NCBI RefSeq assembly: GCF_004138135.1
Contig: NZ_RYFD01000010.1
Coordinates: 1-64,000, forward strand
Length of the DNA stretch: 64,000 nt
Origin: Candidatus Oscillochloris fontis
GTDB lineage: Bacteria; Chloroflexota; Chloroflexia; Chloroflexales; Chloroflexaceae
Direction of reading: 5' to 3'
The notes beneath the pieces were generated by a model that saw only the letters and a list, made by a program, of their open reading frames with translations, did no database searches and had not been told where the DNA came from. Below, one piece after another: positions 1-64,000 of this stretch. A program made the position numbers and the translations under genes. Numbering within the stretch: position 1 is the stretch's first letter; every line of letters starts with the position of its first letter.

Positions 1-660
1 GCCGGGGGGCGCGTGATCCGCAGCGAAGAGTTGCGTGTGAACGGCCCGCAGATTACCGCCCTCAACCCAGATCACGGACTCCCCAACACCCAAGTGGTTA
101 TCACTGGGCGCAACTTCGGCCCCGACCAGAGGCGCAGTAGCGTCACCTTTGCCGGTGATGTGGCCAAGGTCGAGACGTGGAGCGACACTGAGATTCTGGT
201 GATCGCGCCCGATGCGCTAGGCAGTGGGCACGTGATTGTCACTGTGCAGGGGATTGCGAGCAACAGCATCTACTTTACCCAAGATCGTGAATCGATTCCG
301 GACGTTGAAATCACGCCCAACAGCAAGCCACGGAAATGCTTTGCCATGGAACCCTACGAGCCACCTGGCCCATGGATCATTCCTGCTGGCGATGATGGCC
401 CCTTTATTGGTTGGGCTTGTGTTAGTGGTGACAAACTGTATGGTGGGGATATCTCTTTTCGTACCGGATGTCCACCGCCGGATGACACGACTGGTTTTCT
501 GTACATTTCGGGCGATTTTGATGGTGTTAGTGCGATTACAGATCCATACGGTTCGCTGTCAGGTACCTACACCCCCAACGGCATCACACTGACGATACAC
601 TATGATGGGATACCGGGTGTCTGCCCCGATGGTACGGCGACGGTGGTCTTTGACCACTAG
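1..660 (+). CDS. IPT/TIG-domain protein, 5' end cut by window edge
   Basis: The frame is open to base 1, so the GTG at 13 is probably not the true start and the N-terminus lies outside the window. About residues 10-90 have the IPT/TIG beta-sandwich pattern (ITALNPDHG, VVITGRNFG, VTFAGD, VIAPDA, VIVTVQG), an immunoglobulin-like fold common in secreted or surface proteins. The C-terminal 115 residues contain four cysteines, are glycine-rich and unrecognised. A cell-surface role is inferred only from the fold. The next gene starts about 100 bases downstream on the same strand. Confidence 0.6.
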   Translation, partial: AGGRVIRSEELRVNGPQITALNPDHGLPNTQVVITGRNFGPDQRRSSVTFAGDVAKVETWSDTEILVIAPDALGSGHVIVTVQGIASNSIYFTQDRESIPDVEITPNSKPRKCFAMEPYEPPGPWIIPAGDDGPFIGWACVSGDKLYGGDISFRTGCPPPDDTTGFLYISGDFDGVSAITDPYGSLSGTYTPNGITLTIHYDGIPGVCPDGTATVVFDH

Positions 661-758
661 ATCCAGAAACTACGAAACTCCTTTATCGCATCTAAACATC
701 GCGCCCCTATACTCCTCACAGGTGCAGATGGCACCCGTGAATCCAGGAGCGTGGCGCG

Positions 759-1586
759 ATGTTCGCTCGTTCGTTTACTCCGACCCTCAGCGCCATGCCG
801 CAGCAGCCGGTGGCGTTGCGGCAGAGGCCAGGTCAACCGATGGCGCACCTGCTGGCGCACTTCAGCCCGATTAGTCTGGATCAGATGGATGCGGTGGCCT
901 TGCAAAACCGCACCGACACGAAGTATCTGCTGCGGCGTGCCCAACTTGCCGATATTCTGCAAGCGGTCGCCGATCAGTATGATGTGTTAGAGATGGCGGG
1001 TAGCCGTGTGTTTGGCTACCAGACGCTCTATTTCGATACGCCCACGTTTGATCTCTACCTCCAACATCATGCAGGACGCGGCAACCGCTACAAACTGCGC
1101 AGCCGCTGTTACCTCAATAGCGGGCAGTCCTTTGTTGAACTGAAACAGAAGAGCAACAAGGGGCGCACCCTCAAGCAACGTATCACCACGCCGCGCATGG
1201 TCACACACTGGAGCCAGGATCTCGACGCCTTTGTGGCGCGGTATCTGACGGGGACTGTGCCCAGCCTGCGCTCGCAACTCTGGAACAGCTTCTCCCGCAT
1301 CACGCTCGTGAACCGAAGTGCGCAGGAGCGGGTCACGATAGACCTCGGTCTGCGCTTCGGCAGCCCCGACACGATGTTGGCGTTGCCCAACTTGGCAGTG
1401 GTTGAAGTGAAGCAGGCGGGGGTGGAACGAAGATCGGGGATAATGCAGCAGTTCAAGGCGGCGGGCGTTCGGCCCCACGGGTTCAGCAAATATTGTGTCG
1501 GTGTAGCCATGCTCTACCCACACATCAAGCACAACCGCTTCAAGCCCCATCTGCGGATCATTGAGCAGCTTGCTGGAAATGAATAA
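759..1586 (+). CDS. VTC-domain protein (polyphosphate polymerase-like)
   Basis: 275 residues that fit the VTC domain, the tunnel-shaped family including yeast Vtc4 polyphosphate polymerase. Visible landmarks are NRTDTKYLLRR near residue 50 (basic strand), the YFDT motif, RYKLRSRCY, FVELKQKS and a late VVEVKQ strand, matching the alternating Lys/Arg/Glu strands lining the catalytic tunnel. No transmembrane segment. The start at 759 has AGGAG at 745-749 with 9-nt spacing; an internal ATG at 840 is an alternative. The end overlaps the start of the DUF4956 gene. Bacterial VTC proteins are often encoded with DUF4956 and CotH or Cthe_2159-like proteins, as here. Enzymatic activity is inferred. Confidence 0.8.
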   Translation: MFARSFTPTLSAMPQQPVALRQRPGQPMAHLLAHFSPISLDQMDAVALQNRTDTKYLLRRAQLADILQAVADQYDVLEMAGSRVFGYQTLYFDTPTFDLYLQHHAGRGNRYKLRSRCYLNSGQSFVELKQKSNKGRTLKQRITTPRMVTHWSQDLDAFVARYLTGTVPSLRSQLWNSFSRITLVNRSAQERVTIDLGLRFGSPDTMLALPNLAVVEVKQAGVERRSGIMQQFKAAGVRPHGFSKYCVGVAMLYPHIKHNRFKPHLRIIEQLAGNE

Positions 1587-2157
1587 CACCATGAATACCG
1601 ATCTTCTCAGCCTTGCCCTGGGCGCAAGCCTCAATCTGGTGGTCGCACTGGTGATCACGCGAGGCATCTATGCCGTGCGCACCCCGGATCGCAACTACGT
1701 CTTTTCGTTTCTGGCCTTCAACAGCCTGATCTACTTCGTCTTGGCCATGCTCACCAGCGTCGAACTGAGTATCGGAGTGGGCTTCGGCCTCTTCGCCATC
1801 TTCTCGGTACTGCGCTACCGCACCGAAGAGACGCCCATCCGCGAGATGACCTACCTCTTCGTGCTGATCGCACTGCCGGTGATCAATGCCGTGTTGACAC
1901 CGAATGGGGCGTTTGGGCAACTGCTCTTGGCGAACGGGTTTGTGATTGTGCTGCTCTATGTCTTAGAGCAGGGTTGGGGCTTCACGTTCCAATCACGCAA
2001 CCGCGTCACCTACGAGCGACTCGATCTGATCGTGCCCGAACGGCGCGCGGAACTCCTGGCCGACCTGCGCCAGCGCACGGGCTTGCCGGTGCAACGAGTA
2101 GAGATCGGGCGGATTGATCTGCTGCACGATACAGCCGAGTTGACCCTCTTTTCCTAA
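1579..2157 (+). CDS. DUF4956 membrane protein
   Basis: About 190 residues with four or five hydrophobic segments in the N-terminal 130 residues, then a soluble C-terminal tail. FGLFAIFSVLRYRTEETP is the characteristic DUF4956 stretch. It overlaps the VTC gene by a few bases, so the two are probably translationally coupled. ATG is available at 1579 and 1591, and TTG at 1561; none has a strong ribosome site, so the start is uncertain by up to ten residues. The family has no established function; its steady association with VTC-domain genes suggests a membrane partner of that enzyme. Confidence 0.8.
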   Translation: MNNTMNTDLLSLALGASLNLVVALVITRGIYAVRTPDRNYVFSFLAFNSLIYFVLAMLTSVELSIGVGFGLFAIFSVLRYRTEETPIREMTYLFVLIALPVINAVLTPNGAFGQLLLANGFVIVLLYVLEQGWGFTFQSRNRVTYERLDLIVPERRAELLADLRQRTGLPVQRVEIGRIDLLHDTAELTLFS

Positions 2158-2176
2158 TCCAGAAAGTTTCACCCAT

Positions 2177-4015
2177 ATGAAGATGCTATGGCGCACCCTC
2201 CTTAGTTGCGGCTTGGCGGGTACTCTGCTGAGTGCCTGTGCCACACCGAGTACACAATCCACCAGTAACGAGACGGTCGTGGTGGTTGCGAGCACCCCCA
2301 CCACAGTCGCCGACGTTTTAGCGCAGAAGAGCACCCCGGAGGTGGTAGTCGTACCCACCATAACAGACAGCGATCTCCAACAGATCAGCCTGAACGGAAC
2401 CAGCATGCAGAGTAGCAGCGCGGGGGTGCAGATCCAAGGGAATATTGCCACGATCACCACCGCAGGCAGGTACCAGATCAGCGGAAACCTAGATGATGGA
2501 CAGATCATTGTTGAGACCAGTGACGATGCGCCGGTCGAGATCATTCTGAATGGGGCCACACTACGCAGCACCACCAGTGCCCCGCTGGTGATCGAGCAGG
2601 CCAGTAGCGTCATGCTCGTCCTTGCCGCTGGCAGCCAGAATAGTTTGGCTGACGCCGCCACCTACCTCTACCCCAGCGCAGACGTGGACGAACCCAACGC
2701 GGCACTCTTCAGCCGCGCCGATCTGCACATCAGCGGCACTGGCAGTTTGCAGATTGAAGCCGCCTACAACGATGGAATCAACAGCAAAGATAGCCTCACC
2801 ATTAGTGGAGGTGACATTCAGGTTCACGCGGTTGATGATGGCATCCGGGGCAAGGACTACCTCGTGATCGATGGTGGCACGCTCACGATTGAAGCAGGCG
2901 GCGATGGCCTCAAATCCGACAACGAGAATGATAGCAGCCTAGGCTATGTAGCGATCAGCAACGGCCAGATCAGTATCACCAGCGGGGGTGACGGCATCCA
3001 AGCGCAGACCGACCTGCTGGTGAGTGGCGGCGAGGTGCAGATCGTGGCGGGCGGGGGCAGCCAGGCCAGCCTCGCTGCTGACGCCTCAGCCAAGGGGCTA
3101 AAGGCGGCGGGTGCGGTGATCATTGATGCTGGCAGCATCCAAATTGACAGCGCCGATGACGCCATCCATGCCGACACCGACATCAGTATGAACGGCGGGA
3201 TCTTCAATCTGGCCAGCGGCGATGACGCCATCCACGCCGAAGTGAACCTGGGTATTCACGGGGGCGAGATCAGCATCAGCCGCAGCTATGAAGGCATCGA
3301 AGCCCAACACATCACCATCAGCGACGGGATGATCAACGTGAACGCTTCGGATGATGGTGTCAATGCCGCCGGAGGCGAAGCGAACGCCCCGCAAGGCAAC
3401 CCACCACCCCAAGACAATCCACCACCGCAGGGCAATCGTCCTTCCGGCAACATGCCCTTCCCTATTGGGCGCATATCAGATGTCAACTATACGCTGAACA
3501 TCACCGGAGGCACCCTGATTATCAATGCAGAGGGAGACGGCCTCGACATCAACGGCAGCATCACCATGGATGCGGGATTAGTGATTGTACATGGGCCAAC
3601 CCAGCGGATGAATGCCGCGCTCGATTATGACTATGAATTTACCATGAATGGCGGCACACTCGTAGCTGTTGGGAGTGCCCAGATGGCGCTCGCACCCACC
3701 GAAAACTCAACCCAGTATGGAGTTCTACTCAACTTCCCATCGGTACAGGATGCGGGACAGATCATTCACATTAAGGATAACCAAGGGGCCAGCATCCTCA
3801 CCTTCGTTCCCAGCAAAGCATATCAAACCCTGACCTTCTCTTCACCGCAACTCATGTCGGGCGCGAACTACACGGTGATGCTAGGGGGCAGTGTGAGCGG
3901 CATCAGCCAGAACGGCCTCTACACCGAAGGGCAGTATACCGCAGGGAGCGACTACACCACCTTCGATGTTACAGGTATCATCACGAAAGTTGGCGAGTTT
4001 CAGCGCTGGAGGTGA
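2177..4015 (+). CDS. Cthe_2159-like beta-helix lipoprotein (DUF4353)
   Basis: 612 residues with a lipoprotein signal peptide (LLSAC, Cys21 as the lipidated residue). Residues about 60-400 are right-handed beta-helix-like repeats with recurring units such as YNDGINSKD, VDDGIRGKD, GGDGLKSD, SADDAIHAD and SGDDAIHAE, the acidic turn pattern of the Cthe_2159 pectate-binding family. A proline-rich linker (residues about 405-425) interrupts the helix, after which repeats resume (EGDGLDINGS). The many DD/DG turns suggest calcium binding. It lies 19 bases after the DUF4956 gene, in an apparent three-gene operon. The likely role is carbohydrate or surface binding. Confidence 0.8.
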   Translation: MKMLWRTLLSCGLAGTLLSACATPSTQSTSNETVVVVASTPTTVADVLAQKSTPEVVVVPTITDSDLQQISLNGTSMQSSSAGVQIQGNIATITTAGRYQISGNLDDGQIIVETSDDAPVEIILNGATLRSTTSAPLVIEQASSVMLVLAAGSQNSLADAATYLYPSADVDEPNAALFSRADLHISGTGSLQIEAAYNDGINSKDSLTISGGDIQVHAVDDGIRGKDYLVIDGGTLTIEAGGDGLKSDNENDSSLGYVAISNGQISITSGGDGIQAQTDLLVSGGEVQIVAGGGSQASLAADASAKGLKAAGAVIIDAGSIQIDSADDAIHADTDISMNGGIFNLASGDDAIHAEVNLGIHGGEISISRSYEGIEAQHITISDGMINVNASDDGVNAAGGEANAPQGNPPPQDNPPPQGNRPSGNMPFPIGRISDVNYTLNITGGTLIINAEGDGLDINGSITMDAGLVIVHGPTQRMNAALDYDYEFTMNGGTLVAVGSAQMALAPTENSTQYGVLLNFPSVQDAGQIIHIKDNQGASILTFVPSKAYQTLTFSSPQLMSGANYTVMLGGSVSGISQNGLYTEGQYTAGSDYTTFDVTGIITKVGEFQRWR

Positions 4016-4024
4016 GAGGTACCC

Positions 4025-4468
4025 TCATCCACCAAGATCGAGGCGCAGCAGAGCGGCACGAGCGGGGCAGGCTCCCTGAAACTCGGCTGAGACCTGCACC
4101 GCCGGATCAACATCAGCACGGGCCACGGGCACAAATCCGTAACGCGAGAAATAACTTGCTGCCGTGGTGGTGAGCAGATAGACCCGCCGTATACCGTGGG
4201 TGCGGGCGAGGTACAGTGCTGCCACGAGCAACTGGCGACCAACCCCCTGGCTCTGCTGCGCGGCGGCTACCGCTACCGAGCGTAGCAGAGCCTCCGCGCC
4301 ATACCGCTCTAGAGCCGCGCTACCAACAACCGTATCGCCATCGCGGGCCACCAACGCGGTATCGAAGTGCTCGGCCAAGCCATCGTGCGGCAGACCGTTG
4401 GCACTCAGCAGCGCGAGCACAGCGGGGAGATCGCTCGGAGTGGCCGGGGTAATCTGGATGCTTGTCAT
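4025..4468 (-). CDS. arsN2: ArsN2-like GNAT acetyltransferase
   Basis: 147 residues of the GNAT fold: ITPATPSDLPAVLALL at the N-terminus, the acetyl-CoA loop motif around QQSQGVGRQLL, and LLTTTAASYFSRYGF near the C-terminus. This pattern (LxTTTAxxYF..xGF) is characteristic of the ArsN2 group linked to arsenic loci. The start at 4468 is chosen because GGAGG lies 5 nt upstream; longer in-frame versions lack one. The arsenite methyltransferase gene is immediately upstream on the same strand, supporting a shared transcript and an arsenic-related role. The substrate cannot be fixed from sequence. Confidence 0.75.
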   Translation of the reverse strand: MTSIQITPATPSDLPAVLALLSANGLPHDGLAEHFDTALVARDGDTVVGSAALERYGAEALLRSVAVAAAQQSQGVGRQLLVAALYLARTHGIRRVYLLTTTAASYFSRYGFVPVARADVDPAVQVSAEFQGACPARAALLRLDLGG

Positions 4469-4506
4469 CACGTCCTCCAAGTGGAATACCCCGCCCAACA
4501 TCCACA

Positions 4507-5349
4507 TTAAGCTCGGCGGCGGGCGGTAATCGCACAGCTCGTAATTTTACCATCCAGAGCCGCAACAGCCTCAGCCGGGAAGGCAGCGAGCAGCGCCTCA
4601 GCCTGATTGTAGCTTTGGAGATCGGCGCTGCTATAGCGCAGAGTCACCTCCAGATTCACCTGGGTAAAGCCAGCCGCCTCAAGGATCTCGCGGTATTGGC
4701 TCATCGTCAACGCCCCGGCGAAGCAGTGCGCCCAACTCAACGCCGTGCGCAGATCAGCCTCGCTCACCGGCAGTGTACTCAGATCGCCATCGAAGACAAT
4801 ATCGGAGACCGCCAATCGCCCGCCGGGCTTGAGCACCCGAAAAGCATCGGAGAGCACCTGGCCCTTGTCAGGGGCAAGGTTAATCACACAGTTGGAGATG
4901 ATTACATCCACACACTGATCGGGCAATGGAATATGCTCGATGTCACCCTTGAGGAACTGCGCGTTGGTGACACCCACCTTCTGCATATTGCGTTGGGCAG
5001 TCTCCAACATCGCATCGGTCATATCCAGACCATAAACGAAGCCCGCCGTACCCACCTGACGGGCAGCAAGCAACACCTCAAGGCCACCACCAGAACCCAA
5101 GTCGAGAACCGTTTCGCCGGATTGAAGTTGAGCGAGGGCCAGCGAGTTGCCACAACCGAAAGAGGTCGTAACCATATCGGACGGGAGCGTGGCGATAGTC
5201 TCGGCACCATAGAACGTGATCTCCAAATTGGACGGGCCACAACAACTGCTGGAAGGGCCGCAGCAGCCGTCGGCGGCCTGAATGGCGTTCCCGTAGTGCT
5301 CACGGACAGTCGCTTTAATCGCGGCGGGGTCGGTTAGGGGCTGGTTCAT
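4507..5349 (-). CDS. arsM: Arsenite methyltransferase
   Basis: 280-residue SAM-dependent methyltransferase. Motif I is VLDLGSGGG (81-89), and SNCVINLAPDK is the diagnostic AS3MT/ArsM segment with an arsenic-binding Cys. Further cysteines occur in SFGCGN (Cys66), in a CC pair at 29-30, a CC pair at 36-37, and in HCFAGAL. The enzyme methylates trivalent arsenic using SAM and thiol. The start at 5349 follows a GGAGC ribosome site; the longer open frame runs into a repeat element and is rejected. An 18-bp palindrome sits just upstream of the start. No arsR is adjacent in the window. Confidence 0.9.
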   Translation of the reverse strand: MNQPLTDPAAIKATVREHYGNAIQAADGCCGPSSSCCGPSNLEITFYGAETIATLPSDMVTTSFGCGNSLALAQLQSGETVLDLGSGGGLEVLLAARQVGTAGFVYGLDMTDAMLETAQRNMQKVGVTNAQFLKGDIEHIPLPDQCVDVIISNCVINLAPDKGQVLSDAFRVLKPGGRLAVSDIVFDGDLSTLPVSEADLRTALSWAHCFAGALTMSQYREILEAAGFTQVNLEVTLRYSSADLQSYNQAEALLAAFPAEAVAALDGKITSCAITARRRA

Positions 5350-5363
5350 GGTTATGCTCCTTG

Positions 5364-5381
5364 TATTGATAATTATCAATA
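5364..5381. promoter_or_regulatory. Palindromic operator O1 before arsM
   Basis: Perfect 18-bp palindrome TATTGATAATTATCAATA, 15 bases before the arsM start. Its core ATTGA-N6-TCAAT (5365-5380) and the trailing ATAGTTRCG are repeated 89 bases away at 5454-5478. The size and symmetry fit a dimeric winged-helix repressor such as ArsR; a Fur-like site is a less likely alternative. Binding is inferred. Confidence 0.6.
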
Positions 5382-5439
5382 TAGTTGCGATAAAAAAAGT
5401 GGAACGATCCTGGTGGTTGGATTCTACTCCTTGATGATG

Positions 5440-5469
5440 AGTATAGCAAATAGATTGAAGAACGTCAAT
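5440..5469 (-). promoter_or_regulatory. arsM promoter with overlapping operator O2
   Basis: Reading the minus strand, TTGACG (5468-5463), a 17-base spacer and TATACT (5445-5440) form a good sigma-70-type promoter directed at arsM. The second ATTGA-N6-TCAAT inverted repeat (5454-5469) overlaps the -35 box and part of the spacer, so a bound repressor would block polymerase. The expected leader to arsM is about 85 bases and would include O1. Confidence 0.6.
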
Positions 5470-5483
5470 ATAGTTACGGTGTA

Positions 5484-5659
5484 TCCAGGGCATGGGCAGA
5501 GTCCTTGGGGCTGCGCCCCAAACCCCAATTTTTGTTGTTTTTTGGCGGCTACGCCGCCAAAAAACAACAAAAAAAGATCTTCGGGGGCGGCGAAGCCGCC
5601 CCCGAACCCCCACCGGAGGTGACTTTGCCCATGCCCTGATTAGGGCATGGGCAGAGTTG
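5484..5659. repeat. Nested-hairpin extragenic repeat, copy C1
   Basis: This fills most of the arsM-galT gap. An outer inverted repeat (CAGGGCATGGGCAGAGTC near 5485; GACTTTGCCCATGCCCTG near 5621) encloses three stems: GGGGCTGCGCCCC; a long AT-arm stem at 5529-5573 with GGCGGC-TAC-GCCGCC at the tip; and CGGGGGCGGC-GAAG-CCGCCCCCG. The same architecture recurs elsewhere in the window with different arm sequences. No gene is visible in it. Confidence 0.75.
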
Positions 5660-5685
5660 CCGCCTAGAGCGCTTCAGCCTACAAT
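5657..5685 (+). promoter_or_regulatory. Probable galT promoter
   Basis: TTGCCG (5657-5662), a 17-base spacer and TACAAT (5680-5685) lie about 40 bases upstream of the galT start. TACAAT is a recurring -10-like hexamer ahead of genes in this window. Confidence 0.45.
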
Positions 5686-5723
5686 AGGGTCAGCCATCGT
5701 GGCTTGTCCTGGAGGAACACACC

Positions 5724-6719
5724 ATGCCTGAGCTGCGGCAGAACTTGGCCACCCGTGAGTGGGTGATCATTGCGAGTGAGCGCGCCCGCCGACCCAATGT
5801 CTATGCCGAGGCAACGGATCGCACCTTTACCCACGAACGTGATGAGCACGACGAGCGTTGCCCGTTCTGTGTGGGCAATGAGGAGCTCGATCTTGAGGTC
5901 TGCCGTTTGCCCGAAGATGGGCCGGAGTGGGATACACGGGTGGTACGCAATAAGTATCCCGCCTTGGCTGAGGTTGGGCCACTCATTCGTACCTTTAATG
6001 GGGTCGAACGCTTTATTACCGGGGTGGGCTATCACGAGGTATTGGTCGAACATCGGCTCCACAACGCCACCATGGCCCTGATGACCGACGAAGAGATCCG
6101 CTCGGTACTCGAAATGTATCTGCGCCGTGGACGCGAGATCAGTGTTGATCCGCGTGTTGAGCACCTAGTCTTCTTCAAAAACCATGGTGAACGCGCCGGA
6201 GCTTCGCTGCCTCATCCCCACAGCCAGATCATCGGCCTGCCCATCGTCCCCGGTGATATTCGCCACCGCATCGAGGAGGCACGCCGCTTCTTCGATGATA
6301 CCGGGCGCTGTGTCTTCTGTACCATGCTCGACGATGAACTGAGCCGGGGTGAGCGCATGATTGCCGAAAACGAGCACTTTGCCGCCTTCGTGCTCTATGC
6401 CTCCTCATCGCCCTTCCATATCTGGATCTTACCACGTGCCCATCGCGCCAGCTTTATGCACATTGATCCCAGCACCCTGATCCATCTCGCACCATTGCTG
6501 CGCGATGTACTCTTCCGGCTCTATACCCACCTCAATGATCCCGACTACAACCTGATCCTGCGCTCATCGCCCACTAAGGAGCCGGAGAATGGCTACTTCC
6601 ACTGGTACCTGGCGATTGTACCCCGCCTCAGCCGTAGTGCCGGGCTTGAATTGGGCAGCGGGGTCTGGATCAACCCCGCCATCCCCGAAGAGTGTGCCGC
6701 CTTCCTCCGTGGTGAGTGA
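5724..6719 (+). CDS. galT: Galactose-1-phosphate uridylyltransferase
   Basis: 331 residues of the GalT branch of the HIT superfamily. The catalytic HPHSQ motif (164-168) carries the nucleophilic histidine that forms the uridylyl intermediate. CPFC (46-49) and a later CVFC pair are possible metal ligands. The enzyme swaps UMP between UDP-glucose and galactose-1-phosphate in the Leloir pathway. Length is typical. GGAGG occurs about 10 bases upstream of the ATG. No galK or galE lies beside it; an NAD-dependent epimerase is encoded at 23076, too far away to be in the same operon. Confidence 0.9.
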   Translation: MPELRQNLATREWVIIASERARRPNVYAEATDRTFTHERDEHDERCPFCVGNEELDLEVCRLPEDGPEWDTRVVRNKYPALAEVGPLIRTFNGVERFITGVGYHEVLVEHRLHNATMALMTDEEIRSVLEMYLRRGREISVDPRVEHLVFFKNHGERAGASLPHPHSQIIGLPIVPGDIRHRIEEARRFFDDTGRCVFCTMLDDELSRGERMIAENEHFAAFVLYASSSPFHIWILPRAHRASFMHIDPSTLIHLAPLLRDVLFRLYTHLNDPDYNLILRSSPTKEPENGYFHWYLAIVPRLSRSAGLELGSGVWINPAIPEECAAFLRGE

Positions 6720-6727
6720 CGGCGTGC

Positions 6728-6988
6728 TTAACGCTTCTGCTGCATCTTGTTGGCAATTGCCAACAAAATGAGTGAACCCAACACCGCCACCACAAAGCTC
6801 GAAAGGCTAAAGGCACGGAAGGTGAACGGATCGCCCGTGAAGAGTTGCATCACCGCACCACCGATGATCGCTCCGACAATACCCACAATAACGTTGAAAA
6901 GGCAGCCATGCTGGGCACCACGCCCAGCAAGCTGGCTCGCCACCCATCCGGCAATGCCGCCAAAAATGATCCATGCGATTGGTCCCAC
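6728..6988 (-). CDS. GlsB/YeaQ/YmgE family small membrane protein
   Basis: 86 residues, almost wholly hydrophobic, with three predicted membrane segments and the family motifs IAWIIFGGIAGWVAS near the start and VGIVGAIIGG in the middle. Family members are transglycosylase-associated or general-stress membrane proteins without a defined biochemical role. It converges on galT, with 8 bases between the two stops. Confidence 0.8.
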   Translation of the reverse strand: MGPIAWIIFGGIAGWVASQLAGRGAQHGCLFNVIVGIVGAIIGGAVMQLFTGDPFTFRAFSLSSFVVAVLGSLILLAIANKMQQKR

Positions 6989-7030
6989 AGGAATCCTCCG
7001 TATGTTTCGCTACGTGCGAAATAACAAGGG

Positions 7031-7083
7031 GTAGAGACGCAATATCTTGCGTCTATCGAGAGACACACTATCTTGCGTCTCTA
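7031..7083. repeat. Short hairpin repeat, AGACGCAA type
   Basis: AGACGCAA-TATC-TTGCGTCT is followed at once by a second, related half (AGACACACTATCTTGCGTCT). A GC-richer relative of the same hairpin occurs at 13373-13406. It lies between two minus-strand genes, where it could act as a transcript-end structure for the PIG-L gene, though the T-run expected of an intrinsic terminator is missing. Confidence 0.5.
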
Positions 7084-7089
7084 TTCAAT

Positions 7090-7977
7090 TCAATCCTCCA
7101 CCTGCACCCCCGCCAGCAGATCACGTTCGTGAAGCCCCGGTACAGGTGCTGGCTCCGCCCGCATAAAGGTATCGTGGCCCCCCAAAAGTAAGAGCACCCC
7201 CCCCAACATCCCGCGTAAGCCCCCCGATCCGCCACCCTGGCTGACATGGCAAGCCGATGCGGCAGCACTCGCTCGGCGTACCGGCCAGACATCAATCGAG
7301 GCATGAATCGGGAAATCCACCTCGGCCAAGGCCACAAAATCAATGTCGCCATTCGTCCCAAAACGGCGCGGATCACGCCCAAAGAGCGGCATCAACCGCA
7401 CCACGAGGCGCAACAAACGCCGCGAGAAGGTGTGGAAGTAGAGCTTCTGCGGGCGGTAGGCAGGCAGATCGCCCGGAAACTGGGCCGCATCGCCCGCCGC
7501 CGCAAACGCCGCTACTGTTGCCTGCTGAATAGCAATATGATCGGGATGCCGATAGCCGCCAATCGGATCGAAGGTGAGTACCACATGCGGGCGTACCCGG
7601 CGTATCTCATGGGTAACCCGTGCGGCCACCGCTTCAGGGGGCTGGGCCACCAACGCTTCAGGGTGGCGGTTCGCCTCCGCCCCTGGCATCCCCGAATCAC
7701 GGTAGCCCAGCATCGTCACGCTCTGAAGACCCAACTCCTGGGCCGCACAGCGCAACTCCGCCGCCCGCCGATCCGCCACCGAGGCGTAGCCCACAAGCAA
7801 CTCCGGGGCCATCTCACCCTCCTCACCCCCGGTTGCACACACCAAATGCACCTCTGCCCCACACCAACTGTAGAGCGCTAACGTCCCGCCCATCCCGAAA
7901 CTCTCATCGTCGGGGTGCGCCAACACCACTAAGATGCGCGGGCGTCCGCCACTATATCTCTCCGCCTGATAGAGCAT
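7090..7977 (-). CDS. PIG-L/LmbE family deacetylase
   Basis: 295 residues. The zinc-binding AHPDDE motif near residue 20 and the later GGYRHPDH stretch are the signature of the LmbE-like N-acetylglucosaminyl deacetylases. Relatives act on GlcNAc-phosphatidylinositol, mycothiol or bacillithiol precursors and other GlcNAc conjugates; the substrate is not clear here. The last 60 residues are glycine- and alanine-rich and look poorly conserved. No thiol-biosynthesis partner is adjacent. Confidence 0.85.
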   Translation of the reverse strand: MLYQAERYSGGRPRILVVLAHPDDESFGMGGTLALYSWCGAEVHLVCATGGEEGEMAPELLVGYASVADRRAAELRCAAQELGLQSVTMLGYRDSGMPGAEANRHPEALVAQPPEAVAARVTHEIRRVRPHVVLTFDPIGGYRHPDHIAIQQATVAAFAAAGDAAQFPGDLPAYRPQKLYFHTFSRRLLRLVVRLMPLFGRDPRRFGTNGDIDFVALAEVDFPIHASIDVWPVRRASAAASACHVSQGGGSGGLRGMLGGVLLLLGGHDTFMRAEPAPVPGLHERDLLAGVQVED

Positions 7978-8045
7978 GATCGCACCTAACTGTTGTAGAA
8001 TTATACTGAATGTAGCCTACCACAAACCCTGCGCCTGCGGTAACG

Positions 8046-8168
8046 GTTCATATTTGGGGTAAAGAAACCTCGTGTTGACGCCAAGGCGCAAGGACGCAAA
8101 GGTTTTGTTGCAGGCTTTGCGCCTCTGCGTCTTTGCGTCAAAATCTGGAAGCTAGGAGAAGTGTGAAC
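8046..8168. repeat. 123-bp MITE-like element, copy A1
   Basis: Bounded by GTTCATAT and GTGTGAAC (8-bp, slightly imperfect terminal inverted repeats). Inside is a long interrupted hairpin of TTGACGC, AAGGCGCAAGGACGCAAAG and its partner CTTTGCGCCTCTGCGTCTTT. A second copy of identical length lies at 22782-22904. No coding potential. It sits upstream of the FAH-family gene. Confidence 0.7.
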
Positions 8169-8197
8169 GATTACCACCTACGCAGAAAGGAAGCCCG

Positions 8198-9184
8198 ATG
8201 CGTCTTGTCACCTTTAGCCCCCCCGCTGGCCCGCCCCGCGCCGGTGTCCTACTCGGTACCGCCGTGGTCGATCTGGCCGCCGCCGCCCCCCTCGTACTCG
8301 AAGAGGCTGAAGCGCAGCGCTGGGATCTGCTCAGTCTGCTCCAGGCCGATCAGGATGAGGGTAACCTCGAAACCGCCGCCGAGATTGTCGCGGCAGTGAT
8401 CCAGTTGAGCGGTGGGGCGGAGATGGGCAACAGCGAACTCCACCTGGGTGGCGCAGCTATGCTCCTCCCCCTCACCCAAGTGCGCCTCCTCGCTCCACTA
8501 CCCCGCCCTGCCAGCGTGCGCGACTTCTTCGCCTTTGAACAGCACGTCGCCGCCGCCGCCGCCCTGCGTGGCCAGCCCGTCCCCAGCGAGTGGTACCGAA
8601 TCCCCACCTTCTACTTCAGCAACCACGCCGCTATCTACGGCCCCGATGCCCCGATCCCCATGCCCCAGAGCGAGGCGCTCGACTACGAACTCGAACTGGC
8701 CTGCGTCATCGGGCGCACCGGGCGCAACATCAGCCCCGACGAGGCGAACGACTATATCGCCGGGTATATGATCATGAATGATTGGAGTGCCCGCGACCTC
8801 CAGCTCCAGGAGATGGCCATCGGCCTCGGCCCGGCCAAGGGGAAGGATTTCGCCACCTCACTCGGCCCCTGGCTGGTTACGCCAGATGAACTGGAGATCT
8901 ATGCCGATGATGATGGGCACTTGAGCCTCACCATGCAGGCACGGGTGAATGGGGTCGTGCGCTCATCCGGAAACGCGGCGAGTATGTACTACCGCTTTGC
9001 CGACCTGATCGCCCACGCCAGCCGCGATGTCACCCTCTACCCCGGCGATGTACTGGGAAGTGGTACGGTCGGGAGCGGCTGTCTGCTCGAACTCACCCAA
9101 GGCTATGGGCCGTGGCTCGCCCGTGGGGATGTGGTCGAACTAGAAATAACCGGGCTAGGCGTTCTACGCAATAGTATCGAATAA
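8198..9184 (+). CDS. Fumarylacetoacetate hydrolase family protein
   Basis: 328 residues with an N-terminal FAH_N-like stretch and a FAH catalytic domain from about residue 100. Visible landmarks are the metal-binding E-x-E in LDYELELACVIG, then NDWSARDLQ, GPAKGKDFATSLGPW and GDVLGSGTVGSG. These enzymes hydrolyse or decarboxylate C-C bonds in catabolic diketo acids, for example homoprotocatechuate or tyrosine breakdown. The substrate is not resolved. It begins 29 bases after the MITE-like repeat and is followed by a convergent gene. Confidence 0.85.
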   Translation: MRLVTFSPPAGPPRAGVLLGTAVVDLAAAAPLVLEEAEAQRWDLLSLLQADQDEGNLETAAEIVAAVIQLSGGAEMGNSELHLGGAAMLLPLTQVRLLAPLPRPASVRDFFAFEQHVAAAAALRGQPVPSEWYRIPTFYFSNHAAIYGPDAPIPMPQSEALDYELELACVIGRTGRNISPDEANDYIAGYMIMNDWSARDLQLQEMAIGLGPAKGKDFATSLGPWLVTPDELEIYADDDGHLSLTMQARVNGVVRSSGNAASMYYRFADLIAHASRDVTLYPGDVLGSGTVGSGCLLELTQGYGPWLARGDVVELEITGLGVLRNSIE

Positions 9185-9185
9185 C

Positions 9186-10301
9186 CTAACTCGATCCGCG
9201 CTGCCCACGCAAGCGCCAGATCAGACTACCCAGAGCGGGGCCAAAACGGTTGATGAAGCGCTGCCGATCCCGCCCCGCATCATAGATCTGATGCGCCAAC
9301 TTCGCCACCTGGGTGGTGTCTGCACTCGCCCCCACCACCTCGGCTGCGGGCACCTCAAAACACACCGCATCCAGATTAAAGGTCGCCGCAACATCCACCA
9401 GATGCGGCACCGACTCATACGGCGGTTCAAGCAAGACATTGGCGCGCACATAGATCCCCTGATCATGGGCGCTACTGACTACGTGGCTGACCCGGTGACG
9501 CGTCTCCGCCGACTCAAAGACCCGACTGGCTCGCATCGTCAGCGTCAGCGCCTCACAGCCAGCCTGCGCCAGCGGCACCATCAGCGCCGCATCCAGTAAC
9601 TCGGCATCAGCACTCGCCTCCCAACGCACCATAAGTTGGGCATCACACAGGAGGCGCAACATCTCCACCAACCACGCATGATCCATCGTCAACAGCACAT
9701 CGGGGAAGAGAAAGTGGCGTAACCCAAACTCCGCCGCAACCGTGCGCAACTCGGCCACGATCTGACTCGGCACCCGCAAAACCACATCCCCCGCTTTACG
9801 CACATCACGGCCCGCAATCAGCATGGTCGTCTGGAGTTCCCCGCCCACCGCACGCAGGTTGTAGCCCTCCAACGAGAGCAAATGGCGGGAAGGGAAGGGC
9901 AGCGCATCTATCGACTCAAGCGCTGCAAGATTCTGCTGACAACCGTCAGTTCCACCCCGCTGCTGCTGAATCCAGGTCAGTGCTTCACAACAGACATGAT
10001 GTGCATCCAAACTGCTACGGCTCATCGGAAGCACTAAGACATGCTCATGCTGATCTTGATGCAACGCCTCTAACGCCGCTGTGCGGAGTTCGGCCTGATC
10101 ACCAGCCACCACCAATATGTGCGGGCGAAATGAGCGCAGTGGCAAAAATGCACTACTCCACGCCGTCTCTGGATCAAGCCCTAGATCATAGATGCGCACA
10201 ATATGACGCCGCTGCTCCAATAACGTGGCAAGATAGGCTAAACTCAACGGAGGTATGCATACCGTATTGGCGCTCGGAAGAGCAATCAATGCCACATTCA
10301 T
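9186..10301 (-). CDS. B12-binding/radical-SAM-like protein lacking cluster cysteines
   Basis: 371 residues. The N-terminus (NVALIALPSANTVCIPPLSLAYLATLLEQ) matches the cobalamin-binding-domain start of B12-dependent radical SAM enzymes, and the second half follows a radical SAM barrel (VPSQIVAELRTVAAEFGLRHFLFPDVLLTMD, then RWEASADAELLDAALMVPLAQAGCEALTLTM). The segment that should hold CxxxCxxC reads LIAGRDVRKAGDVVLRVPS with no cysteine at all. It is therefore probably a non-catalytic relative, or one with a changed function. ATG at 10301 is chosen because GAGAGAGG lies 7 nt upstream; the frame extends further 5'. Confidence 0.65.
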   Translation of the reverse strand: MNVALIALPSANTVCIPPLSLAYLATLLEQRRHIVRIYDLGLDPETAWSSAFLPLRSFRPHILVVAGDQAELRTAALEALHQDQHEHVLVLPMSRSSLDAHHVCCEALTWIQQQRGGTDGCQQNLAALESIDALPFPSRHLLSLEGYNLRAVGGELQTTMLIAGRDVRKAGDVVLRVPSQIVAELRTVAAEFGLRHFLFPDVLLTMDHAWLVEMLRLLCDAQLMVRWEASADAELLDAALMVPLAQAGCEALTLTMRASRVFESAETRHRVSHVVSSAHDQGIYVRANVLLEPPYESVPHLVDVAATFNLDAVCFEVPAAEVVGASADTTQVAKLAHQIYDAGRDRQRFINRFGPALGSLIWRLRGQRGSS

Positions 10302-10432
10302 GCACAAACCTCTCTCTCCAGGGGCATCATCAGTGATACCCGCGACGATCATACCAGTGCATGATCGCACTCTTCCAGAGTGTCCGGCGTTAACATATCG
10401 TTAGGTAGCGCAAGAGAACGGTGACAATATCA

Positions 10433-12613
10433 TCAAGCGGCAGGTTCACGGATCATCTGTTCGCGCCGCACCAGAGGAATGGTGAAGTTAAAACAACTTC
10501 CCTGGCCGACCTCACTCTCCACCCAGATCCGCCCGTTGTGTCCCTCAACAATCTGGTGACAGATCGAAAGCCCCAAGCCAAGATGCACACCATGCGGCGA
10601 GGATTTATGCTCTAAGCGATAAAAACTGCTAAAGATCTTCTCGCGTTGCTCCGCTGGAATTCCCACCCCAGTATCTGCAACCTGTACCTGTACATACTGT
10701 TCATGTACGACCGCACGCAGAACGATCTTTCCTCCTGCCGGGGTTGCCTTCATTGCATTCTCGATCAGGTTAGTAAGCACCTGACCAATCCGCTCCGGAT
10801 CCATCAGCACTTCTGGGATGTTCTCAGGAATAGCCGCCTCTATTGTCAAGCCAAACTGCTCAACCAGAATCTGGAAACGAGTATTCGTACTCCGCAACAG
10901 ATCAGCGAGATTAGACCACTGCGGCTGAAGGCGCAAGCGTCCCGCTTCAAGCCGATTAAATTCGAGCAACTCGGTAATACGCCCCTTGAGTGCATCGGCC
11001 TGATTATCGGCTAAGCCCAAGAACTCCTGTTGTAACGCAGTGAGTGGGCCAGCTTTACCTTGCAACACCACCTTGAGGAAGCCATTGAGGGTATTCAATG
11101 GATTACGCAACTCATGCGAAACCATAGAAATAAACTCAAATCGCCGCCGTTCTTGCAACTTCTGATCGCTCACATCATGAATCACCAGCGCTACATAGCT
11201 CGCATCATCATCAGCCTCGGTGCGCACCAGCGAGGCAAAGATCTGGTAGGCCCGTTGCTGATCATCCTCACCAAAGTGAATCTCGCGCTGAATCAATGGT
11301 TGGGGCTGCGCCCGCAATTCTCGACTCATGTGATCCAGTTCATCACGCAACCCATCACCATTCGCATCACTCTTCTGGAGAGTCTGATACGCCACCGGGT
11401 TCGCGATCACCATCGCCCCCTGCGCATCCACCACGATCAGGCCATCACCAATATCCCGCACCACCGCCTGAAGCATGGCTTGTTGATGTTCGAGGCGTGT
11501 ATGCAATTCGGCATTCTGGATGGCCACACTGGCCTGGATACTAAATGAGGTGAGATGGCGTGCATCGGTGGGAGTAAAGGCATGACGCTGAGCACTCACA
11601 ACCGTGAGCGACCCAATGACCTGATTATGCGGATCAACGAGCGGCACACTCAGCGCCGAAAGGATACCAGCCCGTTGCAGGTAACTCCAATCTGCATCCA
11701 GCAGCGCATCCCCGACCACCACCGGCGAATGGCTCTGCACCACCTGTTGGGCCAACGGCTCCGCCCACAGATGCGGTGCGCCCCCACCCATCCCCAAGGT
11801 ACGGTGGGTAAACCCCGCTCCACTCACCAGACTCAGCCCGGCAGCACTCACCCGTGGTGCCCCGATCATCTGCATCATACTATCCAGAATCTGACTCAGA
11901 ACCTCATCGAGACTCAACGAACCCGTGATTGCCCGCAGACTCTCCTCCAACGACTGCTGACGCCGAATACGTACCCGCAGGTCGGTATTACTACTCTCGA
12001 GTTCCGCCACCCGCGCATCATACTCAACCCGCATCTGAATCAGTTGCAGATCAAGATCATCAGTACGGCGCAAGCGGCGCTCCGCGAGGACAAACAGCAG
12101 ACAAACAAAGAAACAACTCGCAGCAATCAAACCCCAAAAACCCACTACCTGATCCGCTCGTAACATCCCAAAATCAACCCCAATGCGATAACTCGCTGCT
12201 AAATAGAGCGGCCCAAACAGGGTTGGAACGAGCACGACCGGCAAAAAGGTACGCCAAGAGTAGACCACCTTCAAGGCCATTACCATATAGATCGGAAAGA
12301 TGATCAATTTGAAGGGCGCAACCGCAACAATCAACCAGAATGAGATCGCCACATCAGCCAATATGCCAGCGATCTGCACTCCACGGAGTTGTAGTTGATG
12401 CTGGCTCATCCGCGCATCTCGCAACGCCAGCAACCAACCAAAATGAAAGGCGGTATAGAGCAGCAACCCACCCGCCACAATGGTGTTCAGGGGTAGCTGA
12501 GACAACGACCAGAACACCATCATAATGAGTAAGATGATCATCAGGAGCCAGTCGCGCATCGTTGCTCGTACCCATGGCTCTGCACGCGCAAAGAGCATAT
12601 CGGTCGTAGCCAT
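10433..12613 (-). CDS. Membrane-bound sensor histidine kinase (GAF-PAS)
   Basis: 726 residues. Order: about six N-terminal membrane helices (20-190), a short coiled coil with a charged linker, a GAF domain (about 235-380), a PAS-like domain (IGDGLIVVDAQGAMVIANP), HisKA with the H-box SHELRNPLN, and HATPase_c with N-box NLIENAMKA and G-boxes DTGVGIP and GLGLSICHQIVE. It phosphorylates its own histidine and passes the phosphate to a response regulator, here surely the gene just upstream. GGAGG lies 7-8 bases before the ATG at 12613. The stimulus is unknown. Confidence 0.9.
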   Translation of the reverse strand: MATTDMLFARAEPWVRATMRDWLLMIILLIMMVFWSLSQLPLNTIVAGGLLLYTAFHFGWLLALRDARMSQHQLQLRGVQIAGILADVAISFWLIVAVAPFKLIIFPIYMVMALKVVYSWRTFLPVVLVPTLFGPLYLAASYRIGVDFGMLRADQVVGFWGLIAASCFFVCLLFVLAERRLRRTDDLDLQLIQMRVEYDARVAELESSNTDLRVRIRRQQSLEESLRAITGSLSLDEVLSQILDSMMQMIGAPRVSAAGLSLVSGAGFTHRTLGMGGGAPHLWAEPLAQQVVQSHSPVVVGDALLDADWSYLQRAGILSALSVPLVDPHNQVIGSLTVVSAQRHAFTPTDARHLTSFSIQASVAIQNAELHTRLEHQQAMLQAVVRDIGDGLIVVDAQGAMVIANPVAYQTLQKSDANGDGLRDELDHMSRELRAQPQPLIQREIHFGEDDQQRAYQIFASLVRTEADDDASYVALVIHDVSDQKLQERRRFEFISMVSHELRNPLNTLNGFLKVVLQGKAGPLTALQQEFLGLADNQADALKGRITELLEFNRLEAGRLRLQPQWSNLADLLRSTNTRFQILVEQFGLTIEAAIPENIPEVLMDPERIGQVLTNLIENAMKATPAGGKIVLRAVVHEQYVQVQVADTGVGIPAEQREKIFSSFYRLEHKSSPHGVHLGLGLSICHQIVEGHNGRIWVESEVGQGSCFNFTIPLVRREQMIREPAA

Positions 12614-12638
12614 GAACAACGCCTCCTGGCGTCTTGTC

Positions 12639-13319
12639 TCAGGCTTCAAACTTATAGCCCAGATTACGCACCGTTATCACATGACGCGGATGTTCGGGAT
12701 CACGCTCAATCTTCGTGCGTAGACGCCGTATATAGACCGCCACCAGATTGCCCTCGCCTTCGTAATCATAGCCCCAGACTTTGCTGAGGATCTGACTCAC
12801 GTTCAAGATCCGTCCGGCATTCTTCATTAAGTAGTAGAGCAAACGGAATTCGAGTGGCGTTAACTCTATAGTACGCCCATCGGTAAAGATAACCTTATGT
12901 TCCACCGGATCAAGGGTCAAATCACCCTGACTCAGGCGTGACGAGGTGCTCAACAGATCACTATTGCGCCGACGCAACACCGCCTCAACCCGCGCCAATA
13001 GTTCAGATGGCTCGTAGGGCTTGACCAAATAGTCATCACCCCCGATCTGCAAGCCCATCACTCGATCCTGAAGCTGCGAGCGCCCCGAAAGAAAGATGAT
13101 CGGGACATCTGAGTTGCGCCGGATCTGGCGGCAAATATCAAAGCCATTTGACTTGGGCATCATGACATCAAGCAGAATGAGATCCGGGTTATGCTGATCA
13201 ACCGCCTGAAGGACACTCTGCGCATCGTACACCTTGATTACGCGATACCCAGCCTCTTCTAGCACAAACGAGGTCAGCTTGACACTGGGGATATCGTCAT
13301 CAGCTACCAAGATATACAT
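12639..13319 (-). CDS. OmpR/PhoB-family response regulator
   Basis: 226 residues: receiver domain with acidic pocket DDD (7-9), phospho-acceptor Asp51 in LLDVMMPK, and Lys100 in LVKPYEP, then a winged-helix DNA-binding domain (ELTPLEFRLLYYLMKN through RRLRTKIE and GYKFEA). AAGGAG precedes the ATG. It is the first gene of a two-gene operon with the histidine kinase 25 bases downstream. No target can be named from the window. Confidence 0.92.
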   Translation of the reverse strand: MYILVADDDIPSVKLTSFVLEEAGYRVIKVYDAQSVLQAVDQHNPDLILLDVMMPKSNGFDICRQIRRNSDVPIIFLSGRSQLQDRVMGLQIGGDDYLVKPYEPSELLARVEAVLRRRNSDLLSTSSRLSQGDLTLDPVEHKVIFTDGRTIELTPLEFRLLYYLMKNAGRILNVSQILSKVWGYDYEGEGNLVAVYIRRLRTKIERDPEHPRHVITVRNLGYKFEA

Positions 13320-13372
13320 AGCACTGCTCCTTCGTGCAACCCGGTACGTAGATTACAATTTTAACAGAAAAG

Positions 13373-13579
13373 AAGGTCGAGGCGCAATACCTTGCGCCTC
13401 GACCTTCAGTGGAGGTTTGGGGGAGGCTTCGCCTCCCCCGAAGAACTTTTTTGTTGTGTTTTGGCGGCTTCGCCGCCAAAACACAACAAAAATTGGGGTT
13501 TGGGACGCAGCCCCAACATGGGTTTTAGGGCGTTAGCCCTAAAGTTCACACCAATAGGCGGCTTCGCCTCCCCCAAATA
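13373..13579. repeat. Hairpin repeat cluster, copy C2
   Basis: This fills the gap before the response regulator. It starts with AAGGTCGAGGCGCAA-TACC-TTGCGCCTCGACCTT (13373-13406), then GGGGGAGGC-TTC-GCCTCCCCC. The long AT-arm stem with GGCGGC-TTC-GCCGCC follows at 13447-13492 (arms TTGTTGTGTTTT and AAAACACAACAA), then TTTAGGGCG-TTA-GCCCTAAA. Same architecture as copy C1 with different arms. No gene. Confidence 0.7.
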
Positions 13580-15106
13580 TTACCGCGCCCGCGCCACCCG
13601 TTCACGCATGCGCCGCCGTGCCGCCATGGCCCCCAGGCTGATCGGGATCGGTGCGGAGGGTGCAATCCGCAACGGCACTGGCTGCTGCTGCGGTGGGTAG
13701 CCCAACAAGCGCATGATCGTCGCCTGATCCTGCTGCGGAACATAGCGCGATTGCAGCCGCCCCTCGACTTGGCTAAAGACGACCCGCGCTGGCTCCGGAC
13801 TCAGGCAGTGATGCGCCCCGCCCCGCCCCGAAATCATCTGCTGGTAGGCGCCTACCCCGCAGATGGCCAGCACCAATCCCTCGCCAATGTCGGGTAACAT
13901 CAGCGGGGGCTGATCCGGGCGCGGATAGACATCGTCACTATCGCAGGTGCGCCGCCCAGCCAGCCGCACCGGGCGTACCGGACGATCCCAGCCGTTCAAG
14001 GGCACGATCACAAACTCCTGCCCCTCAACCAGAATGCTGTCCGGCAGGCTCACCATCAGGCTCCCGTTCACCAAGTACCAGTCCGGCTCACCCGCCTGCC
14101 CGGCCTTCACCGCACCGACCTCCAGCAAAAAGACGCTGTGGGTCGCCACGGTGTAGCGCCCGAACTCGCCCACCAGATCCGGCATCGGCACATCATACTC
14201 GGCGCAGGTGTCACGGATCACCCGCATCAGACGGGTCAGGAAGCCGACATAGTCAAACTCAAACCCCAGCCGGTAGCCCGATGTCGGTACGCCACCACCA
14301 AAGTTGAAGTAGCGCAGTGTCGGCACCTGCTGACGGAGGCGGCAGTAACCCTCTACCGAGTCGCGCAGCGTGTTGAGGAAGTGCGCCTCATCCTCCACCT
14401 GGCTCCCGATCATGGCGTGATAGAGCACCAGCCGGTGGCGACTCGCGGCGATCATCTCCGCCGCCTGGGTGATCTCAGCCCCACTCAGGCCAAAACGATC
14501 CTGGCCCGGATGGCGACCATCCCGATTACCCGCCGCCCGCTCGCGTACCCCAAATTGCATCACATGCGGGCTGCTGATCAGATCCTCAAGCTCGTTCAGG
14601 TCATCCAAGACCGGCGTAAGCGTCTCACAACCATCGCTGCGTAGCTCGCGAATCGCCGCCAAATAGTTCGGCTCCTTTGATCCGTGGCAAAAGATCAAAC
14701 GTCCCTTCGGCAACGTTCCCTGCCGCCAGAGACGATGGGCGATCATCACATCGGCCGCCGCCGATGTCTCATAGTGTACCCCCGCCGCAAGAGCGGTCGC
14801 CACCGCCTCAGCGGCAAAGTTGGCCTTGGTGGCGTAGGCATAGAGGAAGGTACCAGTATACTCGCTGTTGTGGCGAGCCTGCGCGGCCCAAGCGTGCATG
14901 CGCTCCACCTGGGTCGTAATTTGCGGAGTATAGACCACTTCGAGCGGGGCACCATGGCGGTTGGCCAACCGGTTCAGGTTAGCTTGCCCACCCAGCAGGA
15001 TCTGGCCCTGCTCACGGGTGAGAAAATCAGTCAACGGCCCCTCCGGGGCAATGCCATGGCGATCCTGGATGTACTCGGCGTAGATCTGTTGCTTCAACTG
15101 TACCAA
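13580..15106 (-). CDS. PLP-dependent group IV decarboxylase (Orn/Dap/Arg family)
   Basis: 508 residues with the alanine-racemase-type PLP barrel plus a C-terminal beta domain. YAYATKANF carries the PLP lysine; YETSAAADV, RFGLSGAEI, YFNFGGGVP (phosphate-binding glycine loop) and GEFGRYTVA are the expected barrel motifs. Members decarboxylate diaminopimelate, ornithine, arginine or carboxynorspermidine. The resemblance to biosynthetic arginine decarboxylases in the first half makes a polyamine role plausible, but this is not proven. The C-terminal 50 residues are Pro/Arg-rich. A 520-base leader region with a terminator-like hairpin precedes it. Confidence 0.8.
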   Translation of the reverse strand: MVQLKQQIYAEYIQDRHGIAPEGPLTDFLTREQGQILLGGQANLNRLANRHGAPLEVVYTPQITTQVERMHAWAAQARHNSEYTGTFLYAYATKANFAAEAVATALAAGVHYETSAAADVMIAHRLWRQGTLPKGRLIFCHGSKEPNYLAAIRELRSDGCETLTPVLDDLNELEDLISSPHVMQFGVRERAAGNRDGRHPGQDRFGLSGAEITQAAEMIAASRHRLVLYHAMIGSQVEDEAHFLNTLRDSVEGYCRLRQQVPTLRYFNFGGGVPTSGYRLGFEFDYVGFLTRLMRVIRDTCAEYDVPMPDLVGEFGRYTVATHSVFLLEVGAVKAGQAGEPDWYLVNGSLMVSLPDSILVEGQEFVIVPLNGWDRPVRPVRLAGRRTCDSDDVYPRPDQPPLMLPDIGEGLVLAICGVGAYQQMISGRGGAHHCLSPEPARVVFSQVEGRLQSRYVPQQDQATIMRLLGYPPQQQPVPLRIAPSAPIPISLGAMAARRRMRERVARAR

Positions 15107-15239
15107 TGCCCTCCTACAGACAAGGATGATCTTCCCAGAAGTGAGAAATGACCGGCTGTGGCGAACGCAGACCGCACACAGCCATGCCGTCGTGCATAAC
15201 GCACAACCGCGTTGCCATATGTGGCCGTGAATACGCTAC

Positions 15240-15360
15240 GGGGATCAAAAAAGCCCCTGCATCCGTGTGCAGGAGCCATCCGAGAGGAGCGGCGCGTATC
15301 GTCTACGCGCCCAGGCGGATTCCAATCCGCCCTCCGTTAGGAGGCGTCACAGGGGTGCAG
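15240..15360 (-). ncRNA. Structured RNA candidate or attenuator before decarboxylase
   Basis: On the minus strand four consecutive stems are visible: CCTCC-TAAC-GGAGG (near 15330-15344), GGCGGATT-GG-AATCCGCC, GGCGCGTA-GACGA-TACGCGCC, and finally CCTGCA-CACGGA-TGCAGG followed by TTTTTT. The last is an intrinsic terminator 130-150 bases before the decarboxylase start. The rest of the 15107-15627 gap holds weaker pairings and no gene. The region may be a leader whose terminator is conditional, or a separate small RNA. No known riboswitch class was matched. Confidence 0.45.
15246..15275 (-). terminator. Intrinsic terminator
   Basis: CTCCTGCA-CACGG-ATGCAGGGG followed by CTTTTTT on the minus strand. 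Six-base perfect core stem with a GC-rich base and a clear T-run. Confidence 0.7.
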
Positions 15361-15627
15361 TCTGGATGGCGCAGCGTATGTGCGCATAAATTGTCAGAAC
15401 TGTCCATACTGCCTCACATAAGCCCGCCCGACGCCACCACTCTGCTAACATGTCACCAGCGACAGTCGCAGTGGCGCTATCCGCTTCGCGTTCGGTGTTG
15501 CGTGTTACGTGTGTCGGGTGCCTTCCCGAAACGCGAAACCCGTGACCCAAAAACGTAACGGGGGGCGCGAATAAGCCGGTTGATTGGCTCAACCAAGTGG
15601 GCATTATACACCTAGAACTATGCACTG

Positions 15628-17118
15628 TCAATATGCGTTTTCCTGCTTCCCAGTCAGGAAATTCGCAATCGTGCGCAGGATGATTTTGATGTCCAGCAGC
15701 AACGACCAATTTTCGATATAGTAGAGGTCGTAGCGGGTACGATCTTCGATACTCGTATCGCCGCGTAGCCCATTCACCTGCGCCCAGCCGGTAAGCCCGG
15801 CCTTCTCTTTGTGACGACGCATATAGCGCGGGATCTGCTGGCTGAATTGCTCGATCCAGCGCGGTTGCTCCGGGCGCGGCCCCACCAAGCTCATCTGGCC
15901 AATCAAGACGTTGATCAACTGAGGCAACTCATCTAAGCTACTGCTGCGCAATACCCGCCCCACCCGCGTCACCCGTGGGTCGTTGGGGGTTGTCCAAGTC
16001 CCCAACGCTTCTGCATCAACTCGCATAGTACGGAACTTGAGCATCCAGAACGGCTGTACGTCCATCCCCATCCGCTCTTGCAAGAAGAAGACTGGCCCTT
16101 TGGAATCGAGCCGAATCGCTAGGGCAATCAACAGCATCAAAGGTGCCGCTACCAATAAGAGCATAGACGAGACAACCACATCCATCGCCCGCTTGAGTGC
16201 CCGGTTCCAGGGGATGTCCAGGGCCGCATTCTTCACGCTCACCAGTGGCAGATCGCTCAGGTCACCAATCGAAACCTCGTTATTGGTGATCAATTGGAAG
16301 GTGTCCGGGTAGACCTTGATCTCCACCGACTCGTCTTCGGCCAAGCTGATGATCTCCATCAAGTCTTGGGTTGAGCGCCCCGACAGCGCGATGATCACCT
16401 CATCAGCTTGGGTCGCCCGCACCACCCGCCCCAGTTGCGCCGTGCGCCCCAACACCGGCAAATCCTCGATGATCGTCCCAACCGGGGCACTATCCGAGAT
16501 GAAGCCCTGCACCCGGTAGCCCAGATCGGGTCGCCGCCGGATCGTATTCCATACCAACAGCCCCGGCTCACGTGCCCCCACCAGCAGCACCCGGCGTGTA
16601 TCAATCCCATACCTGCGTAACCAGACCACCCCCCAGCGATGCAGAACCCGCAGGGTAACGCAAGCAAAGAGGGCGATCAGCCAACTCCAGGCCAGCACAT
16701 CGCGGCTCCAGGGCAGATCAACCGCACCCAATTCGGGGAGCAGGGTGTTGATCAACAGAGCAACCACGGTCGTCAGCGAGATCGAGGTCAGCACCTTGAA
16801 GGCTTCATCCACTCGCGAAGCACCGCGTCGCATCTCATACAGGCCGTTAAAGGTAAAGACCAGCATCGCGGCCAGGTTGAAGAGCAGTAGAAACCGCATC
16901 GCCACCAATGGGTCAGAGGGCAGCAGGAGGCCCGCATTACGCATGGCTTCCAAGTTACTAATATAGACGCCGATAAAGGCCCCATTGATGGCCACCAGAT
17001 CGCACGCTATCAGCCCGGCTCGCAACAGTGCCCGCCATGTGCGTGGGTAGAGTTGGGCCTGGGGTCTATCCGACCCGGCGCGCGGCTGGGGGGAGGAGGT
17101 AATTGCGGCCAAGGGCAA
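15628..17118 (-). CDS. Polyprenyl glycosylphosphotransferase (exopolysaccharide)
   Basis: 496 residues. Four or five N-terminal membrane helices, a CoA-binding-like central domain (RRVLLVGAREPG), one more membrane helix (MDVVVSSMLLLVAAPLMLL) and a bacterial sugar transferase domain with MLKFRTM, SSLDELPQLINVL, MSLVGPRPE and GLTGWAQVNG. These enzymes start exopolysaccharide repeat units by moving a sugar-phosphate to undecaprenyl phosphate. The start is TTG at 17118, with AAGGAG 4-5 nt upstream; it overlaps the end of the upstream glycosyltransferase by about 50 bases, suggesting coupling. Confidence 0.88.
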   Translation of the reverse strand: MPLAAITSSPQPRAGSDRPQAQLYPRTWRALLRAGLIACDLVAINGAFIGVYISNLEAMRNAGLLLPSDPLVAMRFLLLFNLAAMLVFTFNGLYEMRRGASRVDEAFKVLTSISLTTVVALLINTLLPELGAVDLPWSRDVLAWSWLIALFACVTLRVLHRWGVVWLRRYGIDTRRVLLVGAREPGLLVWNTIRRRPDLGYRVQGFISDSAPVGTIIEDLPVLGRTAQLGRVVRATQADEVIIALSGRSTQDLMEIISLAEDESVEIKVYPDTFQLITNNEVSIGDLSDLPLVSVKNAALDIPWNRALKRAMDVVVSSMLLLVAAPLMLLIALAIRLDSKGPVFFLQERMGMDVQPFWMLKFRTMRVDAEALGTWTTPNDPRVTRVGRVLRSSSLDELPQLINVLIGQMSLVGPRPEQPRWIEQFSQQIPRYMRRHKEKAGLTGWAQVNGLRGDTSIEDRTRYDLYYIENWSLLLDIKIILRTIANFLTGKQENAY

Positions 17119-17965
17119 GCAACTCCTTTAGCGTAATGCCTAGTTCGATCAGCGCATTTAGTGCGGCTGGGGTGGTGGCGGCGTAGTGTTTGCGATGGAA
17201 GATGCGCATCGCAGCATAGAAGGCCCGAATCGAAGGAATTGCCCGCCGAGTACTCGCAGCGCGTTTGTAGTGGTGGATGATCACCCGTGGGTAGTAGGCA
17301 ATACGCCAACCATACGTTTTGATCCGGTACGCCCAGTCCAGATCTTCGCCATACATAAAGAAGGCTTCGTCCAACAGCCCCACCTCACGCAGCACGCTAT
17401 GGCGCACGAGCATACACGCCCCCACAAGTGCGTCCACCTCAGTCTCCTGATCGGGATCGAGGTAGGTCATGTTGTAGCGCGCAAAACGCGGGCTGCGCGG
17501 GAAGATCTGTGCAAGGCCGAGCATCCGGTAGAGCGCCACCTCCGGGGTGGGGAAACTGCGCCGACATGCCAGATCGAGCGACCCGTCGGGTAAGAGCAAC
17601 TTCGGGCCAACCGCACCCACCTCGCCATGCTGCTCCAGATACTCCACCAAGCCATCGAGCGCCCCGGCGGGTACCAGTGTATCGTTATTCAGCAACATCA
17701 CATAGTCGGGTGAAGTAGGGGCATTCAGGATCTGGCGCAGCGCCAAGTTGTTGCCATGCGAATAGCCACCATTAATCGGACTGACGATCAACTTGGCTTG
17801 GGGGAAGCGCGTCTGCACCACCTCAGCGCTCCCATCACGCGAGGCGTTATCCACCACCCAGACCGTTACAGCACAGCGCGTCGGCGTCGCATAGATCGAT
17901 TCGAGGCAATCCGCAAGCAGATCGGCCCGGTTATAATTCAAAATGACAATCGCCAGACTCGGCAT
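17066..17965 (-). CDS. Family 2 glycosyltransferase (rhamnosyltransferase-like)
   Basis: 299 residues, GT-A fold. LAIVILNYNRADLL opens the nucleotide-sugar domain; VDNASRDGS, LLNNDT (DxD-type metal site), GACMLVRHSVLREVGLLDEAFFMYGEDLDWAYR and GWRIAYYP follow the WsbD/WcaA rhamnosyltransferase-like pattern. It is cytosolic or membrane-associated. With the overlapping phosphotransferase it forms a two-gene polysaccharide unit. Acceptor and donor are unknown. Confidence 0.88.
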   Translation of the reverse strand: MPSLAIVILNYNRADLLADCLESIYATPTRCAVTVWVVDNASRDGSAEVVQTRFPQAKLIVSPINGGYSHGNNLALRQILNAPTSPDYVMLLNNDTLVPAGALDGLVEYLEQHGEVGAVGPKLLLPDGSLDLACRRSFPTPEVALYRMLGLAQIFPRSPRFARYNMTYLDPDQETEVDALVGACMLVRHSVLREVGLLDEAFFMYGEDLDWAYRIKTYGWRIAYYPRVIIHHYKRAASTRRAIPSIRAFYAAMRIFHRKHYAATTPAALNALIELGITLKELLALGRNYLLPPAARRVG

Positions 17966-18052
17966 AGTTCCTCCGCACAGATATCAGGGCCACCACAAGG
18001 CCCGATCTGCGGCGCGGATATTATACCAACTTCGGTGGATTTAGAACAATGG

Positions 18053-18058
18053 TATACT
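18053..18058 (+). promoter_or_regulatory. -10 element of the toxin-antitoxin pair
   Basis: TATACT lies 30 bases before the antitoxin start in a short AT-rich stretch with repeated CTAG-containing half-sites (ACTAGCT, AACTAGAG) that could bind the antitoxin. No clear -35 box. AGAGGAGAG is the ribosome site. Confidence 0.4.
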
Positions 18059-18087
18059 AGCTCATAGTAAACTAGAGGAGAGATACC

Positions 18088-18351
18088 ATGACCACTGTCG
18101 AACAAGTGCGAATGGCAGCCCGCAAGCTCTCACCTATTGATCAACTCCAACTCATCCAAGAGTTGTTACGAGGTCTCCAAGAGGGCTATCAACAACCTAG
18201 TATCGAACTTCCGCCAGTGGTGCGCCACACCCCGCCCGTCACCGACTTGGCGATGATGGCGGCTGACTTCTGGCCAGAAGACGAAAGTGCTGACGCTATC
18301 AATAACTTCATCGCCGAGCAACGCGCAGCTGACCGAATGAGCGATCAATGA
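18088..18351 (+). CDS. Antitoxin-like protein of a VapBC-type pair
   Basis: 87 residues, small and acidic at the C-terminus. The N-terminus (TTVEQVRMAARKLSPIDQLQLIQEL) resembles small antitoxins that begin with a helix followed by SPIDQLQL. The stop overlaps the start of the PIN-domain toxin in an ATGA arrangement, typical of toxin-antitoxin operons. Antitoxin function rests on this context, not on a recognised DNA-binding fold. Confidence 0.65.
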   Translation: MTTVEQVRMAARKLSPIDQLQLIQELLRGLQEGYQQPSIELPPVVRHTPPVTDLAMMAADFWPEDESADAINNFIAEQRAADRMSDQ

Positions 18352-18749
18352 CTACTGTTCTACTTGATACCAATATTGTCTCATTTGTACTTAAACACGA
18401 CACACGTGCCAACCTATATGCGCCGCATTTACTCAATCAAGAACATGCACTTGCTATTATGACGATTGCAGAGTTGTTCCAGTGGGCAGCCTTACGTCAT
18501 TGGGGTGAAGCCCGTATCACTCAATTGGAACAGCATCTGAATCGCTACACATTACTCCCGGTTGATATCGAGGTCTGTCGCTATTGGGGAAAGGTACGTG
18601 CCGCCCGTAGCGCCGCTGGACTCCCTCTTTCACCCCAGGATGCATGGATAGCTGCGACCGCTCTACGCTACAATCTACCGTTGATAACCCACAACCCTGA
18701 TGACTTTCAACAAATCTCCGGGCTGCTGGTTATTACGGAAGAGCGCTGA
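18348..18749 (+). CDS. vapC: PIN-domain toxin, VapC-like
   Basis: 133 residues with the PIN ribonuclease acidic set: Asp7 in LLDTNIVS, Glu in TIAELFQW, Asp in SPQDAWIAATAL, and a late HNPDDFQ. PIN toxins cut tRNA or rRNA with Mg2+ when the partner antitoxin is degraded. Its start overlaps the antitoxin stop. All four catalytic acidic positions appear present, so the toxin is probably intact. Confidence 0.85.
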   Translation: MTTVLLDTNIVSFVLKHDTRANLYAPHLLNQEHALAIMTIAELFQWAALRHWGEARITQLEQHLNRYTLLPVDIEVCRYWGKVRAARSAAGLPLSPQDAWIAATALRYNLPLITHNPDDFQQISGLLVITEER

Positions 18750-18756
18750 ATAGCAA

Positions 18757-20730
18757 CTACCCCACCACCAAATAGACAATCAACACCAACAGTTGCCACA
18801 CAATCGGCAATAACCCACCCAGAATCGCCTGACTATCGCGCCACTCGTAGAGCGCCTCCCAAAAACCGCGCGCCAGCCAGAAAGTCCACACCATCGCCCC
18901 GATCCAGGCCAGAACTGGCAAGACGACAATGCCCGCGATCTGTACCACCAGCGCCGCTATGAGTGGCAGTAAACGGGGTAGTTGGCTGGTCGGGTAGAGT
19001 GGCACTGCCCGGTAACCATCCTCGCCGCCACCCGTCTTTTCATCCAGAAGTGTCGAGGCCAAGGTGATCATTGGCCATTCGATCATCCCCAAGAGCCAGA
19101 TCCCCAAGGCCGCAAAGAGTATCCCCCATCCGGGCACCACATTCCCCAATAGGCCCGCCAGCACAATCAGTAGCGCCGGAGGTAGGGCAATCAGTGCCAT
19201 GCGGGCCGCTGCTGGGATCAGAGTCGGTATCCGCAAGGTGCGCGTGTCAGGATCAGAGCGCACCACACTCACCATCGCCTCACGCGCCCCCCGCCCATCC
19301 ATGGCGTGCCACAACAACGTTGAACGCGCCTCTTGCTGCAAGATCGTCGGTCCGCCCGCCTCCTCCAAGGCGACAATCTGACCAAGTGACTGCTCCAACA
19401 TCGGCTGGAAGTTGCTGATCGCCGAGGTGATCACCACCCCCGGTGTCACACTTCCATCGTAGAGCAGGCTGGTGAAACTCTGGCTCAGTGGCAATGCGCG
19501 GCTTTGCAGCAGCAAGACCTGGCTCTCTTCGGAGATCTCGGTCAGTTTGAGCGCATGAATTCGCTGCCACGGAACTAACCGCCAGCGCCGCCTCAGCCAA
19601 TCGTACACCGCAATGCCCTCTCCTCGCACCTCCAACGCTGGGAAGAGGTGGCTGACCCAGAAGATCACCGCGATACTGAAGAGCAACATCAGATGTGCCG
19701 CAACCAGAATCCACCACGGTGCGGGCAGATCCGGACGATCCGGGATGCCCATAAAGGGGACGCCGCTCTCAGCATAGGATTGGAAGAGTTGGCGATAGGC
19801 GGGATCGCCGCCACCCCAATCAAAGAGCGGAATCCAGCGCAGCGCCGGAAATTCAAGCGCGAGAACGTGCGCCCAGACCCCCAAATAGCGCAAAATGGTC
19901 ACGATCACCAGTACGCTCACCGCCGCTTTGACTAACCCAGTGATGCGTGCCGGATAGACTGATGCGGAAGGACTCCCCAACGGCGATGCGGCTACTACTG
20001 GGCGGGCAGAGTTGTCGGCATGACCCTCGCGTGGTTTATGGCTGAAGAATGCCTTGGGGCTGAGGATCAGGCGGAAGACCGGCGACTGCGCATCTTCCTG
20101 CAACTGGATGGGCTGTGCCGTCTCACTGGCGCGGGAGGTTCGCTCACTCTCGCTCAGCATGGTCTGAACCAACCCATCAAAGTCGTTGATGCTTGAGGTG
20201 ATATAGAAGGCTGGTTGCCAGTTCATGCCATGTGCATAGAAGAGGCTATAAACCCGATGCCAGGGCGTCAGATGCTGCTTGTCCGTCTGTACCAGCAACA
20301 CAAAATGCTCACTGGCGTGATCCTCGGTCACCTTCACCGCCAGCACATGTTCCCAGGGAATCGGCAACCACGAGCCAGCGAACTCGACCAACAGCCCCTG
20401 CGAACTAGTACGCACCGCCGGAAAGGCATTGCGCAGAATCAACGTCGCAAAGAGCGCCAATGCAGCAAGCAGCAGCGGTTCGATCAATATGGGGCCAAAT
20501 GTAGTTAGCTGAGCGGAGGAATACGAGTCGGTTGCAATCCAAGATACCAAGCTCCCCAACACAGGCAACTCAGTGATGAGATCCGCAGGCTGGCCATACA
20601 GCCCCCAGAAGGAGCGTAGAAAGGCAAACCCGACCTGCGCCGAGGTGAGCACCACCAGGAGCGTGCAGAGCCAAGCAACCGCGCTGATCAGCATCCGTGG
20701 ATAGGTATGAACCGATTCTGTTTGGTACAT
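18757..20730 (-). CDS. Membrane protein with two copies of a PH-like unit
   Basis: 657 residues, function not recognised. An N-terminal helix pair, a soluble segment, helices, a second soluble segment, and several C-terminal helices are visible. The two soluble segments are alike: LLVEFAGSWLPIPWEHVLAVKVTE...FYITSSINDFDGLVQTML in the first half and IAVYDWLRRRWRLVPWQRIHALKLTE...VVITSAISNFQPMLEQSL in the second. This WxxIPWxxI-type pattern recalls bacterial PH domains. It is probably an internal duplication of a membrane-plus-PH unit. It lies 11 bases from the end of xseB. Confidence 0.7.
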   Translation of the reverse strand: MYQTESVHTYPRMLISAVAWLCTLLVVLTSAQVGFAFLRSFWGLYGQPADLITELPVLGSLVSWIATDSYSSAQLTTFGPILIEPLLLAALALFATLILRNAFPAVRTSSQGLLVEFAGSWLPIPWEHVLAVKVTEDHASEHFVLLVQTDKQHLTPWHRVYSLFYAHGMNWQPAFYITSSINDFDGLVQTMLSESERTSRASETAQPIQLQEDAQSPVFRLILSPKAFFSHKPREGHADNSARPVVAASPLGSPSASVYPARITGLVKAAVSVLVIVTILRYLGVWAHVLALEFPALRWIPLFDWGGGDPAYRQLFQSYAESGVPFMGIPDRPDLPAPWWILVAAHLMLLFSIAVIFWVSHLFPALEVRGEGIAVYDWLRRRWRLVPWQRIHALKLTEISEESQVLLLQSRALPLSQSFTSLLYDGSVTPGVVITSAISNFQPMLEQSLGQIVALEEAGGPTILQQEARSTLLWHAMDGRGAREAMVSVVRSDPDTRTLRIPTLIPAAARMALIALPPALLIVLAGLLGNVVPGWGILFAALGIWLLGMIEWPMITLASTLLDEKTGGGEDGYRAVPLYPTSQLPRLLPLIAALVVQIAGIVVLPVLAWIGAMVWTFWLARGFWEALYEWRDSQAILGGLLPIVWQLLVLIVYLVVG

Positions 20731-20741
20731 GGCCCCCCCGC

Positions 20742-20951
20742 TTACCCACTCACATCACCCGTTTGGAGTTGCTGAATCCGCAACTCAGCCGCATCAAGCA
20801 GTGCTTGGCACTCAGCCGCCAGACGAATCCCCTCTTCATACAACGTGAGACTCTGCTCAAGTGGGAGATCGCCCGATTCAAGCTGAACTACCACCTCCTG
20901 CAAGCGTGCATAGCGGGTTTCGTAGGTATGAACGGGGGATTGATCATTCAT
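20742..20951 (-). CDS. xseB: Exodeoxyribonuclease VII small subunit
   Basis: 69 residues with the family signature YEEGIRLAAECQALLDAAELRIQ after an N-terminal helix (TYETRYARLQEVVVQLESGDLPLEQSL). It partners XseA in degrading single-stranded DNA. The ATG at 20951 overlaps the xseA stop as ATGA; a start two codons earlier (20957) is also possible. Confidence 0.9.
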   Translation of the reverse strand: MNDQSPVHTYETRYARLQEVVVQLESGDLPLEQSLTLYEEGIRLAAECQALLDAAELRIQQLQTGDVSG

Positions 20952-22153
20952 CTGCATTCATCCTCATCGGTTGGGACAATCACTTGGACATGCAGGTCGC
21001 CGGAGCGGGTGGTAATAACCAGGTGTTCACCAAGATTCACCTGATCAGGATCGGTGAGAAGGTGACCATCACTGACTCGGCGCACCAGCGCATAGCCACG
21101 CACGAGGGTCGCCAAGGGGCTAAGTGCTTGTAGTTGAGCCTGTAGGCCCCGCAGGTGGCTGCGGCGCAGTTCGGTACGGCGAACCATCTGGGCCATCAGG
21201 CGGCGTGCGAGATCATCAAGCTGCTGGCGATCCCGCGTAATGCGGCGCAATGGGGCAACCTGATTCATCCGCTGGACGAGACGATCACCTTGTTCACGGC
21301 GGGACTGGATCGAGACGCCCATATGAAGCCGCGTGCGCAGATAGGCGATCTCAGCATACAGATCGCTCAGCGCCGGTACCGCCAACTCCGCCGCTGCCGA
21401 GGGCGTCGGTGCCCGCAGGTCGGCCACAAAATCCACAATTGTCGTATCGGTCTCGTGGCCCACCCCTGTGATCAAAGGCACCGGGCTGGCAAAGACGGCC
21501 CGCGCCACCGCCTCATCATTAAAGCACCACAGATCCTCAATCGAACCACCCCCACGTGCCAGAATGATCAGATCAACCTCGGCCTGGTAGATCGCATAGA
21601 GCGCCTCGACAATACTATCGGGCGCACGTTCACCCTGCACAACACAGGGCGCAATCAGAACTTCGGTGAGGGGGAAGCGCCGACGGAGGATCGTGAGCAT
21701 ATCCTGAAGTGCCGCCGCCTGTGGTGAGGTAACAATCCCGATTCGGTGCGGCATCGCTGGGAGTGGGCGTTTCCGCTCCGGGTTGAACAGCCCCTCGGCG
21801 GCGAGACGCTGCTTCAACTCCTCAAAGCGTGCATTGAGCAACCCCACCCCGGCAGACATGATCGTATCCACGACCAACTGCAACTCGCCCCGCGTCTCAT
21901 AGATCGAGACCTTACCATGGGCCAGCACCGCATCACCAACCCGGGGCAGACTCGCATGCCGATCTGCAAAGGTACGCCACATCACCCCGCGCAGGGTCGC
22001 ACCTTCATCCTTGAGGGTAAAGTAGCAATGCCCCGATGGGTAGCGGCGAAATTCGGAGATCTCGCCCACCACCCACAGATCGCGAACAATCTCATCCGCT
22101 TCAAGCAACTCGCGCAGATAGCTATTGAGCTGTGCAACGCCAAGTGCCTGCAT
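20948..22153 (-). CDS. xseA: Exodeoxyribonuclease VII large subunit
   Basis: About 401 residues. N-terminal OB fold (VVGEISEFRRYPSGHCYFTLKD), catalytic domain with GIVTSPQAAALQDML, ILARGGGSIEDLWCFNDE and TGVGHETDTTIVDFVADLRAPTPSAAAE, then the helical C-terminal part. It cleaves ssDNA in both directions to oligonucleotides. A GTG one codon earlier is an alternative start. It is translationally coupled to xseB and lies 10 bases downstream of accB on the same strand. Confidence 0.93.
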   Translation of the reverse strand: MQALGVAQLNSYLRELLEADEIVRDLWVVGEISEFRRYPSGHCYFTLKDEGATLRGVMWRTFADRHASLPRVGDAVLAHGKVSIYETRGELQLVVDTIMSAGVGLLNARFEELKQRLAAEGLFNPERKRPLPAMPHRIGIVTSPQAAALQDMLTILRRRFPLTEVLIAPCVVQGERAPDSIVEALYAIYQAEVDLIILARGGGSIEDLWCFNDEAVARAVFASPVPLITGVGHETDTTIVDFVADLRAPTPSAAAELAVPALSDLYAEIAYLRTRLHMGVSIQSRREQGDRLVQRMNQVAPLRRITRDRQQLDDLARRLMAQMVRRTELRRSHLRGLQAQLQALSPLATLVRGYALVRRVSDGHLLTDPDQVNLGEHLVITTRSGDLHVQVIVPTDEDECR

Positions 22154-22165
22154 CACCGTTCGACC

Positions 22166-22693
22166 CTATACCGGCTCTACCACCATGAGTGGCTGGCCAT
22201 ATTCGACCGGCTGACCATTGGTGACCAGAATACGGACGATCCGCCCGGCCACATCACTCTCGATCTCATTCATCATCTTCATAGCCTCGATGATGCCCAC
22301 CGAATCGCCGACCTGGATGCTATCACCCTCCTGCACAAAGGCGGCATCCTTGGGTGAAGGGGAAGCATAGAATGTCCCCACCATCGGCGCGGTGATGGTA
22401 TGCCCAGTCGGTACCGCGACCTCCGCCGCTACTGGCGCATGGGCCATGGATGGAGGCATAGGCTGAGGAGCCATCGCTGCCACCGGCGGGGCCAGTGTCT
22501 GGGCCACGGGCGCATGAGGAACCGCCGCAAGCTGCACGGTCGTCCCGCGCTTCACATGCAGTTTAGTATCCCCACGCTCGATCAGAATCTCGGTAATATC
22601 CGTTTGGTTCATCAAGCGCAGCAACTCACGCACCGCACTCAGACCAAAGTCATCACCGTTCTCGGTAGGTCCCGCATTCGTCTCATTGATCAT
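22166..22693 (-). CDS. accB: Biotin carboxyl carrier protein of acetyl-CoA carboxylase
   Basis: 175 residues. Short N-terminal domain, an Ala/Pro/Met-rich flexible linker (about 55-90) and a biotinyl domain with EAMKMMNEIESDVAG, biotinylated lysine about 139. It carries carboxybiotin between AccC and AccAD to make malonyl-CoA. accC is not next to it in this window. A TACAAT -10-like hexamer on the minus strand (22738-22733) lies 40 bases upstream. Confidence 0.92.
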   Translation of the reverse strand: MINETNAGPTENGDDFGLSAVRELLRLMNQTDITEILIERGDTKLHVKRGTTVQLAAVPHAPVAQTLAPPVAAMAPQPMPPSMAHAPVAAEVAVPTGHTITAPMVGTFYASPSPKDAAFVQEGDSIQVGDSVGIIEAMKMMNEIESDVAGRIVRILVTNGQPVEYGQPLMVVEPV

Positions 22694-22756
22694 GGGCTAT
22701 TACTCAGCGCATCTACAAGCCGAAACCGCTTCATTGTAGCATACAATATATGCAAC

Positions 22757-23068
22757 AGCACAGCCACCTCCGGTGGTAACTGTTCACACTTGGGGTAAAA
22801 GAAACCTCGTGTTGACGCAAAGGCGCGAAGACGCAAAGGGTTGTTGCAGGCTTTGCGCCTCTGCGTCTTTGCGTCAAAACCTGGAGGCTAGGAGAAGTGT
22901 GAACAGCCACCTCCGGTGGGGGTTTGGGGGCGGCTGCGCCATACGCATGAAGTTTAGGGCTACCGCCCTAAAACCCACAGTTGGGGCAGTACAGCCACCT
23001 CGAAGATCTTTATTTTGGTCGTATTTAGCGGCTGTGCCGCAAAATACGACTAAACAATACCAAAGGCA
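22757..23068. repeat. Composite repeat region, MITE copy A2 plus hairpin copy C3
   Basis: This occupies the accB-epimerase gap. The 123-bp element (22782-22904) runs from GTTCACAC to GTGTGAAC and matches copy A1 in length and internal hairpin. ACAGCCACCTCCGGTGG flanks it on both sides and recurs in part at 22993. It is followed by TTTAGGGC-TACC-GCCCTAAA and a long stem at 23011-23055 (arms TTTGGTCGTATTT and AAATACGACTAAA around AGCGGC-TGT-GCCGC). No gene. Confidence 0.7.
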
Positions 23069-23075
23069 ACAAACT

Positions 23076-23987
23076 ATGAAGATCATCATCACGGGTGGGG
23101 CGGGATTTATTGGTAGTCATCTGGTTGATCGCTTGGTACGCGATCAGGCCGGCGAATTGATCGTGATCGACTCGATGCTCCGTGGTCGCCCGGCTAATCT
23201 GGCCCAGCACCGCGATAATCCGCTGGTACAGGTGGTCACTGCCGATATCCGCGACGCCGAGACCATGCGCAGCCTGTGTGCCGGTGCCGAGCTCATCTAC
23301 CACCTCGCCGCCCAATCAAATGTGATGGGTGCCGTCAGCGACCTGAACTACTCCTTCAGTACCAATGTGGCCGGTACGGTGAATGTCCTCGAAGCTGCCC
23401 GCCTGAATGGGGTGCGCCGGGTCGTCTTCACCTCCTCACGCGAGGTGTATGGCGACGTTGAAGAGTTGCCGGTACGCGAAGAGGCACCCTTCAACGCCAA
23501 AAATGCCTACGGAGCCAGCAAGGCCGCCGGGGAACTCTACGCCCGCGTCTTCCACAATACCTACGGCGTCGAGACCGCCGTGGTGCGGCTGGCCAATGTC
23601 TATGGTAGCCGCGACTACGACCGGGTCATTCCGCTCTGGCTCAGCGCCGCCGCTCAGGGCGAACCGATGATCGTCTATGGCGGACAGCAGGTGATTGACT
23701 TTGTGTATGTGGATCAGGTGGTTGAGGCGCTCATTCGCGCCTCAAGTGCCGCGATCATTGGCCAACCGATCAACATTGGCAGTGGCCAGGGCACGCCCCT
23801 ACTCCAACTTGCCGAGCGGGTGCTGGCCTTACCAGGGGCCAAGACGCACCTCGATCTACACCCGGCACGTAGCGTGGAAGTAGCGCGCTTCACCGCCGAC
23901 ATCAGCCGGATGCGCAACCTGCTGGGGCTAGAAGTGCCCAGCGATCCACTCTTTGCCCTCGAAGATCTGTGGGCCAACCAGCACTAA
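23076..23987 (+). CDS. NAD-dependent epimerase/dehydratase (GalE-like SDR)
   Basis: 303 residues of the extended SDR family. GGAGFIGSH (NAD-binding) near residue 8, VFTSSREVYGD, the catalytic YGASKAAGE (Tyr-x-x-x-Lys), VVRLANVYGSRDYDRVIP, and QVIDFVYVDQVVEAL. Probably a UDP-hexose 4-epimerase or dehydratase supplying polysaccharide or galactose metabolism. The frame is open upstream through the repeat region, but ATG at 23076 starts exactly at the Rossmann strand and is preceded by AAAGG. Confidence 0.88.
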   Translation: MKIIITGGAGFIGSHLVDRLVRDQAGELIVIDSMLRGRPANLAQHRDNPLVQVVTADIRDAETMRSLCAGAELIYHLAAQSNVMGAVSDLNYSFSTNVAGTVNVLEAARLNGVRRVVFTSSREVYGDVEELPVREEAPFNAKNAYGASKAAGELYARVFHNTYGVETAVVRLANVYGSRDYDRVIPLWLSAAAQGEPMIVYGGQQVIDFVYVDQVVEALIRASSAAIIGQPINIGSGQGTPLLQLAERVLALPGAKTHLDLHPARSVEVARFTADISRMRNLLGLEVPSDPLFALEDLWANQH

Positions 23988-25717
23988 GGCTTCAAATACC
24001 AGCGCTCAATATTCCAAAAGTAGCAGGGTGAACTGAGATTGACCGGGCCATCCAACGTGGTGACTCGGTCATTCAGCGCAACTGGCATACGATCCGTCCA
24101 CAAGAAGAGATAGGGCAACTGCTCGGCCACCCGTGCCTGGGCTTGGCGCAATGCCGCCATGCGCTCATCTAAATTGTAGAGTTGGCGCGCAGCCTGGGCC
24201 TGGTTATCATAGACCGTATCGGCAAAGCCGACAAAATTGCGCGTCGCCCGACTATCCACCTGCCCCTGGTTGAGTTGGCTGGAGTGGAAGAGCGCGAAAT
24301 CGTCCGGGTCGTAATAGACCGCATCGGCAAAATTGGGATCGCCCATACCATTACTCCAACTTCCTAGTAACAGATCAAAGCTGTAGGGCGTGGCATACTT
24401 GGAGAGAATCACGGTAGCAAAATCAGCTGGCTCGACCGTAATCTGAATACCAATACTCGCCGCAACCTCAGCAATGCGCCGCGCAGCCACCAACCGGCGC
24501 TCATCATCACCCCGCACAAAGAGGCTCCCACTCAGTACCACACCCGCACGTTGCCGGATCGTGGCATCAGGGGGCAAAACCCACCCCGCAGCATCAAGCA
24601 GCGCCCGCGCCGAGTCAAGATCGGCCACCTGGGGCGGTAGAGAGGTCAAATCAGCCCACGAGCCGGGCAGCGCACTCGAACTGATCGGGATACCCTGACC
24701 CTTAGTTGCCGCCTCAACCAGACGCGGCAGATCGAGTACCTTGGCGAGGGCTTGACGTACCGCCAAATCAGCAAACGGATACCCCTCGCGCAAATTAAAG
24801 CCGAGGAAGTAGAAACCATTCTCTGGGTAACTCCCCAACAGCATCCCATCTACCTCGGCCACATTGCGCTGCATACTCCATGGCAACTCCGCCAGCAACA
24901 ACTGGCCATCGCTAAGCGCCTGGAGCGAGAGCGTCGGATCGGGCGAGACCACAAAGGCGATTTGATCAAGCAGGGGCGCACCGCGATGAAAGCCTTCAAA
25001 GCGCGTCAGCACAAACCCCTGGCCGACTTGGCGTTCGGCAAACTGAAACGGCCCACTCCCCACCGGCACGTCCCAAAAATTCACACGCGCCAAATCACGC
25101 TGATCGAGGACATGACGCGGCAGGATTGGCACCGTCAACGCCGCAAAGATCGGTGCATAGCGCGCATTCAGTTGCAGCGCAATCGTATCACTCGTCGGCG
25201 TCGTTACCGCCTCGATCACATGCAGATCGGCCAACAGCGCCGTACTCGTCACCGGCAGCGTGCGCAGTTGTTCAAGGGTGAAGAGCACATCGGACGAATC
25301 AATCGGCACCCCATCATGCCAAGTCAGGCCAGAACGTAGAGTAAAAGTAATCGTGCGCCCATCGGGAGTCGTCTCCCAACGTTCAGCCAGATCGGGCACC
25401 GGACGCATCTGGTCATCAAGCTGCATCAGGCCACTGTAGAGCATCCGCGTCATCTGCTCTTCATCCCGTGAGCGGGGCTGCCAGGGGCGCAGATCGGGCA
25501 GATCAGCCGCCAGACGTATCGTCAAGCGACCACCACGCGGCAAGTCTGTCGGCGTCGGTAGCAACGGAGCAGCACTCGGCTCCACAACCGCCGTTGACGG
25601 ATCAACCGACACTGGAAGCGGCCCCGTACCAACCGTACACGCCGCTAAACCAAAAACGAACAAGAGAGCCAGTGCCAAGCTCATCCAAAAGAGTGAACGT
25701 GTAGGTAGAAAGCTCAT
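23984..25717 (-). CDS. Family 5 ABC transporter substrate-binding lipoprotein
   Basis: 577 residues of the peptide/nickel-binding (SBP_bac_5) family. Lipoprotein signal with FGLAAC, Cys27. Family landmarks: LADLPDLRPWQPRSRDEE, PDLAERWETTPDGRTITFTLRSGLTWHDG, VGSGPFQFAE, and NGMGDPNFADAVYYDPDD near the C-terminus. It binds oligopeptides or similar ligands outside the membrane. No permease or ATPase genes flank it, so it is an orphan binding protein or serves a distant transporter. The start at 25717 begins the signal peptide; an ATG six codons upstream is possible. The last bases overlap the convergent epimerase stop. Confidence 0.88.
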   Translation of the reverse strand: MSFLPTRSLFWMSLALALLFVFGLAACTVGTGPLPVSVDPSTAVVEPSAAPLLPTPTDLPRGGRLTIRLAADLPDLRPWQPRSRDEEQMTRMLYSGLMQLDDQMRPVPDLAERWETTPDGRTITFTLRSGLTWHDGVPIDSSDVLFTLEQLRTLPVTSTALLADLHVIEAVTTPTSDTIALQLNARYAPIFAALTVPILPRHVLDQRDLARVNFWDVPVGSGPFQFAERQVGQGFVLTRFEGFHRGAPLLDQIAFVVSPDPTLSLQALSDGQLLLAELPWSMQRNVAEVDGMLLGSYPENGFYFLGFNLREGYPFADLAVRQALAKVLDLPRLVEAATKGQGIPISSSALPGSWADLTSLPPQVADLDSARALLDAAGWVLPPDATIRQRAGVVLSGSLFVRGDDERRLVAARRIAEVAASIGIQITVEPADFATVILSKYATPYSFDLLLGSWSNGMGDPNFADAVYYDPDDFALFHSSQLNQGQVDSRATRNFVGFADTVYDNQAQAARQLYNLDERMAALRQAQARVAEQLPYLFLWTDRMPVALNDRVTTLDGPVNLSSPCYFWNIERWYLKP

Positions 25718-25723
25718 GCGCCC

Positions 25724-25729
25724 ATTATA
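25724..25729 (-). promoter_or_regulatory. -10 hexamer very close to the lipoprotein start
   Basis: TATAAT on the minus strand ends 6 bases before the ATG at 25717, so transcription would begin at or near the start codon, consistent with a leaderless mRNA. No clear ribosome site and no good -35 box at normal spacing. Confidence 0.3.
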
Positions 25730-25803
25730 GCCCATCAGGAAAAAGCTTATGCTACAATAGGAACACCAACATATAACCCACAGGATTGAGAAAGGGAAAG
25801 CCC

Positions 25804-26442
25804 ATGGGGGCAGCAGAGACGGCAGATGGCACATTATGGGCCGCGCTTGAACCACTCGGTAGCAACCAACAGGTTCGCCGCCACAGCACCATCCATAGCC
25901 CCAACCAACCCGCAACCAGCCTCTACCTGCTCGTCTCTGGCCAAGTAGGGCTTCAGATGGTTGCATCGAGTGGCCGCGTCCTCACCCTCCGCGTCATCGA
26001 ACCCGGCCAGATCTTCGGCTATAGTGTCATCGAAACGAGTAGTACCTATGACACCCACGCGGTGGCGTTAAGCGCGGTGCGGTTGATCGCTGTGCCCCAA
26101 ATTGCCGTGCGCGAACGGCTCCAGCGCGAACCCCATCTGAGCATGGCCATGATCGATCTGATTGGCCAACATCGCCTCGCCATAAGTCGGCGGATTGACG
26201 AAGTTGCCTTCAAGTCCGTACCCGCCCGATTAGCCTCGGTTCTGTTGGAGATGTCCGAGACCCAACCCCAACAGCGCGTACCACGCCACACCCATCAACA
26301 ACTAGCCGAAATGATCAACGCCTACCGCGAGACAGTAACAAAGGTGATCAACCAGTTCCGCGATGCACGCCTGCTCGATGTGGATCGCTCTGGGATCACG
26401 CTCCTCAACCCCTCACGGCTACGCGAATTATCGCAGAGTTAG
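25804..26442 (+). CDS. Crp/Fnr-family transcription regulator
   Basis: About 212 residues. N-terminal cyclic-nucleotide-binding fold (SLYLLVSGQVGLQM, TLRVIEPGQIFGYSVIE), a long dimer helix, and a C-terminal winged helix with HTHQQLAEMINAYRETVTKVINQFRDARLL as the recognition region. There is no N-terminal cysteine cluster, so it is not an Fe-S FNR; a cAMP or redox ligand is unclear. ATG at 25804 has AGGG upstream; a TTG at 25786 is an alternative. TACAAT (25753-25758) is a likely -10. It is divergent from the substrate-binding protein gene. Confidence 0.87.
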   Translation: MGAAETADGTLWAALEPLGSNQQVRRHSTIHSPNQPATSLYLLVSGQVGLQMVASSGRVLTLRVIEPGQIFGYSVIETSSTYDTHAVALSAVRLIAVPQIAVRERLQREPHLSMAMIDLIGQHRLAISRRIDEVAFKSVPARLASVLLEMSETQPQQRVPRHTHQQLAEMINAYRETVTKVINQFRDARLLDVDRSGITLLNPSRLRELSQS

Positions 26443-26449
26443 GGCTGTG

Positions 26450-28291
26450 TCACTGGATCGGGCGCGTCCCGCGCACAAAAATATCCGGCCAGGGCTTAAA
26501 AGTCGTACCAAAGGTGTTGCGGGCGAGGAGTTGATCTTCCTGGTACACCCAGCGGTAGACCTCCACCTCCAACCCACCCCGCGCCGTATCACTCTGGCGC
26601 AAACTCCCCACCGGCTGCTCCGGGTCATCCACGTAGACCGGCTCGGTCGGCGCGGGGGTTCGTTTGAGGATCGTATAATCCATCCGTACCGTGCGCCCAG
26701 TCGGGCTACCATACAACGCCACGCTCAACCGCTGACGCTGCAGATCAACGCTACTCTGCATCAACAACCAGCCCCCAGTATCATTGGTAAAGCGCAGATC
26801 ATACACCCCGGTGAAGATTGCCGCATCCAACCCCGGTGGCTCGCCTAGCTCCTCGTACCAACCAATACGAAAGGAGTGCTCGTGGCGCTCGGTAATCGGT
26901 AAGCCGCCCCAGAAGGCCGCCCGAAAGACCGTCGTGCTCACTTGGCATAACCCGCCCCCCCACTCCTTCTGGGTGCGGTTGTCAATGATCGCGTAGCCCT
27001 CCACAAACCCCTGCGCCGCCGTCACTGGCCCCAGATTCTGGTTAAACGAGAAGGTCGCTCCCGGCGGGATGAGTATACCATGCATCTGCCGCGCCCCCGC
27101 CCGAATGTTGGTGATGCGGTAGGCTTCCGATTTAGCAAATGAACTCACCCCTAACCCCAACCGCGTAGTGATACCCAGGCTATTCAAGTTACTCGGATTG
27201 ACTGGTGGCGGCAATGGAATGAGTGGCAACACCAGATCGCGCTCGCCTCCTACCAATGCCACGTTGATCTGCACGAGCGCCGCCGCTGCATCCAGCCCCC
27301 GCCCCGCATCCCCCGGCGTGATGATGCGTAGCTCTCCGCCGTTCCAGTCTACCCGTGGCAGGGTGCCTTCTTCCCGCAGGGACTCGGCAATCGGGCGCAA
27401 TGCCTGCCGGATCGCGGCCTGATCAATGCTCACCTGGATGCTGGGCCGCCCGGCCTCACTGGTTGTGGGCCGTAGGCTCACCCAACTGGCAAGTTGGGCC
27501 ACTGGCCATTCCCAACTGCATGTGGGGCGACAACGGCTGCTGGGGCTGCGTAAACGGATTGGCCCGGCTAAGAGCGTGCGGAGATAGGCTTCACTTGCCG
27601 CTAGATCCGCATCACGTACCCGTGGCACCAAACTCCGCGTGCGCAACTCCACCACCTGTGGCGTCAAGCTCTGCGCCGCTGCCGTCATCTCGGTCAACAT
27701 CTCGTCCACCAAGACCTGTACGCCCCACGCTTCCGCCGTCACCCAAATCTCAGCCCCGCGCAACGCCACATCCGCATTGCGCGGGACTTGCTCCACCTGG
27801 GTGGCCAAGTGCATCAGGTAGCGCTGCATCACCGCTTGATCCACGCTCAGGTGCAACGGCACATCAAGCCCCTGCTCCCACACCGCCGCCGTGATGCGTA
27901 CATTCTCCGCTCGCACGTCACTCCGCCCGATAGCCAAAGCTTCCTCTAATGCCCGATCAATCTCTAGCTGTATGCCTAGCTCAGCCGCACTCGGCTGCCA
28001 AACCTCTTCAGCATAACGAATCGTGATCGGTTGTTGCAGAAATGCGGCATGCTGTTGTTCAATCGCTCGCCGTGCCGCTGTCCAGTGCATCCCCCCCACC
28101 ATCACCCCACGCACGCTGATATTCGGGTAGATGCGCTGTGCATACCCGCGCTCACCAAAGAGCAGCACCACCATCGCCAAAGCCACCAGCAATGTGCCAA
28201 GGGTCAGTAGCACCAAAAACCACTCACCCATCCAACGCAAAGGTGAATGCCGCACTACCCGTCTTGGAATAGAGATGCTCTCTTCAGCCAT
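26450..28291 (-). CDS. VanW-family protein with putative peptidoglycan-binding domains
   Basis: 613 residues. One N-terminal membrane helix (residues about 20-48), two YoaR-like putative peptidoglycan-binding domains (about 60-340), and a C-terminal VanW domain with FSFNQNLGPVTAAQGFVEGYAI, GGGLCQVSTTVFRAAFWGGLPITERHEHSFR and GVYDLRFTNDTGGWLLMQ. The protein should face the cell exterior. Family members occur near vancomycin-resistance genes but have no proven activity. A convergent regulator gene ends 7 bases away. Confidence 0.87.
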   Translation of the reverse strand: MAEESISIPRRVVRHSPLRWMGEWFLVLLTLGTLLVALAMVVLLFGERGYAQRIYPNISVRGVMVGGMHWTAARRAIEQQHAAFLQQPITIRYAEEVWQPSAAELGIQLEIDRALEEALAIGRSDVRAENVRITAAVWEQGLDVPLHLSVDQAVMQRYLMHLATQVEQVPRNADVALRGAEIWVTAEAWGVQVLVDEMLTEMTAAAQSLTPQVVELRTRSLVPRVRDADLAASEAYLRTLLAGPIRLRSPSSRCRPTCSWEWPVAQLASWVSLRPTTSEAGRPSIQVSIDQAAIRQALRPIAESLREEGTLPRVDWNGGELRIITPGDAGRGLDAAAALVQINVALVGGERDLVLPLIPLPPPVNPSNLNSLGITTRLGLGVSSFAKSEAYRITNIRAGARQMHGILIPPGATFSFNQNLGPVTAAQGFVEGYAIIDNRTQKEWGGGLCQVSTTVFRAAFWGGLPITERHEHSFRIGWYEELGEPPGLDAAIFTGVYDLRFTNDTGGWLLMQSSVDLQRQRLSVALYGSPTGRTVRMDYTILKRTPAPTEPVYVDDPEQPVGSLRQSDTARGGLEVEVYRWVYQEDQLLARNTFGTTFKPWPDIFVRGTRPIQ

Positions 28292-28459
28292 AGGTGTCCG
28301 GTGAATCTGCTACCTTGCACACATGTGGTTTGCATTGTAGCGCGAAGCAGGCGCAGAGGCAATCTTGGCTACGCATGCCCGGTATGAATAAAAATTCACC
28401 CCCAAATGGTATTCAGATAGCATACAATGTAATTCCGTTGGTTAAAGGAGAGTTAACTC

Positions 28460-29773
28460 ATGAGAACCCTGATCCTCGATGGCACATGGCCGAATGATCC
28501 CCACGTCGCACAGGTTCATACTGCCCTACGTCACCACCTGGGTCTCCGTGGTTGGAATACTGAACATATCCTGCTCCGTGAACAGAAAATTAGTAACTGT
28601 GCAGGAGATTTCTTCTGTTGGGTTAAAACACCAGGGATCTGTATTGCTAATGATGCTAATCGTATGATTGCGGCTGCCATTGTGCGTAGCGATCTGATGA
28701 TTTATCTCACTCCGATTACCTTTGGCGGTTATTCTTCTGCGCTCAAGCGCATGATTGATCACCAGATTCAGAATATCTCGCCCTACTTCACGACTATCGG
28801 CGGTGAAACGCATCACAAAAAGCGCTATAAATACTACCCATCTATGTTGGTTATTGGCTGGCACGATCAGCCCGATGCCCACAGCGAGGCTATTTTCGGC
28901 CATCTGGCGCATCGCAACGCAATCAACATGCATGCCCCCTCAATAGTTTATGGAACCATCAATCCCAATCTTCCGCTCAGCACACAAATCCAGACATGGC
29001 TCACAACAATTGAGCAAGGGATCAGCAGCCCCCCGCCAAGCCTGCCTAGCCCCCAGATCGCCCCCGCCTCGACCCAACCACTCCGCCACGCCACACTCCT
29101 CGTTGGAAGCCCCCGTGGTTCGGCGAGTACCTCGGCAGCGCTCGGTGAGTATCTGATGGAACAACTGGTAGCACGTGGCGTTACCGTGCAGCAATTCTCA
29201 CTCTACCGCGCCATGAGCAACGCTGAACAGATGCAGGAGTTGCTCACGACGCTCGATCAGACCGACTTGGTTGTGCTCTCGTTCCCGCTCTATATTGATA
29301 GTCTCCCCGGCCCAGTGATCGCCACCCTCGAACAGATTGCGGCTCACCGACGTGGACGTGCAGGCAACCAGCAACGCTTGGCCGCGATTGCCAACTGTGG
29401 CTTTCCTGAAGCCCACCATAACCAAAACGCCCTCGCGGTCTGTGAGGTCTTCGCCCGTGAAACTGGGTTTGCCTGGGCAGGCGGACTGGCACTTGGCGAA
29501 GGGGCCGGTATGATCAATGGGCAACCCCTCAAGCAACTCGGTATGCACATCGCCCCGATCCGGCGCGTGCTGAGCATGGCCGCATCTGGCTTGGTTGATG
29601 AGGGGACGATCCCCGCCGAAGCTGCCGACCTTATGGCGCAACCAATTATCCCGCCCTGGCTCTATACGATGGTTGGAGGTTTGAATTGGGAGCGTGTTGC
29701 CCTTGAATATGGGGCTACCCACGCGATTGGTCAGCAACCCTATACCTCAACTGAATATGAAGAGCGGACTTAG
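28460..29773 (+). CDS. Double flavodoxin-fold FMN reductase fusion
   Basis: 437 residues formed by two NADPH-dependent FMN reductase-like units. Unit 1 (1-180) begins RTLILDGTWPND, has a Cys-bearing stretch (CAGDFFCWVKTPGIC) as in iron-sulfur flavoproteins, then VRSDLMIYLTPITFGGYSSALKRMIDH. Unit 2 (about 210-400) restarts with ATLLVGSPRGSASTSAALGEYL and LDQTDLVVLSFPLYIDSLPGPVIATLE. A Pro/Ser linker joins them. AAAGGAG precedes the ATG by 9 nt and TACAAT (28423-28428) is a probable -10. The next gene starts 3 bases after its stop. Confidence 0.82.
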   Translation: MRTLILDGTWPNDPHVAQVHTALRHHLGLRGWNTEHILLREQKISNCAGDFFCWVKTPGICIANDANRMIAAAIVRSDLMIYLTPITFGGYSSALKRMIDHQIQNISPYFTTIGGETHHKKRYKYYPSMLVIGWHDQPDAHSEAIFGHLAHRNAINMHAPSIVYGTINPNLPLSTQIQTWLTTIEQGISSPPPSLPSPQIAPASTQPLRHATLLVGSPRGSASTSAALGEYLMEQLVARGVTVQQFSLYRAMSNAEQMQELLTTLDQTDLVVLSFPLYIDSLPGPVIATLEQIAAHRRGRAGNQQRLAAIANCGFPEAHHNQNALAVCEVFARETGFAWAGGLALGEGAGMINGQPLKQLGMHIAPIRRVLSMAASGLVDEGTIPAEAADLMAQPIIPPWLYTMVGGLNWERVALEYGATHAIGQQPYTSTEYEERT

Positions 29774-29776
29774 GTT

Positions 29777-30103
29777 ATGTCGAGTCAACATCCAGCCTAC
29801 GCCGCGATCTATGCGGTTGTGCGCACCATTCCACCCGGTAAGGTCAGTAGCTATGGGCGCATAGCGATCTTGGCCGGGTTCCCTGGCCATGCCCGTATGG
29901 TTGGCTATGCCCTGCATAGCCTCCATACCACGCACGATGTCCCATGGTGGCGCGTGATCAATGCGCATGGCTACATCTCGAATGCCTACCATCGCGATGA
30001 ACAACGGGCCAGATTGCTGGCCGAAGGGGTCGCGGTGGATGCCCGCGATCATGTCAATCTGCATGAGTATGGGTGGGAAGCCATGAACTTCCGGGAAGCT
30101 TGA
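29777..30103 (+). CDS. MGMT-family alkyltransferase-like protein (ATL)
   Basis: 108 residues, the size of a stand-alone MGMT DNA-binding domain. IPPGKVSSYGRIAILAGFPGHARMVGYAL is the helix-turn-helix and arginine finger. The active-site motif PCHRV of O6-alkylguanine transferases is PWWRV here, so the acceptor cysteine is a tryptophan, as in ATL proteins, which bind O6-alkylguanine and hand it to nucleotide excision repair. The His of the motif is also changed. It follows the flavodoxin fusion by 3 bases. The 3' end of the reading frame lies in a short sequence also found at 54320-54338. Confidence 0.85.
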   Translation: MSSQHPAYAAIYAVVRTIPPGKVSSYGRIAILAGFPGHARMVGYALHSLHTTHDVPWWRVINAHGYISNAYHRDEQRARLLAEGVAVDARDHVNLHEYGWEAMNFREA

Positions 30104-30117
30104 AGCTTCTCGGAAGC

Positions 30118-30879
30118 TTACGCATCCATCAGCACATGCTCCACCAATGCAGCCGTTAGCTCCAGATCGCTGCCCGCCCGCAGCCAGTAGGCCGCTCGTA
30201 CTGCCTTCGCTGCGATCCCTAGCTCCTCAAGCGCACTAGTGGGTAAGTTGCTGATCTGGCTGGCCCGCCCCGCCCCCGATTCTACTAAACAGACCACTAC
30301 TGGCCCGGTTGAGACGAGTAGATCACCGCCCGCTCCATCACCCCATATCTGGATCGGATCACTATAGCGGATATGTACCACTCGCTGGGAAAAAAGGCGT
30401 AGTCCATGTTCCGTACAGATCTGAATGAGTGGGTTGATCTGATTACCTATCAAACATACCACCATGTCCTCGCTCACCAACGCCGCTGCCTGCATCGCGA
30501 CCCGGCCCCGCCCTTGGGACAAGAGCATGCCCATCTCCCAGATCACCTCCAATGCAGCATCCAACGACTCCGTCGCTATACAGGCTAACGCATATCCGCG
30601 TTCAACTTCGGTCAATATCACCCGCTCCCCATCCCCACCGAGCATGATCGGGCCATGCACAAAGAGTTGCATTCCTCTCGCACACCTCGCATGCCCACCA
30701 AGCACGACCTCGATTTCGATGGTCGGGCCACTCTCAACCTGCACCACATTCAGATTTGCCCATTCGCCTAATGGGTGTTGGGTCTCAAGCAACTCGACCA
30801 ATGCCGCACTATTCGTATACATCCGCAGTGGCAGGCCAAAGAGCGGAAGCCAACAGGTGTGCTCCAAGCGACTACTCAT
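30118..30879 (-). CDS. HprK-like protein with degenerate P-loop (tentative)
   Basis: 253 residues, not confidently recognised. The middle (RVAMQAAALVSEDMVVCLIG then GLRLFSQRVVHI) follows the strand order of HPr-kinase-like C-terminal domains, normally LHAAAV...LLLGxSGxGKST...LLSDDVV. The P-loop position reads GNQINP and lacks Gly-Lys-Ser, so kinase activity is unlikely. The C-terminal 50 residues are helical (LEELGIAAKAVRAAYWL). Other readings are possible. It converges on the ATL gene, 14 bases apart. Confidence 0.45.
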   Translation of the reverse strand: MSSRLEHTCWLPLFGLPLRMYTNSAALVELLETQHPLGEWANLNVVQVESGPTIEIEVVLGGHARCARGMQLFVHGPIMLGGDGERVILTEVERGYALACIATESLDAALEVIWEMGMLLSQGRGRVAMQAAALVSEDMVVCLIGNQINPLIQICTEHGLRLFSQRVVHIRYSDPIQIWGDGAGGDLLVSTGPVVVCLVESGAGRASQISNLPTSALEELGIAAKAVRAAYWLRAGSDLELTAALVEHVLMDA

Positions 30880-30900
30880 AGATCAACCTAATCATGTACT

Positions 30901-31127
30901 GTAGGGGCGAAGCCTTTCGCCCATGCTCTACCTCCCATCCATATCATGTGGGTAGGGCATGGGCAACGTCATTGGGGCTATGCCCCCAACCCCAATTTTT
31001 GGTATTGTTTGGCGGCTTCGCCGCCAAACAATACCAAAAAGAGATCTTCGGGGACAGCGCAGCCGCCCCCGAACCCCACCGAAGGTGACTTTGCCCTGTC
31101 ATGTGGGGCCAACTGCTTCGCCCCTAC
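30901..31127. repeat. 227-bp repeat with GTAGGGGCGAAGC ends, enclosing copy C4
   Basis: 13-bp perfect terminal inverted repeats (30901-30913 and 31115-31127). Inside are GGGCATGGGC with partner GCCC, GGGGCTATGCCCC, the long stem at 30996-31041 (arms TTTTTGGTATTGTTT and AAACAATACCAAAAA around GGCGGC-TTC-GCCGCC), and a GGGG/CCCC stem. It accounts for most of the 340-base gap before the DUF512 gene; no ORF in it looks real. Confidence 0.75.
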
Positions 31128-31139
31128 TCGCAATTATGC

Positions 31140-31145
31140 TATAAT
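31140..31145 (+). promoter_or_regulatory. -10 element before the DUF512 gene
   Basis: TATAAT in TGCTATAATATTC, about 75 bases before the GTG start and just outside the repeat. The TG before it makes an extended -10. No strong -35. Confidence 0.4.
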
Positions 31146-31219
31146 ATTCTTTCCGAACACCCGTAGTATCCCCCCACACCCCTACACAACCCAATGGGGT
31201 CAATCCTCAGCGAGAAAGC

Positions 31220-32725
31220 GTGAACAACCAACCCAACATCAAGCATAGCACAGGTGCAGGCGGGCGCATCCGTGCCATCCGCCCCGCCAGTATTGCCGAT
31301 GAGCTTGGCCTCCAACCCGGCGATCTGCTCGTGTCCATCGGTGGCCACCACCTGCGTGATGTCATTGATTACCGCTTCCTGATCGCTGAAGAACAGATAG
31401 ATGTGCTGGTTCGTCATGTCAATAACGAAGAGATCATCTATGAAATCGAAAAAGATCCCGATGAGGATCTCGGTATTGATTTTGAAGAACCCCTCTTCGA
31501 CCGCCTCCGCACCTGTACCAATAAGTGCCCCTTTTGCTTCCTCACTCAGATGCCGCGTGGATTCCGTAAATCACTCTATCTGAAGGATGATGATTACCGG
31601 CTCTCTTTCATCTATAGTAATTTTGTTACCTTTACCAACCTCCATGAATCCGATTGGGAACGTATCGCCGCCCAACACCTCTCCCCGCTGCATATCAGTG
31701 TCCACGCTACCGACCCTGCATGGCGGGCGATTATGCTCGGTAAGCGTGATGTCCCCGATGTGCGGGCACAAATCCGCCGCCTGCACCAGATCGGGGTCAC
31801 TGTCCATACCCAGATCGTGGCATGCCCTGGTGTTAATGACGGCCCCATCTTACAACAGAGTATCAACGACCTGATCGCCCTCGCACCCACTGTGCAGTCT
31901 ATTGCCGTAGTTCCGGTTGGCTTGACCAAATATCGCTTTGAAGGCCAACGGCCACGCTCCATCCGCGCCGCAATTGAGGTGCATGAATCACCCGAATGGC
32001 ACGATTCTAACGCCGAACCACAACCCTTGTGGCAGACGCACGAATCTCACCCGCCCCTCCACGATCCCAGCCTCGGCTTCTGCTCGCGCCTCGCGGCTGC
32101 CAGTGAGATACCCCTGCGCTGCTATACGCCCGACGAAGCATCCGCCGTGCTCGATCTTATCCATAGTTATAGCGCCACCTGCCGCCGCGACTTCGGCATG
32201 ACCCTGGTCTACCCCAGCGATGAGTTCTATATCCTGGCTGGCCGCGAGATACCACCCGCCGATTTCTACGATGATATGCCCCAATACTCCAACGGCGTCG
32301 GGATGGTACGCGATTTTCTGGATACCTGGGCCAAAGCCAAACGCCGCCTGCCTCCGCGCATGAGCACCCCCACCCGCCTCGCTCTGGTCTGTGGCACGCT
32401 GGTTGGCCCGCTCTTGCAGCAAGTGGCCACGCGCCTCAATACGATCACCGGGCTTGATGTACAGGTGCTTCCCGTGGTCAACGAGTTCTTTGGCGCAACC
32501 GTCACCGTCAGTGGCCTACTCGCCGCCCAAGATGTCATCCCAGCCCTTCAGGCCAGCGGCGCACAGCACGCTATCCTGCCCCGCGTCATGTTCGATTATC
32601 AGGGCGACCGTACCATTGATGACCAAACACCCCAACATATCAGTGAGGCCGCTGCAATGTCGGTGTCCCTCGCCAATGATCCGACTGAATTGGTTCGCTC
32701 TGTGCGTACACTAGCCCAACGCTAG
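31220..32725 (+). CDS. DUF512 radical SAM protein with PDZ-like N-terminus
   Basis: 501 residues. PDZ-like domain (about 10-80: IRPASIADELGLQPGDLLVSIGG), then a radical SAM core with CTNKCPFC (CxxxCxxC) and GFRKSLYLKDDDYRLSFIYSNFVTFTNL, then DUF512 (FCSRLAAASEIPLRCYTPDEA, FGATVTVSGLL, RVMFDYQGDRTIDDQ). Such proteins are widespread in cyanobacteria and Gram-positives; the reaction is unknown, with a 4Fe-4S cluster and SAM expected. GTG at 31220 is used because the PDZ starts soon after; the ribosome site is weak. Confidence 0.87.
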   Translation: MNNQPNIKHSTGAGGRIRAIRPASIADELGLQPGDLLVSIGGHHLRDVIDYRFLIAEEQIDVLVRHVNNEEIIYEIEKDPDEDLGIDFEEPLFDRLRTCTNKCPFCFLTQMPRGFRKSLYLKDDDYRLSFIYSNFVTFTNLHESDWERIAAQHLSPLHISVHATDPAWRAIMLGKRDVPDVRAQIRRLHQIGVTVHTQIVACPGVNDGPILQQSINDLIALAPTVQSIAVVPVGLTKYRFEGQRPRSIRAAIEVHESPEWHDSNAEPQPLWQTHESHPPLHDPSLGFCSRLAAASEIPLRCYTPDEASAVLDLIHSYSATCRRDFGMTLVYPSDEFYILAGREIPPADFYDDMPQYSNGVGMVRDFLDTWAKAKRRLPPRMSTPTRLALVCGTLVGPLLQQVATRLNTITGLDVQVLPVVNEFFGATVTVSGLLAAQDVIPALQASGAQHAILPRVMFDYQGDRTIDDQTPQHISEAAAMSVSLANDPTELVRSVRTLAQR

Positions 32726-32752
32726 ATGGTAGATCAGAAGGGATGGCATCCT

Positions 32753-34438
32753 ATGACAACCGAAATAAGTCGGCTTCAGCAATATGTTGAAGTGATCCAG
32801 CAGGCAAATCAGATCGCTGCTAGTACCGAACTTGATGCTTTGCTTGATAAGATGCTCGGTCTGATTATTAGTATCACCAATGCCGAAGCTGGAACGCTGT
32901 ATCTCTATGATGCAGCAACCCACGAACTGGTCTTTAAGGTTGTCCATGGCAATGCCGCCAGCGAACGCCTCGTCGGTCTGCGGCTCAATGCCGATAACGG
33001 CGTGGCGGGGCAGGCGCTCAAATGCGCCGAACCGCTCTTCATCCAGGATGTCATGAATGACCCCCGCTGGGATCGTGCCACCGGCGAACTGACTGGCATG
33101 AACCTGCGCACAATGTATTGTGTCCCGCTCATCCTGCGCGGTCAGCCTGTGGGGGTTGTCCAGGTCTTTAACCTGCCCCCCGAAACCTGCGATGACCCCG
33201 ATGAGGTTGCACTCATCCAGTTGCTCTGCTCGCGCCTCGTCACCGAGGTCGAAAAGACCCGTATGCTCGAAGAGTCCCAACTGCGTACTCGGCGTCAGCA
33301 GGCACTGGTCGAGATTATCTCGAATCTCACCTCCACCTTGGATAGCAAGACGCTCCTAGATCGCATCATGAGCCACGCATGCGATCTGCTCGGCGTTGAG
33401 GCTACCTCCATCTGGCTGCGTGATACGGTCAATGGCGATCTTGTGCTACATATGGCCACTGGTGAGCATCGCGAATATCTACAGGCGATCCGGGTTCCAG
33501 CCGGGCAGGGAATCATTGGCCATGTGGTAGCAACCGGCGAGACTGTGGTGGTGAACGATGTCCGTAGCGATCAGCGTTTCTACCGTAATGTAGACGACCA
33601 CAGTGGCTTCCAAACCCGCGCCATTCTGTGTGTCCCCATGCGTGCCCCGCGCATTATCGTCGGCGGAGCGCGTGGCACGGTTGAAGAACAGGTGATCGGT
33701 GGTGCCCAAGCACTCAATCCGATCAACCAGCGCGCCTTCTCCGAGGATGATATTAGCCTCTTTACTTCACTCGCCAGCCAAGCTGCAACCGTCATCCGGC
33801 TCGCACGGCTCTATGAAGAGACCGATAAACTCTTCACCCGCCTCATTGATGCGATTACCGGGGCGATTGATCTTAAAGATCCCTACACCCGTGGCCATAG
33901 CCAGCGCGTCAGCGACTACTCGGTGGCGATTGCCGAAGAACTCGGTCTGTCCCAAGAAACAATCTACCGTATCCGTATCTCTAGCAAACTCCACGATGTC
34001 GGCAAGATCCGCATTCCCGACCACATCCTGAATAAGCCGGATCGTCTCGATGAGGCTGAATTTAGTGAAATGCGCCAGCACCCCACCTATGGCTTGGAGT
34101 TCCTGCAACAGAATGGCCTCCTCGAAATTGACCTGCTGCGCGACTCATGGCAAGCCCTCGCCCAACACCACGAACGCCTCGATGGCCATGGCTACCCCAA
34201 CGGCCTTCATGGCGATCAGATCTCGCTCGTGGGGCGGATCGTGGCCGTCGCCGATGTCTTCGATGCCATCAGTAGCCATCGGCCCTACCGTGCCGCCATG
34301 CCGATTGAGAAGGTCTTTAGTATCTTGCGTGCTGGGGCTGGTGCTGAACTTGATCCTACCTGTGTTGAAGCGCTCGTCCGCGCACGGGCGAATGGCAAAA
34401 TTCTCACCCAAGACGAACGTAAAGAGAAGGAGGCATAA
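32753..34438 (+). CDS. GAF-GAF-HD-GYP phosphodiesterase
   Basis: 561 residues from ATG 32753 (AAGGGA upstream; an ATG nine codons earlier lacks a site). Two GAF domains: first about 20-170 (LDALLDKMLGLIISITNAEAGTLYLYD), second about 185-360, and an HD-GYP domain with HSQRVSDYSVAIAEELG, KLHDVGKIRIPD, HHERLDGHGYP and VADVFDAI. The HD and GYP motifs are intact, so hydrolysis of cyclic di-GMP is expected under control of ligands bound by the GAFs. It follows the DUF512 gene by 27 bases. Confidence 0.9.
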   Translation: MTTEISRLQQYVEVIQQANQIAASTELDALLDKMLGLIISITNAEAGTLYLYDAATHELVFKVVHGNAASERLVGLRLNADNGVAGQALKCAEPLFIQDVMNDPRWDRATGELTGMNLRTMYCVPLILRGQPVGVVQVFNLPPETCDDPDEVALIQLLCSRLVTEVEKTRMLEESQLRTRRQQALVEIISNLTSTLDSKTLLDRIMSHACDLLGVEATSIWLRDTVNGDLVLHMATGEHREYLQAIRVPAGQGIIGHVVATGETVVVNDVRSDQRFYRNVDDHSGFQTRAILCVPMRAPRIIVGGARGTVEEQVIGGAQALNPINQRAFSEDDISLFTSLASQAATVIRLARLYEETDKLFTRLIDAITGAIDLKDPYTRGHSQRVSDYSVAIAEELGLSQETIYRIRISSKLHDVGKIRIPDHILNKPDRLDEAEFSEMRQHPTYGLEFLQQNGLLEIDLLRDSWQALAQHHERLDGHGYPNGLHGDQISLVGRIVAVADVFDAISSHRPYRAAMPIEKVFSILRAGAGAELDPTCVEALVRARANGKILTQDERKEKEA

Positions 34439-34447
34439 GGCCACCCC

Positions 34448-36163
34448 CTAACTCGCACGCCGAAAATCCTTGATATTGATCTGCAACTTGCGCTCACCAT
34501 TCCACTCGTTGGCCTCAAGTGTATAGACCAGATCAATGCGTGGATGGCGGCGCAACGCATCAGCCAAATGCCCGAGGCGGAAGGCGATCCCCTCATAGCG
34601 TGGCCCACCATTCTTGCGCAAGGTCAGACTCATATGCAGACCATCAACGCCCCGCGTGCGCACATCCACCACCTGCACATCGCGGCTCATCAAGACCGGC
34701 TGCGGGTTAGCCTGCCCAAATGGTTCGAGTTGGCACAGATCAGCCAGCAATTCCCAATTCAACTCGTTCAACCCCACTTCTGCATCTACCTGAATGCGCG
34801 GCTGGAGCATCGCATCTGTCAGTTGCTCGGCAGCCAATACCTGGAGCCGCGCATCAAGGGTGGGGATATGCTCATTTGCAATCGTAAACCCGGCAGCCGC
34901 TGAGTGTCCACCATAGCGCTCAAAGAGATTCTCGCACGCTTGAAGCGCGGCAATAATACTAAACCCCGGAACAGAACGCGCCGATCCTCGCGATGATACA
35001 GCACCCTGCTCAATCAGCAGCACCGGACGGCCCCACTCCTCGGCCAACTTTCCCGCCACCAACCCCACCACCCCAGCATCAAACTCGGTGCTATGCAGCA
35101 CCACCACCCGCTGTTGATGCCGCCCCTCGGCTTCGGCCAGCGCCTTGGCAGCAGCCTGTACGTGCTTGGTGAGATCCTGACGTGCGCGGTTGGTCTGGTT
35201 CAGAGCATCGGCTAAGACTTTGGCTTGGGTATAACTCGTCGCCAATAGCAGATCATAGGCCCGCACCGCATCGTCTAGGCGCCCGGCGGCATTGATACGG
35301 GGTGCCAACATATAGCCAATCGCCGCCGAATCAACCGCCCCCATACGCAACCCAGAGACCTCGACCAATGCCCGCAGGCCGGGGCGTTGGGTACTATTCA
35401 ATGCCTCCAACCCTGCTTTCACCAACACACGATTCTCACCATCAAGCGGCCCCATATCGGCCACGGTACCCAAAGCAACCACATCCAGCAGATCGCGTCC
35501 GCGCAGATCACCCAACACCATCCCACGCTTCACCAGCGCCTGCACAAGTTTGAAGGCAATCCCTACCCCCACCAGATGCGGGTACGGGTAACTACACCCA
35601 GGCTGTTTGGGGTTGACAATCGCATAAGCGGGAGGCAACTCGCTAGGTGGGGTATGGTGATCAGTCACGATCACATCCATACCTAACCCCATCGCATGGG
35701 CCACCTCATCCCGGTTACTAATCCCACAATCAACCGTGATCAGTAGCCGTACCCCCTGCGCCGCCAAATGGTCAATCGCGTCTTGGTTTAACCCGTAGCC
35801 CTCACGAGTCCGATGCGGAATATAGGGCTGAATCTTGGCACCCATCGCACCCAGCGCCTGCACCAGCAGCGTCACCGCCGTTACCCCATCGGTATCGAAG
35901 TCACCATAGACCGCAATCGGTTCACCAGATTGGATAGCCTGGACAACCCGCATACTCGCTTCGGACATCCCTTTGAGTAGCATAGGGTTATGTAAACCAA
36001 CACGATAATCAGCCGCCAAGAACTGCTGAATCCGTTCCGGCTCGTGTAGTTGGCGCTGATAGAGTAGCGTCGCCAGCAACGGGTTATACCCAATCCGGCG
36101 GATGAAATCGGCAGATGCAGCAGGCAACACATCCCAATGCTTATGGCGCGCCGAAAGTGGCAT
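34448..36163 (-). CDS. recJ: Single-stranded-DNA-specific exonuclease RecJ
   Basis: 571 residues. DHH domain with VYGDFDTDGVTAVTLL, VDCGISN and VTDHHTPP, DHHA1 domain with GHSAAAGFTI (GGHxxAxG-type), and a C-terminal OB fold. RecJ degrades ssDNA 5' to 3' in recombination and repair. ATG 36163 is chosen at the start of the conserved domain; 17 further in-frame codons exist upstream. TATAAT on the minus strand (36218-36213) lies about 50 bases upstream. It converges with the HD-GYP gene. Confidence 0.92.
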   Translation of the reverse strand: MPLSARHKHWDVLPAASADFIRRIGYNPLLATLLYQRQLHEPERIQQFLAADYRVGLHNPMLLKGMSEASMRVVQAIQSGEPIAVYGDFDTDGVTAVTLLVQALGAMGAKIQPYIPHRTREGYGLNQDAIDHLAAQGVRLLITVDCGISNRDEVAHAMGLGMDVIVTDHHTPPSELPPAYAIVNPKQPGCSYPYPHLVGVGIAFKLVQALVKRGMVLGDLRGRDLLDVVALGTVADMGPLDGENRVLVKAGLEALNSTQRPGLRALVEVSGLRMGAVDSAAIGYMLAPRINAAGRLDDAVRAYDLLLATSYTQAKVLADALNQTNRARQDLTKHVQAAAKALAEAEGRHQQRVVVLHSTEFDAGVVGLVAGKLAEEWGRPVLLIEQGAVSSRGSARSVPGFSIIAALQACENLFERYGGHSAAAGFTIANEHIPTLDARLQVLAAEQLTDAMLQPRIQVDAEVGLNELNWELLADLCQLEPFGQANPQPVLMSRDVQVVDVRTRGVDGLHMSLTLRKNGGPRYEGIAFRLGHLADALRRHPRIDLVYTLEANEWNGERKLQINIKDFRRAS

Positions 36164-36257
36164 GACAGGTCTCTTCTGATTATGGCCAAGTGTGGCGAGG
36201 TTTGTTATGGGCATTATAGAACCTCTGCATGACGTGTCAATCGTGTGCGATCATCCC

Positions 36258-36331
36258 GTAGGGGCGAAGCATCGCTCTCCAAGCCATTCCGTGTTTTCCA
36301 AGCTACATGGAAGGCGATGCTTCGCCCCTAC
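36258..36331. repeat. 74-bp inverted-repeat element, copy B
   Basis: GTAGGGGCGAAGCATCGC (36258-36275) and its exact inverse (36314-36331), 18-bp ends around a 38-base middle. An element of identical length and ends lies at 51555-51628. It could fold into one long hairpin. It sits between recJ and the divergent MBL hydrolase gene. Confidence 0.75.
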
Positions 36332-36383
36332 ATGCATGCTACAATCATCCAAAGCCCCCTGCAAACCTATAAGGAGCTCCTGC

Positions 36384-37355
36384 ATGACCGTCCACGAACT
36401 TGCCCCCGGAATTGTGCAAGTCCAACTCCCATTGCCCTTCGCGCTACGGAGCATCAACGCCTACCTGTTGCACGATCCCGCTGGCTGGACTGTTGTTGAC
36501 ACCGGCCTCCACACTGCCGATGGTGAAGATGCTTGGCATGCCGCCTTTAGCCACCTCGGTATCACTCCGCAAGCCATCCGACAGATCGTCCTCACCCACT
36601 TCCACCCCGATCACTACGGGATGGCCGGGTGGCTACAACAACTGAGTGGTGCACCAGTCTACATCTCGCCGCGTGACGCCGAACAGACCCGCGAGGTGTG
36701 GGAGTTATCGCCCGACGCCGAAGAGCCAACCCTGGCCTACTTCACCCGCCATGGCGTACCTGCCACCCTCACCAACACGATTGTGGATGTGGTCGAAATG
36801 CTACGCGCCAGCACCCTCCCGCATCCAGAACTGACTCTCATCCAACCAGGGGAAATGATCGCCATGGGTGGACGGCAGTTTCAATCCATCCACACCCCTG
36901 GCCACAGCGACGGGCAGTTCGTCTACTTTGCAGAAGAAGGCGGATTGATGTTGTGTGGCGACCAAGTCTTGATGAAGATCACCCCCCACATTGGCTGGTG
37001 GCCCAACAGCGAAGCCGATCCACTAGGGCGCTACCTCACCGCGCTTGAAGGACTCGAAACACTCCCGGTGCGCCAAGGATTACCCGGCCACAACCGGCTG
37101 ATCGAGGACTGGAGCGGGCGGATCAGCGAACTTCGTCACCACCACGAAGAACGGTTAGAGGTGATGTTAGCTGCCGTCGGCACCTCGGCCACTGCCTACG
37201 AAGTCGCATGCAAGGTCTTCACCATGGCGCGCTATACCCCACATGAAGTGCGTTTTGCGGTGGCCGAAACGATAGCCCACCTCGAACTACTCATCCTACG
37301 TGGATTACTGCGTCGTGAAGAGGGCGATCTAGTGCAGTACGTGCGTGTACCCTAG
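36384..37355 (+). CDS. MBL-fold metallo-hydrolase
   Basis: 323 residues. Metallo-beta-lactamase fold with metal-binding HFHPDH, a later TPGHSDGQ, LCGDQVL and a final LPGHNRL. The C-terminal helical tail (TAYEVACKVF, RFAVAETIAHLELLILRGLL) matches the glyoxalase II-like / beta-lactamase-like 2 group. The hydrolysed thioester or ester is not known. AAGGAG lies 7 bases before ATG 36384, and TACAAT (36340-36345) is a likely -10. The upstream frame runs through a repeat and is rejected. Confidence 0.85.
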   Translation: MTVHELAPGIVQVQLPLPFALRSINAYLLHDPAGWTVVDTGLHTADGEDAWHAAFSHLGITPQAIRQIVLTHFHPDHYGMAGWLQQLSGAPVYISPRDAEQTREVWELSPDAEEPTLAYFTRHGVPATLTNTIVDVVEMLRASTLPHPELTLIQPGEMIAMGGRQFQSIHTPGHSDGQFVYFAEEGGLMLCGDQVLMKITPHIGWWPNSEADPLGRYLTALEGLETLPVRQGLPGHNRLIEDWSGRISELRHHHEERLEVMLAAVGTSATAYEVACKVFTMARYTPHEVRFAVAETIAHLELLILRGLLRREEGDLVQYVRVP

Positions 37356-37392
37356 TAGAGGCGCAGCGTGATGCGCCCCCGACACGATCATC

Positions 37393-37563
37393 GCGCCGGA
37401 GGGCACGTCGCGACGCGACGCGCCCTCCGGCGCATACCACATGCGCTTAACCGGATGTGCATGTGGCAATGCAGCCCCCGAAGATCATTTTTGGGTATTG
37501 TTTGGCGGCTATGCCGCCAAACAATACCCAAAATGAGGTTTGGGGCTAGACCCCAAGAACATC
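37393..37563. repeat. Hairpin repeats between MBL hydrolase and actG, copy C5
   Basis: GCGCCGGAGGGC (37393-37404) pairs with GCCCTCCGGCGC (37422-37433) around an alternating CGCGACG core. It is followed by the long stem at 37487-37533 (arms TTTTGGGTATTGTTT and AAACAATACCCAAAA, tip GGCGGC-TAT-GCCGCC) and TTTGGGG-CTAGA-CCCCAA. It lies at the convergent ends of two transcription units. No gene. Confidence 0.65.
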
Positions 37564-37576
37564 CCACACACCCTAC

Positions 37577-37906
37577 CTACGGTGTCGGTGTAGCACTCTC
37601 GCGCACTGGCAGACCACGCTCAACAACCAATTCCATGGCCCGCTCAATCGGAATATGCACGGTTCCTTCAAGCGTATAGCCATAGGTACTGAGCAACTGC
37701 GTATCGCGCTCGATGTAATAGGTCGCCATCGTTCCCGGCTGGGCGATTGGTGCGGGCCGGAAGGGCACGCGCCCCGCAAAGAGCACCAGCAACGTCATCA
37801 GCACGAACACAACCACCAACGCCGTCATGAGGCGCAGAGCGCTTGGAACCGGCACGGGGCCGGAAGCAGGAGCCGGTGGCGCATAAGAACGTGGACGATA
37901 ACTCAT
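37577..37906 (-). CDS. actG: Alternative Complex III subunit ActG
   Basis: 109 residues with a Pro-rich N-terminus, one membrane helix (about 28-48: LMTALVVVFVLMTLLVLFAG) and a small soluble domain ending in a short tail. Identification rests on its place as the last gene of the act operon and on the known small single-helix subunit of the Chloroflexus complex. ATG overlaps the actF stop (TAATG). Confidence 0.75.
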   Translation of the reverse strand: MSYRPRSYAPPAPASGPVPVPSALRLMTALVVVFVLMTLLVLFAGRVPFRPAPIAQPGTMATYYIERDTQLLSTYGYTLEGTVHIPIERAMELVVERGLPVRESATPTP

Positions 37907-39144
37907 TAGTGGTGGCCTCCCGCATGCAGCCACTCCATATTCGGATCATTGAGTGGCAGGAGCGATGCACGCTGCAAATTACCAATAAACAGAGCAATCC
38001 AGAGACCCACCAGACCCACCGGAGCCGCAAAGTTGAGCCAACTCACATCAAGGATGCTCTCGTGGAAGGCGGGCAGCACAATCCAGGTCACATCAATGCA
38101 GCGCATCAGGATGACAAACCCTGCGATACCTGCCAGCGTCTTCAAGTTGCGCTTGTTGCTGCGCGAAAGGAGCAGGAAGAAGGGCACAAAGAACTGGAAC
38201 AGGATCAGGATTGGCACTAAGGTCAACCAGCCATTGTGAGTACGATCAATGTACCACGGGGTGAACTCAGCAATATCACCCGACCAGATAATCATATACT
38301 GGCTGTAGGACATATACGTCCACAGGATGGTGAAGGCCAACATCAGCTTCCCAATATCGTGGAACGGCTTGATGGTGACATGCTGCTCAAAGATCTCGGT
38401 CTGGCGCACCTGGGTGGCCATCAAGATCATAAAGGCCAGGGTCATCAAACCAGAACTGACCATAAAGTGCGCACCATACATGGACGAGAACCAGTGGGGG
38501 TTGAGCGACATCGTCCAGTCGAAGGAAGCAAAAGTGACCGTAAGAACGAAGAGCGCAATCCCGATACCACTCAGCATGCGCATACGGGCAGCCATTGCCT
38601 GATTGCCAGTGCGATCCTGCTCAATAGACCAAGAGCGGAGCATAAACGCCAGCGCCGTCCAGATCACGAAGTAGATCACCGAGCGAACGGTAAAGAACAT
38701 CGGATTGAGCCATGGCTGCTTATAGTGAACCACCGGATCGTAGTGTTCACTAGCAGGATTCACTAGGTCTGGCACTGCCCACTCATAGAGTGGATGGTGC
38801 ATCCCCATTGCGTGGCTCGTATCGGGGAACGTTGCGAGGGCAATCGGGATAAAGAGCAATCCCATCACCGGCATCAACATCGCGCCCGACTCGAGCATAC
38901 GGCGAAATGTCACGCCCCATGCACCACCAGTGAGGTGCTGCAACATCAGGAAACCGATACTCCCGATCGAGAGGCCCACTGTGAAGTAGAAGCCGAACAG
39001 ATACGAACGGAAGAACTGATCGGCACCAACCACAAAATAGCCAAGCGCAAGCAGGACTAAGCCGATCAGCGCCGCGCCGATGCCGTAGGTCTGCAGTCGG
39101 CTCAGCTGCGGAACCTTGGTAGGTGCAAGAGAAGTTGTTGCCAT
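37906..39144 (-). CDS. actF: Alternative Complex III subunit ActF (NrfD-like)
   Basis: 412 residues with about ten membrane helices, the shorter of the two NrfD/PsrC-like quinol-site subunits. Recognisable stretches: SFDWTMSLNPHWFSSMYGAHF, MSYSQYMIIWSGDIAEFTPWYIDRT, and MRCIDVTWIVLPAF. It ends in a small His cluster (HAGGHH). ACIII oxidises menaquinol and passes electrons to a periplasmic acceptor. Confidence 0.9.
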   Translation of the reverse strand: MATTSLAPTKVPQLSRLQTYGIGAALIGLVLLALGYFVVGADQFFRSYLFGFYFTVGLSIGSIGFLMLQHLTGGAWGVTFRRMLESGAMLMPVMGLLFIPIALATFPDTSHAMGMHHPLYEWAVPDLVNPASEHYDPVVHYKQPWLNPMFFTVRSVIYFVIWTALAFMLRSWSIEQDRTGNQAMAARMRMLSGIGIALFVLTVTFASFDWTMSLNPHWFSSMYGAHFMVSSGLMTLAFMILMATQVRQTEIFEQHVTIKPFHDIGKLMLAFTILWTYMSYSQYMIIWSGDIAEFTPWYIDRTHNGWLTLVPILILFQFFVPFFLLLSRSNKRNLKTLAGIAGFVILMRCIDVTWIVLPAFHESILDVSWLNFAAPVGLVGLWIALFIGNLQRASLLPLNDPNMEWLHAGGHH

Positions 39145-39195
39145 GCGAAGAGCCTTCTAACGCGCCGGGATGACCGACGCCGAGCGATCACCTAT

Positions 39196-39825
39196 TTACT
39201 GACCAAGCTGGTCGCGCATATCGAGCGGCACATCGTCAACCGTCGCGTTTTGGCTAAGTTGGAGGGCACGAATATAGGCTGCAATCGCCCAGCGATCCTC
39301 AACCTTCACGCGCGAGGCATAACTAAACATGGACTGGTAGCCATCTTTGGTCGGATCACCACGATAAACACCGTTGGTGATAATATCAAAGAAGTGGGAG
39401 ACCGGCACATCACGCAGTCGCTGCTGATGGAAATTGGCCGGTACAATCGCACCGCGCTCAGCCACGGCACTCTGCCCAAGACCAGCGACACCGTGACAGA
39501 CCGAGCAGTAGATTGTGTACTGCTGCTGGCCCCGCGCCAGCAAATCAGCCGTCACTGGGAAGGGCATCATATCTACCAACTCCCCATCAATTTTGCCAGT
39601 ATTGAGGAAGGTATCAACCTCATCCTGACCAACCACCACCGCCCCGGCAACCACTGGTCGCGAGGCTCGCCCATCGGCGAAGAACGTGCTGGGCTCATAG
39701 GTCTGGAGCTTGGCCTGATTATACATGTCGGTATGGCATGCGGTCAGCAACATCCCCAGGAGCCCGACCCAGCTATAGCGAACAAGCCGGGCGAGTAAAG
39801 AGCGGCGCGAGCGTAGCGTCTGCAT
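39196..39825 (-). CDS. actE: Alternative Complex III subunit ActE (monohaem cytochrome c)
   Basis: 209 residues. Lipoprotein signal with LLTAC, Cys30; one haem motif CSVCH in a cytochrome c fold (RGQQQYTIYCSVCHGVAG) and a distal Met candidate in DGYQSMFSYASRV. It is exposed outside the membrane and takes electrons from the ActA haems. Length and order match the Chloroflexus operon. Confidence 0.9.
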   Translation of the reverse strand: MQTLRSRRSLLARLVRYSWVGLLGMLLTACHTDMYNQAKLQTYEPSTFFADGRASRPVVAGAVVVGQDEVDTFLNTGKIDGELVDMMPFPVTADLLARGQQQYTIYCSVCHGVAGLGQSAVAERGAIVPANFHQQRLRDVPVSHFFDIITNGVYRGDPTKDGYQSMFSYASRVKVEDRWAIAAYIRALQLSQNATVDDVPLDMRDQLGQ

Positions 39826-39835
39826 CGGAACATCC

Positions 39836-40381
39836 TCAGTGCGTGACTTCAGAAACCTGGAGCGGGTTCAGGCTGCGCAGGAACTGCGAAGTCTGCGCAC
39901 GGTCGAAGAGCGGATCCGTCGACTCAATACACAGGAAGAATGCATCCTGTGAAGCGCGCTCAAAGCGCGGAGCGTTAAAAGTCGGATGGTAGAGTGTCGG
40001 CAACCCATTGAGCGCCAGCATCCCGAACACCGCACCGAAGGCGGAGAAGAGGATACCAAACTCAAATGTCATGGGGATCATCGCCGCCCAGTTGGTGATG
40101 TTATTTGGACGACCACCAATAATCAGCGGGTAATCAACAAACTGGGACATTGCCTGGGTAATAAAACCGGTGGCAGCACCGGTCAAGCCACAAATGAGGA
40201 CAATCCGTGGTACCCCCGTATCACCGGGAGCGACCTCCTCGGACACCTCCTCGATTGGGAAGGGCGAGTAGGCATCCATCTTCCGGTAGCCGGCCTCGCG
40301 TGCCTTCTTGGAGGCTTCGATCAGGGCGCTTGGGCTGGGAAACTCAGCCATCACACCATAGATATCGCTGGATGCTTGCAT
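39836..40381 (-). CDS. actD: Alternative Complex III subunit ActD (DUF3341)
   Basis: 181 residues of the DUF3341 family: AEFPSPSALIEASKKAREAGYRKMDAYSPFPIEEV, then two membrane helices (IVLICGLTGAATGFITQAM and WAAMIPMTFEFGILFSAFGAVFGML) and a DAFFLCIES stretch. It is a structural membrane subunit. ATG 40381 begins the conserved domain; 15 extra in-frame codons are possible upstream. It ends 10 bases before actE. Confidence 0.9.
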   Translation of the reverse strand: MQASSDIYGVMAEFPSPSALIEASKKAREAGYRKMDAYSPFPIEEVSEEVAPGDTGVPRIVLICGLTGAATGFITQAMSQFVDYPLIIGGRPNNITNWAAMIPMTFEFGILFSAFGAVFGMLALNGLPTLYHPTFNAPRFERASQDAFFLCIESTDPLFDRAQTSQFLRSLNPLQVSEVTH

Positions 40382-40508
40382 AGTTCTCACCGAGGCGATA
40401 GTCGGCTGATCCTGCCAACCTCGCACAACTAGTAGACGAGAGCCGAGGGCCGGGGGGGAGCATCAGCCGGAGCCTAGCTCCCCATACGACTATTCAATAA
40501 CCACAGCC

Positions 40509-41975
<1,467 letters not shown>

Positions 41976-41986
41976 CGGCTAATCTC

Positions 41987-44900
41987 CTAGTGCTCCGCCG
42001 AGTCGTGGACGCTCAGCGCCTCGACCGGGTTACGGATACGCGCAATATAGGTCGTGCGGGGAAGAGTATTCAACTCACCCAGGATACCGTAGTTGTGTGG
42101 CTCGCTCTTCCACGAAACCACCCGGCTATCCTTGTTGTTCAGATCACCGAAGACGATGGCCTCAGTCGGACAAGCGGCTTCACACGCCATCACGATTGCA
42201 TCATCAGTAATCGTATAGGTGTCATTACCGGCTGCCACGGCTGCCTTCTTCGCCTCGATGCGCGCACCACTGATGCGCTGGACACAGTAGGTACACTTCT
42301 CCATCATACCGCGATTACGCAAGGTGACATCAGGGTTGCGTGACAGCTTGAGGATTGGTGTCACGGTGTCGGAGTACTGGAGGAAGTTGAAGCGCCGCAC
42401 CTTGTAGGGACAGTTGTTGGAGCAATACTTGGTGCCGACGCAGCGATTATACACCATATTATTGAGCCCTTCATAGTCGTGGACGGTGGCAGCCACCGGA
42501 CAGACCAGCTCACAAGGTGCATTCTCGCACTGCACACAGGCCATCGGCATCATATAGGTGTCGGGGTTATCCAGATCCGAACCGGCGAAGTAGCGATCAA
42601 TGCGCAACCAGTGCATTTCACGCCCCACCGCCACCTGGCTCTTCCCAACGATTGGGATGTTATTTTCAGCTTGGCATGCGACGACACAGGCATTGCAGCC
42701 AATACAGGCCGTCAGGTTGATGGTCATACCCCACGAGTTATTGTGGTCAGTATAATCAACACCAGGCTGCATGCGCTCAAAGTGAGCTTCGTCGGTACCA
42801 AACTCCTCCTGGTAGACCTCCTTGGAGATATACTCAGGATCGTGCTTGAACTCCTCGAAGTGGCCAACACGATAGAGATCGCGCTCCTCCATCGTCCAGT
42901 GATCTTGGGTCGAGACCAACTGGTAGGTCGCTCCGGTATCAGTAACAGCATCAACCGTCCCGAACCAGGGAGCATCACTGGTACGCAGCGGGTAGACATT
43001 CACCCCCACACCGGTACCAACGGTACCAGCCTTACTACGACCATACCCCAAATGGACGGTGATCGAGTTCTCAACATGGCCAGGCAGCAACCAGAGCGGC
43101 AGTTCCATCGTTCCGCCCCGATATTCAATCCGCACCAGCTTGCCATTGACTTCGAGCAACTTCTCAAGGTAGTGCTGATTATCAGCCGTCCCACCCACTA
43201 ACTGGGCAGCGTCAAACGGCAAATTCAGCAACGTAATCGCAGTGCGCGGGCTCATAAGGGCCGCATTATCCCAGACCAACTTGGTCAGCGGGCGGGGGAT
43301 CTCCATGAGCCAAGCATTGTTGGCATAGCTCCCATCCCAGATCGAAGGATCGGGGCGGAAGACCAACTCAATCTCGCCAGCAGCAGCGACACTGCCAGCC
43401 AGACCTGCTTCGTTCAGGGTTGGCGTGCGGGGAGCCGCCGCAGTATCAGCGATCACACCGGTGGCCAAAGCGGCCTGCCACGCGGAGGCGAAGTCACCGG
43501 AGAGCTGGCCCTGCCAATAGGACTGAACAATATCGAGCGGATCAACACTGGGAAGCCCAAGCAGTGCTGCCATAAGCTCGTGGCTGGTCTTACCACCAAA
43601 GATCGGCTCGATCAAGGGTTGGATAATACCTGCGGTACCATCGAAGGCCCGTGCATCACTCCAACTCTCGAGGCTATGCGTCGCCGGAATATGCCACGTC
43701 ACCGCCGCCGAGGTCTCATCTACATAGTAGTTCAGGTGGAAACTGAACGGCACCTTCGCCAGCGCCTCTGCAAAGCGCAGATCGCCGGGGGCATTATAGA
43801 CCGGGTTGCCACCGATCATCACCAAGGTCTGCACCTGACCAGCGGATATCTCATTGACCAAGCTAGAGATCTCATTGGTCTGGTTCGTTGGGCGGGCTTC
43901 AACCGGATCGGTATAGATGACCGTACTGCCAACATTGCCCAACTCAGCATTGATGGCGTGAACCAGGGCATGAACCAGCGGGGGCTGCTGATCACCAGCA
44001 ATCACCAGCGAGTTCCCCTTACCCTTATGAGCCTCAAGTTCCTCAGCCAGGACTTCGAGGAAGTGCTGCGCCGCCTCCGGCACCTCACCAGCGCTAACGC
44101 CGGGGATACCGAGCTTCGCCGCCAATGCCTGCGTAAAGGCTGCCACCAGACTTGCCTTGAGGGGCAAGCGATGATCGGCACTAATACCCGTATTAGAAGG
44201 AGACGCCTCAACCACAAGAAGACGGTTCATCTCCTCGGTATCGTGGCGCACGCGGCGACCATCCATAAAGGTGCGCGCATAGGCCGCAAAACCGGGGCCA
44301 GGAGCGAGGAAGTCGGCATCGAGACTGACCACCAAGTGCGCCTTGCTAAAATCGTAGCGCGTGGTGACATCCTCACCGAAGGCCAAGCGAGTACCCTCAT
44401 AGGCGTTATCGCGATTGATTGGATCGTACTGATACCAACGCGCCTGGGGATACGCTTCGAGCACCTGGGCAATCTGATCGGCCAGCGTGGGCGACGTAAC
44501 CGTTGTCGTCAACAAACGCAGCCCCGCACCATCAGCCGGGATAGCCGCTGTTAGCGCCTCAAAACAGGCGTCCCAGGTCGCTACTTCACCCTTATTGAGT
44601 ACCTGGGTGGAGCGATCCGGGTCATAGAGCGACAGAATCTCAGCCTGGGTGTAGATGTCCGTACCACCGGAACTACCCGGATGGCGCACATTCGGCTCAA
44701 TCTTGGTCGGGCGACCGTCATTGGAGCGCACCAGTACGCCGGTGGCATAGCCATTCAGCAGTACCGAGGTCGCATAGTAGAGTGGCACACCAGGCACTCG
44801 TTCGAGCGGCTGGTTAATAAAGGGGGCAATCTTCTCGCGTGGCATGTAGGTACAACCTGTCACACCAGCTAATGCGAGGGACGCGCCCATCAACTTAAGA

Positions 44901-45085
44901 AACGTCCGGCGGCTCATCGGGTCGTTCAGCTCAGAAGCGCCTTGAGGAAACTCCCGCTCAACCAACTCGCGGAACGCGGGCGTATCCGCCATTTGGTCAA
45001 GCGAGCGCCAAAGCTGAGGACCACGGGCATTGCGCAGTTGCGCACGAACAGCGTCGAGGTCGGGGTTCAACATGGAGTTTGTCAT
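41987..45085 (-). CDS. actB: Alternative Complex III subunit ActB (Mo-like/Fe-S fusion)
   Basis: 1032 residues. A twin-arginine-like SRRTFLKLMG followed by VTGC near residue 60, then a large molybdopterin-oxidoreductase-like domain (about 100-730) that in this family lacks the cofactor, then an Fe-S domain (about 770-1010) with CIGCNACVVAC, CVQCENAPCELVC, CVGTKYCSNNC, CTYC and CEAAC groups for three 4Fe-4S and one 3Fe-4S clusters. It wires quinol electrons to the haem subunits. ATG 45085 is chosen; the longer frame enters a repeat hairpin. Confidence 0.92.
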   Translation of the reverse strand: MTNSMLNPDLDAVRAQLRNARGPQLWRSLDQMADTPAFRELVEREFPQGASELNDPMSRRTFLKLMGASLALAGVTGCTYMPREKIAPFINQPLERVPGVPLYYATSVLLNGYATGVLVRSNDGRPTKIEPNVRHPGSSGGTDIYTQAEILSLYDPDRSTQVLNKGEVATWDACFEALTAAIPADGAGLRLLTTTVTSPTLADQIAQVLEAYPQARWYQYDPINRDNAYEGTRLAFGEDVTTRYDFSKAHLVVSLDADFLAPGPGFAAYARTFMDGRRVRHDTEEMNRLLVVEASPSNTGISADHRLPLKASLVAAFTQALAAKLGIPGVSAGEVPEAAQHFLEVLAEELEAHKGKGNSLVIAGDQQPPLVHALVHAINAELGNVGSTVIYTDPVEARPTNQTNEISSLVNEISAGQVQTLVMIGGNPVYNAPGDLRFAEALAKVPFSFHLNYYVDETSAAVTWHIPATHSLESWSDARAFDGTAGIIQPLIEPIFGGKTSHELMAALLGLPSVDPLDIVQSYWQGQLSGDFASAWQAALATGVIADTAAAPRTPTLNEAGLAGSVAAAGEIELVFRPDPSIWDGSYANNAWLMEIPRPLTKLVWDNAALMSPRTAITLLNLPFDAAQLVGGTADNQHYLEKLLEVNGKLVRIEYRGGTMELPLWLLPGHVENSITVHLGYGRSKAGTVGTGVGVNVYPLRTSDAPWFGTVDAVTDTGATYQLVSTQDHWTMEERDLYRVGHFEEFKHDPEYISKEVYQEEFGTDEAHFERMQPGVDYTDHNNSWGMTINLTACIGCNACVVACQAENNIPIVGKSQVAVGREMHWLRIDRYFAGSDLDNPDTYMMPMACVQCENAPCELVCPVAATVHDYEGLNNMVYNRCVGTKYCSNNCPYKVRRFNFLQYSDTVTPILKLSRNPDVTLRNRGMMEKCTYCVQRISGARIEAKKAAVAAGNDTYTITDDAIVMACEAACPTEAIVFGDLNNKDSRVVSWKSEPHNYGILGELNTLPRTTYIARIRNPVEALSVHDSAEH

Positions 45086-45090
45086 ATCGT

Positions 45091-45146
45091 TGATGATGCC
45101 TGATGCCTGATGCCTGATGCTGCGAAAGCGCAAGCATCAGGCATCA
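45091..45146 (-). repeat. TGATGCC repeat hairpin inside the act operon
   Basis: Three tandem TGATGCC units lead into a stem of TGATGCCTGATGCTGCG (45108-45124), loop AAAG, and its partner ending GCATCAGGCATCA (45129-45146). It lies between actA and actB and has no T-run, so it is more likely to affect mRNA stability or processing than to terminate transcription. Confidence 0.55.
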
Positions 45147-45158
45147 CATCTCAACACA

Positions 45159-45818
45159 CTAGCGGTGGCAGGTAGAGCAGTTGGTGAGCTGTTCCTTGCT
45201 CGCCACGCCATACTGCTTGACCAGATCGGTGCCAACCTGTAACTGATCGGCAGGATGAACATAGTTCATGTTGTAGACTTCACTGCGCGGGCGAATGTAC
45301 TGCTCAGGATTGCGGTGACAGTCGAAACACCAACCCATGTAAAAGGGTTGTTCCTGCCAAACAACCGCCATTTCGTTAATCTGCCCATGGCACTCCGAGC
45401 AGCCAATACCCTTGTTGACGTGAATCGAGTGGTTGAAGTAGACAAAATCAGGCACATTATGCACCCGAATCCACTCGATTGGCTCTCCAGTGTTGTAGCT
45501 CTCAACGACCGGAGCGATTTTGGTACTGTTCGTCTTGATCTGCGAGTGGCAGGTCATACACGTCTCAGTAGCCGGAATGTTGGCGAAGTACGACTTGTCC
45601 ACGGACACGTGGCAGTAGCGACAATCAACCCCAAGGACACCATTGTGTAACTGGTGACTAAAGGCGATTGGCTGCTCCACCGCGACATTGATCTGGCGGA
45701 AGTAGTTGGAGCGGAAGTAAACGCCAAGGATCAGTACGAGCTCAACGAACAGTAGCAGCCCGGCGAAAATGCTCAGGCGAATGAGCAGATTCGCGTTACG
45801 TGGGAAGATCTGGCCCAT
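45159..45818 (-). CDS. actA: Alternative Complex III subunit ActA (pentahaem cytochrome c)
   Basis: 219 residues. One N-terminal membrane helix (about 12-32: LIRLSIFAGLLLFVELVLILGVYF) and five haem-binding motifs in order CRYCH, CMTCH, CSECH, CFDCH and CSTCH, exactly the count of ActA. It lies outside the membrane and receives electrons from ActB. ATG 45818 starts at the membrane helix; 29 further upstream codons are open but contain the promoter. It is the first gene of the seven-gene operon. Confidence 0.92.
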   Translation of the reverse strand: MGQIFPRNANLLIRLSIFAGLLLFVELVLILGVYFRSNYFRQINVAVEQPIAFSHQLHNGVLGVDCRYCHVSVDKSYFANIPATETCMTCHSQIKTNSTKIAPVVESYNTGEPIEWIRVHNVPDFVYFNHSIHVNKGIGCSECHGQINEMAVVWQEQPFYMGWCFDCHRNPEQYIRPRSEVYNMNYVHPADQLQVGTDLVKQYGVASKEQLTNCSTCHR

Positions 45819-45866
45819 CCTCGTGACTTTCTTATGGGTGCCTGTGCAAGATGGAAACTGGGCGTA

Positions 45867-45895
45867 ATTATAGAACCGCTTGTCTTTTGTGTCAA
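45867..45895 (-). promoter_or_regulatory. Act operon promoter, perfect consensus
   Basis: On the minus strand TTGACA (45895-45890), 17-base spacer, TATAAT (45872-45867). Expected start of transcription about 45860, giving a leader of about 42 bases to actA. This is the only exact sigma-70 consensus promoter noticed in the window and suggests strong expression. Confidence 0.75.
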
Positions 45896-45916
45896 CTGAA
45901 TCCAATCCGTTGTCAA

Positions 45917-45952
45917 TAATAGTGCGTCAAAATCTCGCAATGTCCACTATTA
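45917..45952. promoter_or_regulatory. Inverted repeat upstream of the act promoter
   Basis: TAATAGTG (45917-45924) and CACTATTA (45945-45952), 8-bp perfect arms 20 bases apart, about 22 bases beyond the -35 box and between divergent act and NADH dehydrogenase genes. The position suits an activator or a shared operator. The 45819-46146 gap is clearly richer in A and T than its surroundings and has no gene. Confidence 0.45.
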
Positions 45953-46146
45953 AAATGATATCTGCCAGTTATGAAATTGATCGGACGTGTCATATGATGC
46001 AATCTGGTCGGCTAGAACCAAGTCGCCTATCAGGTATATACTGTGCAAAAAAATTGTGCGTTAGCTGTTCAAGCTACCTTGACTTTGTGAAAAAAATATA
46101 TATCATCCGAGCTATGCGGGGGAGAGCAATCCGAGGAGTCACAGCG

Positions 46147-47514
46147 ATGGCCGAGAATCAGCCACAGAGAGACGAAGCAAACAACCAGCCGACGATCCGC
46201 TACAGCCGCAACGGAGCGCGTCCGTGGCCTTCAGCACGCCCACGGGTGGTGATCATTGGGGCTGGTTTCGGCGGGATCAATGCTGCCCGCGCCCTGGCCA
46301 ACAAAGATGTTGATGTGCTCATGATTGACCGCAACAACTACCACGGGTTCTGGCCACTCCTCTACCAAGTGGCGACGGCGGGCCTCGAACCGGAATCGGT
46401 AGCCTACCCGGTGCGGGCGATTATCCGCCGCTTCAGTAATGTCAGTTTTATGATGGCCGAGGTGACCCGCGTTGATTGTGCGGCCAAATTCGTCTATACC
46501 CCCACTATCGCGCTACCCTACGATTACCTGATCATCGCCGCTGGCAGTGCGAATAACTACTTCGGGAATGATTCATTGGCCGATCATACCTATGGGCTAA
46601 AGGATCTGGACGATGCCGAGCGCCTGCGCAACCATGTACTCTCCAATTTTGAATATGCGGTGAGTGAACAAGACCCGGCGATCCGGCAACGTTTGATGAC
46701 GTTGGTAATCGTGGGTGGTGGGCCAACCGGCGTTGAATTAGCCGGTGCATTTATTGAATTAGTACATCACGTTTTGGTGCGTGATTACCCAATGTTAGAC
46801 ATCTCCGAAGCGCGGGTGGTGCTGATTGAAGCGAGTGAGCATATTCTCGCTGTCTTCCCCGAAACGCTGCGCCGGAGCGGGTTGCACCGCCTAGAGAAGA
46901 TGGGTGTCGAGGTGCGTCTCAAGACGATGGTGTCCCATGTTGATGCGCAGGGAGTAACACTGAGTGATGGCAGTCGCATAGAGACGGACTCGGTGATCTG
47001 GGCGGCTGGCGTGCGTGGGGCACCGCTGGCGGATAGCCTGGAGGTGCAATTGGGGCGAAGTAGCCGCGTACCGGTACAACCGACGCTCAATCTGGCCGAG
47101 CATCCCGATGTCTTCGTGATCGGTGACATGGCCTATCTGGAGACCTACAAACCGGGGGTTCCCTATCCGATGATCGCGCCGGTGGCGGTACAGATGGCCG
47201 AGTTGGCAGCACATAACATTTTGGCCAAGACGCGCCGTCGCCCACTGCGGCCCTTCCGCTACTTCGATAAGGGCAACATGGCGACTATCGGGCGGCGCGG
47301 GGCGGTGATGGATGCCTTCGGCATCCGTCTGAGCGGGTTTCTGGCCTGGATGGGCTGGTTACTGGTACACCTGATGTTCTTAGTCGGGTTCCGTAACCGG
47401 GTGATTGTGCTGCTCAATTGGGCCTATAGCTACTTTACCTACGACCGTGGGGTGCGCCTGATTAGTGGCCTGAAACCGCGCAAACGTCCATCACCGCCTG
47501 AAAGCACGAGGTAA
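46147..47514 (+). CDS. Type II NADH dehydrogenase (NDH-2-like)
   Basis: 455 residues. FAD-binding GAGFGG near residue 38, MIDRNNYHGFWPLLYQVATAGLEP (NDH-2 signature), NAD-binding VGGGPTGVELAGA, VIWAAGVRG, VIGDMAYL and the AVQMAELAAHNI helix. A C-terminal amphipathic or membrane-attaching part (FLAWMGWLLVHLMFLVGFRNR) fits a monotopic quinone reductase. It would feed NADH electrons to menaquinone, the substrate of the divergent ACIII. GAGGAG lies 8 bases before ATG 46147; earlier in-frame codons cover the AT-rich control region. Confidence 0.9.
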   Translation: MAENQPQRDEANNQPTIRYSRNGARPWPSARPRVVIIGAGFGGINAARALANKDVDVLMIDRNNYHGFWPLLYQVATAGLEPESVAYPVRAIIRRFSNVSFMMAEVTRVDCAAKFVYTPTIALPYDYLIIAAGSANNYFGNDSLADHTYGLKDLDDAERLRNHVLSNFEYAVSEQDPAIRQRLMTLVIVGGGPTGVELAGAFIELVHHVLVRDYPMLDISEARVVLIEASEHILAVFPETLRRSGLHRLEKMGVEVRLKTMVSHVDAQGVTLSDGSRIETDSVIWAAGVRGAPLADSLEVQLGRSSRVPVQPTLNLAEHPDVFVIGDMAYLETYKPGVPYPMIAPVAVQMAELAAHNILAKTRRRPLRPFRYFDKGNMATIGRRGAVMDAFGIRLSGFLAWMGWLLVHLMFLVGFRNRVIVLLNWAYSYFTYDRGVRLISGLKPRKRPSPPESTR

Positions 47515-47520
47515 GCATTT

Positions 47521-48258
47521 ATGCCCTTGCTCAATGGTCTGCTCTACCCTTGGCGGGCGTTTCATCTGATCCGACAGCACCGCGAGTTGTGGGGGTTTGT
47601 GCTGGTGCCGATTTTGCTGAATGTGGTGGTCGGTATTCTGCTCTACACTTGGCTCTATATGGTCGGGCTGAACCAGATCGAGCAGTTTGGAGTGAACGGG
47701 AGCAACCTTGCCGCGATCTTGACGACGCTGGCCAAGGTGGTCTACCTGATCGGGTTGGCCATCGGGGTTGGCTGGCTGATGGTGCGCTTTGGGGTGGTGT
47801 TGGGTGCGCCCTGGTATGGGCAGTTGGCTGGTCGGTTGGAGGTGATTGTTAGCGGGCAAGCAGAAGCCGAGACACCGCTCTCGGTGGCGCGTGTGGCCCA
47901 CGATATTGGGCGAGCACTGCTGTTTGAACTCAAAAAACTGGCGCTGACGCTCGCCATTGGGCTGCCGGGGTTGCTGCTCAATTTCGTACCGCTGCTCGGC
48001 AACACGCTGTCTACGGCCATCGCCATTTGCCTAGGGGCATTGATTGCGTGTCTGGATTTCTTCGATGCGCCACTGGAACGCCAGCATATGCGCTTCCGCG
48101 CCAAGCTAGGGATGGTGCGCCAGACATTCCCCGCCAGTTCCAGCTTTGGATTTCTGGCGGCATTTTTGGTCTCAATTCCGCTACTGAACCTCGTGACAAT
48201 TCCACTGTGCGTGGCTGGAGGGACACTCTTGGTGATCGAGCAGCAGAACCGCGATTAG
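47521..48258 (+). CDS. EI24-domain membrane protein
   Basis: 245 residues with five or six membrane helices. GLLYPWRAFHLIRQHRELWGFVLVPILLN at the N-terminus and the pattern LERQHMRFRAKLG...FGFLAAFLVSIPLLNLVTIPLCVAGGTLL are typical of the EI24/CysZ superfamily. Some relatives are sulfate transporters, but the function here is not established. It begins 6 bases after the NADH dehydrogenase stop and overlaps the convergent hemW stop by a few bases. Confidence 0.8.
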   Translation: MPLLNGLLYPWRAFHLIRQHRELWGFVLVPILLNVVVGILLYTWLYMVGLNQIEQFGVNGSNLAAILTTLAKVVYLIGLAIGVGWLMVRFGVVLGAPWYGQLAGRLEVIVSGQAEAETPLSVARVAHDIGRALLFELKKLALTLAIGLPGLLLNFVPLLGNTLSTAIAICLGALIACLDFFDAPLERQHMRFRAKLGMVRQTFPASSSFGFLAAFLVSIPLLNLVTIPLCVAGGTLLVIEQQNRD

Positions 48259-49442
48259 AGAAAGTGCTGAAAGACCTGATTGCCAATCATACGGCCTCTG
48301 GGCGTAAGCCATACCCGCTCCGCATCTTGTTCGAGCAAGCCCAGGGCCACCAGATTGGCAATCTCGCCGCCATAGACCGTAGCGAGAGCCATGCCACAAC
48401 GGGCCGCGAAGTGGGCGGCACCAACACCCATGTTGAGGCGCAACCCCATCATCATCGTCTCGGCGCACAGGTCGGCGGGAGTGAGCGGGATGATCTCGGC
48501 CACTGGACGCTGCGCAGCCGCCAAGGCTGCCAGATAACCATCAATGGTGAGCCTGTTGGCATAACGATGCCGATCATGCGGGGTGGTGATATGGCCATAG
48601 GCACCAGCCCCCGCCGCCAGATAGTCACTATTGAGCCAATAGGCGAGGTTGTGCTGGCAAGCATGCGAAGGAAGTGGGCCAGCGGCACTGGTACGAGCAA
48701 AGTTGGAGATCTCGTACTGGAGGTAGCCATTGGCCGCCAGATGCTCCAAGGCCATCTCGTACATCGTGGCGCTGCGATCATCATCGGGGAGACGAACCCG
48801 CCCAGCGGTGACCTGGGCATAGAGCGGGGTCTGCTCCTCCAGGATCAATGAATAGAGGGCGAGGTGATCGGGTTGCCAGACAGTGATCGCGGCGAGGGTC
48901 TGTTCCCAATCCTCTAGGGTTTGGCCGGGTAGGCCGAAGATGAAGTCGAGATTGATCGATTCAAAGCCAGCCGCACGAGCCTGGAGGTAGCTCTGCTGCG
49001 CCTCCTCCGCGTTATGGATGCGCCCCAGAATGCGCAGGGTAGGATTGTGTAAGCTTTGCACGCCCAGACTCAGCCGATTAACCCCTAACTGGCACAAGCC
49101 GCGCAGATAATCGGGAGCGAGCAGGGTTCCGGGGTTGGCCTCGCATGAGATCTCGGCATCTGCAAGTGGCACAATCTGGCTGGCGGCGACGAGGATGCGC
49201 TCGATCTGATCGAGGGTGAGCATCGTCGGTGTACCGCCACCGAAGAAGATCGTCGGACGCAGTGCAGCCGCCTCGGTCGAGACGGGCGGGGTAGGGATGA
49301 CCGACGTGGCCAGCATGGCCAACTCAGCACAGAGCGCGGTCACATATGCGTCAATCCTGTCATCCACGTTGGCGTAGGAGTTGAAATCGCAGTAGCTACA
49401 GCGACGGTGACAAAAAGGAATGTGGATGTAGAGGTGTTTCAT
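48255..49442 (-). CDS. hemW: Radical SAM haem chaperone HemW
   Basis: 395 residues. HIPFCHRRCSYCDFNSYAN holds the CxxxCxxC cluster and the HemW-type CDFNS; GGGTPTML, LSLGVQSLHNPTLRILGR, NLDFIFGLPGQTLEDW and YEISNFAR are family motifs. It lacks the fourth Cys of true HemN (CxC). HemW binds haem and is thought to deliver it to respiratory proteins, which fits the nearby cytochrome genes. The ATG at 49442 abuts a hairpin of an IS-like remnant. Confidence 0.9.
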   Translation of the reverse strand: MKHLYIHIPFCHRRCSYCDFNSYANVDDRIDAYVTALCAELAMLATSVIPTPPVSTEAAALRPTIFFGGGTPTMLTLDQIERILVAASQIVPLADAEISCEANPGTLLAPDYLRGLCQLGVNRLSLGVQSLHNPTLRILGRIHNAEEAQQSYLQARAAGFESINLDFIFGLPGQTLEDWEQTLAAITVWQPDHLALYSLILEEQTPLYAQVTAGRVRLPDDDRSATMYEMALEHLAANGYLQYEISNFARTSAAGPLPSHACQHNLAYWLNSDYLAAGAGAYGHITTPHDRHRYANRLTIDGYLAALAAAQRPVAEIIPLTPADLCAETMMMGLRLNMGVGAAHFAARCGMALATVYGGEIANLVALGLLEQDAERVWLTPRGRMIGNQVFQHFL

Positions 49443-49445
49443 AGA

Positions 49446-49835
49446 ATTAGCCTCAGGAAACCCGCCCGTTTACGAGTGGGAGGAATGAGGCTTGTGCGGC
49501 CTCACTCCCTGGTAGGTGTTCACCACCGCACCGCATTCAGCGGTGTGGGGCAACCACGTGGGTATGGTATACTGTCCATGTGCGAAGGCACAATTCGGGG
49601 CAATGCACCCGTGGACCCGGTTTGCCGCACGTTTCCACCTGAACCTTGCTGGTTCTGTCGAGGAATCCTTCGGCAGGTAAAACGTTCAGGGTCAGATGCC
49701 CGTGCATCTGCCATCGCTGTCGGGTTCGCCCGACAGGGCACCCGTAAACGTGCCGTACTGCTCGGAGGCAGGTTCGCCTGTCGCGCAAGAGCAAAGCCCC
49801 CGCCTTGAGGCGGGTGGTAGTTTACAACCTATCCC
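49446..49835 (+). mobile_element. ORF-less IS200/IS605-like remnant
   Basis: Two outward-facing end-like hairpins flank this gap. At the left, reading the minus strand, GCCTCATTCCTCCCACTCG leads into a nested stem whose outer arms are GCCTCA (49450-49455) and TGAGGC (49486-49491). At the right, AAAGCCCCCGCC-TTGA-GGCGGGTGGTAGTTTAC (49794-49824) is the sort of right-end palindrome found in IS200/IS605 and TnpB/IscB elements. No transposase or nuclease gene remains. The limits are approximate. Confidence 0.45.
49560..49825 (+). ncRNA. HEARO/omega-RNA-like structured RNA candidate
   Basis: Dense stems are visible: GAACC-TTGCT-GGTTC (49641-49655), CAGATG-CCCGTG-CATCTG (49693-49710), CTGTCGGG-TTCG-CCCGACAG (49717-49736), CAGG-TTCG-CCTG (49769-49780) and the final CCCGCC-TTGA-GGCGGG (49798-49813). 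CCTGAAC (49638-49644) can pair with GTTCAGG (49684-49690) across other stems, suggesting a pseudoknot or multi-branch core. This style fits the guide RNAs of IscB/IsrB/TnpB transposons, whose ORF-less copies are known. Assignment to that class is from memory of the style, not an alignment. Confidence 0.45.
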
Positions 49836-49856
49836 CATTCACGAGCCGAGTATAGA

Positions 49857-50726
49857 CTAGTGTTGATTCGCACCCACATGCACATGAGCATTATAGCTTG
49901 AACGCACCAGTGGGCCGCTTTCGATGTGGGTAAAGCCGCGCTTGAGACCTTCATCTTTAAAGAAGGCGAACTCCTCTGGAGTGACGAAGCGATCCACCGG
50001 CCAGTAACTTGCATCGGGGGCGAGGTACTGGCCAATGGTGAGGATGTTCACATCGGCGGTGCGTAGCGCATCCATAACCTCAATGACTTCCGCATTGGTC
50101 TCTCCAGCCCCAACCATCATGCCGCTCTTGGTGACAAGCTGGGGGTCGAAGGCGCGGGCGCGAGCGAGCAGTTCAATACTCTGCTGGAACGCAGCACGGG
50201 GCCGAAAGCGGCGGAAGAGGCGATCAATACTCTCGATGTTATGGTTGAGGACATCGGGGTGCGCATCAAGCACCATCTGAAGCGCCGCCCAATTGCCATC
50301 GAAATCGGGGATGAGCACCTCAATCTGGCAATCGGGGGTCTGTTCGCGAATGCGTTGGATCGTGCGGGCGAAGATATGCGCCCCACCATCGGGTTGGTCG
50401 TCGCGGTTGACCGAGGTGAGCACGGCGTAGCGCAGGCGCAGATGCGCAACCGAGGCGGCCACCCGTTCAGGCTCGTGTTCATCGAGAGGTTGGGGCTTAC
50501 CCTTACCGATGGCGCAGTAGCGGCAGCCACGGGTACAGATGTCGCCGAGGAGGAGGAAGGTGGCGGTGCGGTGGTTCCAACACTCACCGATATTGGGGCA
50601 GCGGGCCTCCTCACAGACCGTATGCAGCCCCTTTTGGCGCATCAGAGTCAAGACATCGCTATAGTTTTCGCCGGAGGGTGCGCGGGCCTTAAGCCAGGCA
50701 GGCCGACGGGGAGTCGTGGTGGTCAT
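49857..50726 (-). CDS. lipA: Lipoyl synthase
   Basis: 289 residues. Auxiliary cluster motif CEEARCPNIGEC, radical SAM motif CTRGCRYC, and the C-terminal RSSYNAHVH serine ligand region. It inserts two sulfurs into octanoyl groups on lipoyl domains, using two 4Fe-4S clusters. ATG overlaps the lipB stop (ATGA), so lipB-lipA are co-translated. All cluster ligands are present. Confidence 0.95.
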   Translation of the reverse strand: MTTTTPRRPAWLKARAPSGENYSDVLTLMRQKGLHTVCEEARCPNIGECWNHRTATFLLLGDICTRGCRYCAIGKGKPQPLDEHEPERVAASVAHLRLRYAVLTSVNRDDQPDGGAHIFARTIQRIREQTPDCQIEVLIPDFDGNWAALQMVLDAHPDVLNHNIESIDRLFRRFRPRAAFQQSIELLARARAFDPQLVTKSGMMVGAGETNAEVIEVMDALRTADVNILTIGQYLAPDASYWPVDRFVTPEEFAFFKDEGLKRGFTHIESGPLVRSSYNAHVHVGANQH

Positions 50727-51427
50727 AGAGATATACCTTCAGCGTTCAACGGGGCAGCTACGGGTTCAAGCAGACTGACCTCAAAGAGCATCGCAAAATG
50801 GTGTAAGAGAATCGGCTCAACCTGATCAGGAGTAACGGGGTAGCCCAACAACGCTTGGAGTGACGTAACCCCACGCTCACCAATACCACAGGGGATGATC
50901 TGAGCAAAGCCGTGCAGGTCGGGATTGACATTGAGCGCGAAGCCGTGGCTGGTGACACCGGCGGCACTCAGTTTAACTCCAATCGCACAAATCTTGGCGC
51001 GGCCATCCTGCACCCAGACCCCGGTGAGGCCGGGGATGCGCTGGCCAACGAGCGCGAACTCGGCCAGAGTCCGGATGATGACCTCCTCAATATTACGCAC
51101 ATAGCGACCAATATCGCCGCCGTGCTGCGAGAGCTTGAGGATGGGGTAGCCGACAATCTGGCCGGGAGCGTGGTACGTCACATCGCCCCCGCGATCAGTC
51201 TGGACGAGTGCGATGCCACGCGCCGCCAAGACCTCAGGTGGCGCAAGAATATGTTCAGGGCGCGCCTTATTACCGAGGGTAATCGTGGGCGGATGTTGGA
51301 GAATAATCAGCGTATCATCACCACGGCCAGCGGAGCGTTCAGCGGCATAGTGGCGCATCATGCCCCACGACTGGGAGTAGTCAAGACAACCGGGGCGAAT
51401 CAGTGTAACCGGGCGCAGAGTAGTCAT
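50723..51427 (-). CDS. lipB: Octanoyltransferase
   Basis: 234 residues. RGGDVTYHAPGQIVGYPIL, the catalytic Lys in KICAIGVKLSAAGVTSHGFALNVNPDL and the catalytic Cys in IIPCGIGERGVTSL. It moves octanoate from acyl carrier protein to lipoyl domains, the step before LipA. ATG 51427 is used; TACAAT on the minus strand (51440-51435) ends about 7 bases before it, suggesting a very short or absent leader. Confidence 0.93.
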   Translation of the reverse strand: MTTLRPVTLIRPGCLDYSQSWGMMRHYAAERSAGRGDDTLIILQHPPTITLGNKARPEHILAPPEVLAARGIALVQTDRGGDVTYHAPGQIVGYPILKLSQHGGDIGRYVRNIEEVIIRTLAEFALVGQRIPGLTGVWVQDGRAKICAIGVKLSAAGVTSHGFALNVNPDLHGFAQIIPCGIGERGVTSLQALLGYPVTPDQVEPILLHHFAMLFEVSLLEPVAAPLNAEGISL

Positions 51428-51457
51428 AGGGAATATTGTATCATGCTCGATCACCTT

Positions 51458-51840
51458 TGGTGGAGGTTCAGGGGCGGCGAAGCCTCATAGATATTCGATT
51501 AAGCCTGAAGGGAGCACCATCTTCCAGCCGACATGAAATATCCTGGCCCAGTCCGTAGGGGCGAAGCATCGCCCCCCAGATGACCGGGGGAAACCCCAAC
51601 CATGTTGGGGGCGATGCTTCGCCCCTACATGAACCCTCGCCATTCCCCGTACATGCCACGGGTGCCCCACCATGCCCCGGCATAATGTTCCCCCGCCCCG
51701 CCACAGGTGCCCCGCCATGCCCCGGCATCCCGTAGGGGCGAAGCATCGCCCCCCAGATGACCGGGGAAACCCCAACCATGTTGGCGGGCGCAGCCCCAAG
51801 CGTGGTTTTGAGGGGCGGTAGCCCTAAAGCTCATGTCTGT
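51458..51840. repeat. Repeat cluster between lipB and the HD gene
   Basis: The 521-base gap is largely repeats. A full 74-bp element with GTAGGGGCGAAGCATCGC ends lies at 51555-51628. A half copy of it starts at 51732, sharing GCCCCCCAGATGACCGGGG before diverging at 51781. Between them is a 23-bp direct repeat (GGTGCCCC-R-CCATGCCCC and GGCAT; 51661-51683 and 51706-51728). TTTGAGGGGCGG-TAGCCCTAAAG ends the block. Frames across it are low-complexity and not credible genes. Confidence 0.65.
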
Positions 51841-51866
51841 GGTAGCAGATTGGATCGGAGCTATGA

Positions 51867-51872
51867 TACAAT
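51867..51872 (+). promoter_or_regulatory. -10 element before the HD-domain gene
   Basis: TACAAT in ATGATACAATACG, about 75 bases before the start, at the right edge of the repeat cluster. No strong -35. Confidence 0.35.
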
Positions 51873-51948
51873 ACGAAGTGCAACCAATGGCGGTTTGCAG
51901 ACGTCTGGTTATGCAATTCCCCCAATACTTCGCCTCAGGAGATGCTGG

Positions 51949-52449
51949 ATGTACGAACCCCTGATCGCCGATCTGGCTGCACACCCACGAGTTGTCGAGA
52001 CACGTCACCACATGCACCACAGTGTTTCCAAGCACGACCACATGATGCGCGTTGTCCGTTACTCATACCGTCTCGCACGGATCTTTCGTGCGGATCGGCG
52101 CACCTGTGTGCGTGCTGCGATTCTGCATGATCTGGATTCACGGTTAGGCACCCTCAGCACGCATGGTGCGATTGCGGCAGAGGTAGCGGCCACCCTTGGT
52201 GAACCACACGAAGTTTCGGCAGCAATCATCAGCCACATGTACCCAATTGGCCCCAAGCCAACCACCCGCGAGGGCTGGGTGCTAGTGGTCGCCGACAAGA
52301 TCGCCTCGTTGACCGACATGACCACATTTGTGAGCGGGCTGTTTACGGGACAGAGTCTCCGCGAGCGGCAGCGACTATGCCAGACCGACCCATTCTACGC
52401 GGGGAAGCGGCGACGCCGAATGCGGCGATTGTGGCAGAATGTGACGTAG
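51949..52449 (+). CDS. HD-domain phosphohydrolase
   Basis: 166 residues. HD metal-site motifs: HHSVSKHDHMMRVVRYSYRLA, ILHDLDS (HD pair) and ISHMYPIG; then VVADKIASLTDM. It resembles small HD hydrolases that act on nucleotides or phosphate esters; substrate unknown. ATG 51949 has AGGAG (51937-51941) 7 nt upstream. Upstream in-frame sequence lies in the repeat cluster and is rejected. Confidence 0.78.
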   Translation: MYEPLIADLAAHPRVVETRHHMHHSVSKHDHMMRVVRYSYRLARIFRADRRTCVRAAILHDLDSRLGTLSTHGAIAAEVAATLGEPHEVSAAIISHMYPIGPKPTTREGWVLVVADKIASLTDMTTFVSGLFTGQSLRERQRLCQTDPFYAGKRRRRMRRLWQNVT

Positions 52450-52450
52450 G

Positions 52451-52551
52451 GGCACCTCAAGCTAAGCCCATGGGTTTGGGGCGTAGCCCCAAGCCGAGAT
52501 CTTTTTAGCTTGAGGCATGGAGGGGCGCGTCGCGACGCGCCCCTTTTTTAT
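52451..52551 (+). terminator. Repeat-derived terminator after the HD gene
   Basis: CCTCAAGCTAA at 52462 pairs with TTAGCTTGAGG at 52507, enclosing TTTGGGGC-GTA-GCCCCAA. It is followed by GGGGCGCGTCG-CGACGCGCCCC and TTTTTTA, a strong intrinsic terminator. It may also stop the convergent permease transcript less efficiently. The first stem is another nested-hairpin copy. Confidence 0.7.
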
Positions 52552-53735
52552 TCCTGCGCAGGTAGCGGGGTAGGATCATGGCCACGGATGCGAGCCGGAA
52601 GGAGGCCAGCGGGGCTAGGCGGCTCGCTGAGGCGGCCATAGAGGTAGCTGAAGAGATCACGCGAGATCGCACCGAGTGGGGCGGAGAGGATGGCCCCCAG
52701 CAAGCCAAAGACCTGTGAGCAGACCACCAGCAGCACCATGAGAACCGCCGGATGCAGACCAACGCTATCGCCAACGATGCGCGGGACGAGGAAATTGTTC
52801 TCGAGTTGCTGGATGAGGATGTACAGACTAAGAACCGCAATACCGGTCGCAGGTGAATCCATAAAACCGAGAATAATGGCCGGGATAGCCCCAAGGATGG
52901 GGCCAATAATCGGAACCAGCTCGGTAAACCCGGCGACTACCGCGAGGAGGAGGATGTAGTCCACCTCCAGGCCGAAGAGATCGAGGATCACAAGGCCCGC
53001 GCCAGCAGCAGACCCCACCGCAAGCCCCAAGATCAGTTGCCCACGGACATACCCACTGACATCGTGATCAACAATATTGATCAAGCCCCAAAAATCGGGA
53101 CGCAGCCAATCGGGGAGCATGCGATCTAGGGTCTCAACCCCGGCCTTTTGATCCATGAGGACATAAAAGAGCCAGAAGGGAATGAGGAAGAAGCCGAGCA
53201 GGAAGGTGACGGTATTGACTGCCGAGAGCAGACTATTGATCAGGAAGGTACCGATCCCCTGCATATAGCTCACAAAGTTGGTGCGCAGGGAGGTGAGGGC
53301 ATTATTGACCAGCACGGCAATATTCTGCTCGACCTCAGTGCGCATCGAATCGGGCAAAGTAGCGAGGATCTGTTGATACTCCTCCATCACTATTTCTGAC
53401 CAACTCTGGATCTGGGCAATCGTGGGCAGGGCACTAATCAACTGACTAATCTGATTGATCAGGGGCGGGACGATATAGGCAAAGAAACCCACCAGTACCA
53501 CCAACGTCCCCAGATAGACTACCAGAATCGCGGCCCAACGCGGCATACCGGTATTGAGGCGATTGACCAGCGGGAGGAGCAAGTAGGCCAGCACAATCCC
53601 GATGACGAAGGGCGTAAGTGCGCCGATGGCACTCAGGAGTAGCCAGCCAACGATGATGAACGCGCCGCAGACCAGCACCCAGCGTGCGACCCGGCGGGGT
53701 GTGAGGTGGCTAAAGAGAATCTTCAGCAGTGTCAT
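52548..53735 (-). CDS. AI-2E family membrane permease
   Basis: 395 residues with about eight membrane helices in the AI-2E arrangement: N-terminal pair, a long amphipathic middle (about 90-160), then helix groups with GRPQLILGLAVG-like QLILGLAVGSAAGAG, FTELVPIIGPILGAIPAIILGF and NFLVPRIVGDSVGLHPAVLMVLL. Family members export the autoinducer AI-2 or act as Na+/H+ antiporters; this one cannot be assigned. It lies 9 bases after the XRE-cupin regulator and is probably co-transcribed. Confidence 0.85.
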   Translation of the reverse strand: MTLLKILFSHLTPRRVARWVLVCGAFIIVGWLLLSAIGALTPFVIGIVLAYLLLPLVNRLNTGMPRWAAILVVYLGTLVVLVGFFAYIVPPLINQISQLISALPTIAQIQSWSEIVMEEYQQILATLPDSMRTEVEQNIAVLVNNALTSLRTNFVSYMQGIGTFLINSLLSAVNTVTFLLGFFLIPFWLFYVLMDQKAGVETLDRMLPDWLRPDFWGLINIVDHDVSGYVRGQLILGLAVGSAAGAGLVILDLFGLEVDYILLLAVVAGFTELVPIIGPILGAIPAIILGFMDSPATGIAVLSLYILIQQLENNFLVPRIVGDSVGLHPAVLMVLLVVCSQVFGLLGAILSAPLGAISRDLFSYLYGRLSEPPSPAGLLPARIRGHDPTPLPAQE

Positions 53736-53744
53736 CGTTAGAAA

Positions 53745-54290
53745 CTAGCGCTCTTCACGGCCAGCCAAGGCGCTCACCGTCAGCACTACCGCCAGCGTCT
53801 CGCCACTATTGATCCAGCTATGGGCCATATCATCACGGTAGAAGAGCGTATCCCCCATATTCAGCGTATACTCCTCATCGCCCAAGGTGTAGCGTAATTG
53901 GCCTTGAAGCACCAGCACCATCTGGCTGCCGCGCCCAGAGAAGCCCTGTTGGCCACTGCCGGGGCGGGCCTCGATCATGCGCGCTTCGAGATCGCTGTTG
54001 GGGGGCAAGAGTGCATAGACCTGCACCGGGGCATCATCAAGGCTGAGGCGCACGCGATCCGCGAGCGTGAGCACCTGACCGGCCTGCTGGCTATCTTCAC
54101 CCTCGAAGAAATGGGTCATCTGCACACTGAAAAACTGGGCCAGTTTGCGCAGATTGGCGACCGAGATGTTGACTTTATCGCGCTCAAGGCGGCTCAAGAA
54201 GGAGGGCGTAAGCCCTGAGCCGTCGGATACTTCTTGGAGTGTGAGGCCACGCTCCTGGCGGAGGCGACCAATTTTTTGTCCGAGTGACAT
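53745..54290 (-). CDS. XRE-family regulator with cupin domain
   Basis: 181 residues. N-terminal helix-turn-helix (IGRLRQERGLTLQEVSDGSGLTPSFLSRLERDK), linker, and C-terminal cupin (GRGSQMVLVLQGQLRYTLGDEEYTLNMGDTLFYRDDMAHSWINSG). Such two-domain regulators sense small metabolites through the cupin, often controlling polyamine or amino-acid genes. It lies upstream of the permease, its likely target together with itself. Confidence 0.9.
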   Translation of the reverse strand: MSLGQKIGRLRQERGLTLQEVSDGSGLTPSFLSRLERDKVNISVANLRKLAQFFSVQMTHFFEGEDSQQAGQVLTLADRVRLSLDDAPVQVYALLPPNSDLEARMIEARPGSGQQGFSGRGSQMVLVLQGQLRYTLGDEEYTLNMGDTLFYRDDMAHSWINSGETLAVVLTVSALAGREER

Positions 54291-54319
54291 AGGACTACTA
54301 CCTTTAAGCTATGGTTTTC

Positions 54320-54338
54320 TGAACTTCCGGGAAGCTTG
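54320..54338. repeat. 19-bp repeat shared with 30084-30102
   Basis: TGAACTTCCGGGAAGCTTG occurs here and over the 3' end of the ATL gene at 30084. Both copies carry further short inverted repeats of GGAAGCTT or GGGAAGTTC. The rest of the 54291-54559 gap has no recognisable gene; a 95-codon frame there runs antisense into the ABC gene and is not supported. Confidence 0.45.
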
Positions 54339-54559
54339 GGAAGTTCTAAAACCGTAACTCACGGGAAAAACATTGTACGATTCAGGCATCAGAGAGAACA
54401 AGAATCATGGCGCTCGTTGTATTATACGCCACAAGAATCGGCAATGTCAAGGCCAATGCACAGATTGAGAAATCCCGTTTTATGGCATACATACGGGCTA
54501 AACACGGTGGGCTTTGTCGAAGATTTGCACAGGGCTAAGCATGCGTTTTGGAAATATAG

Positions 54560-57166
54560 TCAAATTTGGCGGTCACGGCGGTGCAATAACCATGCCGTGA
54601 TAGCGACACAGATCAGGCTATAAAGAATGAGCGCGGCCCAGCGTCCGAGCAGAGCTTCGGGGCTATGGGTAAAGCTGGATTCGACATCAAGGAAACTAGG
54701 CGAACAACCCGGCGGCACACTACCGGAGCTATCGGTATTGGGCAGATTGCACAGGCTATTGAGATCGACACTTATACCCAGTGCATCCATTGACCAGCGG
54801 CTAATCGTGAGCCACGAGAGCGGAGTGGACAAACCTTCGATCTTGAAGATCAGACCGGCGAAGAGGATCTGGGGGATCAGGGCTAACGGGACAATACTAA
54901 TCGCCCGATCACCACTATCGGAGGCGGCACTTATCACCAAGCCCAATGTCATGCCGGTGAGTGCGGTAAGCAGCAGGGTGATGAAGGTCTCGACCAAGGG
55001 CGGAAGGAAGAGGCCAGTATCGGCGGGGAGGTGGACTTTGAGCGCGACGAGACCGAGCAGAACGAGGGTCTGCATAAAGATGAGCGCACTCAGAACGGCC
55101 ACCTTGGAGAGCAGGTAGGGGCCGATGCGCAGATTGACCAGCCGTTCGCGCTGGAAGATCGGTAGCTCCTTGGTGATCTCACGTGCCGAGTTGATGATCC
55201 CGAACCAGACGCTGACGGTGGCGAGCATGAAGAGCACCTTCTTGGACTCACCGCGTTGGAGCAGATCAACCGCCTGGGCACCTGTGAGGGCGTCGGTGCG
55301 GGCGACAAGGAGGAGCAGCAACGCAATGATCGGAGCCTGAAGGAGCAGGATGAAGAGATTGCGGCGATCTTGGAGGGTCAGATCGAAATAACGGCGTGCC
55401 AAGATACCGAACTGGCGCAGTGGCGAAACGCGGTGCTTGGATTGGGGAGCCACCGCCGGTGCCGCCACCGGCACGGGTGCAGATTGCCCCAGACGATCCG
55501 CGACATAGCGCTGGTAGATGGGTGAAGCGCGATACTTGCGCTCCCAGAGTTCGGCCAAACTGGGTGACTCTTTCGCCGCCGGATTGGCCGTACTCCATGC
55601 CTGGTACTCGGCTTGCAGATCGCGCTGCACAATCGGATTCTGCGGGTCGGCTTGGCCTTCAAGCTTGGTATAAATATCGGCAAAATCGCCGCCCGTCACC
55701 TGGAAGAAGGTCAGTGCCTCGCTGGGTGGGCCAAAATAGACCATGCGCCCGGCAGCCATAAAGACGACGTGGTCGCACTGGGTGATGTTGGCAGTCGCGT
55801 GGGTGACAAGTACCACCGTGCGTCCGCTATCGGCAAGGCGGCGCAGGGTGTACATCATCTTCTTCTCAAGGCCAGGATCGAGACCACTGGTTGGCTCATC
55901 AAGGAAGAAGAGACTCGGATCGGCCAGCAGTTCAGCGGCGATACTGACACGCTTGCGCTGGCCACCAGAGAGGTTCTCGACCATCTTGTCGCGGTGGGGC
56001 GACATCTCGACATCTTCAAGCACACGGGTGATGCGGGCATCAATCTCGCTCTCGGCGGTATCGGCGGGCAGGCGCAGGCGGGCCGCATAGCCGAGGGCGC
56101 GGTTGACCGGCAGAGTACGGTGGAGGATGTCGTCCTGGGGCACATAGCCGAGCACGGTGCGGTAGGCATCGAAGTTGCGGTAGAAGTCATCGCCATTGAC
56201 CAAGACCTGACCGGTATTGGCGGGAACATAGCCACACAGCGCCTTCATCAGGGTACTCTTGCCGGTACCGCTACCGCCGACGAGCGCCACAAACTCACGC
56301 GGGGCAATACTGAGCGAGACATCATGCAGGATGGTGCGTTGCTGCCCGCCGCGTGCGACAGTACGAGATATGTTGCGGGCATCAATGCGTAGTGCGCCTT
56401 GCTGATCATACTGATCGAGGCTCTGGACGTTATAGATCAGCTTGAAGGAGCCGATCTGGATCACATCACCGGCGCAGAGGGTGTGGGGCGCGGTGAGGCG
56501 CTGGCCATTGACGAAGGTACCATTGGTGCTGCCAGCATCGCGCAGAATCGCCCCGGCAGCAGTGCGGTCTATCTGGGCGTGGAAGCGCGAGACCTGCGGA
56601 TTTTCGAGCACAATATCACAGCCAGCGCGCCCGATGGTAATCTGGGGATCATTGGGATCGAGGGGATAGCGCTGGGCAACCGTATTGGCCTGAGACGTGC
56701 GCAGCACCTCACCATTACGGTAGGTAAGGGTGACAAAACTTCCCGTAGCAGGGTCGCCAATCCGCAGCACATCGCCATCACAGAGATCGTGGCTGGTGAC
56801 GCGGCGACCCTCGAAGAGCAGGCCGTTTGTCGAGCCAACATCCACAATGCGATGGCCGGAAGCAAGCGGCTCGATACGGGCATGGTGGCCGCTGACAAAA
56901 CGCGAAGCCAGCACAAGATCATTATCGGGGGCACGGCCCAGCGTGATGGGAAGCGCCGTCAGGGGCAGCGTGAGCACCTGGCCCTCTTCTTGCACCTGCA
57001 AGACGGCACCCAAACCAATCGTGGCCATGGTGGGTTGCGCACCCTGCTTACTGGTACCCGCCTGGGAGGTGGGTTGGGGCTTGCCACAAGCCGTACAGAA
57101 GCGTGCGTCAGAACGACTGAGCGGTGCTTGACAGTGAACACAGCGAGCAGAAGATGGAGACGACAC
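54560..57166 (-). CDS. Zinc-ribbon FHA-FHA ABC transporter (ATPase-permease fusion)
   Basis: 868 residues in order: zinc ribbon (CVHC at about 9 and CTAC at about 28), FHA 1 (about 55-135: LGRAPDNDLVLASRFVSGHHARI and DVGSTNGLLFEG), FHA 2 (about 165-245: IGRAGCDIVLENPQVSRFHAQI, DAGSTNGTFVNG), ABC ATPase (Walker A GGSGTGKST, signature LSGGQRKRVSIA, Walker B LFFLDEPTSGLDP) and an ABC-2-type permease with six helices (about 590-860). The FHAs bind phosphothreonine, so export is likely controlled by the kinase and phosphatases encoded next to it. It is divergent from the phosphatase gene. Confidence 0.9.
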   Translation of the reverse strand: MSSPSSARCVHCQAPLSRSDARFCTACGKPQPTSQAGTSKQGAQPTMATIGLGAVLQVQEEGQVLTLPLTALPITLGRAPDNDLVLASRFVSGHHARIEPLASGHRIVDVGSTNGLLFEGRRVTSHDLCDGDVLRIGDPATGSFVTLTYRNGEVLRTSQANTVAQRYPLDPNDPQITIGRAGCDIVLENPQVSRFHAQIDRTAAGAILRDAGSTNGTFVNGQRLTAPHTLCAGDVIQIGSFKLIYNVQSLDQYDQQGALRIDARNISRTVARGGQQRTILHDVSLSIAPREFVALVGGSGTGKSTLMKALCGYVPANTGQVLVNGDDFYRNFDAYRTVLGYVPQDDILHRTLPVNRALGYAARLRLPADTAESEIDARITRVLEDVEMSPHRDKMVENLSGGQRKRVSIAAELLADPSLFFLDEPTSGLDPGLEKKMMYTLRRLADSGRTVVLVTHATANITQCDHVVFMAAGRMVYFGPPSEALTFFQVTGGDFADIYTKLEGQADPQNPIVQRDLQAEYQAWSTANPAAKESPSLAELWERKYRASPIYQRYVADRLGQSAPVPVAAPAVAPQSKHRVSPLRQFGILARRYFDLTLQDRRNLFILLLQAPIIALLLLLVARTDALTGAQAVDLLQRGESKKVLFMLATVSVWFGIINSAREITKELPIFQRERLVNLRIGPYLLSKVAVLSALIFMQTLVLLGLVALKVHLPADTGLFLPPLVETFITLLLTALTGMTLGLVISAASDSGDRAISIVPLALIPQILFAGLIFKIEGLSTPLSWLTISRWSMDALGISVDLNSLCNLPNTDSSGSVPPGCSPSFLDVESSFTHSPEALLGRWAALILYSLICVAITAWLLHRRDRQI

Positions 57167-57183
57167 GCGAGCGGCTCCTATGC

Positions 57184-57189
57184 TATAAT
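57184..57189 (+). promoter_or_regulatory. -10 element of the phosphatase-kinase operon
   Basis: TATAAT in TGCTATAATTTGG (extended -10), 70 bases before the TTG start of the PP2C gene and 18 bases beyond the start of the divergent FHA-ABC gene, whose control region it must share. Confidence 0.5.
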
Positions 57190-57259
57190 TTGGTTGGCCC
57201 CGATCTACACCCCTTTAGATAGCACAGGTTGTGCGAGATTGCAACCGATTGAGGCTTGT

Positions 57260-58519
57260 TTGACCACACCGGGCTCTCAGAAGTGCGCTACCTGCGGCGG
57301 GCTGATCGGACACGGATCGCGTTTCTGTCCGCGCTGCGGGGCACCTACACCAGACGATGTTGTCGCTGAGGAGATTCTGCTCCCCGGTTCACGGCGGGTG
57401 CGTGTCTCAGCAGACAGCCTGAGTTTGCGTGAACTGCTCGCCATCGTTGAATCGGGAGTCTTCTACTGGCGCCAACGGCTCGCAGAGAGCGAGGGCGTGG
57501 CGCGCACCGAAGCGGCTGCGGCGCTCCAGGATCTCTCACGCATCCTCGACAGTTTGGCGCAGCAGTTGGTGGCCGGGCGCGAGACGGTACGGATCACCTC
57601 GCGACTACCAAGCATGCGCAATGCGCAGCGTGCCTGTGCCATCTGTGGGCGCGGCAACCGCAGCAATGCCAAGTTCTGCATTGCATGTGGTGCAGCGCTA
57701 CGCCCTGGCAACCGTGCTACCCCACCTCCTCCACCCGAAATCCGCGTGACTGTCGCCGCACGCAGTGATGTCGGCATGGTGCGCAAGATCAATGAAGACA
57801 CCTACTATAGTGGTGAGTTTACGACGGTTGATGGCAGCATCGGCACCTTACTGCTCGTCGCCGATGGCATGGGTGGGCACCAATCGGGCGAGGTAGCCTC
57901 GCAACTCGCTGCCGAGACGGTCAAGATGGTGCTAGGGCAGGGATTGAGCCAGGAAGTACCGAGTGATGATGCGGGATGGCACGCTTTGTTACGTCACGCG
58001 GTACTAACCGCCAATGAGCGCATTTACCAACAATCACGGAGCCAGGCAGGGCGGAGCATGGGCACCACCCTCACCATCGCGCTGATTACGGAACGGCGGG
58101 CGCACATCGCGCATGTGGGCGACAGCCGAGCGTATCTGATCAATGCGGCAGGCGTGGGGGAGGAACATGGAACCTGGGTACAACTGACCAGCGACCACAG
58201 TTTAGTGGCGCGGTTGGTGGATATCGGGCAACTCACCCCCGAACAGGCACGGATACACCCACAGCGCAACATGATCTACCGTTCGTTGGGAACTGATCCC
58301 AATCTGGAGGTTGATCTCTTCAGCCAAGCGCTGGCCCTCGGCGACACGCTGCTGCTCTGCTCGGATGGCCTGGACACCCATGTTGAGGATGCCGAGATCG
58401 CCCAGATCGTGCTAGAGGAAGTGAGCGAGATACGGGCATGTGAAGACCTGATTGCCCTTGCCAACCAGCGCGGGGGTAAAGACAATATCAGTGTCGTGAT
58501 TGCACGGATACGCGCCTAG
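57260..58519 (+). CDS. Zinc-ribbon PP2C protein phosphatase
   Basis: 419 residues from TTG 57260 (GAGG 5 nt upstream). Zinc ribbon 1 at 9-26 (CATC, CPRC), a helical linker (about 50-125), zinc ribbon 2 (CAICGRGNRSNAKFCIAC, about 130-150), then a PP2C domain with RSDVGMVRKINEDTYY, VADGMGGHQSGEVAS, GTTLTIALI, HVGDSRAYLI, LTSDHSLVARLVDIGQL, LLCSDGLDTHVEDAEI and GGKDNISVVIARI. The Asp/Gly metal ligands are all there. It should remove phosphates placed by the kinase at 60332. The frame continues far upstream but is antisense to the FHA-ABC gene. Confidence 0.88.
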   Translation: MTTPGSQKCATCGGLIGHGSRFCPRCGAPTPDDVVAEEILLPGSRRVRVSADSLSLRELLAIVESGVFYWRQRLAESEGVARTEAAAALQDLSRILDSLAQQLVAGRETVRITSRLPSMRNAQRACAICGRGNRSNAKFCIACGAALRPGNRATPPPPPEIRVTVAARSDVGMVRKINEDTYYSGEFTTVDGSIGTLLLVADGMGGHQSGEVASQLAAETVKMVLGQGLSQEVPSDDAGWHALLRHAVLTANERIYQQSRSQAGRSMGTTLTIALITERRAHIAHVGDSRAYLINAAGVGEEHGTWVQLTSDHSLVARLVDIGQLTPEQARIHPQRNMIYRSLGTDPNLEVDLFSQALALGDTLLLCSDGLDTHVEDAEIAQIVLEEVSEIRACEDLIALANQRGGKDNISVVIARIRA

Positions 58520-58538
58520 AGAAGACAAAGGAACGGGT

Positions 58539-60311
58539 ATGCGACGCTGCGATACATGTGGCAAAGAGAATCGCGAGAGTGCAAACTTCTGCTGGAACTG
58601 TGCCACACCCCTGCCCGTTTTTCAACCCAAGGAATCGGATCGGCAATGGCTGGCCCAGAGTCTGACGAACATCCCCAACACAAGATCCCCCAATGATATT
58701 ACCGCGCCGCTGAACGCGCAGAACATTCCTGCACGCAGCCGTGACGCCCAGGAGGATATGATGCATGATGAGAATCCCCCCACCCACCGCCTCTTCGCCG
58801 GGCGCTATGAGATCCCCACTGATGCACCCCCCGGCCCAGTGACGGTGTTGGACACCAATCCGTGGCGACGCTGTTGGGCGTGTGGTTCGGGCGGTAACGA
58901 TGAGGGCGAGTCCTACTGTATGGACTGTGGAGCGGCCCTGGAGCAGCGCAGCTATCCGGCCTATCTAAGCCAGAGTAGCGACCTGAGCGGCCCAGCCTTG
59001 ATCCCCAATCTCACCGCCACATTGCCCCAAGATCTGCTGCCGGAGTTGATCGATCAGGTACAAGAAGGTGAAGCGACGCTCACAGTGCTCAACGACAGCG
59101 GGCGCGGCGCGATCACCCCACCGATTGAGGAGATCCTGGCTTTGGGGGTCGGAGCAACCCTGGCCCACCTGTTGGTGGATCTGCATGCTGCGGGGCTGGC
59201 ATTGGGCAAACTTAGCCCCGCCAACCTTGAGGCGCTCGCCGCCGGGAAGACCCGCTTGCGCGATGCACCCGGCCTGCGCCATGTTGAAGTGGAGATGCAG
59301 CCCGCCGCCTTCCAGAGCGATCTGGCCGATTTAGCCGAGTTGTTGGAGCAACTGACGGCCACCCCACGCACCACCCAGCGCCTTGATGAAGACGAAGCCG
59401 TCGTGGCGACTGATGTAGAAGCGGGGAGTCTGATCCAGGTCTTGCGTGATGTGCGCACCGGGGGGATCGCAACAGCCCACGACCTTGCCGAACGGCTCCA
59501 GAGCATCCTAGACGAGCGCACCCGCCCGGCCAGCCTGCGCCAGATTGTCGGTGCCCATACCGATGTCGGGATTGTACGTGACCATAACGAGGATAGTTAC
59601 CTGACCTTGCAACTGGATCTCAACAACAATAGCCAAGCTCAGGGCTGGGGCATCTATATTGTCTCGGATGGCATGGGTGGCCACGCAGCCGGTGAAGTCG
59701 CGAGTAGTTTGGCCATCCGCAGTGCGGCTGAGTTGCTGATCGGTGCCTATATGGCCACGGCGGTGCGCCCCGATACCATCTATGACGAGGCCCATGCGCG
59801 CACGTTGGTGCGGCAGGCGATTCAGCAGGCCAACGAGGCGATCATTGCCGAGGGACGCAGCCAGGGTAACGATATGGGCGCGACGATCACTATGGCCTTG
59901 GTGTCGGGGGATCGGGCGATTATCGGCAACGTCGGCGATAGTCGCACGTATCTCTATCGGGACGGCAAACTATGTCGAATCAGCAAGGATCACTCGTTAG
60001 TCATGCGGTTGGTTGAATTGGGCCAGATCAATGACGATGAGATCTACACCCACCCGCAACGCAACGCGGTGTTGCGTTCACTAGGCGACAAATCGAATGT
60101 TGAAGTGGACATCTTCAGTGAGCGGTTGCGCCCCGGTGATGCGCTCCTACTCTGTTCGGATGGGCAGTGGGAGATGACCCGCGATGTTGAGATTGAACGC
60201 ATCCTAAGTCGGGAAGCGAATCCGCAGTCCACCTGCGAGGCTCTGGTGGCCGCCGCCAACCAAGCCGGTGGCGAAGATAATATTGCCTCGGTGCTGGTGC
60301 GGTTTGCCTAA
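58539..60311 (+). CDS. PP2C phosphatase fused to pseudokinase-like region
   Basis: 590 residues. Zinc ribbon (CDTC...CWNC, 4-21), Pro-rich stretch, second zinc ribbon (CWACGSGGNDEGESYCMDC, about 112-130). A region at about 165-320 reads like a kinase C-lobe without catalytic residues: LLVDLHAAGLALGKLSPANLEAL sits where LHxxGIxHxDLxPxNIL is expected, followed by FQSDLADLAELLEQL. It ends with a PP2C domain (NEDSYLTLQLD, VSDGMGGHAAGEVAS, NVGDSRTYLYRD, DHSLVMRLVELGQI, GGEDNIASVLV). ATG 58539 has AAGGAA upstream. The pseudokinase reading is an inference. Confidence 0.85.
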   Translation: MRRCDTCGKENRESANFCWNCATPLPVFQPKESDRQWLAQSLTNIPNTRSPNDITAPLNAQNIPARSRDAQEDMMHDENPPTHRLFAGRYEIPTDAPPGPVTVLDTNPWRRCWACGSGGNDEGESYCMDCGAALEQRSYPAYLSQSSDLSGPALIPNLTATLPQDLLPELIDQVQEGEATLTVLNDSGRGAITPPIEEILALGVGATLAHLLVDLHAAGLALGKLSPANLEALAAGKTRLRDAPGLRHVEVEMQPAAFQSDLADLAELLEQLTATPRTTQRLDEDEAVVATDVEAGSLIQVLRDVRTGGIATAHDLAERLQSILDERTRPASLRQIVGAHTDVGIVRDHNEDSYLTLQLDLNNNSQAQGWGIYIVSDGMGGHAAGEVASSLAIRSAAELLIGAYMATAVRPDTIYDEAHARTLVRQAIQQANEAIIAEGRSQGNDMGATITMALVSGDRAIIGNVGDSRTYLYRDGKLCRISKDHSLVMRLVELGQINDDEIYTHPQRNAVLRSLGDKSNVEVDIFSERLRPGDALLLCSDGQWEMTRDVEIERILSREANPQSTCEALVAAANQAGGEDNIASVLVRFA

Positions 60312-60331
60312 ATAGACATTCACGGAATACT

Positions 60332-61684
60332 ATGAACTGTCCCAACTGTAACGTCCAACTCCCCGATGATACCGCCTTCTGCCCCAACTGTGGGCGGCGG
60401 ATCGGTACGTCGTCGCAGGTACTCCGCACCCTTCAGGATCGCTACGAACTGACCAAAAAGCTCGGTCAGGGTGGCATGGGGTCGGTCTATCTCGCTGCCG
60501 ACCGGCGGCTGAGCACGGTACGCTGGGCAGTCAAGGAGATGAGTGACGCGGCGATCACGTCGCCGCTAGAGCGCCAGCAGGCCGGAGACGCCTTCCGCCA
60601 AGAGGCCGAGTTACTGGCGCGTTTGAGCCACCCCAATCTGCCACGGGTGACCGATCACTTTGAGGAGGATGGCAAGAACTACTTGGTGATGGAGTTTGTG
60701 CCGGGTGAGAGCCTGCTCGACTACTGCCAGCGCAATCCGTTACCACGCCCGTTGAACGAAGTGCTGGGGTGGGTGGGGCAGATCTGTGATGTGTTGAGCT
60801 ACCTGCACAACCAGCGTCCGCCGGTGATCTTCCGCGACCTCAAACCGGCCAACATCATTCTTACCCCTGATGGCACACTCAAACTGATTGACTTCGGGAT
60901 CGCCCGGCTCTTCAAGCCGGGGCAGAACCGCGACACCCAGGCGTATGGCACGATGGGCTACAGTGCCCCGGAGCAGTATGGGCGCGGGCAGACCGATGCG
61001 CGTTCGGACATTTATAGCCTGGGGGTATTGTTACACCAACTCCTAACCGGCTTTGACCCATCCGCCGCGCCCTTCCGCCTGCCCCCGGCAAGCCAAGTCA
61101 ACCCGAACATTCCCGCCGGTATCTCCGCTGCCCTCGAACGCGCCACCAACAACGACCCAGAGCAGCGCTTTGGGAGTGTGGAGGAGTTGCGCCAATCCCT
61201 GCTCGGTTCGGGGCAACTTGTCCAGCGTGCGGTCACGAGCCAACCCCAGATCGCGGCCTCACTGGGCATCCCTCCCACCACCACCCCAGCGCCGCCCGTT
61301 GGCGGGATGGCCACATCCACCGACCTCGCCCGGACGGCATTCTGGATGGGCGTGGTCAGTGCGGGGATGATGTTACTAGCAGCCATCCTAGTTGGTATCG
61401 GAGCAGCCAGCGGCGATAAAGATAGTGGCTTAGCCTCAATCGGTATTCTATTCGCCCTACTCCCCATGCTCACCGGCCCATCAAGCGCGATTGTGGGCAT
61501 CGTGGCGCTCACCCGCCCCCAGACGCGCAACACCAGCCAGGGGCGACGTGATGCGATAGTGGGGATCACGGCGGGGCTATCAACCTTGCTGCTCTGTTGT
61601 GTCGTCCTTGTGCTTATGCCAAGTAGCGACGACGATCCAGAAACCCATCTGCTGCAACCTGTAGCCCATATCATATCGTCATAG
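60332..61684 (+). CDS. Zinc-ribbon serine/threonine protein kinase
   Basis: 450 residues. N-terminal zinc ribbon (CPNCNVQLPDDTAFCPNC, 3-20). Kinase domain about 38-300: GQGGMGSVY (glycine loop), Lys68 in WAVKEM, RDLKPAN with catalytic Asp169 (the usual HRD is FRD), DFG at 187-189, and APEQYGRGQTDARSDIYSLG. A Pro/Thr linker then leads to three membrane helices near the C-terminus (about 335-440). It is the likely writer for the FHA domains and the target of the PP2Cs. It begins 20 bases after the previous gene. Confidence 0.92.
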   Translation: MNCPNCNVQLPDDTAFCPNCGRRIGTSSQVLRTLQDRYELTKKLGQGGMGSVYLAADRRLSTVRWAVKEMSDAAITSPLERQQAGDAFRQEAELLARLSHPNLPRVTDHFEEDGKNYLVMEFVPGESLLDYCQRNPLPRPLNEVLGWVGQICDVLSYLHNQRPPVIFRDLKPANIILTPDGTLKLIDFGIARLFKPGQNRDTQAYGTMGYSAPEQYGRGQTDARSDIYSLGVLLHQLLTGFDPSAAPFRLPPASQVNPNIPAGISAALERATNNDPEQRFGSVEELRQSLLGSGQLVQRAVTSQPQIAASLGIPPTTTPAPPVGGMATSTDLARTAFWMGVVSAGMMLLAAILVGIGAASGDKDSGLASIGILFALLPMLTGPSSAIVGIVALTRPQTRNTSQGRRDAIVGITAGLSTLLLCCVVLVLMPSSDDDPETHLLQPVAHIISS

Positions 61685-61747
61685 TGGCAGTTTACGGAGC
61701 CGATGATTCCGTGTATGGCGCATCAATCTAGCGTATTGGAGACAGAC

Positions 61748-62992
61748 ATGGCTGATGCAGTCACCCTCACCTGCACATGGGGACGATCCCCAATGCCAGT
61801 AACCGGATCACCCCAGGTGGCCTACCTGCTGGTTGAAGCAACCCCCGTGGCGGCACCGCCAGTACCCGTCCCGCTCAATTTTTGCCTCGTACTGGATCGC
61901 TCCGGCTCGATGCAGGGGGCCAAACTCCAGAGCATGAAGGCGGCCACCCGCAAGGTGATCGAGACCCTCACTGAACAGGACGTGGTCTCGATTGTAATCT
62001 TCGATGATACCGTACAGACCCTCGTGCCGGCCACACTCGCCACCGACCGGGCGGCGTTACTGGCGGCGATTGATACGATCAGCGAAGCGGGCGGGACGGC
62101 CATGTCATTGGGGATACAGGCGGGCCAGACGGAGCTTCAGAAACATCTGGGGCCAGATCGGCTCAGCCATATGCTGGTGCTCACGGATGGGCAGACCTGG
62201 GGTGATGAAGAGACGTGCCGCAATATTGCCCGTTCGCTGGGCCAAGCCAACGTGCGCATCACCGCATTAGGTTTGGGGGCGGAGTGGAATGAGCAACTAC
62301 TTGACGATCTGGCCGAATTTAGCGATGGCAATTCCGACTATATCGCCGACCCCAACCAGATCGGAACCTTCTTCCAGCGGGCGGTACGTAGTGCCCAGGG
62401 CACCGCCGCCACCGATGCGCGGCTGCTGTTGCGCTTAGTGCGCGAAGCAACGCCGCGTGCGGTCTACCGAGCCACCCCGACGATCAGTAACTTGGGCTAC
62501 CAACCGATTGGTGAGAATGAGGTTTCGGTACGCCTTGGTGATCTGGTCTATGGCCAGACCGCGAGTGTCATTCTTGACATGATGCTCCCCAACCGATCCA
62601 GTGGTTCATTCCGGATCGCCCAAGCCGAACTGCATCTGGCGCTGATCGGGGTCGAACCGGAACAGGTGATCAAACAGGATGTGCTGCTGAGTTTCACCGC
62701 TGATCCAGCCACACCTGCCTTTGAACCACGGGTTATGAATCTTGTCGAAAAGGTCACCGCCTTTAAGCTCCAGACCCGCGCCTTGGCCGAGGCGGAATTG
62801 GGCAACACCAGCGGCGCAACCCAAAAGCTACGCGCAGCGGCCACACGGCTGCTTGACCTAGGCGAACTCGATCTGGCCGAAAAGACCCGCCAGCAGGCCG
62901 ACCAATTGGAGCAAGGCCAGCAACTCAGTGCCGAGACGCAGAAAGAGTTGAAGTATGCGACGCGGCGACTCACCCAGAAGCTTGAGGAATAA
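61748..62992 (+). CDS. VWA-domain protein
   Basis: 414 residues. N-terminal beta strands, a VWA domain (about 42-230) with the metal-dependent adhesion site DRSGS (50-54), a Thr at TAMSLGI and DGQTW later, then a beta-sandwich domain and a charged helical tail (AEKTRQQADQLEQ). The fold is that of the YfbK/TerY-like cytosolic VWA proteins. GGAGA lies 5 nt before ATG 61748; an ATG at 61703 is possible. It belongs to the kinase operon. Confidence 0.88.
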   Translation: MADAVTLTCTWGRSPMPVTGSPQVAYLLVEATPVAAPPVPVPLNFCLVLDRSGSMQGAKLQSMKAATRKVIETLTEQDVVSIVIFDDTVQTLVPATLATDRAALLAAIDTISEAGGTAMSLGIQAGQTELQKHLGPDRLSHMLVLTDGQTWGDEETCRNIARSLGQANVRITALGLGAEWNEQLLDDLAEFSDGNSDYIADPNQIGTFFQRAVRSAQGTAATDARLLLRLVREATPRAVYRATPTISNLGYQPIGENEVSVRLGDLVYGQTASVILDMMLPNRSSGSFRIAQAELHLALIGVEPEQVIKQDVLLSFTADPATPAFEPRVMNLVEKVTAFKLQTRALAEAELGNTSGATQKLRAAATRLLDLGELDLAEKTRQQADQLEQGQQLSAETQKELKYATRRLTQKLEE

Positions 62993-63004
62993 GGAGAGAG
63001 CGCG

Positions 63005-64000
63005 ATGATCACCTGCCCAACCTGCGGTGTCCAGAACGATCCGGGCAACCGTTTCTGCGATCAGTGCGGCACACGCCTCGACATCCCACCGGTAACCCCA
63101 GCGATGGTACCATCCGACCAGCCGACCGTTACGGCGACGGTGTGCCCCAAATGTGGTGATCCGATTTTGCCGGGCGAAGCGTTTTGCGACAGTTGCGGGG
63201 CTGATTTGAGTACCGCAGCGCTGCCGGTGGCTACGCCGGTTCCGGCTGATGCCCCCACAATGCTGGCGGCACCACCTGTCAGTGTGCCTACGCCTGCACC
63301 GACGCCCGCACCCAGCACCCAAGAGCCACGCTGCCCCGCCTGCGGGCAACCCAACCTGCCCGGCGAGGCATTCTGCGATCATTGTGGAGCCAGTTTGAAT
63401 GCGCCGGTTCCGGCGGCGGCACCCACAATCCCCGATTCCATGCCGATCATTGCGCCAGATGACGCGACCATCCTGGCCCCTATGCCGGTCACTCCTACAG
63501 CGATGCCAGCGGTAGAGGTGCAGCCAGATGATGCAACCATCGTTGCCTCGGTGGCGGTACCCGAACCAGCCCCGGAGCCGGTGGCGGTACCCGAACCAGC
63601 CCCGGAGCCGGTGGCGGTACCCGAACCAGCCCCGGAGCCGGTGGCGGTACCCGAACCAGCCCCGGAGCCGGTGGCGGTACCCGAACCAACCCCGGAGCCG
63701 GTGGCAGTTGCCAGCGCTGATCCGGCGGCCCAGGCGGCGCAAAAGGCAGAGATCGAGGCCGAGATTGGGCGCCAGCAACAGATCATTGCCCAGTTCGAGC
63801 AGATGCAGGCCATGTTCGGTGCCACCACACCACCCGCCGTGATTACCGGGTTGGATGAGGCGCGGGTTGCGTTGGCCAAGGCGCAGGCGGATCTGGATGC
63901 GCTGGTACCGGCTGCTCCAGCCGTTGATCCAGAAGTATTGAAGCAACTCGCAGCCGAGATTGGGCGCCAGCAGCAGATCATCGCCCAGTTCGAGCAGATG
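63005..64000 (+). CDS. Triple zinc-ribbon coiled-coil protein, 3' end cut by window edge
   Basis: The frame from ATG 63005 is open to base 64000 (332 codons, no stop). Three zinc ribbons: CPTC...CDQC (4-21), CPKC...CDSC (about 43-60) and CPAC...CDHC (about 107-124). A linker with five VAVPEPAPEP repeats (last one PTPEP) covers about residues 183-232. Then a helical part in which EIGRQQQIIAQFEQM occurs twice, about 65 residues apart, the second running off the window. It has GGAG-type sequence before the start and follows the VWA gene by 12 bases. A scaffold for the module is a reasonable guess; no catalytic domain is seen. Confidence 0.8.
   Translation, partial: MITCPTCGVQNDPGNRFCDQCGTRLDIPPVTPAMVPSDQPTVTATVCPKCGDPILPGEAFCDSCGADLSTAALPVATPVPADAPTMLAAPPVSVPTPAPTPAPSTQEPRCPACGQPNLPGEAFCDHCGASLNAPVPAAAPTIPDSMPIIAPDDATILAPMPVTPTAMPAVEVQPDDATIVASVAVPEPAPEPVAVPEPAPEPVAVPEPAPEPVAVPEPAPEPVAVPEPTPEPVAVASADPAAQAAQKAEIEAEIGRQQQIIAQFEQMQAMFGATTPPAVITGLDEARVALAKAQADLDALVPAAPAVDPEVLKQLAAEIGRQQQIIAQFEQM
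63551..63700 (+). repeat. Five tandem 30-bp repeats in the zinc-ribbon gene
   Basis: Unit GTGGCGGTACCCGAACCAGC plus CCCGGAGCCG, five copies, the first four identical and the fifth with one base changed (Ala to Thr). Encodes VAVPEPAPEP. Near-perfect identity suggests recent slippage expansion. Confidence 0.9.

What the first reader, a model, noticed from the sequence alone, without database searches (positions are those of the whole stretch)
54560..64000. Zinc-ribbon phosphosignalling module linked to an FHA-controlled ABC exporter
Six adjacent genes encode FHA-FHA-ABC transporter, PP2C, PP2C-pseudokinase, Ser/Thr kinase, VWA and a triple zinc-ribbon protein, and all but the VWA protein carry at least one N-terminal zinc ribbon. 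vWA, PP2C and kinase triads are known from TerY-P loci (Anantharaman, Iyer and Aravind analyses), but adding an FHA-bearing ABC-2 exporter and two different PP2Cs makes an unusual complete write, read, erase and export set. A plausible model is phosphothreonine-gated export of an unknown molecule.
Basis: partly seen in the sequence, partly recalled or inferred. Interest (0 to 1): 0.75.

Follow-up and report, generated by a model that had tools for sequence, protein, structure and literature searches.

The report
Bacterial ArnAB-like phospho-switch beside exporter
Next to a membrane pump gene, this filamentous bacterium carries a complete protein-phosphorylation switch (kinase, two phosphatases and phosphate-reading proteins) whose core gene pair is the bacterial counterpart of the ArnA-ArnB switch that controls swimming in Sulfolobus archaea, and the same pair recurs in several other bacterial phyla.

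Summary
The six genes are real and intact. The sixth is not just a triple zinc ribbon: past the window end it runs into two coiled coils and an FHA domain. Five genes form a tight co-directional run; the exporter is divergent. Two findings change the reading. (1) The VWA protein and the zinc-ribbon-FHA protein behind it are bacterial counterparts of the archaeal ArnB-ArnA pair. The VWA model (pLDDT 91) matches ArnB (8S05) over its whole length (Z 33.4), and profiles of the two proteins return ArnB and ArnA as best solved-structure hits. The pair is conserved from Chloroflexota to Nitrospirota (co-occurrence p 1e-12, 10 of 11 directly adjacent), Latescibacterota and Zixibacteria. (2) The FHA-FHA-ABC exporter, built like M. 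tuberculosis Rv1747, is a facultative but recurrent partner. It is divergent beside the module in Oscillochloris and Chloroflexus, beside phosphatase-kinase-ZnR-FHA alone in Herpetosiphon, in-line in Anaerolineae, distant in Roseiflexus and absent from Chloroploca. Most likely mechanism: kinase phosphorylates threonines, FHA domains read them, PP2Cs erase them, the VWA protein is the docking hub, and the exporter is one output. Export control and the hub role are inferred. It is not a TerY-P triad.

The parts
54560..57166 (-). FHA-FHA-ABC-ABC2 half-transporter (ABCG-like) with one N-terminal zinc ribbon; Rv1747-like layout; divergent from the rest
   Evidence: Pfam FHA x2 3e-37, ABC_tran 9e-30, ABC2_membrane 1.5e-17; NCBIfam best TIGR00955; Walker A/B, signature and both FHA motifs intact
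57260..58519 (+). PP2C phosphatase 'PPa' with two N-terminal zinc ribbons (TTG start likely)
   Evidence: NF033484 Stp1/IreP 244 bits, over its 230 cut-off; catalytic residues intact
58539..60311 (+). 'PPb': two zinc ribbons, degenerate kinase C-lobe (pseudokinase), C-terminal active-type PP2C
   Evidence: (PP2C Z 33 to tPphA)
60332..61684 (+). Ser/Thr kinase with N-terminal zinc ribbon and hydrophobic C-terminus
   Evidence: Pkinase 2.4e-44; GxGGMG, K, FRDLKPAN, DFG, APE intact; lost, not relocated, in several relatives
61748..62992 (+). VWA protein, ArnB-like: beta-sandwich split by a MIDAS-type vWA, plus C-terminal helix bundle
   Evidence: 8S05 chain A 4.6e-24; pLDDT 91.1, pTM 0.88; Z 33.4 to ArnB
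63005..64000 (+). ArnA-like protein: three zinc ribbons, Thr-motif linker, two coiled coils, FHA; stops at 64516 beyond the window (503 aa, L001:9005-10516)
63116..63560 (+). linker stretches with repeated Thr motif ([DE]-A-P-T-[VMI]-[IL]-A type: QPTVT, DAPTML, AAPTIP, DDATIL, DDATIV), candidate phospho-acceptors; approximate bounds
57167..57259 (.). 93-bp divergent intergenic region between exporter and PPa with one sigma-70-like match on the + strand

Best explanation
A threonine-phosphorylation switch built around a bacterial counterpart of archaeal ArnA-ArnB. The VWA protein (ArnB-like) is the hub, and the zinc-ribbon-FHA protein (ArnA-like) docks on it by a ribbon and then, once threonines are phosphorylated, by its FHA domain. 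The ribbon-bearing, probably membrane-anchored kinase writes; likely acceptors are the repeated [DE]-A-P-T-[VMI]-[IL]-A motifs in the ZnR-FHA linker, the Thr near FHA1 of the exporter, and conserved Thr of the VWA helix bundle (T358, T366, T405, T409). The two PP2Cs erase; one carries a pseudokinase that may sense or dock. Where the FHA-FHA-ABC exporter is present, its FHA domains bind the same marks, so assembly and activity of an ABCG-type envelope exporter follow the phosphorylation state, as in the Rv1747/PknF/PstP system. Shown here: gene content, intact active sites, conserved linkage, and ArnA/ArnB homology by profile and fold. Inferred: who phosphorylates whom, ribbon docking, and control of export.
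For: VWA profile: best PDB hit is ArnB 8S05_A (4.6e-24), with a weaker second stretch over the beta-sandwich and C-terminal bundle. AF model has ArnB topology and aligns to 8S05_A over 370 residues (Z 33.4) and vWA2 5A8J (Z 27.4), while vWA-only proteins align about 175 residues at Z 22-23. ZnR-FHA profile: best PDB hits are ArnA 8S05_C (4.8e-15) and 5A8I (1.7e-14), matching both zinc finger and FHA. The two genes are adjacent across phyla; in Nitrospirota they co-occur in 11 genomes (VWA 13/118, zFHA 12/118; p 9.6e-13), 10 of 11 at 56-179 bp. In archaea ArnC phosphorylates ArnB, the FHA of ArnA then binds, and PP2A reverses it (PMC12852372, PMC6509490, PMC7472852). Exporter: recurrent linkage, 8 label changes on the tree against 13.8 shuffled, 0 of 500 as low; Herpetosiphon keeps exporter | PPa-kinase-ZnR-FHA without VWA; 14 of 20 exporter loci not chosen for the module have a kinase, PP2C or ZnR-FHA nearby. 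Thr motif: T-[VIML] 107 against 66 +/- 6.4 shuffled, 0 of 500; strict motif in 14/14 loci with the kinase and 4/13 without, and the kinase is lost rather than moved.
Against: No experiment. The exporter is absent from complete Chloroploca genomes that keep the module, and far from it in Roseiflexaceae. Roughly half of Chloroflexaceae loci lack the kinase, so another kinase must write there. The Thr motif was defined after looking and is confined to Chloroflexales; only 3 independent tree pairs exist, too few for a test. No Pfam C-terminal ArnB family was reported at E <= 1. Sequence identity to ArnB is only about 15%. ZnR-VWA docking could not be modelled (no complex prediction).
Confidence: 0.55

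Rival explanations
1. Rv1747-type reading: the exporter is the main client. Kinase and PP2C switch export by phosphorylating the FHA-bearing N-terminus; VWA and ZnR-FHA are accessories.
For: Same FHA-FHA-NBD-TMD layout and ABCG similarity as Rv1747, which forms an operon with kinase PknF and clusters on phosphorylation, reversed by PstP. Herpetosiphon keeps exporter + PPa + kinase + ZnR-FHA together without VWA. Many Chloroflexota exporters abut a kinase.
Against: The module persists where the exporter is missing or remote. The best conserved unit across phyla is PP2C-VWA-ZnR-FHA, without exporter. The long acceptor linker between the FHA domains of Rv1747 is lacking.
Confidence: 0.25
2. The switch controls something else (for example nutrient or stress gene regulation, as ArnAB does in Sulfolobus); the neighbouring exporter is incidental or a bystander kept by a shared promoter region.
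For: Exporter facultative; ArnAB controls motility in archaea; paralogous kinase-PP2C-VWA-ZnR-FHA locus in the same genome has no exporter.
Against: Exporter linkage recurs in different arrangements and lineages, more clustered than shuffles.
Confidence: 0.17
3. A TerY-P triad: metal-sensing or defence-linked VWA-PP2C-kinase switch.
For: Same three enzyme classes, MIDAS VWA and zinc ribbons.
Against: No meaningful similarity to YegL or PphC; ribbon N-terminal, not C-terminal; VWA has ArnB architecture; PADLOC hits are generic kinase/PP2C models; no restriction or Ter genes recognised among the genes listed around it.
Confidence: 0.03

Closest known systems
ArnA-ArnB of Sulfolobus acidocaldarius (8S05, 5A8I, 5A8J; PMC6509490, PMC12852372)
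   Same: Adjacent genes; VWA protein with vWA-split beta-sandwich plus C-terminal helix bundle; partner with CxxC-x10-CxxC zinc finger plus FHA; dedicated Ser/Thr kinase and phosphatase.
   Different: Bacterial; about 15% identity; kinase and PP2Cs (not PP2A) are in the same gene run; three ribbons, Thr-motif linker and coiled coils in the ArnA-like protein; exporter alongside; no archaellum.
Rv1747-PknF-PstP of M. tuberculosis (PMC3908365, PMC9312465, PMC5549992)
   Same: FHA-FHA-NBD-TMD ABCG half-transporter next to a Ser/Thr kinase gene.
   Different: Extra N-terminal zinc ribbon; short FHA-FHA linker; PP2Cs, VWA and ZnR-FHA adaptor in the same locus; divergent orientation.
TerY-P triad (Anantharaman et al. 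2012, described in PMC11090510)
   Same: VWA, PP2C, Ser/Thr kinase and zinc ribbon together.
   Different: VWA of another build, ribbon at the other end of the kinase, FHA reader proteins added, no defence or Ter context seen.
Type VI secretion threonine-phosphorylation pathway PpkA-PppA-Fha (established knowledge; PMC3953482, PMC5995506 listed)
   Same: Kinase, PP2C, VWA and FHA used as a post-translational gate on an export machine.
   Different: No type VI genes recognised among the listed neighbours; VWA is a separate protein; output is an ABC exporter.

Membership tests
ArnA-ArnB-type pair | vWA inserted in a beta-sandwich, followed by a C-terminal helix bundle | tested here: met
   AF model and 8S05_A Z 33.4, 370 aligned
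ArnA-ArnB-type pair | partner protein with C4 zinc finger plus FHA | tested here: met
   profile A6 (other phyla) best hit ArnA, finger and FHA both matched; same architecture in the window protein
ArnA-ArnB-type pair | the two genes adjacent | tested here: met
   12 bp apart here; conserved across phyla
ArnA-ArnB-type pair | intact MIDAS DxSxS..T..D | tested here: met
ArnA-ArnB-type pair | match to the ArnB C-terminal sequence family (IPR040929) | tested here: inconclusive
   not reported in Pfam at E <= 1 for any of 25 members; presence of that model in the library not checked
ArnA-ArnB-type pair | kinase-dependent tight complex through FHA | not testable with these tools
   needs proteins
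Rv1747-type exporter | FHA-FHA-NBD-TMD, ABCG-like | tested here: met
Rv1747-type exporter | long disordered linker between the two FHA domains | tested here: not met
   FHA1 motifs at 77-115, FHA2 starts at 176; only a short stretch between the domains
Rv1747-type exporter | adjacent Ser/Thr kinase | tested here: met
   in the locus here; abutting in several other lineages
TerY-P triad | TerY-like VWA | tested here: not met
   YegL E 0.010 over 28 residues; ArnB build
TerY-P triad | kinase with C-terminal zinc ribbon | tested here: not met
   ribbon at residues 3-22, kinase 38-245
Stp1/PrpC-type PP2C | NCBIfam NF033484 cut-off 230 bits | tested here: met
   PPa 244 bits; PPb 228.6, just below

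The most novel reading that the evidence does not exclude
The zinc ribbon is a shared docking tag and the VWA protein is its receptor. That would explain why every protein of the locus except the VWA carries an N-terminal CxxC-x10-CxxC ribbon: all five dock on one ArnB-like hub, at the site where the ArnA finger sits in 8S05, and are assembled or released by phosphorylation. The hub shares its core fold with the COPII proteins Sec23/Sec24, so a ribbon-plus-hub assembly of this kind would predate eukaryotic coats and be common in bacteria.
Probability: 0.3. Interest if true: 0.85.

Novelty: new variant of a known kind. Interest (0 to 1): 0.7.

Why it matters
ArnA-ArnB has been studied as an archaeal motility regulator. 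Recent work noted ArnB-shaped proteins in bacteria (Catenulispora, E. coli YfbK), but the papers I found do not describe the ArnB-ArnA gene pair together with its own kinase and phosphatases in bacteria. Finding it as a conserved unit across several bacterial phyla makes the switch testable in bacteria (Chloroflexus, Herpetosiphon), where writer, readers and erasers are named by position. It also links two separately studied themes, ArnAB complexes and FHA-gated ABC exporters.

Tried and rejected
TerY-P reading: rejected after direct comparison with E. coli YegL and PphC and by ribbon position and VWA build. Defence system: PADLOC hits are generic kinase/PP2C models. Six-gene set as one fixed operon: rejected; exporter divergent and facultative, kinase often lost. 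Exporter accident: made unlikely by recurrence. General Thr motif for all phyla: rejected; absent from Anaerolineae and Nitrospirota ZnR-FHA linkers. Kinase-motif correlation as proof: not accepted, too few independent pairs. Whole-protein fold search of PPb returned only PP2C rows, so the pseudokinase was settled by profile comparison. The single-sequence FHA search gave only weak general FHA hits. Literature searches for this exact cluster found nothing closer; most subscription papers are not held.
Full report
WHAT IS THERE. The window is G000:C37:1-64000, a 4.46 Mb genome whose nearest named relatives by the VWA protein are Oscillochloris. Six genes stand at the stated place. On the minus strand lies an exporter: zinc ribbon, two FHA domains, ABC ATPase and ABC-2 membrane domain, best matched by ABCG-type transporters. 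Divergent from it, 93 bp away, run five plus-strand genes 12-63 bp apart: PP2C 'PPa' with two ribbons; 'PPb' with two ribbons, a pseudokinase and a PP2C; a kinase with one ribbon; a VWA protein; and a protein with three ribbons. The last gene is cut by the window end. Read on in the genome it is 503 aa and ends in two coiled-coil repeats and an FHA domain. Active-site motifs are intact in the kinase, both PP2Cs, the MIDAS, the ATPase and the three FHA domains. The pseudokinase is a degenerate kinase domain (hhalign 97.7%, E 1.4e-12 against the neighbouring kinase family) without HRD or DFG.

THE VWA AND ZnR-FHA PROTEINS ARE AN ArnB/ArnA-LIKE PAIR. The best solved-structure match of the VWA profile is chain A of 8S05, ArnB of Sulfolobus acidocaldarius (4.6e-24), with a weaker second stretch over the beta-sandwich and C-terminal bundle. 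The AlphaFold model (pLDDT 91.1, pTM 0.88) shows a beta-sandwich interrupted by the vWA domain and a C-terminal four-helix bundle, the ArnB topology described in PMC12852372. VIA-align gives Catenulispora 4FX5 Z 38.2, ArnB Z 33.4 (370 residues, 15% identity) and vWA2 Z 27.4; ordinary vWA domains follow at Z 22-23 over about 175 residues. Foldseek also lists Sec23/Sec24, in line with the 8S05 title. Independently, a profile of the short ZnR-FHA proteins that follow the VWA gene in other phyla has ArnA as its two best PDB hits (8S05_C 4.8e-15, 5A8I 1.7e-14), matching both finger and FHA. The ribbon in PPb also hits the ArnA finger first (3.9e-4). In Sulfolobus the genes are adjacent (Saci_1210/1211). 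The finger binds ArnB in the unphosphorylated state; kinase ArnC phosphorylates the helix bundle, the FHA then binds, and PP2A dissolves the complex.

CONSERVATION. In Chloroflexaceae and Roseiflexaceae the order PPa-PPb-(kinase)-VWA-ZnR-FHA holds in nearly every locus with enough contig; two small-locus genomes keep only VWA and ZnR-FHA. Outside the order, in Anaerolineae, Nitrospirota, Latescibacterota, Zixibacteria and MAGs labelled Planctomycetota and Bacteroidetes, the VWA gene is followed by a ZnR-FHA gene in nearly all loci long enough, usually with PP2C upstream and a kinase nearby. Strict counting gives 24 of 28; three of the four exceptions show a ZnR-FHA whose stop-to-stop frame begins further upstream. 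In a Nitrospirota sample of 118 genomes the VWA occurs in 13 and the ZnR-FHA in 12, both in 11 (p 9.6e-13); 10 of the 11 have them 56-179 bp apart and the other has both on different contigs. In six distant genomes the best ZnR-FHA of the whole genome is the one beside the VWA. The window genome has a paralogous kinase-PP2C-VWA-ZnR-FHA locus on contig C98. Herpetosiphonaceae keep PPb and VWA together but without a ZnR-FHA next to them.

THE EXPORTER. It sits divergently beside the module in Oscillochloris, Viridilinea and Chloroflexus, but lies 1.47 Mb away in one Roseiflexaceae genome and is absent from complete Chloroploca genomes that keep the module. In Anaerolineae it stands in line within the cluster (L149, L153, L155, L156, L161, L138; Pfam-confirmed for L149). 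On a 41-row VWA tree the adjacency label needs 8 changes against 13.8 for shuffled labels, none of 500 as low; supported branches force at least 4. In Herpetosiphon aurantiacus the exporter is divergent from PPa (41% identity), the kinase orthologue (59%) and a ZnR-FHA (FHA part 51%), while PPb and VWA are elsewhere. So the Oscillochloris locus looks like two sub-modules interleaved: exporter-PPa-kinase-ZnR-FHA, and PPb-VWA. Of 20 exporter loci fetched away from the module, 11 have a kinase within about 10 kb (expected 14% per locus from the window genome's kinase density, p 1.7e-5) and 14 have a kinase, PP2C or FHA neighbour. Rv1747-PknF is the experimental precedent for such pairing.

CANDIDATE PHOSPHO-ACCEPTORS. 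The linker of the ZnR-FHA protein holds repeats of a motif [DE]-A-P-T-[VMIL]-[IL]-A-P, up to 12 in tandem in one Chloroflexaceae relative (G035). T followed by V/I/M/L is enriched over composition (107 against 66 +/- 6.4, none of 500 shuffles). A T-hydrophobic pair also lies between ribbon and first FHA in the exporters next to the module, though that linker is otherwise unalignable. The strict motif is in 14 of 14 loci with the kinase and 4 of 13 without, where no close orthologue of the kinase remains elsewhere. The motif was chosen after inspection, related genomes are not independent, and only 3 independent tree pairs exist, so this is a lead. In the VWA helix bundle T366 and T405 are invariant and T358 and T409 nearly so in 25 divergent sequences; ArnB is phosphorylated in the corresponding domain, though conserved helix Thr may also be structural.

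MECHANISM. Shown: a complete set of intact parts in conserved linkage, and ArnA/ArnB-type homology of the core pair. Inferred: the kinase writes on the linker, exporter and VWA threonines; FHA domains read; the PP2Cs erase; the VWA protein is the hub. The hub idea explains why every protein except the VWA carries an ArnA-type ribbon. The segments of the VWA that correspond to the ArnA-finger site (beta1-beta2 loop; start of the helix bundle, M330-A345) are rich in invariant residues, but FC..CG ribbons are common, so this remains a hypothesis. Control of export follows Rv1747 by analogy and is facultative across lineages.

VERDICT.

Noticed in passing
G000 contig C98:107488-112643 (L053:6488-11643): Second, paralogous module in the same genome: kinase (716 aa), PP2C, VWA (33% to the window VWA), ZnR-FHA (185 aa), co-directional and overlapping, no exporter.
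   Followed up: partly
G000 contig C65 (L063:2209-17419): Third phospho-signalling cluster: VWA, FHA, kinase, PP2C, VWA-FHA fusion, FHA.
   Followed up: no
L152, L157, L160, L162, L163, L166: Nitrospirota version: after VWA and ZnR-FHA comes an FHA-VWA-FHA fusion protein (771-960 aa), then a kinase.
   Followed up: partly
L149:13712-15751: Kinase next to the exporter in an Anaerolinea MAG is fused to LysM and a sulfatase-modifying-factor domain.
   Followed up: no
L126-L132, L134, L136: Herpetosiphonaceae-type loci carry two VWA paralogues in tandem after PPb and no neighbouring ZnR-FHA; recalls the vWA2 gene beside arnA/arnB in Sulfolobus.
   Followed up: partly
L172:5382-8657, L170:14399-16027: In Roseiflexaceae the exporter has as neighbour a ZnR-FHA protein of another type, with a transmembrane segment and a long extracytoplasmic part.
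   Followed up: no
L169:13075-14682: Herpetosiphon orthologue of the kinase has tandem SSQPYGQ-like repeats in its linker.
   Followed up: no
G000 whole genome: 33 Ser/Thr kinase matches and 22 FHA domain matches in a 4.46 Mb genome.
   Followed up: partly
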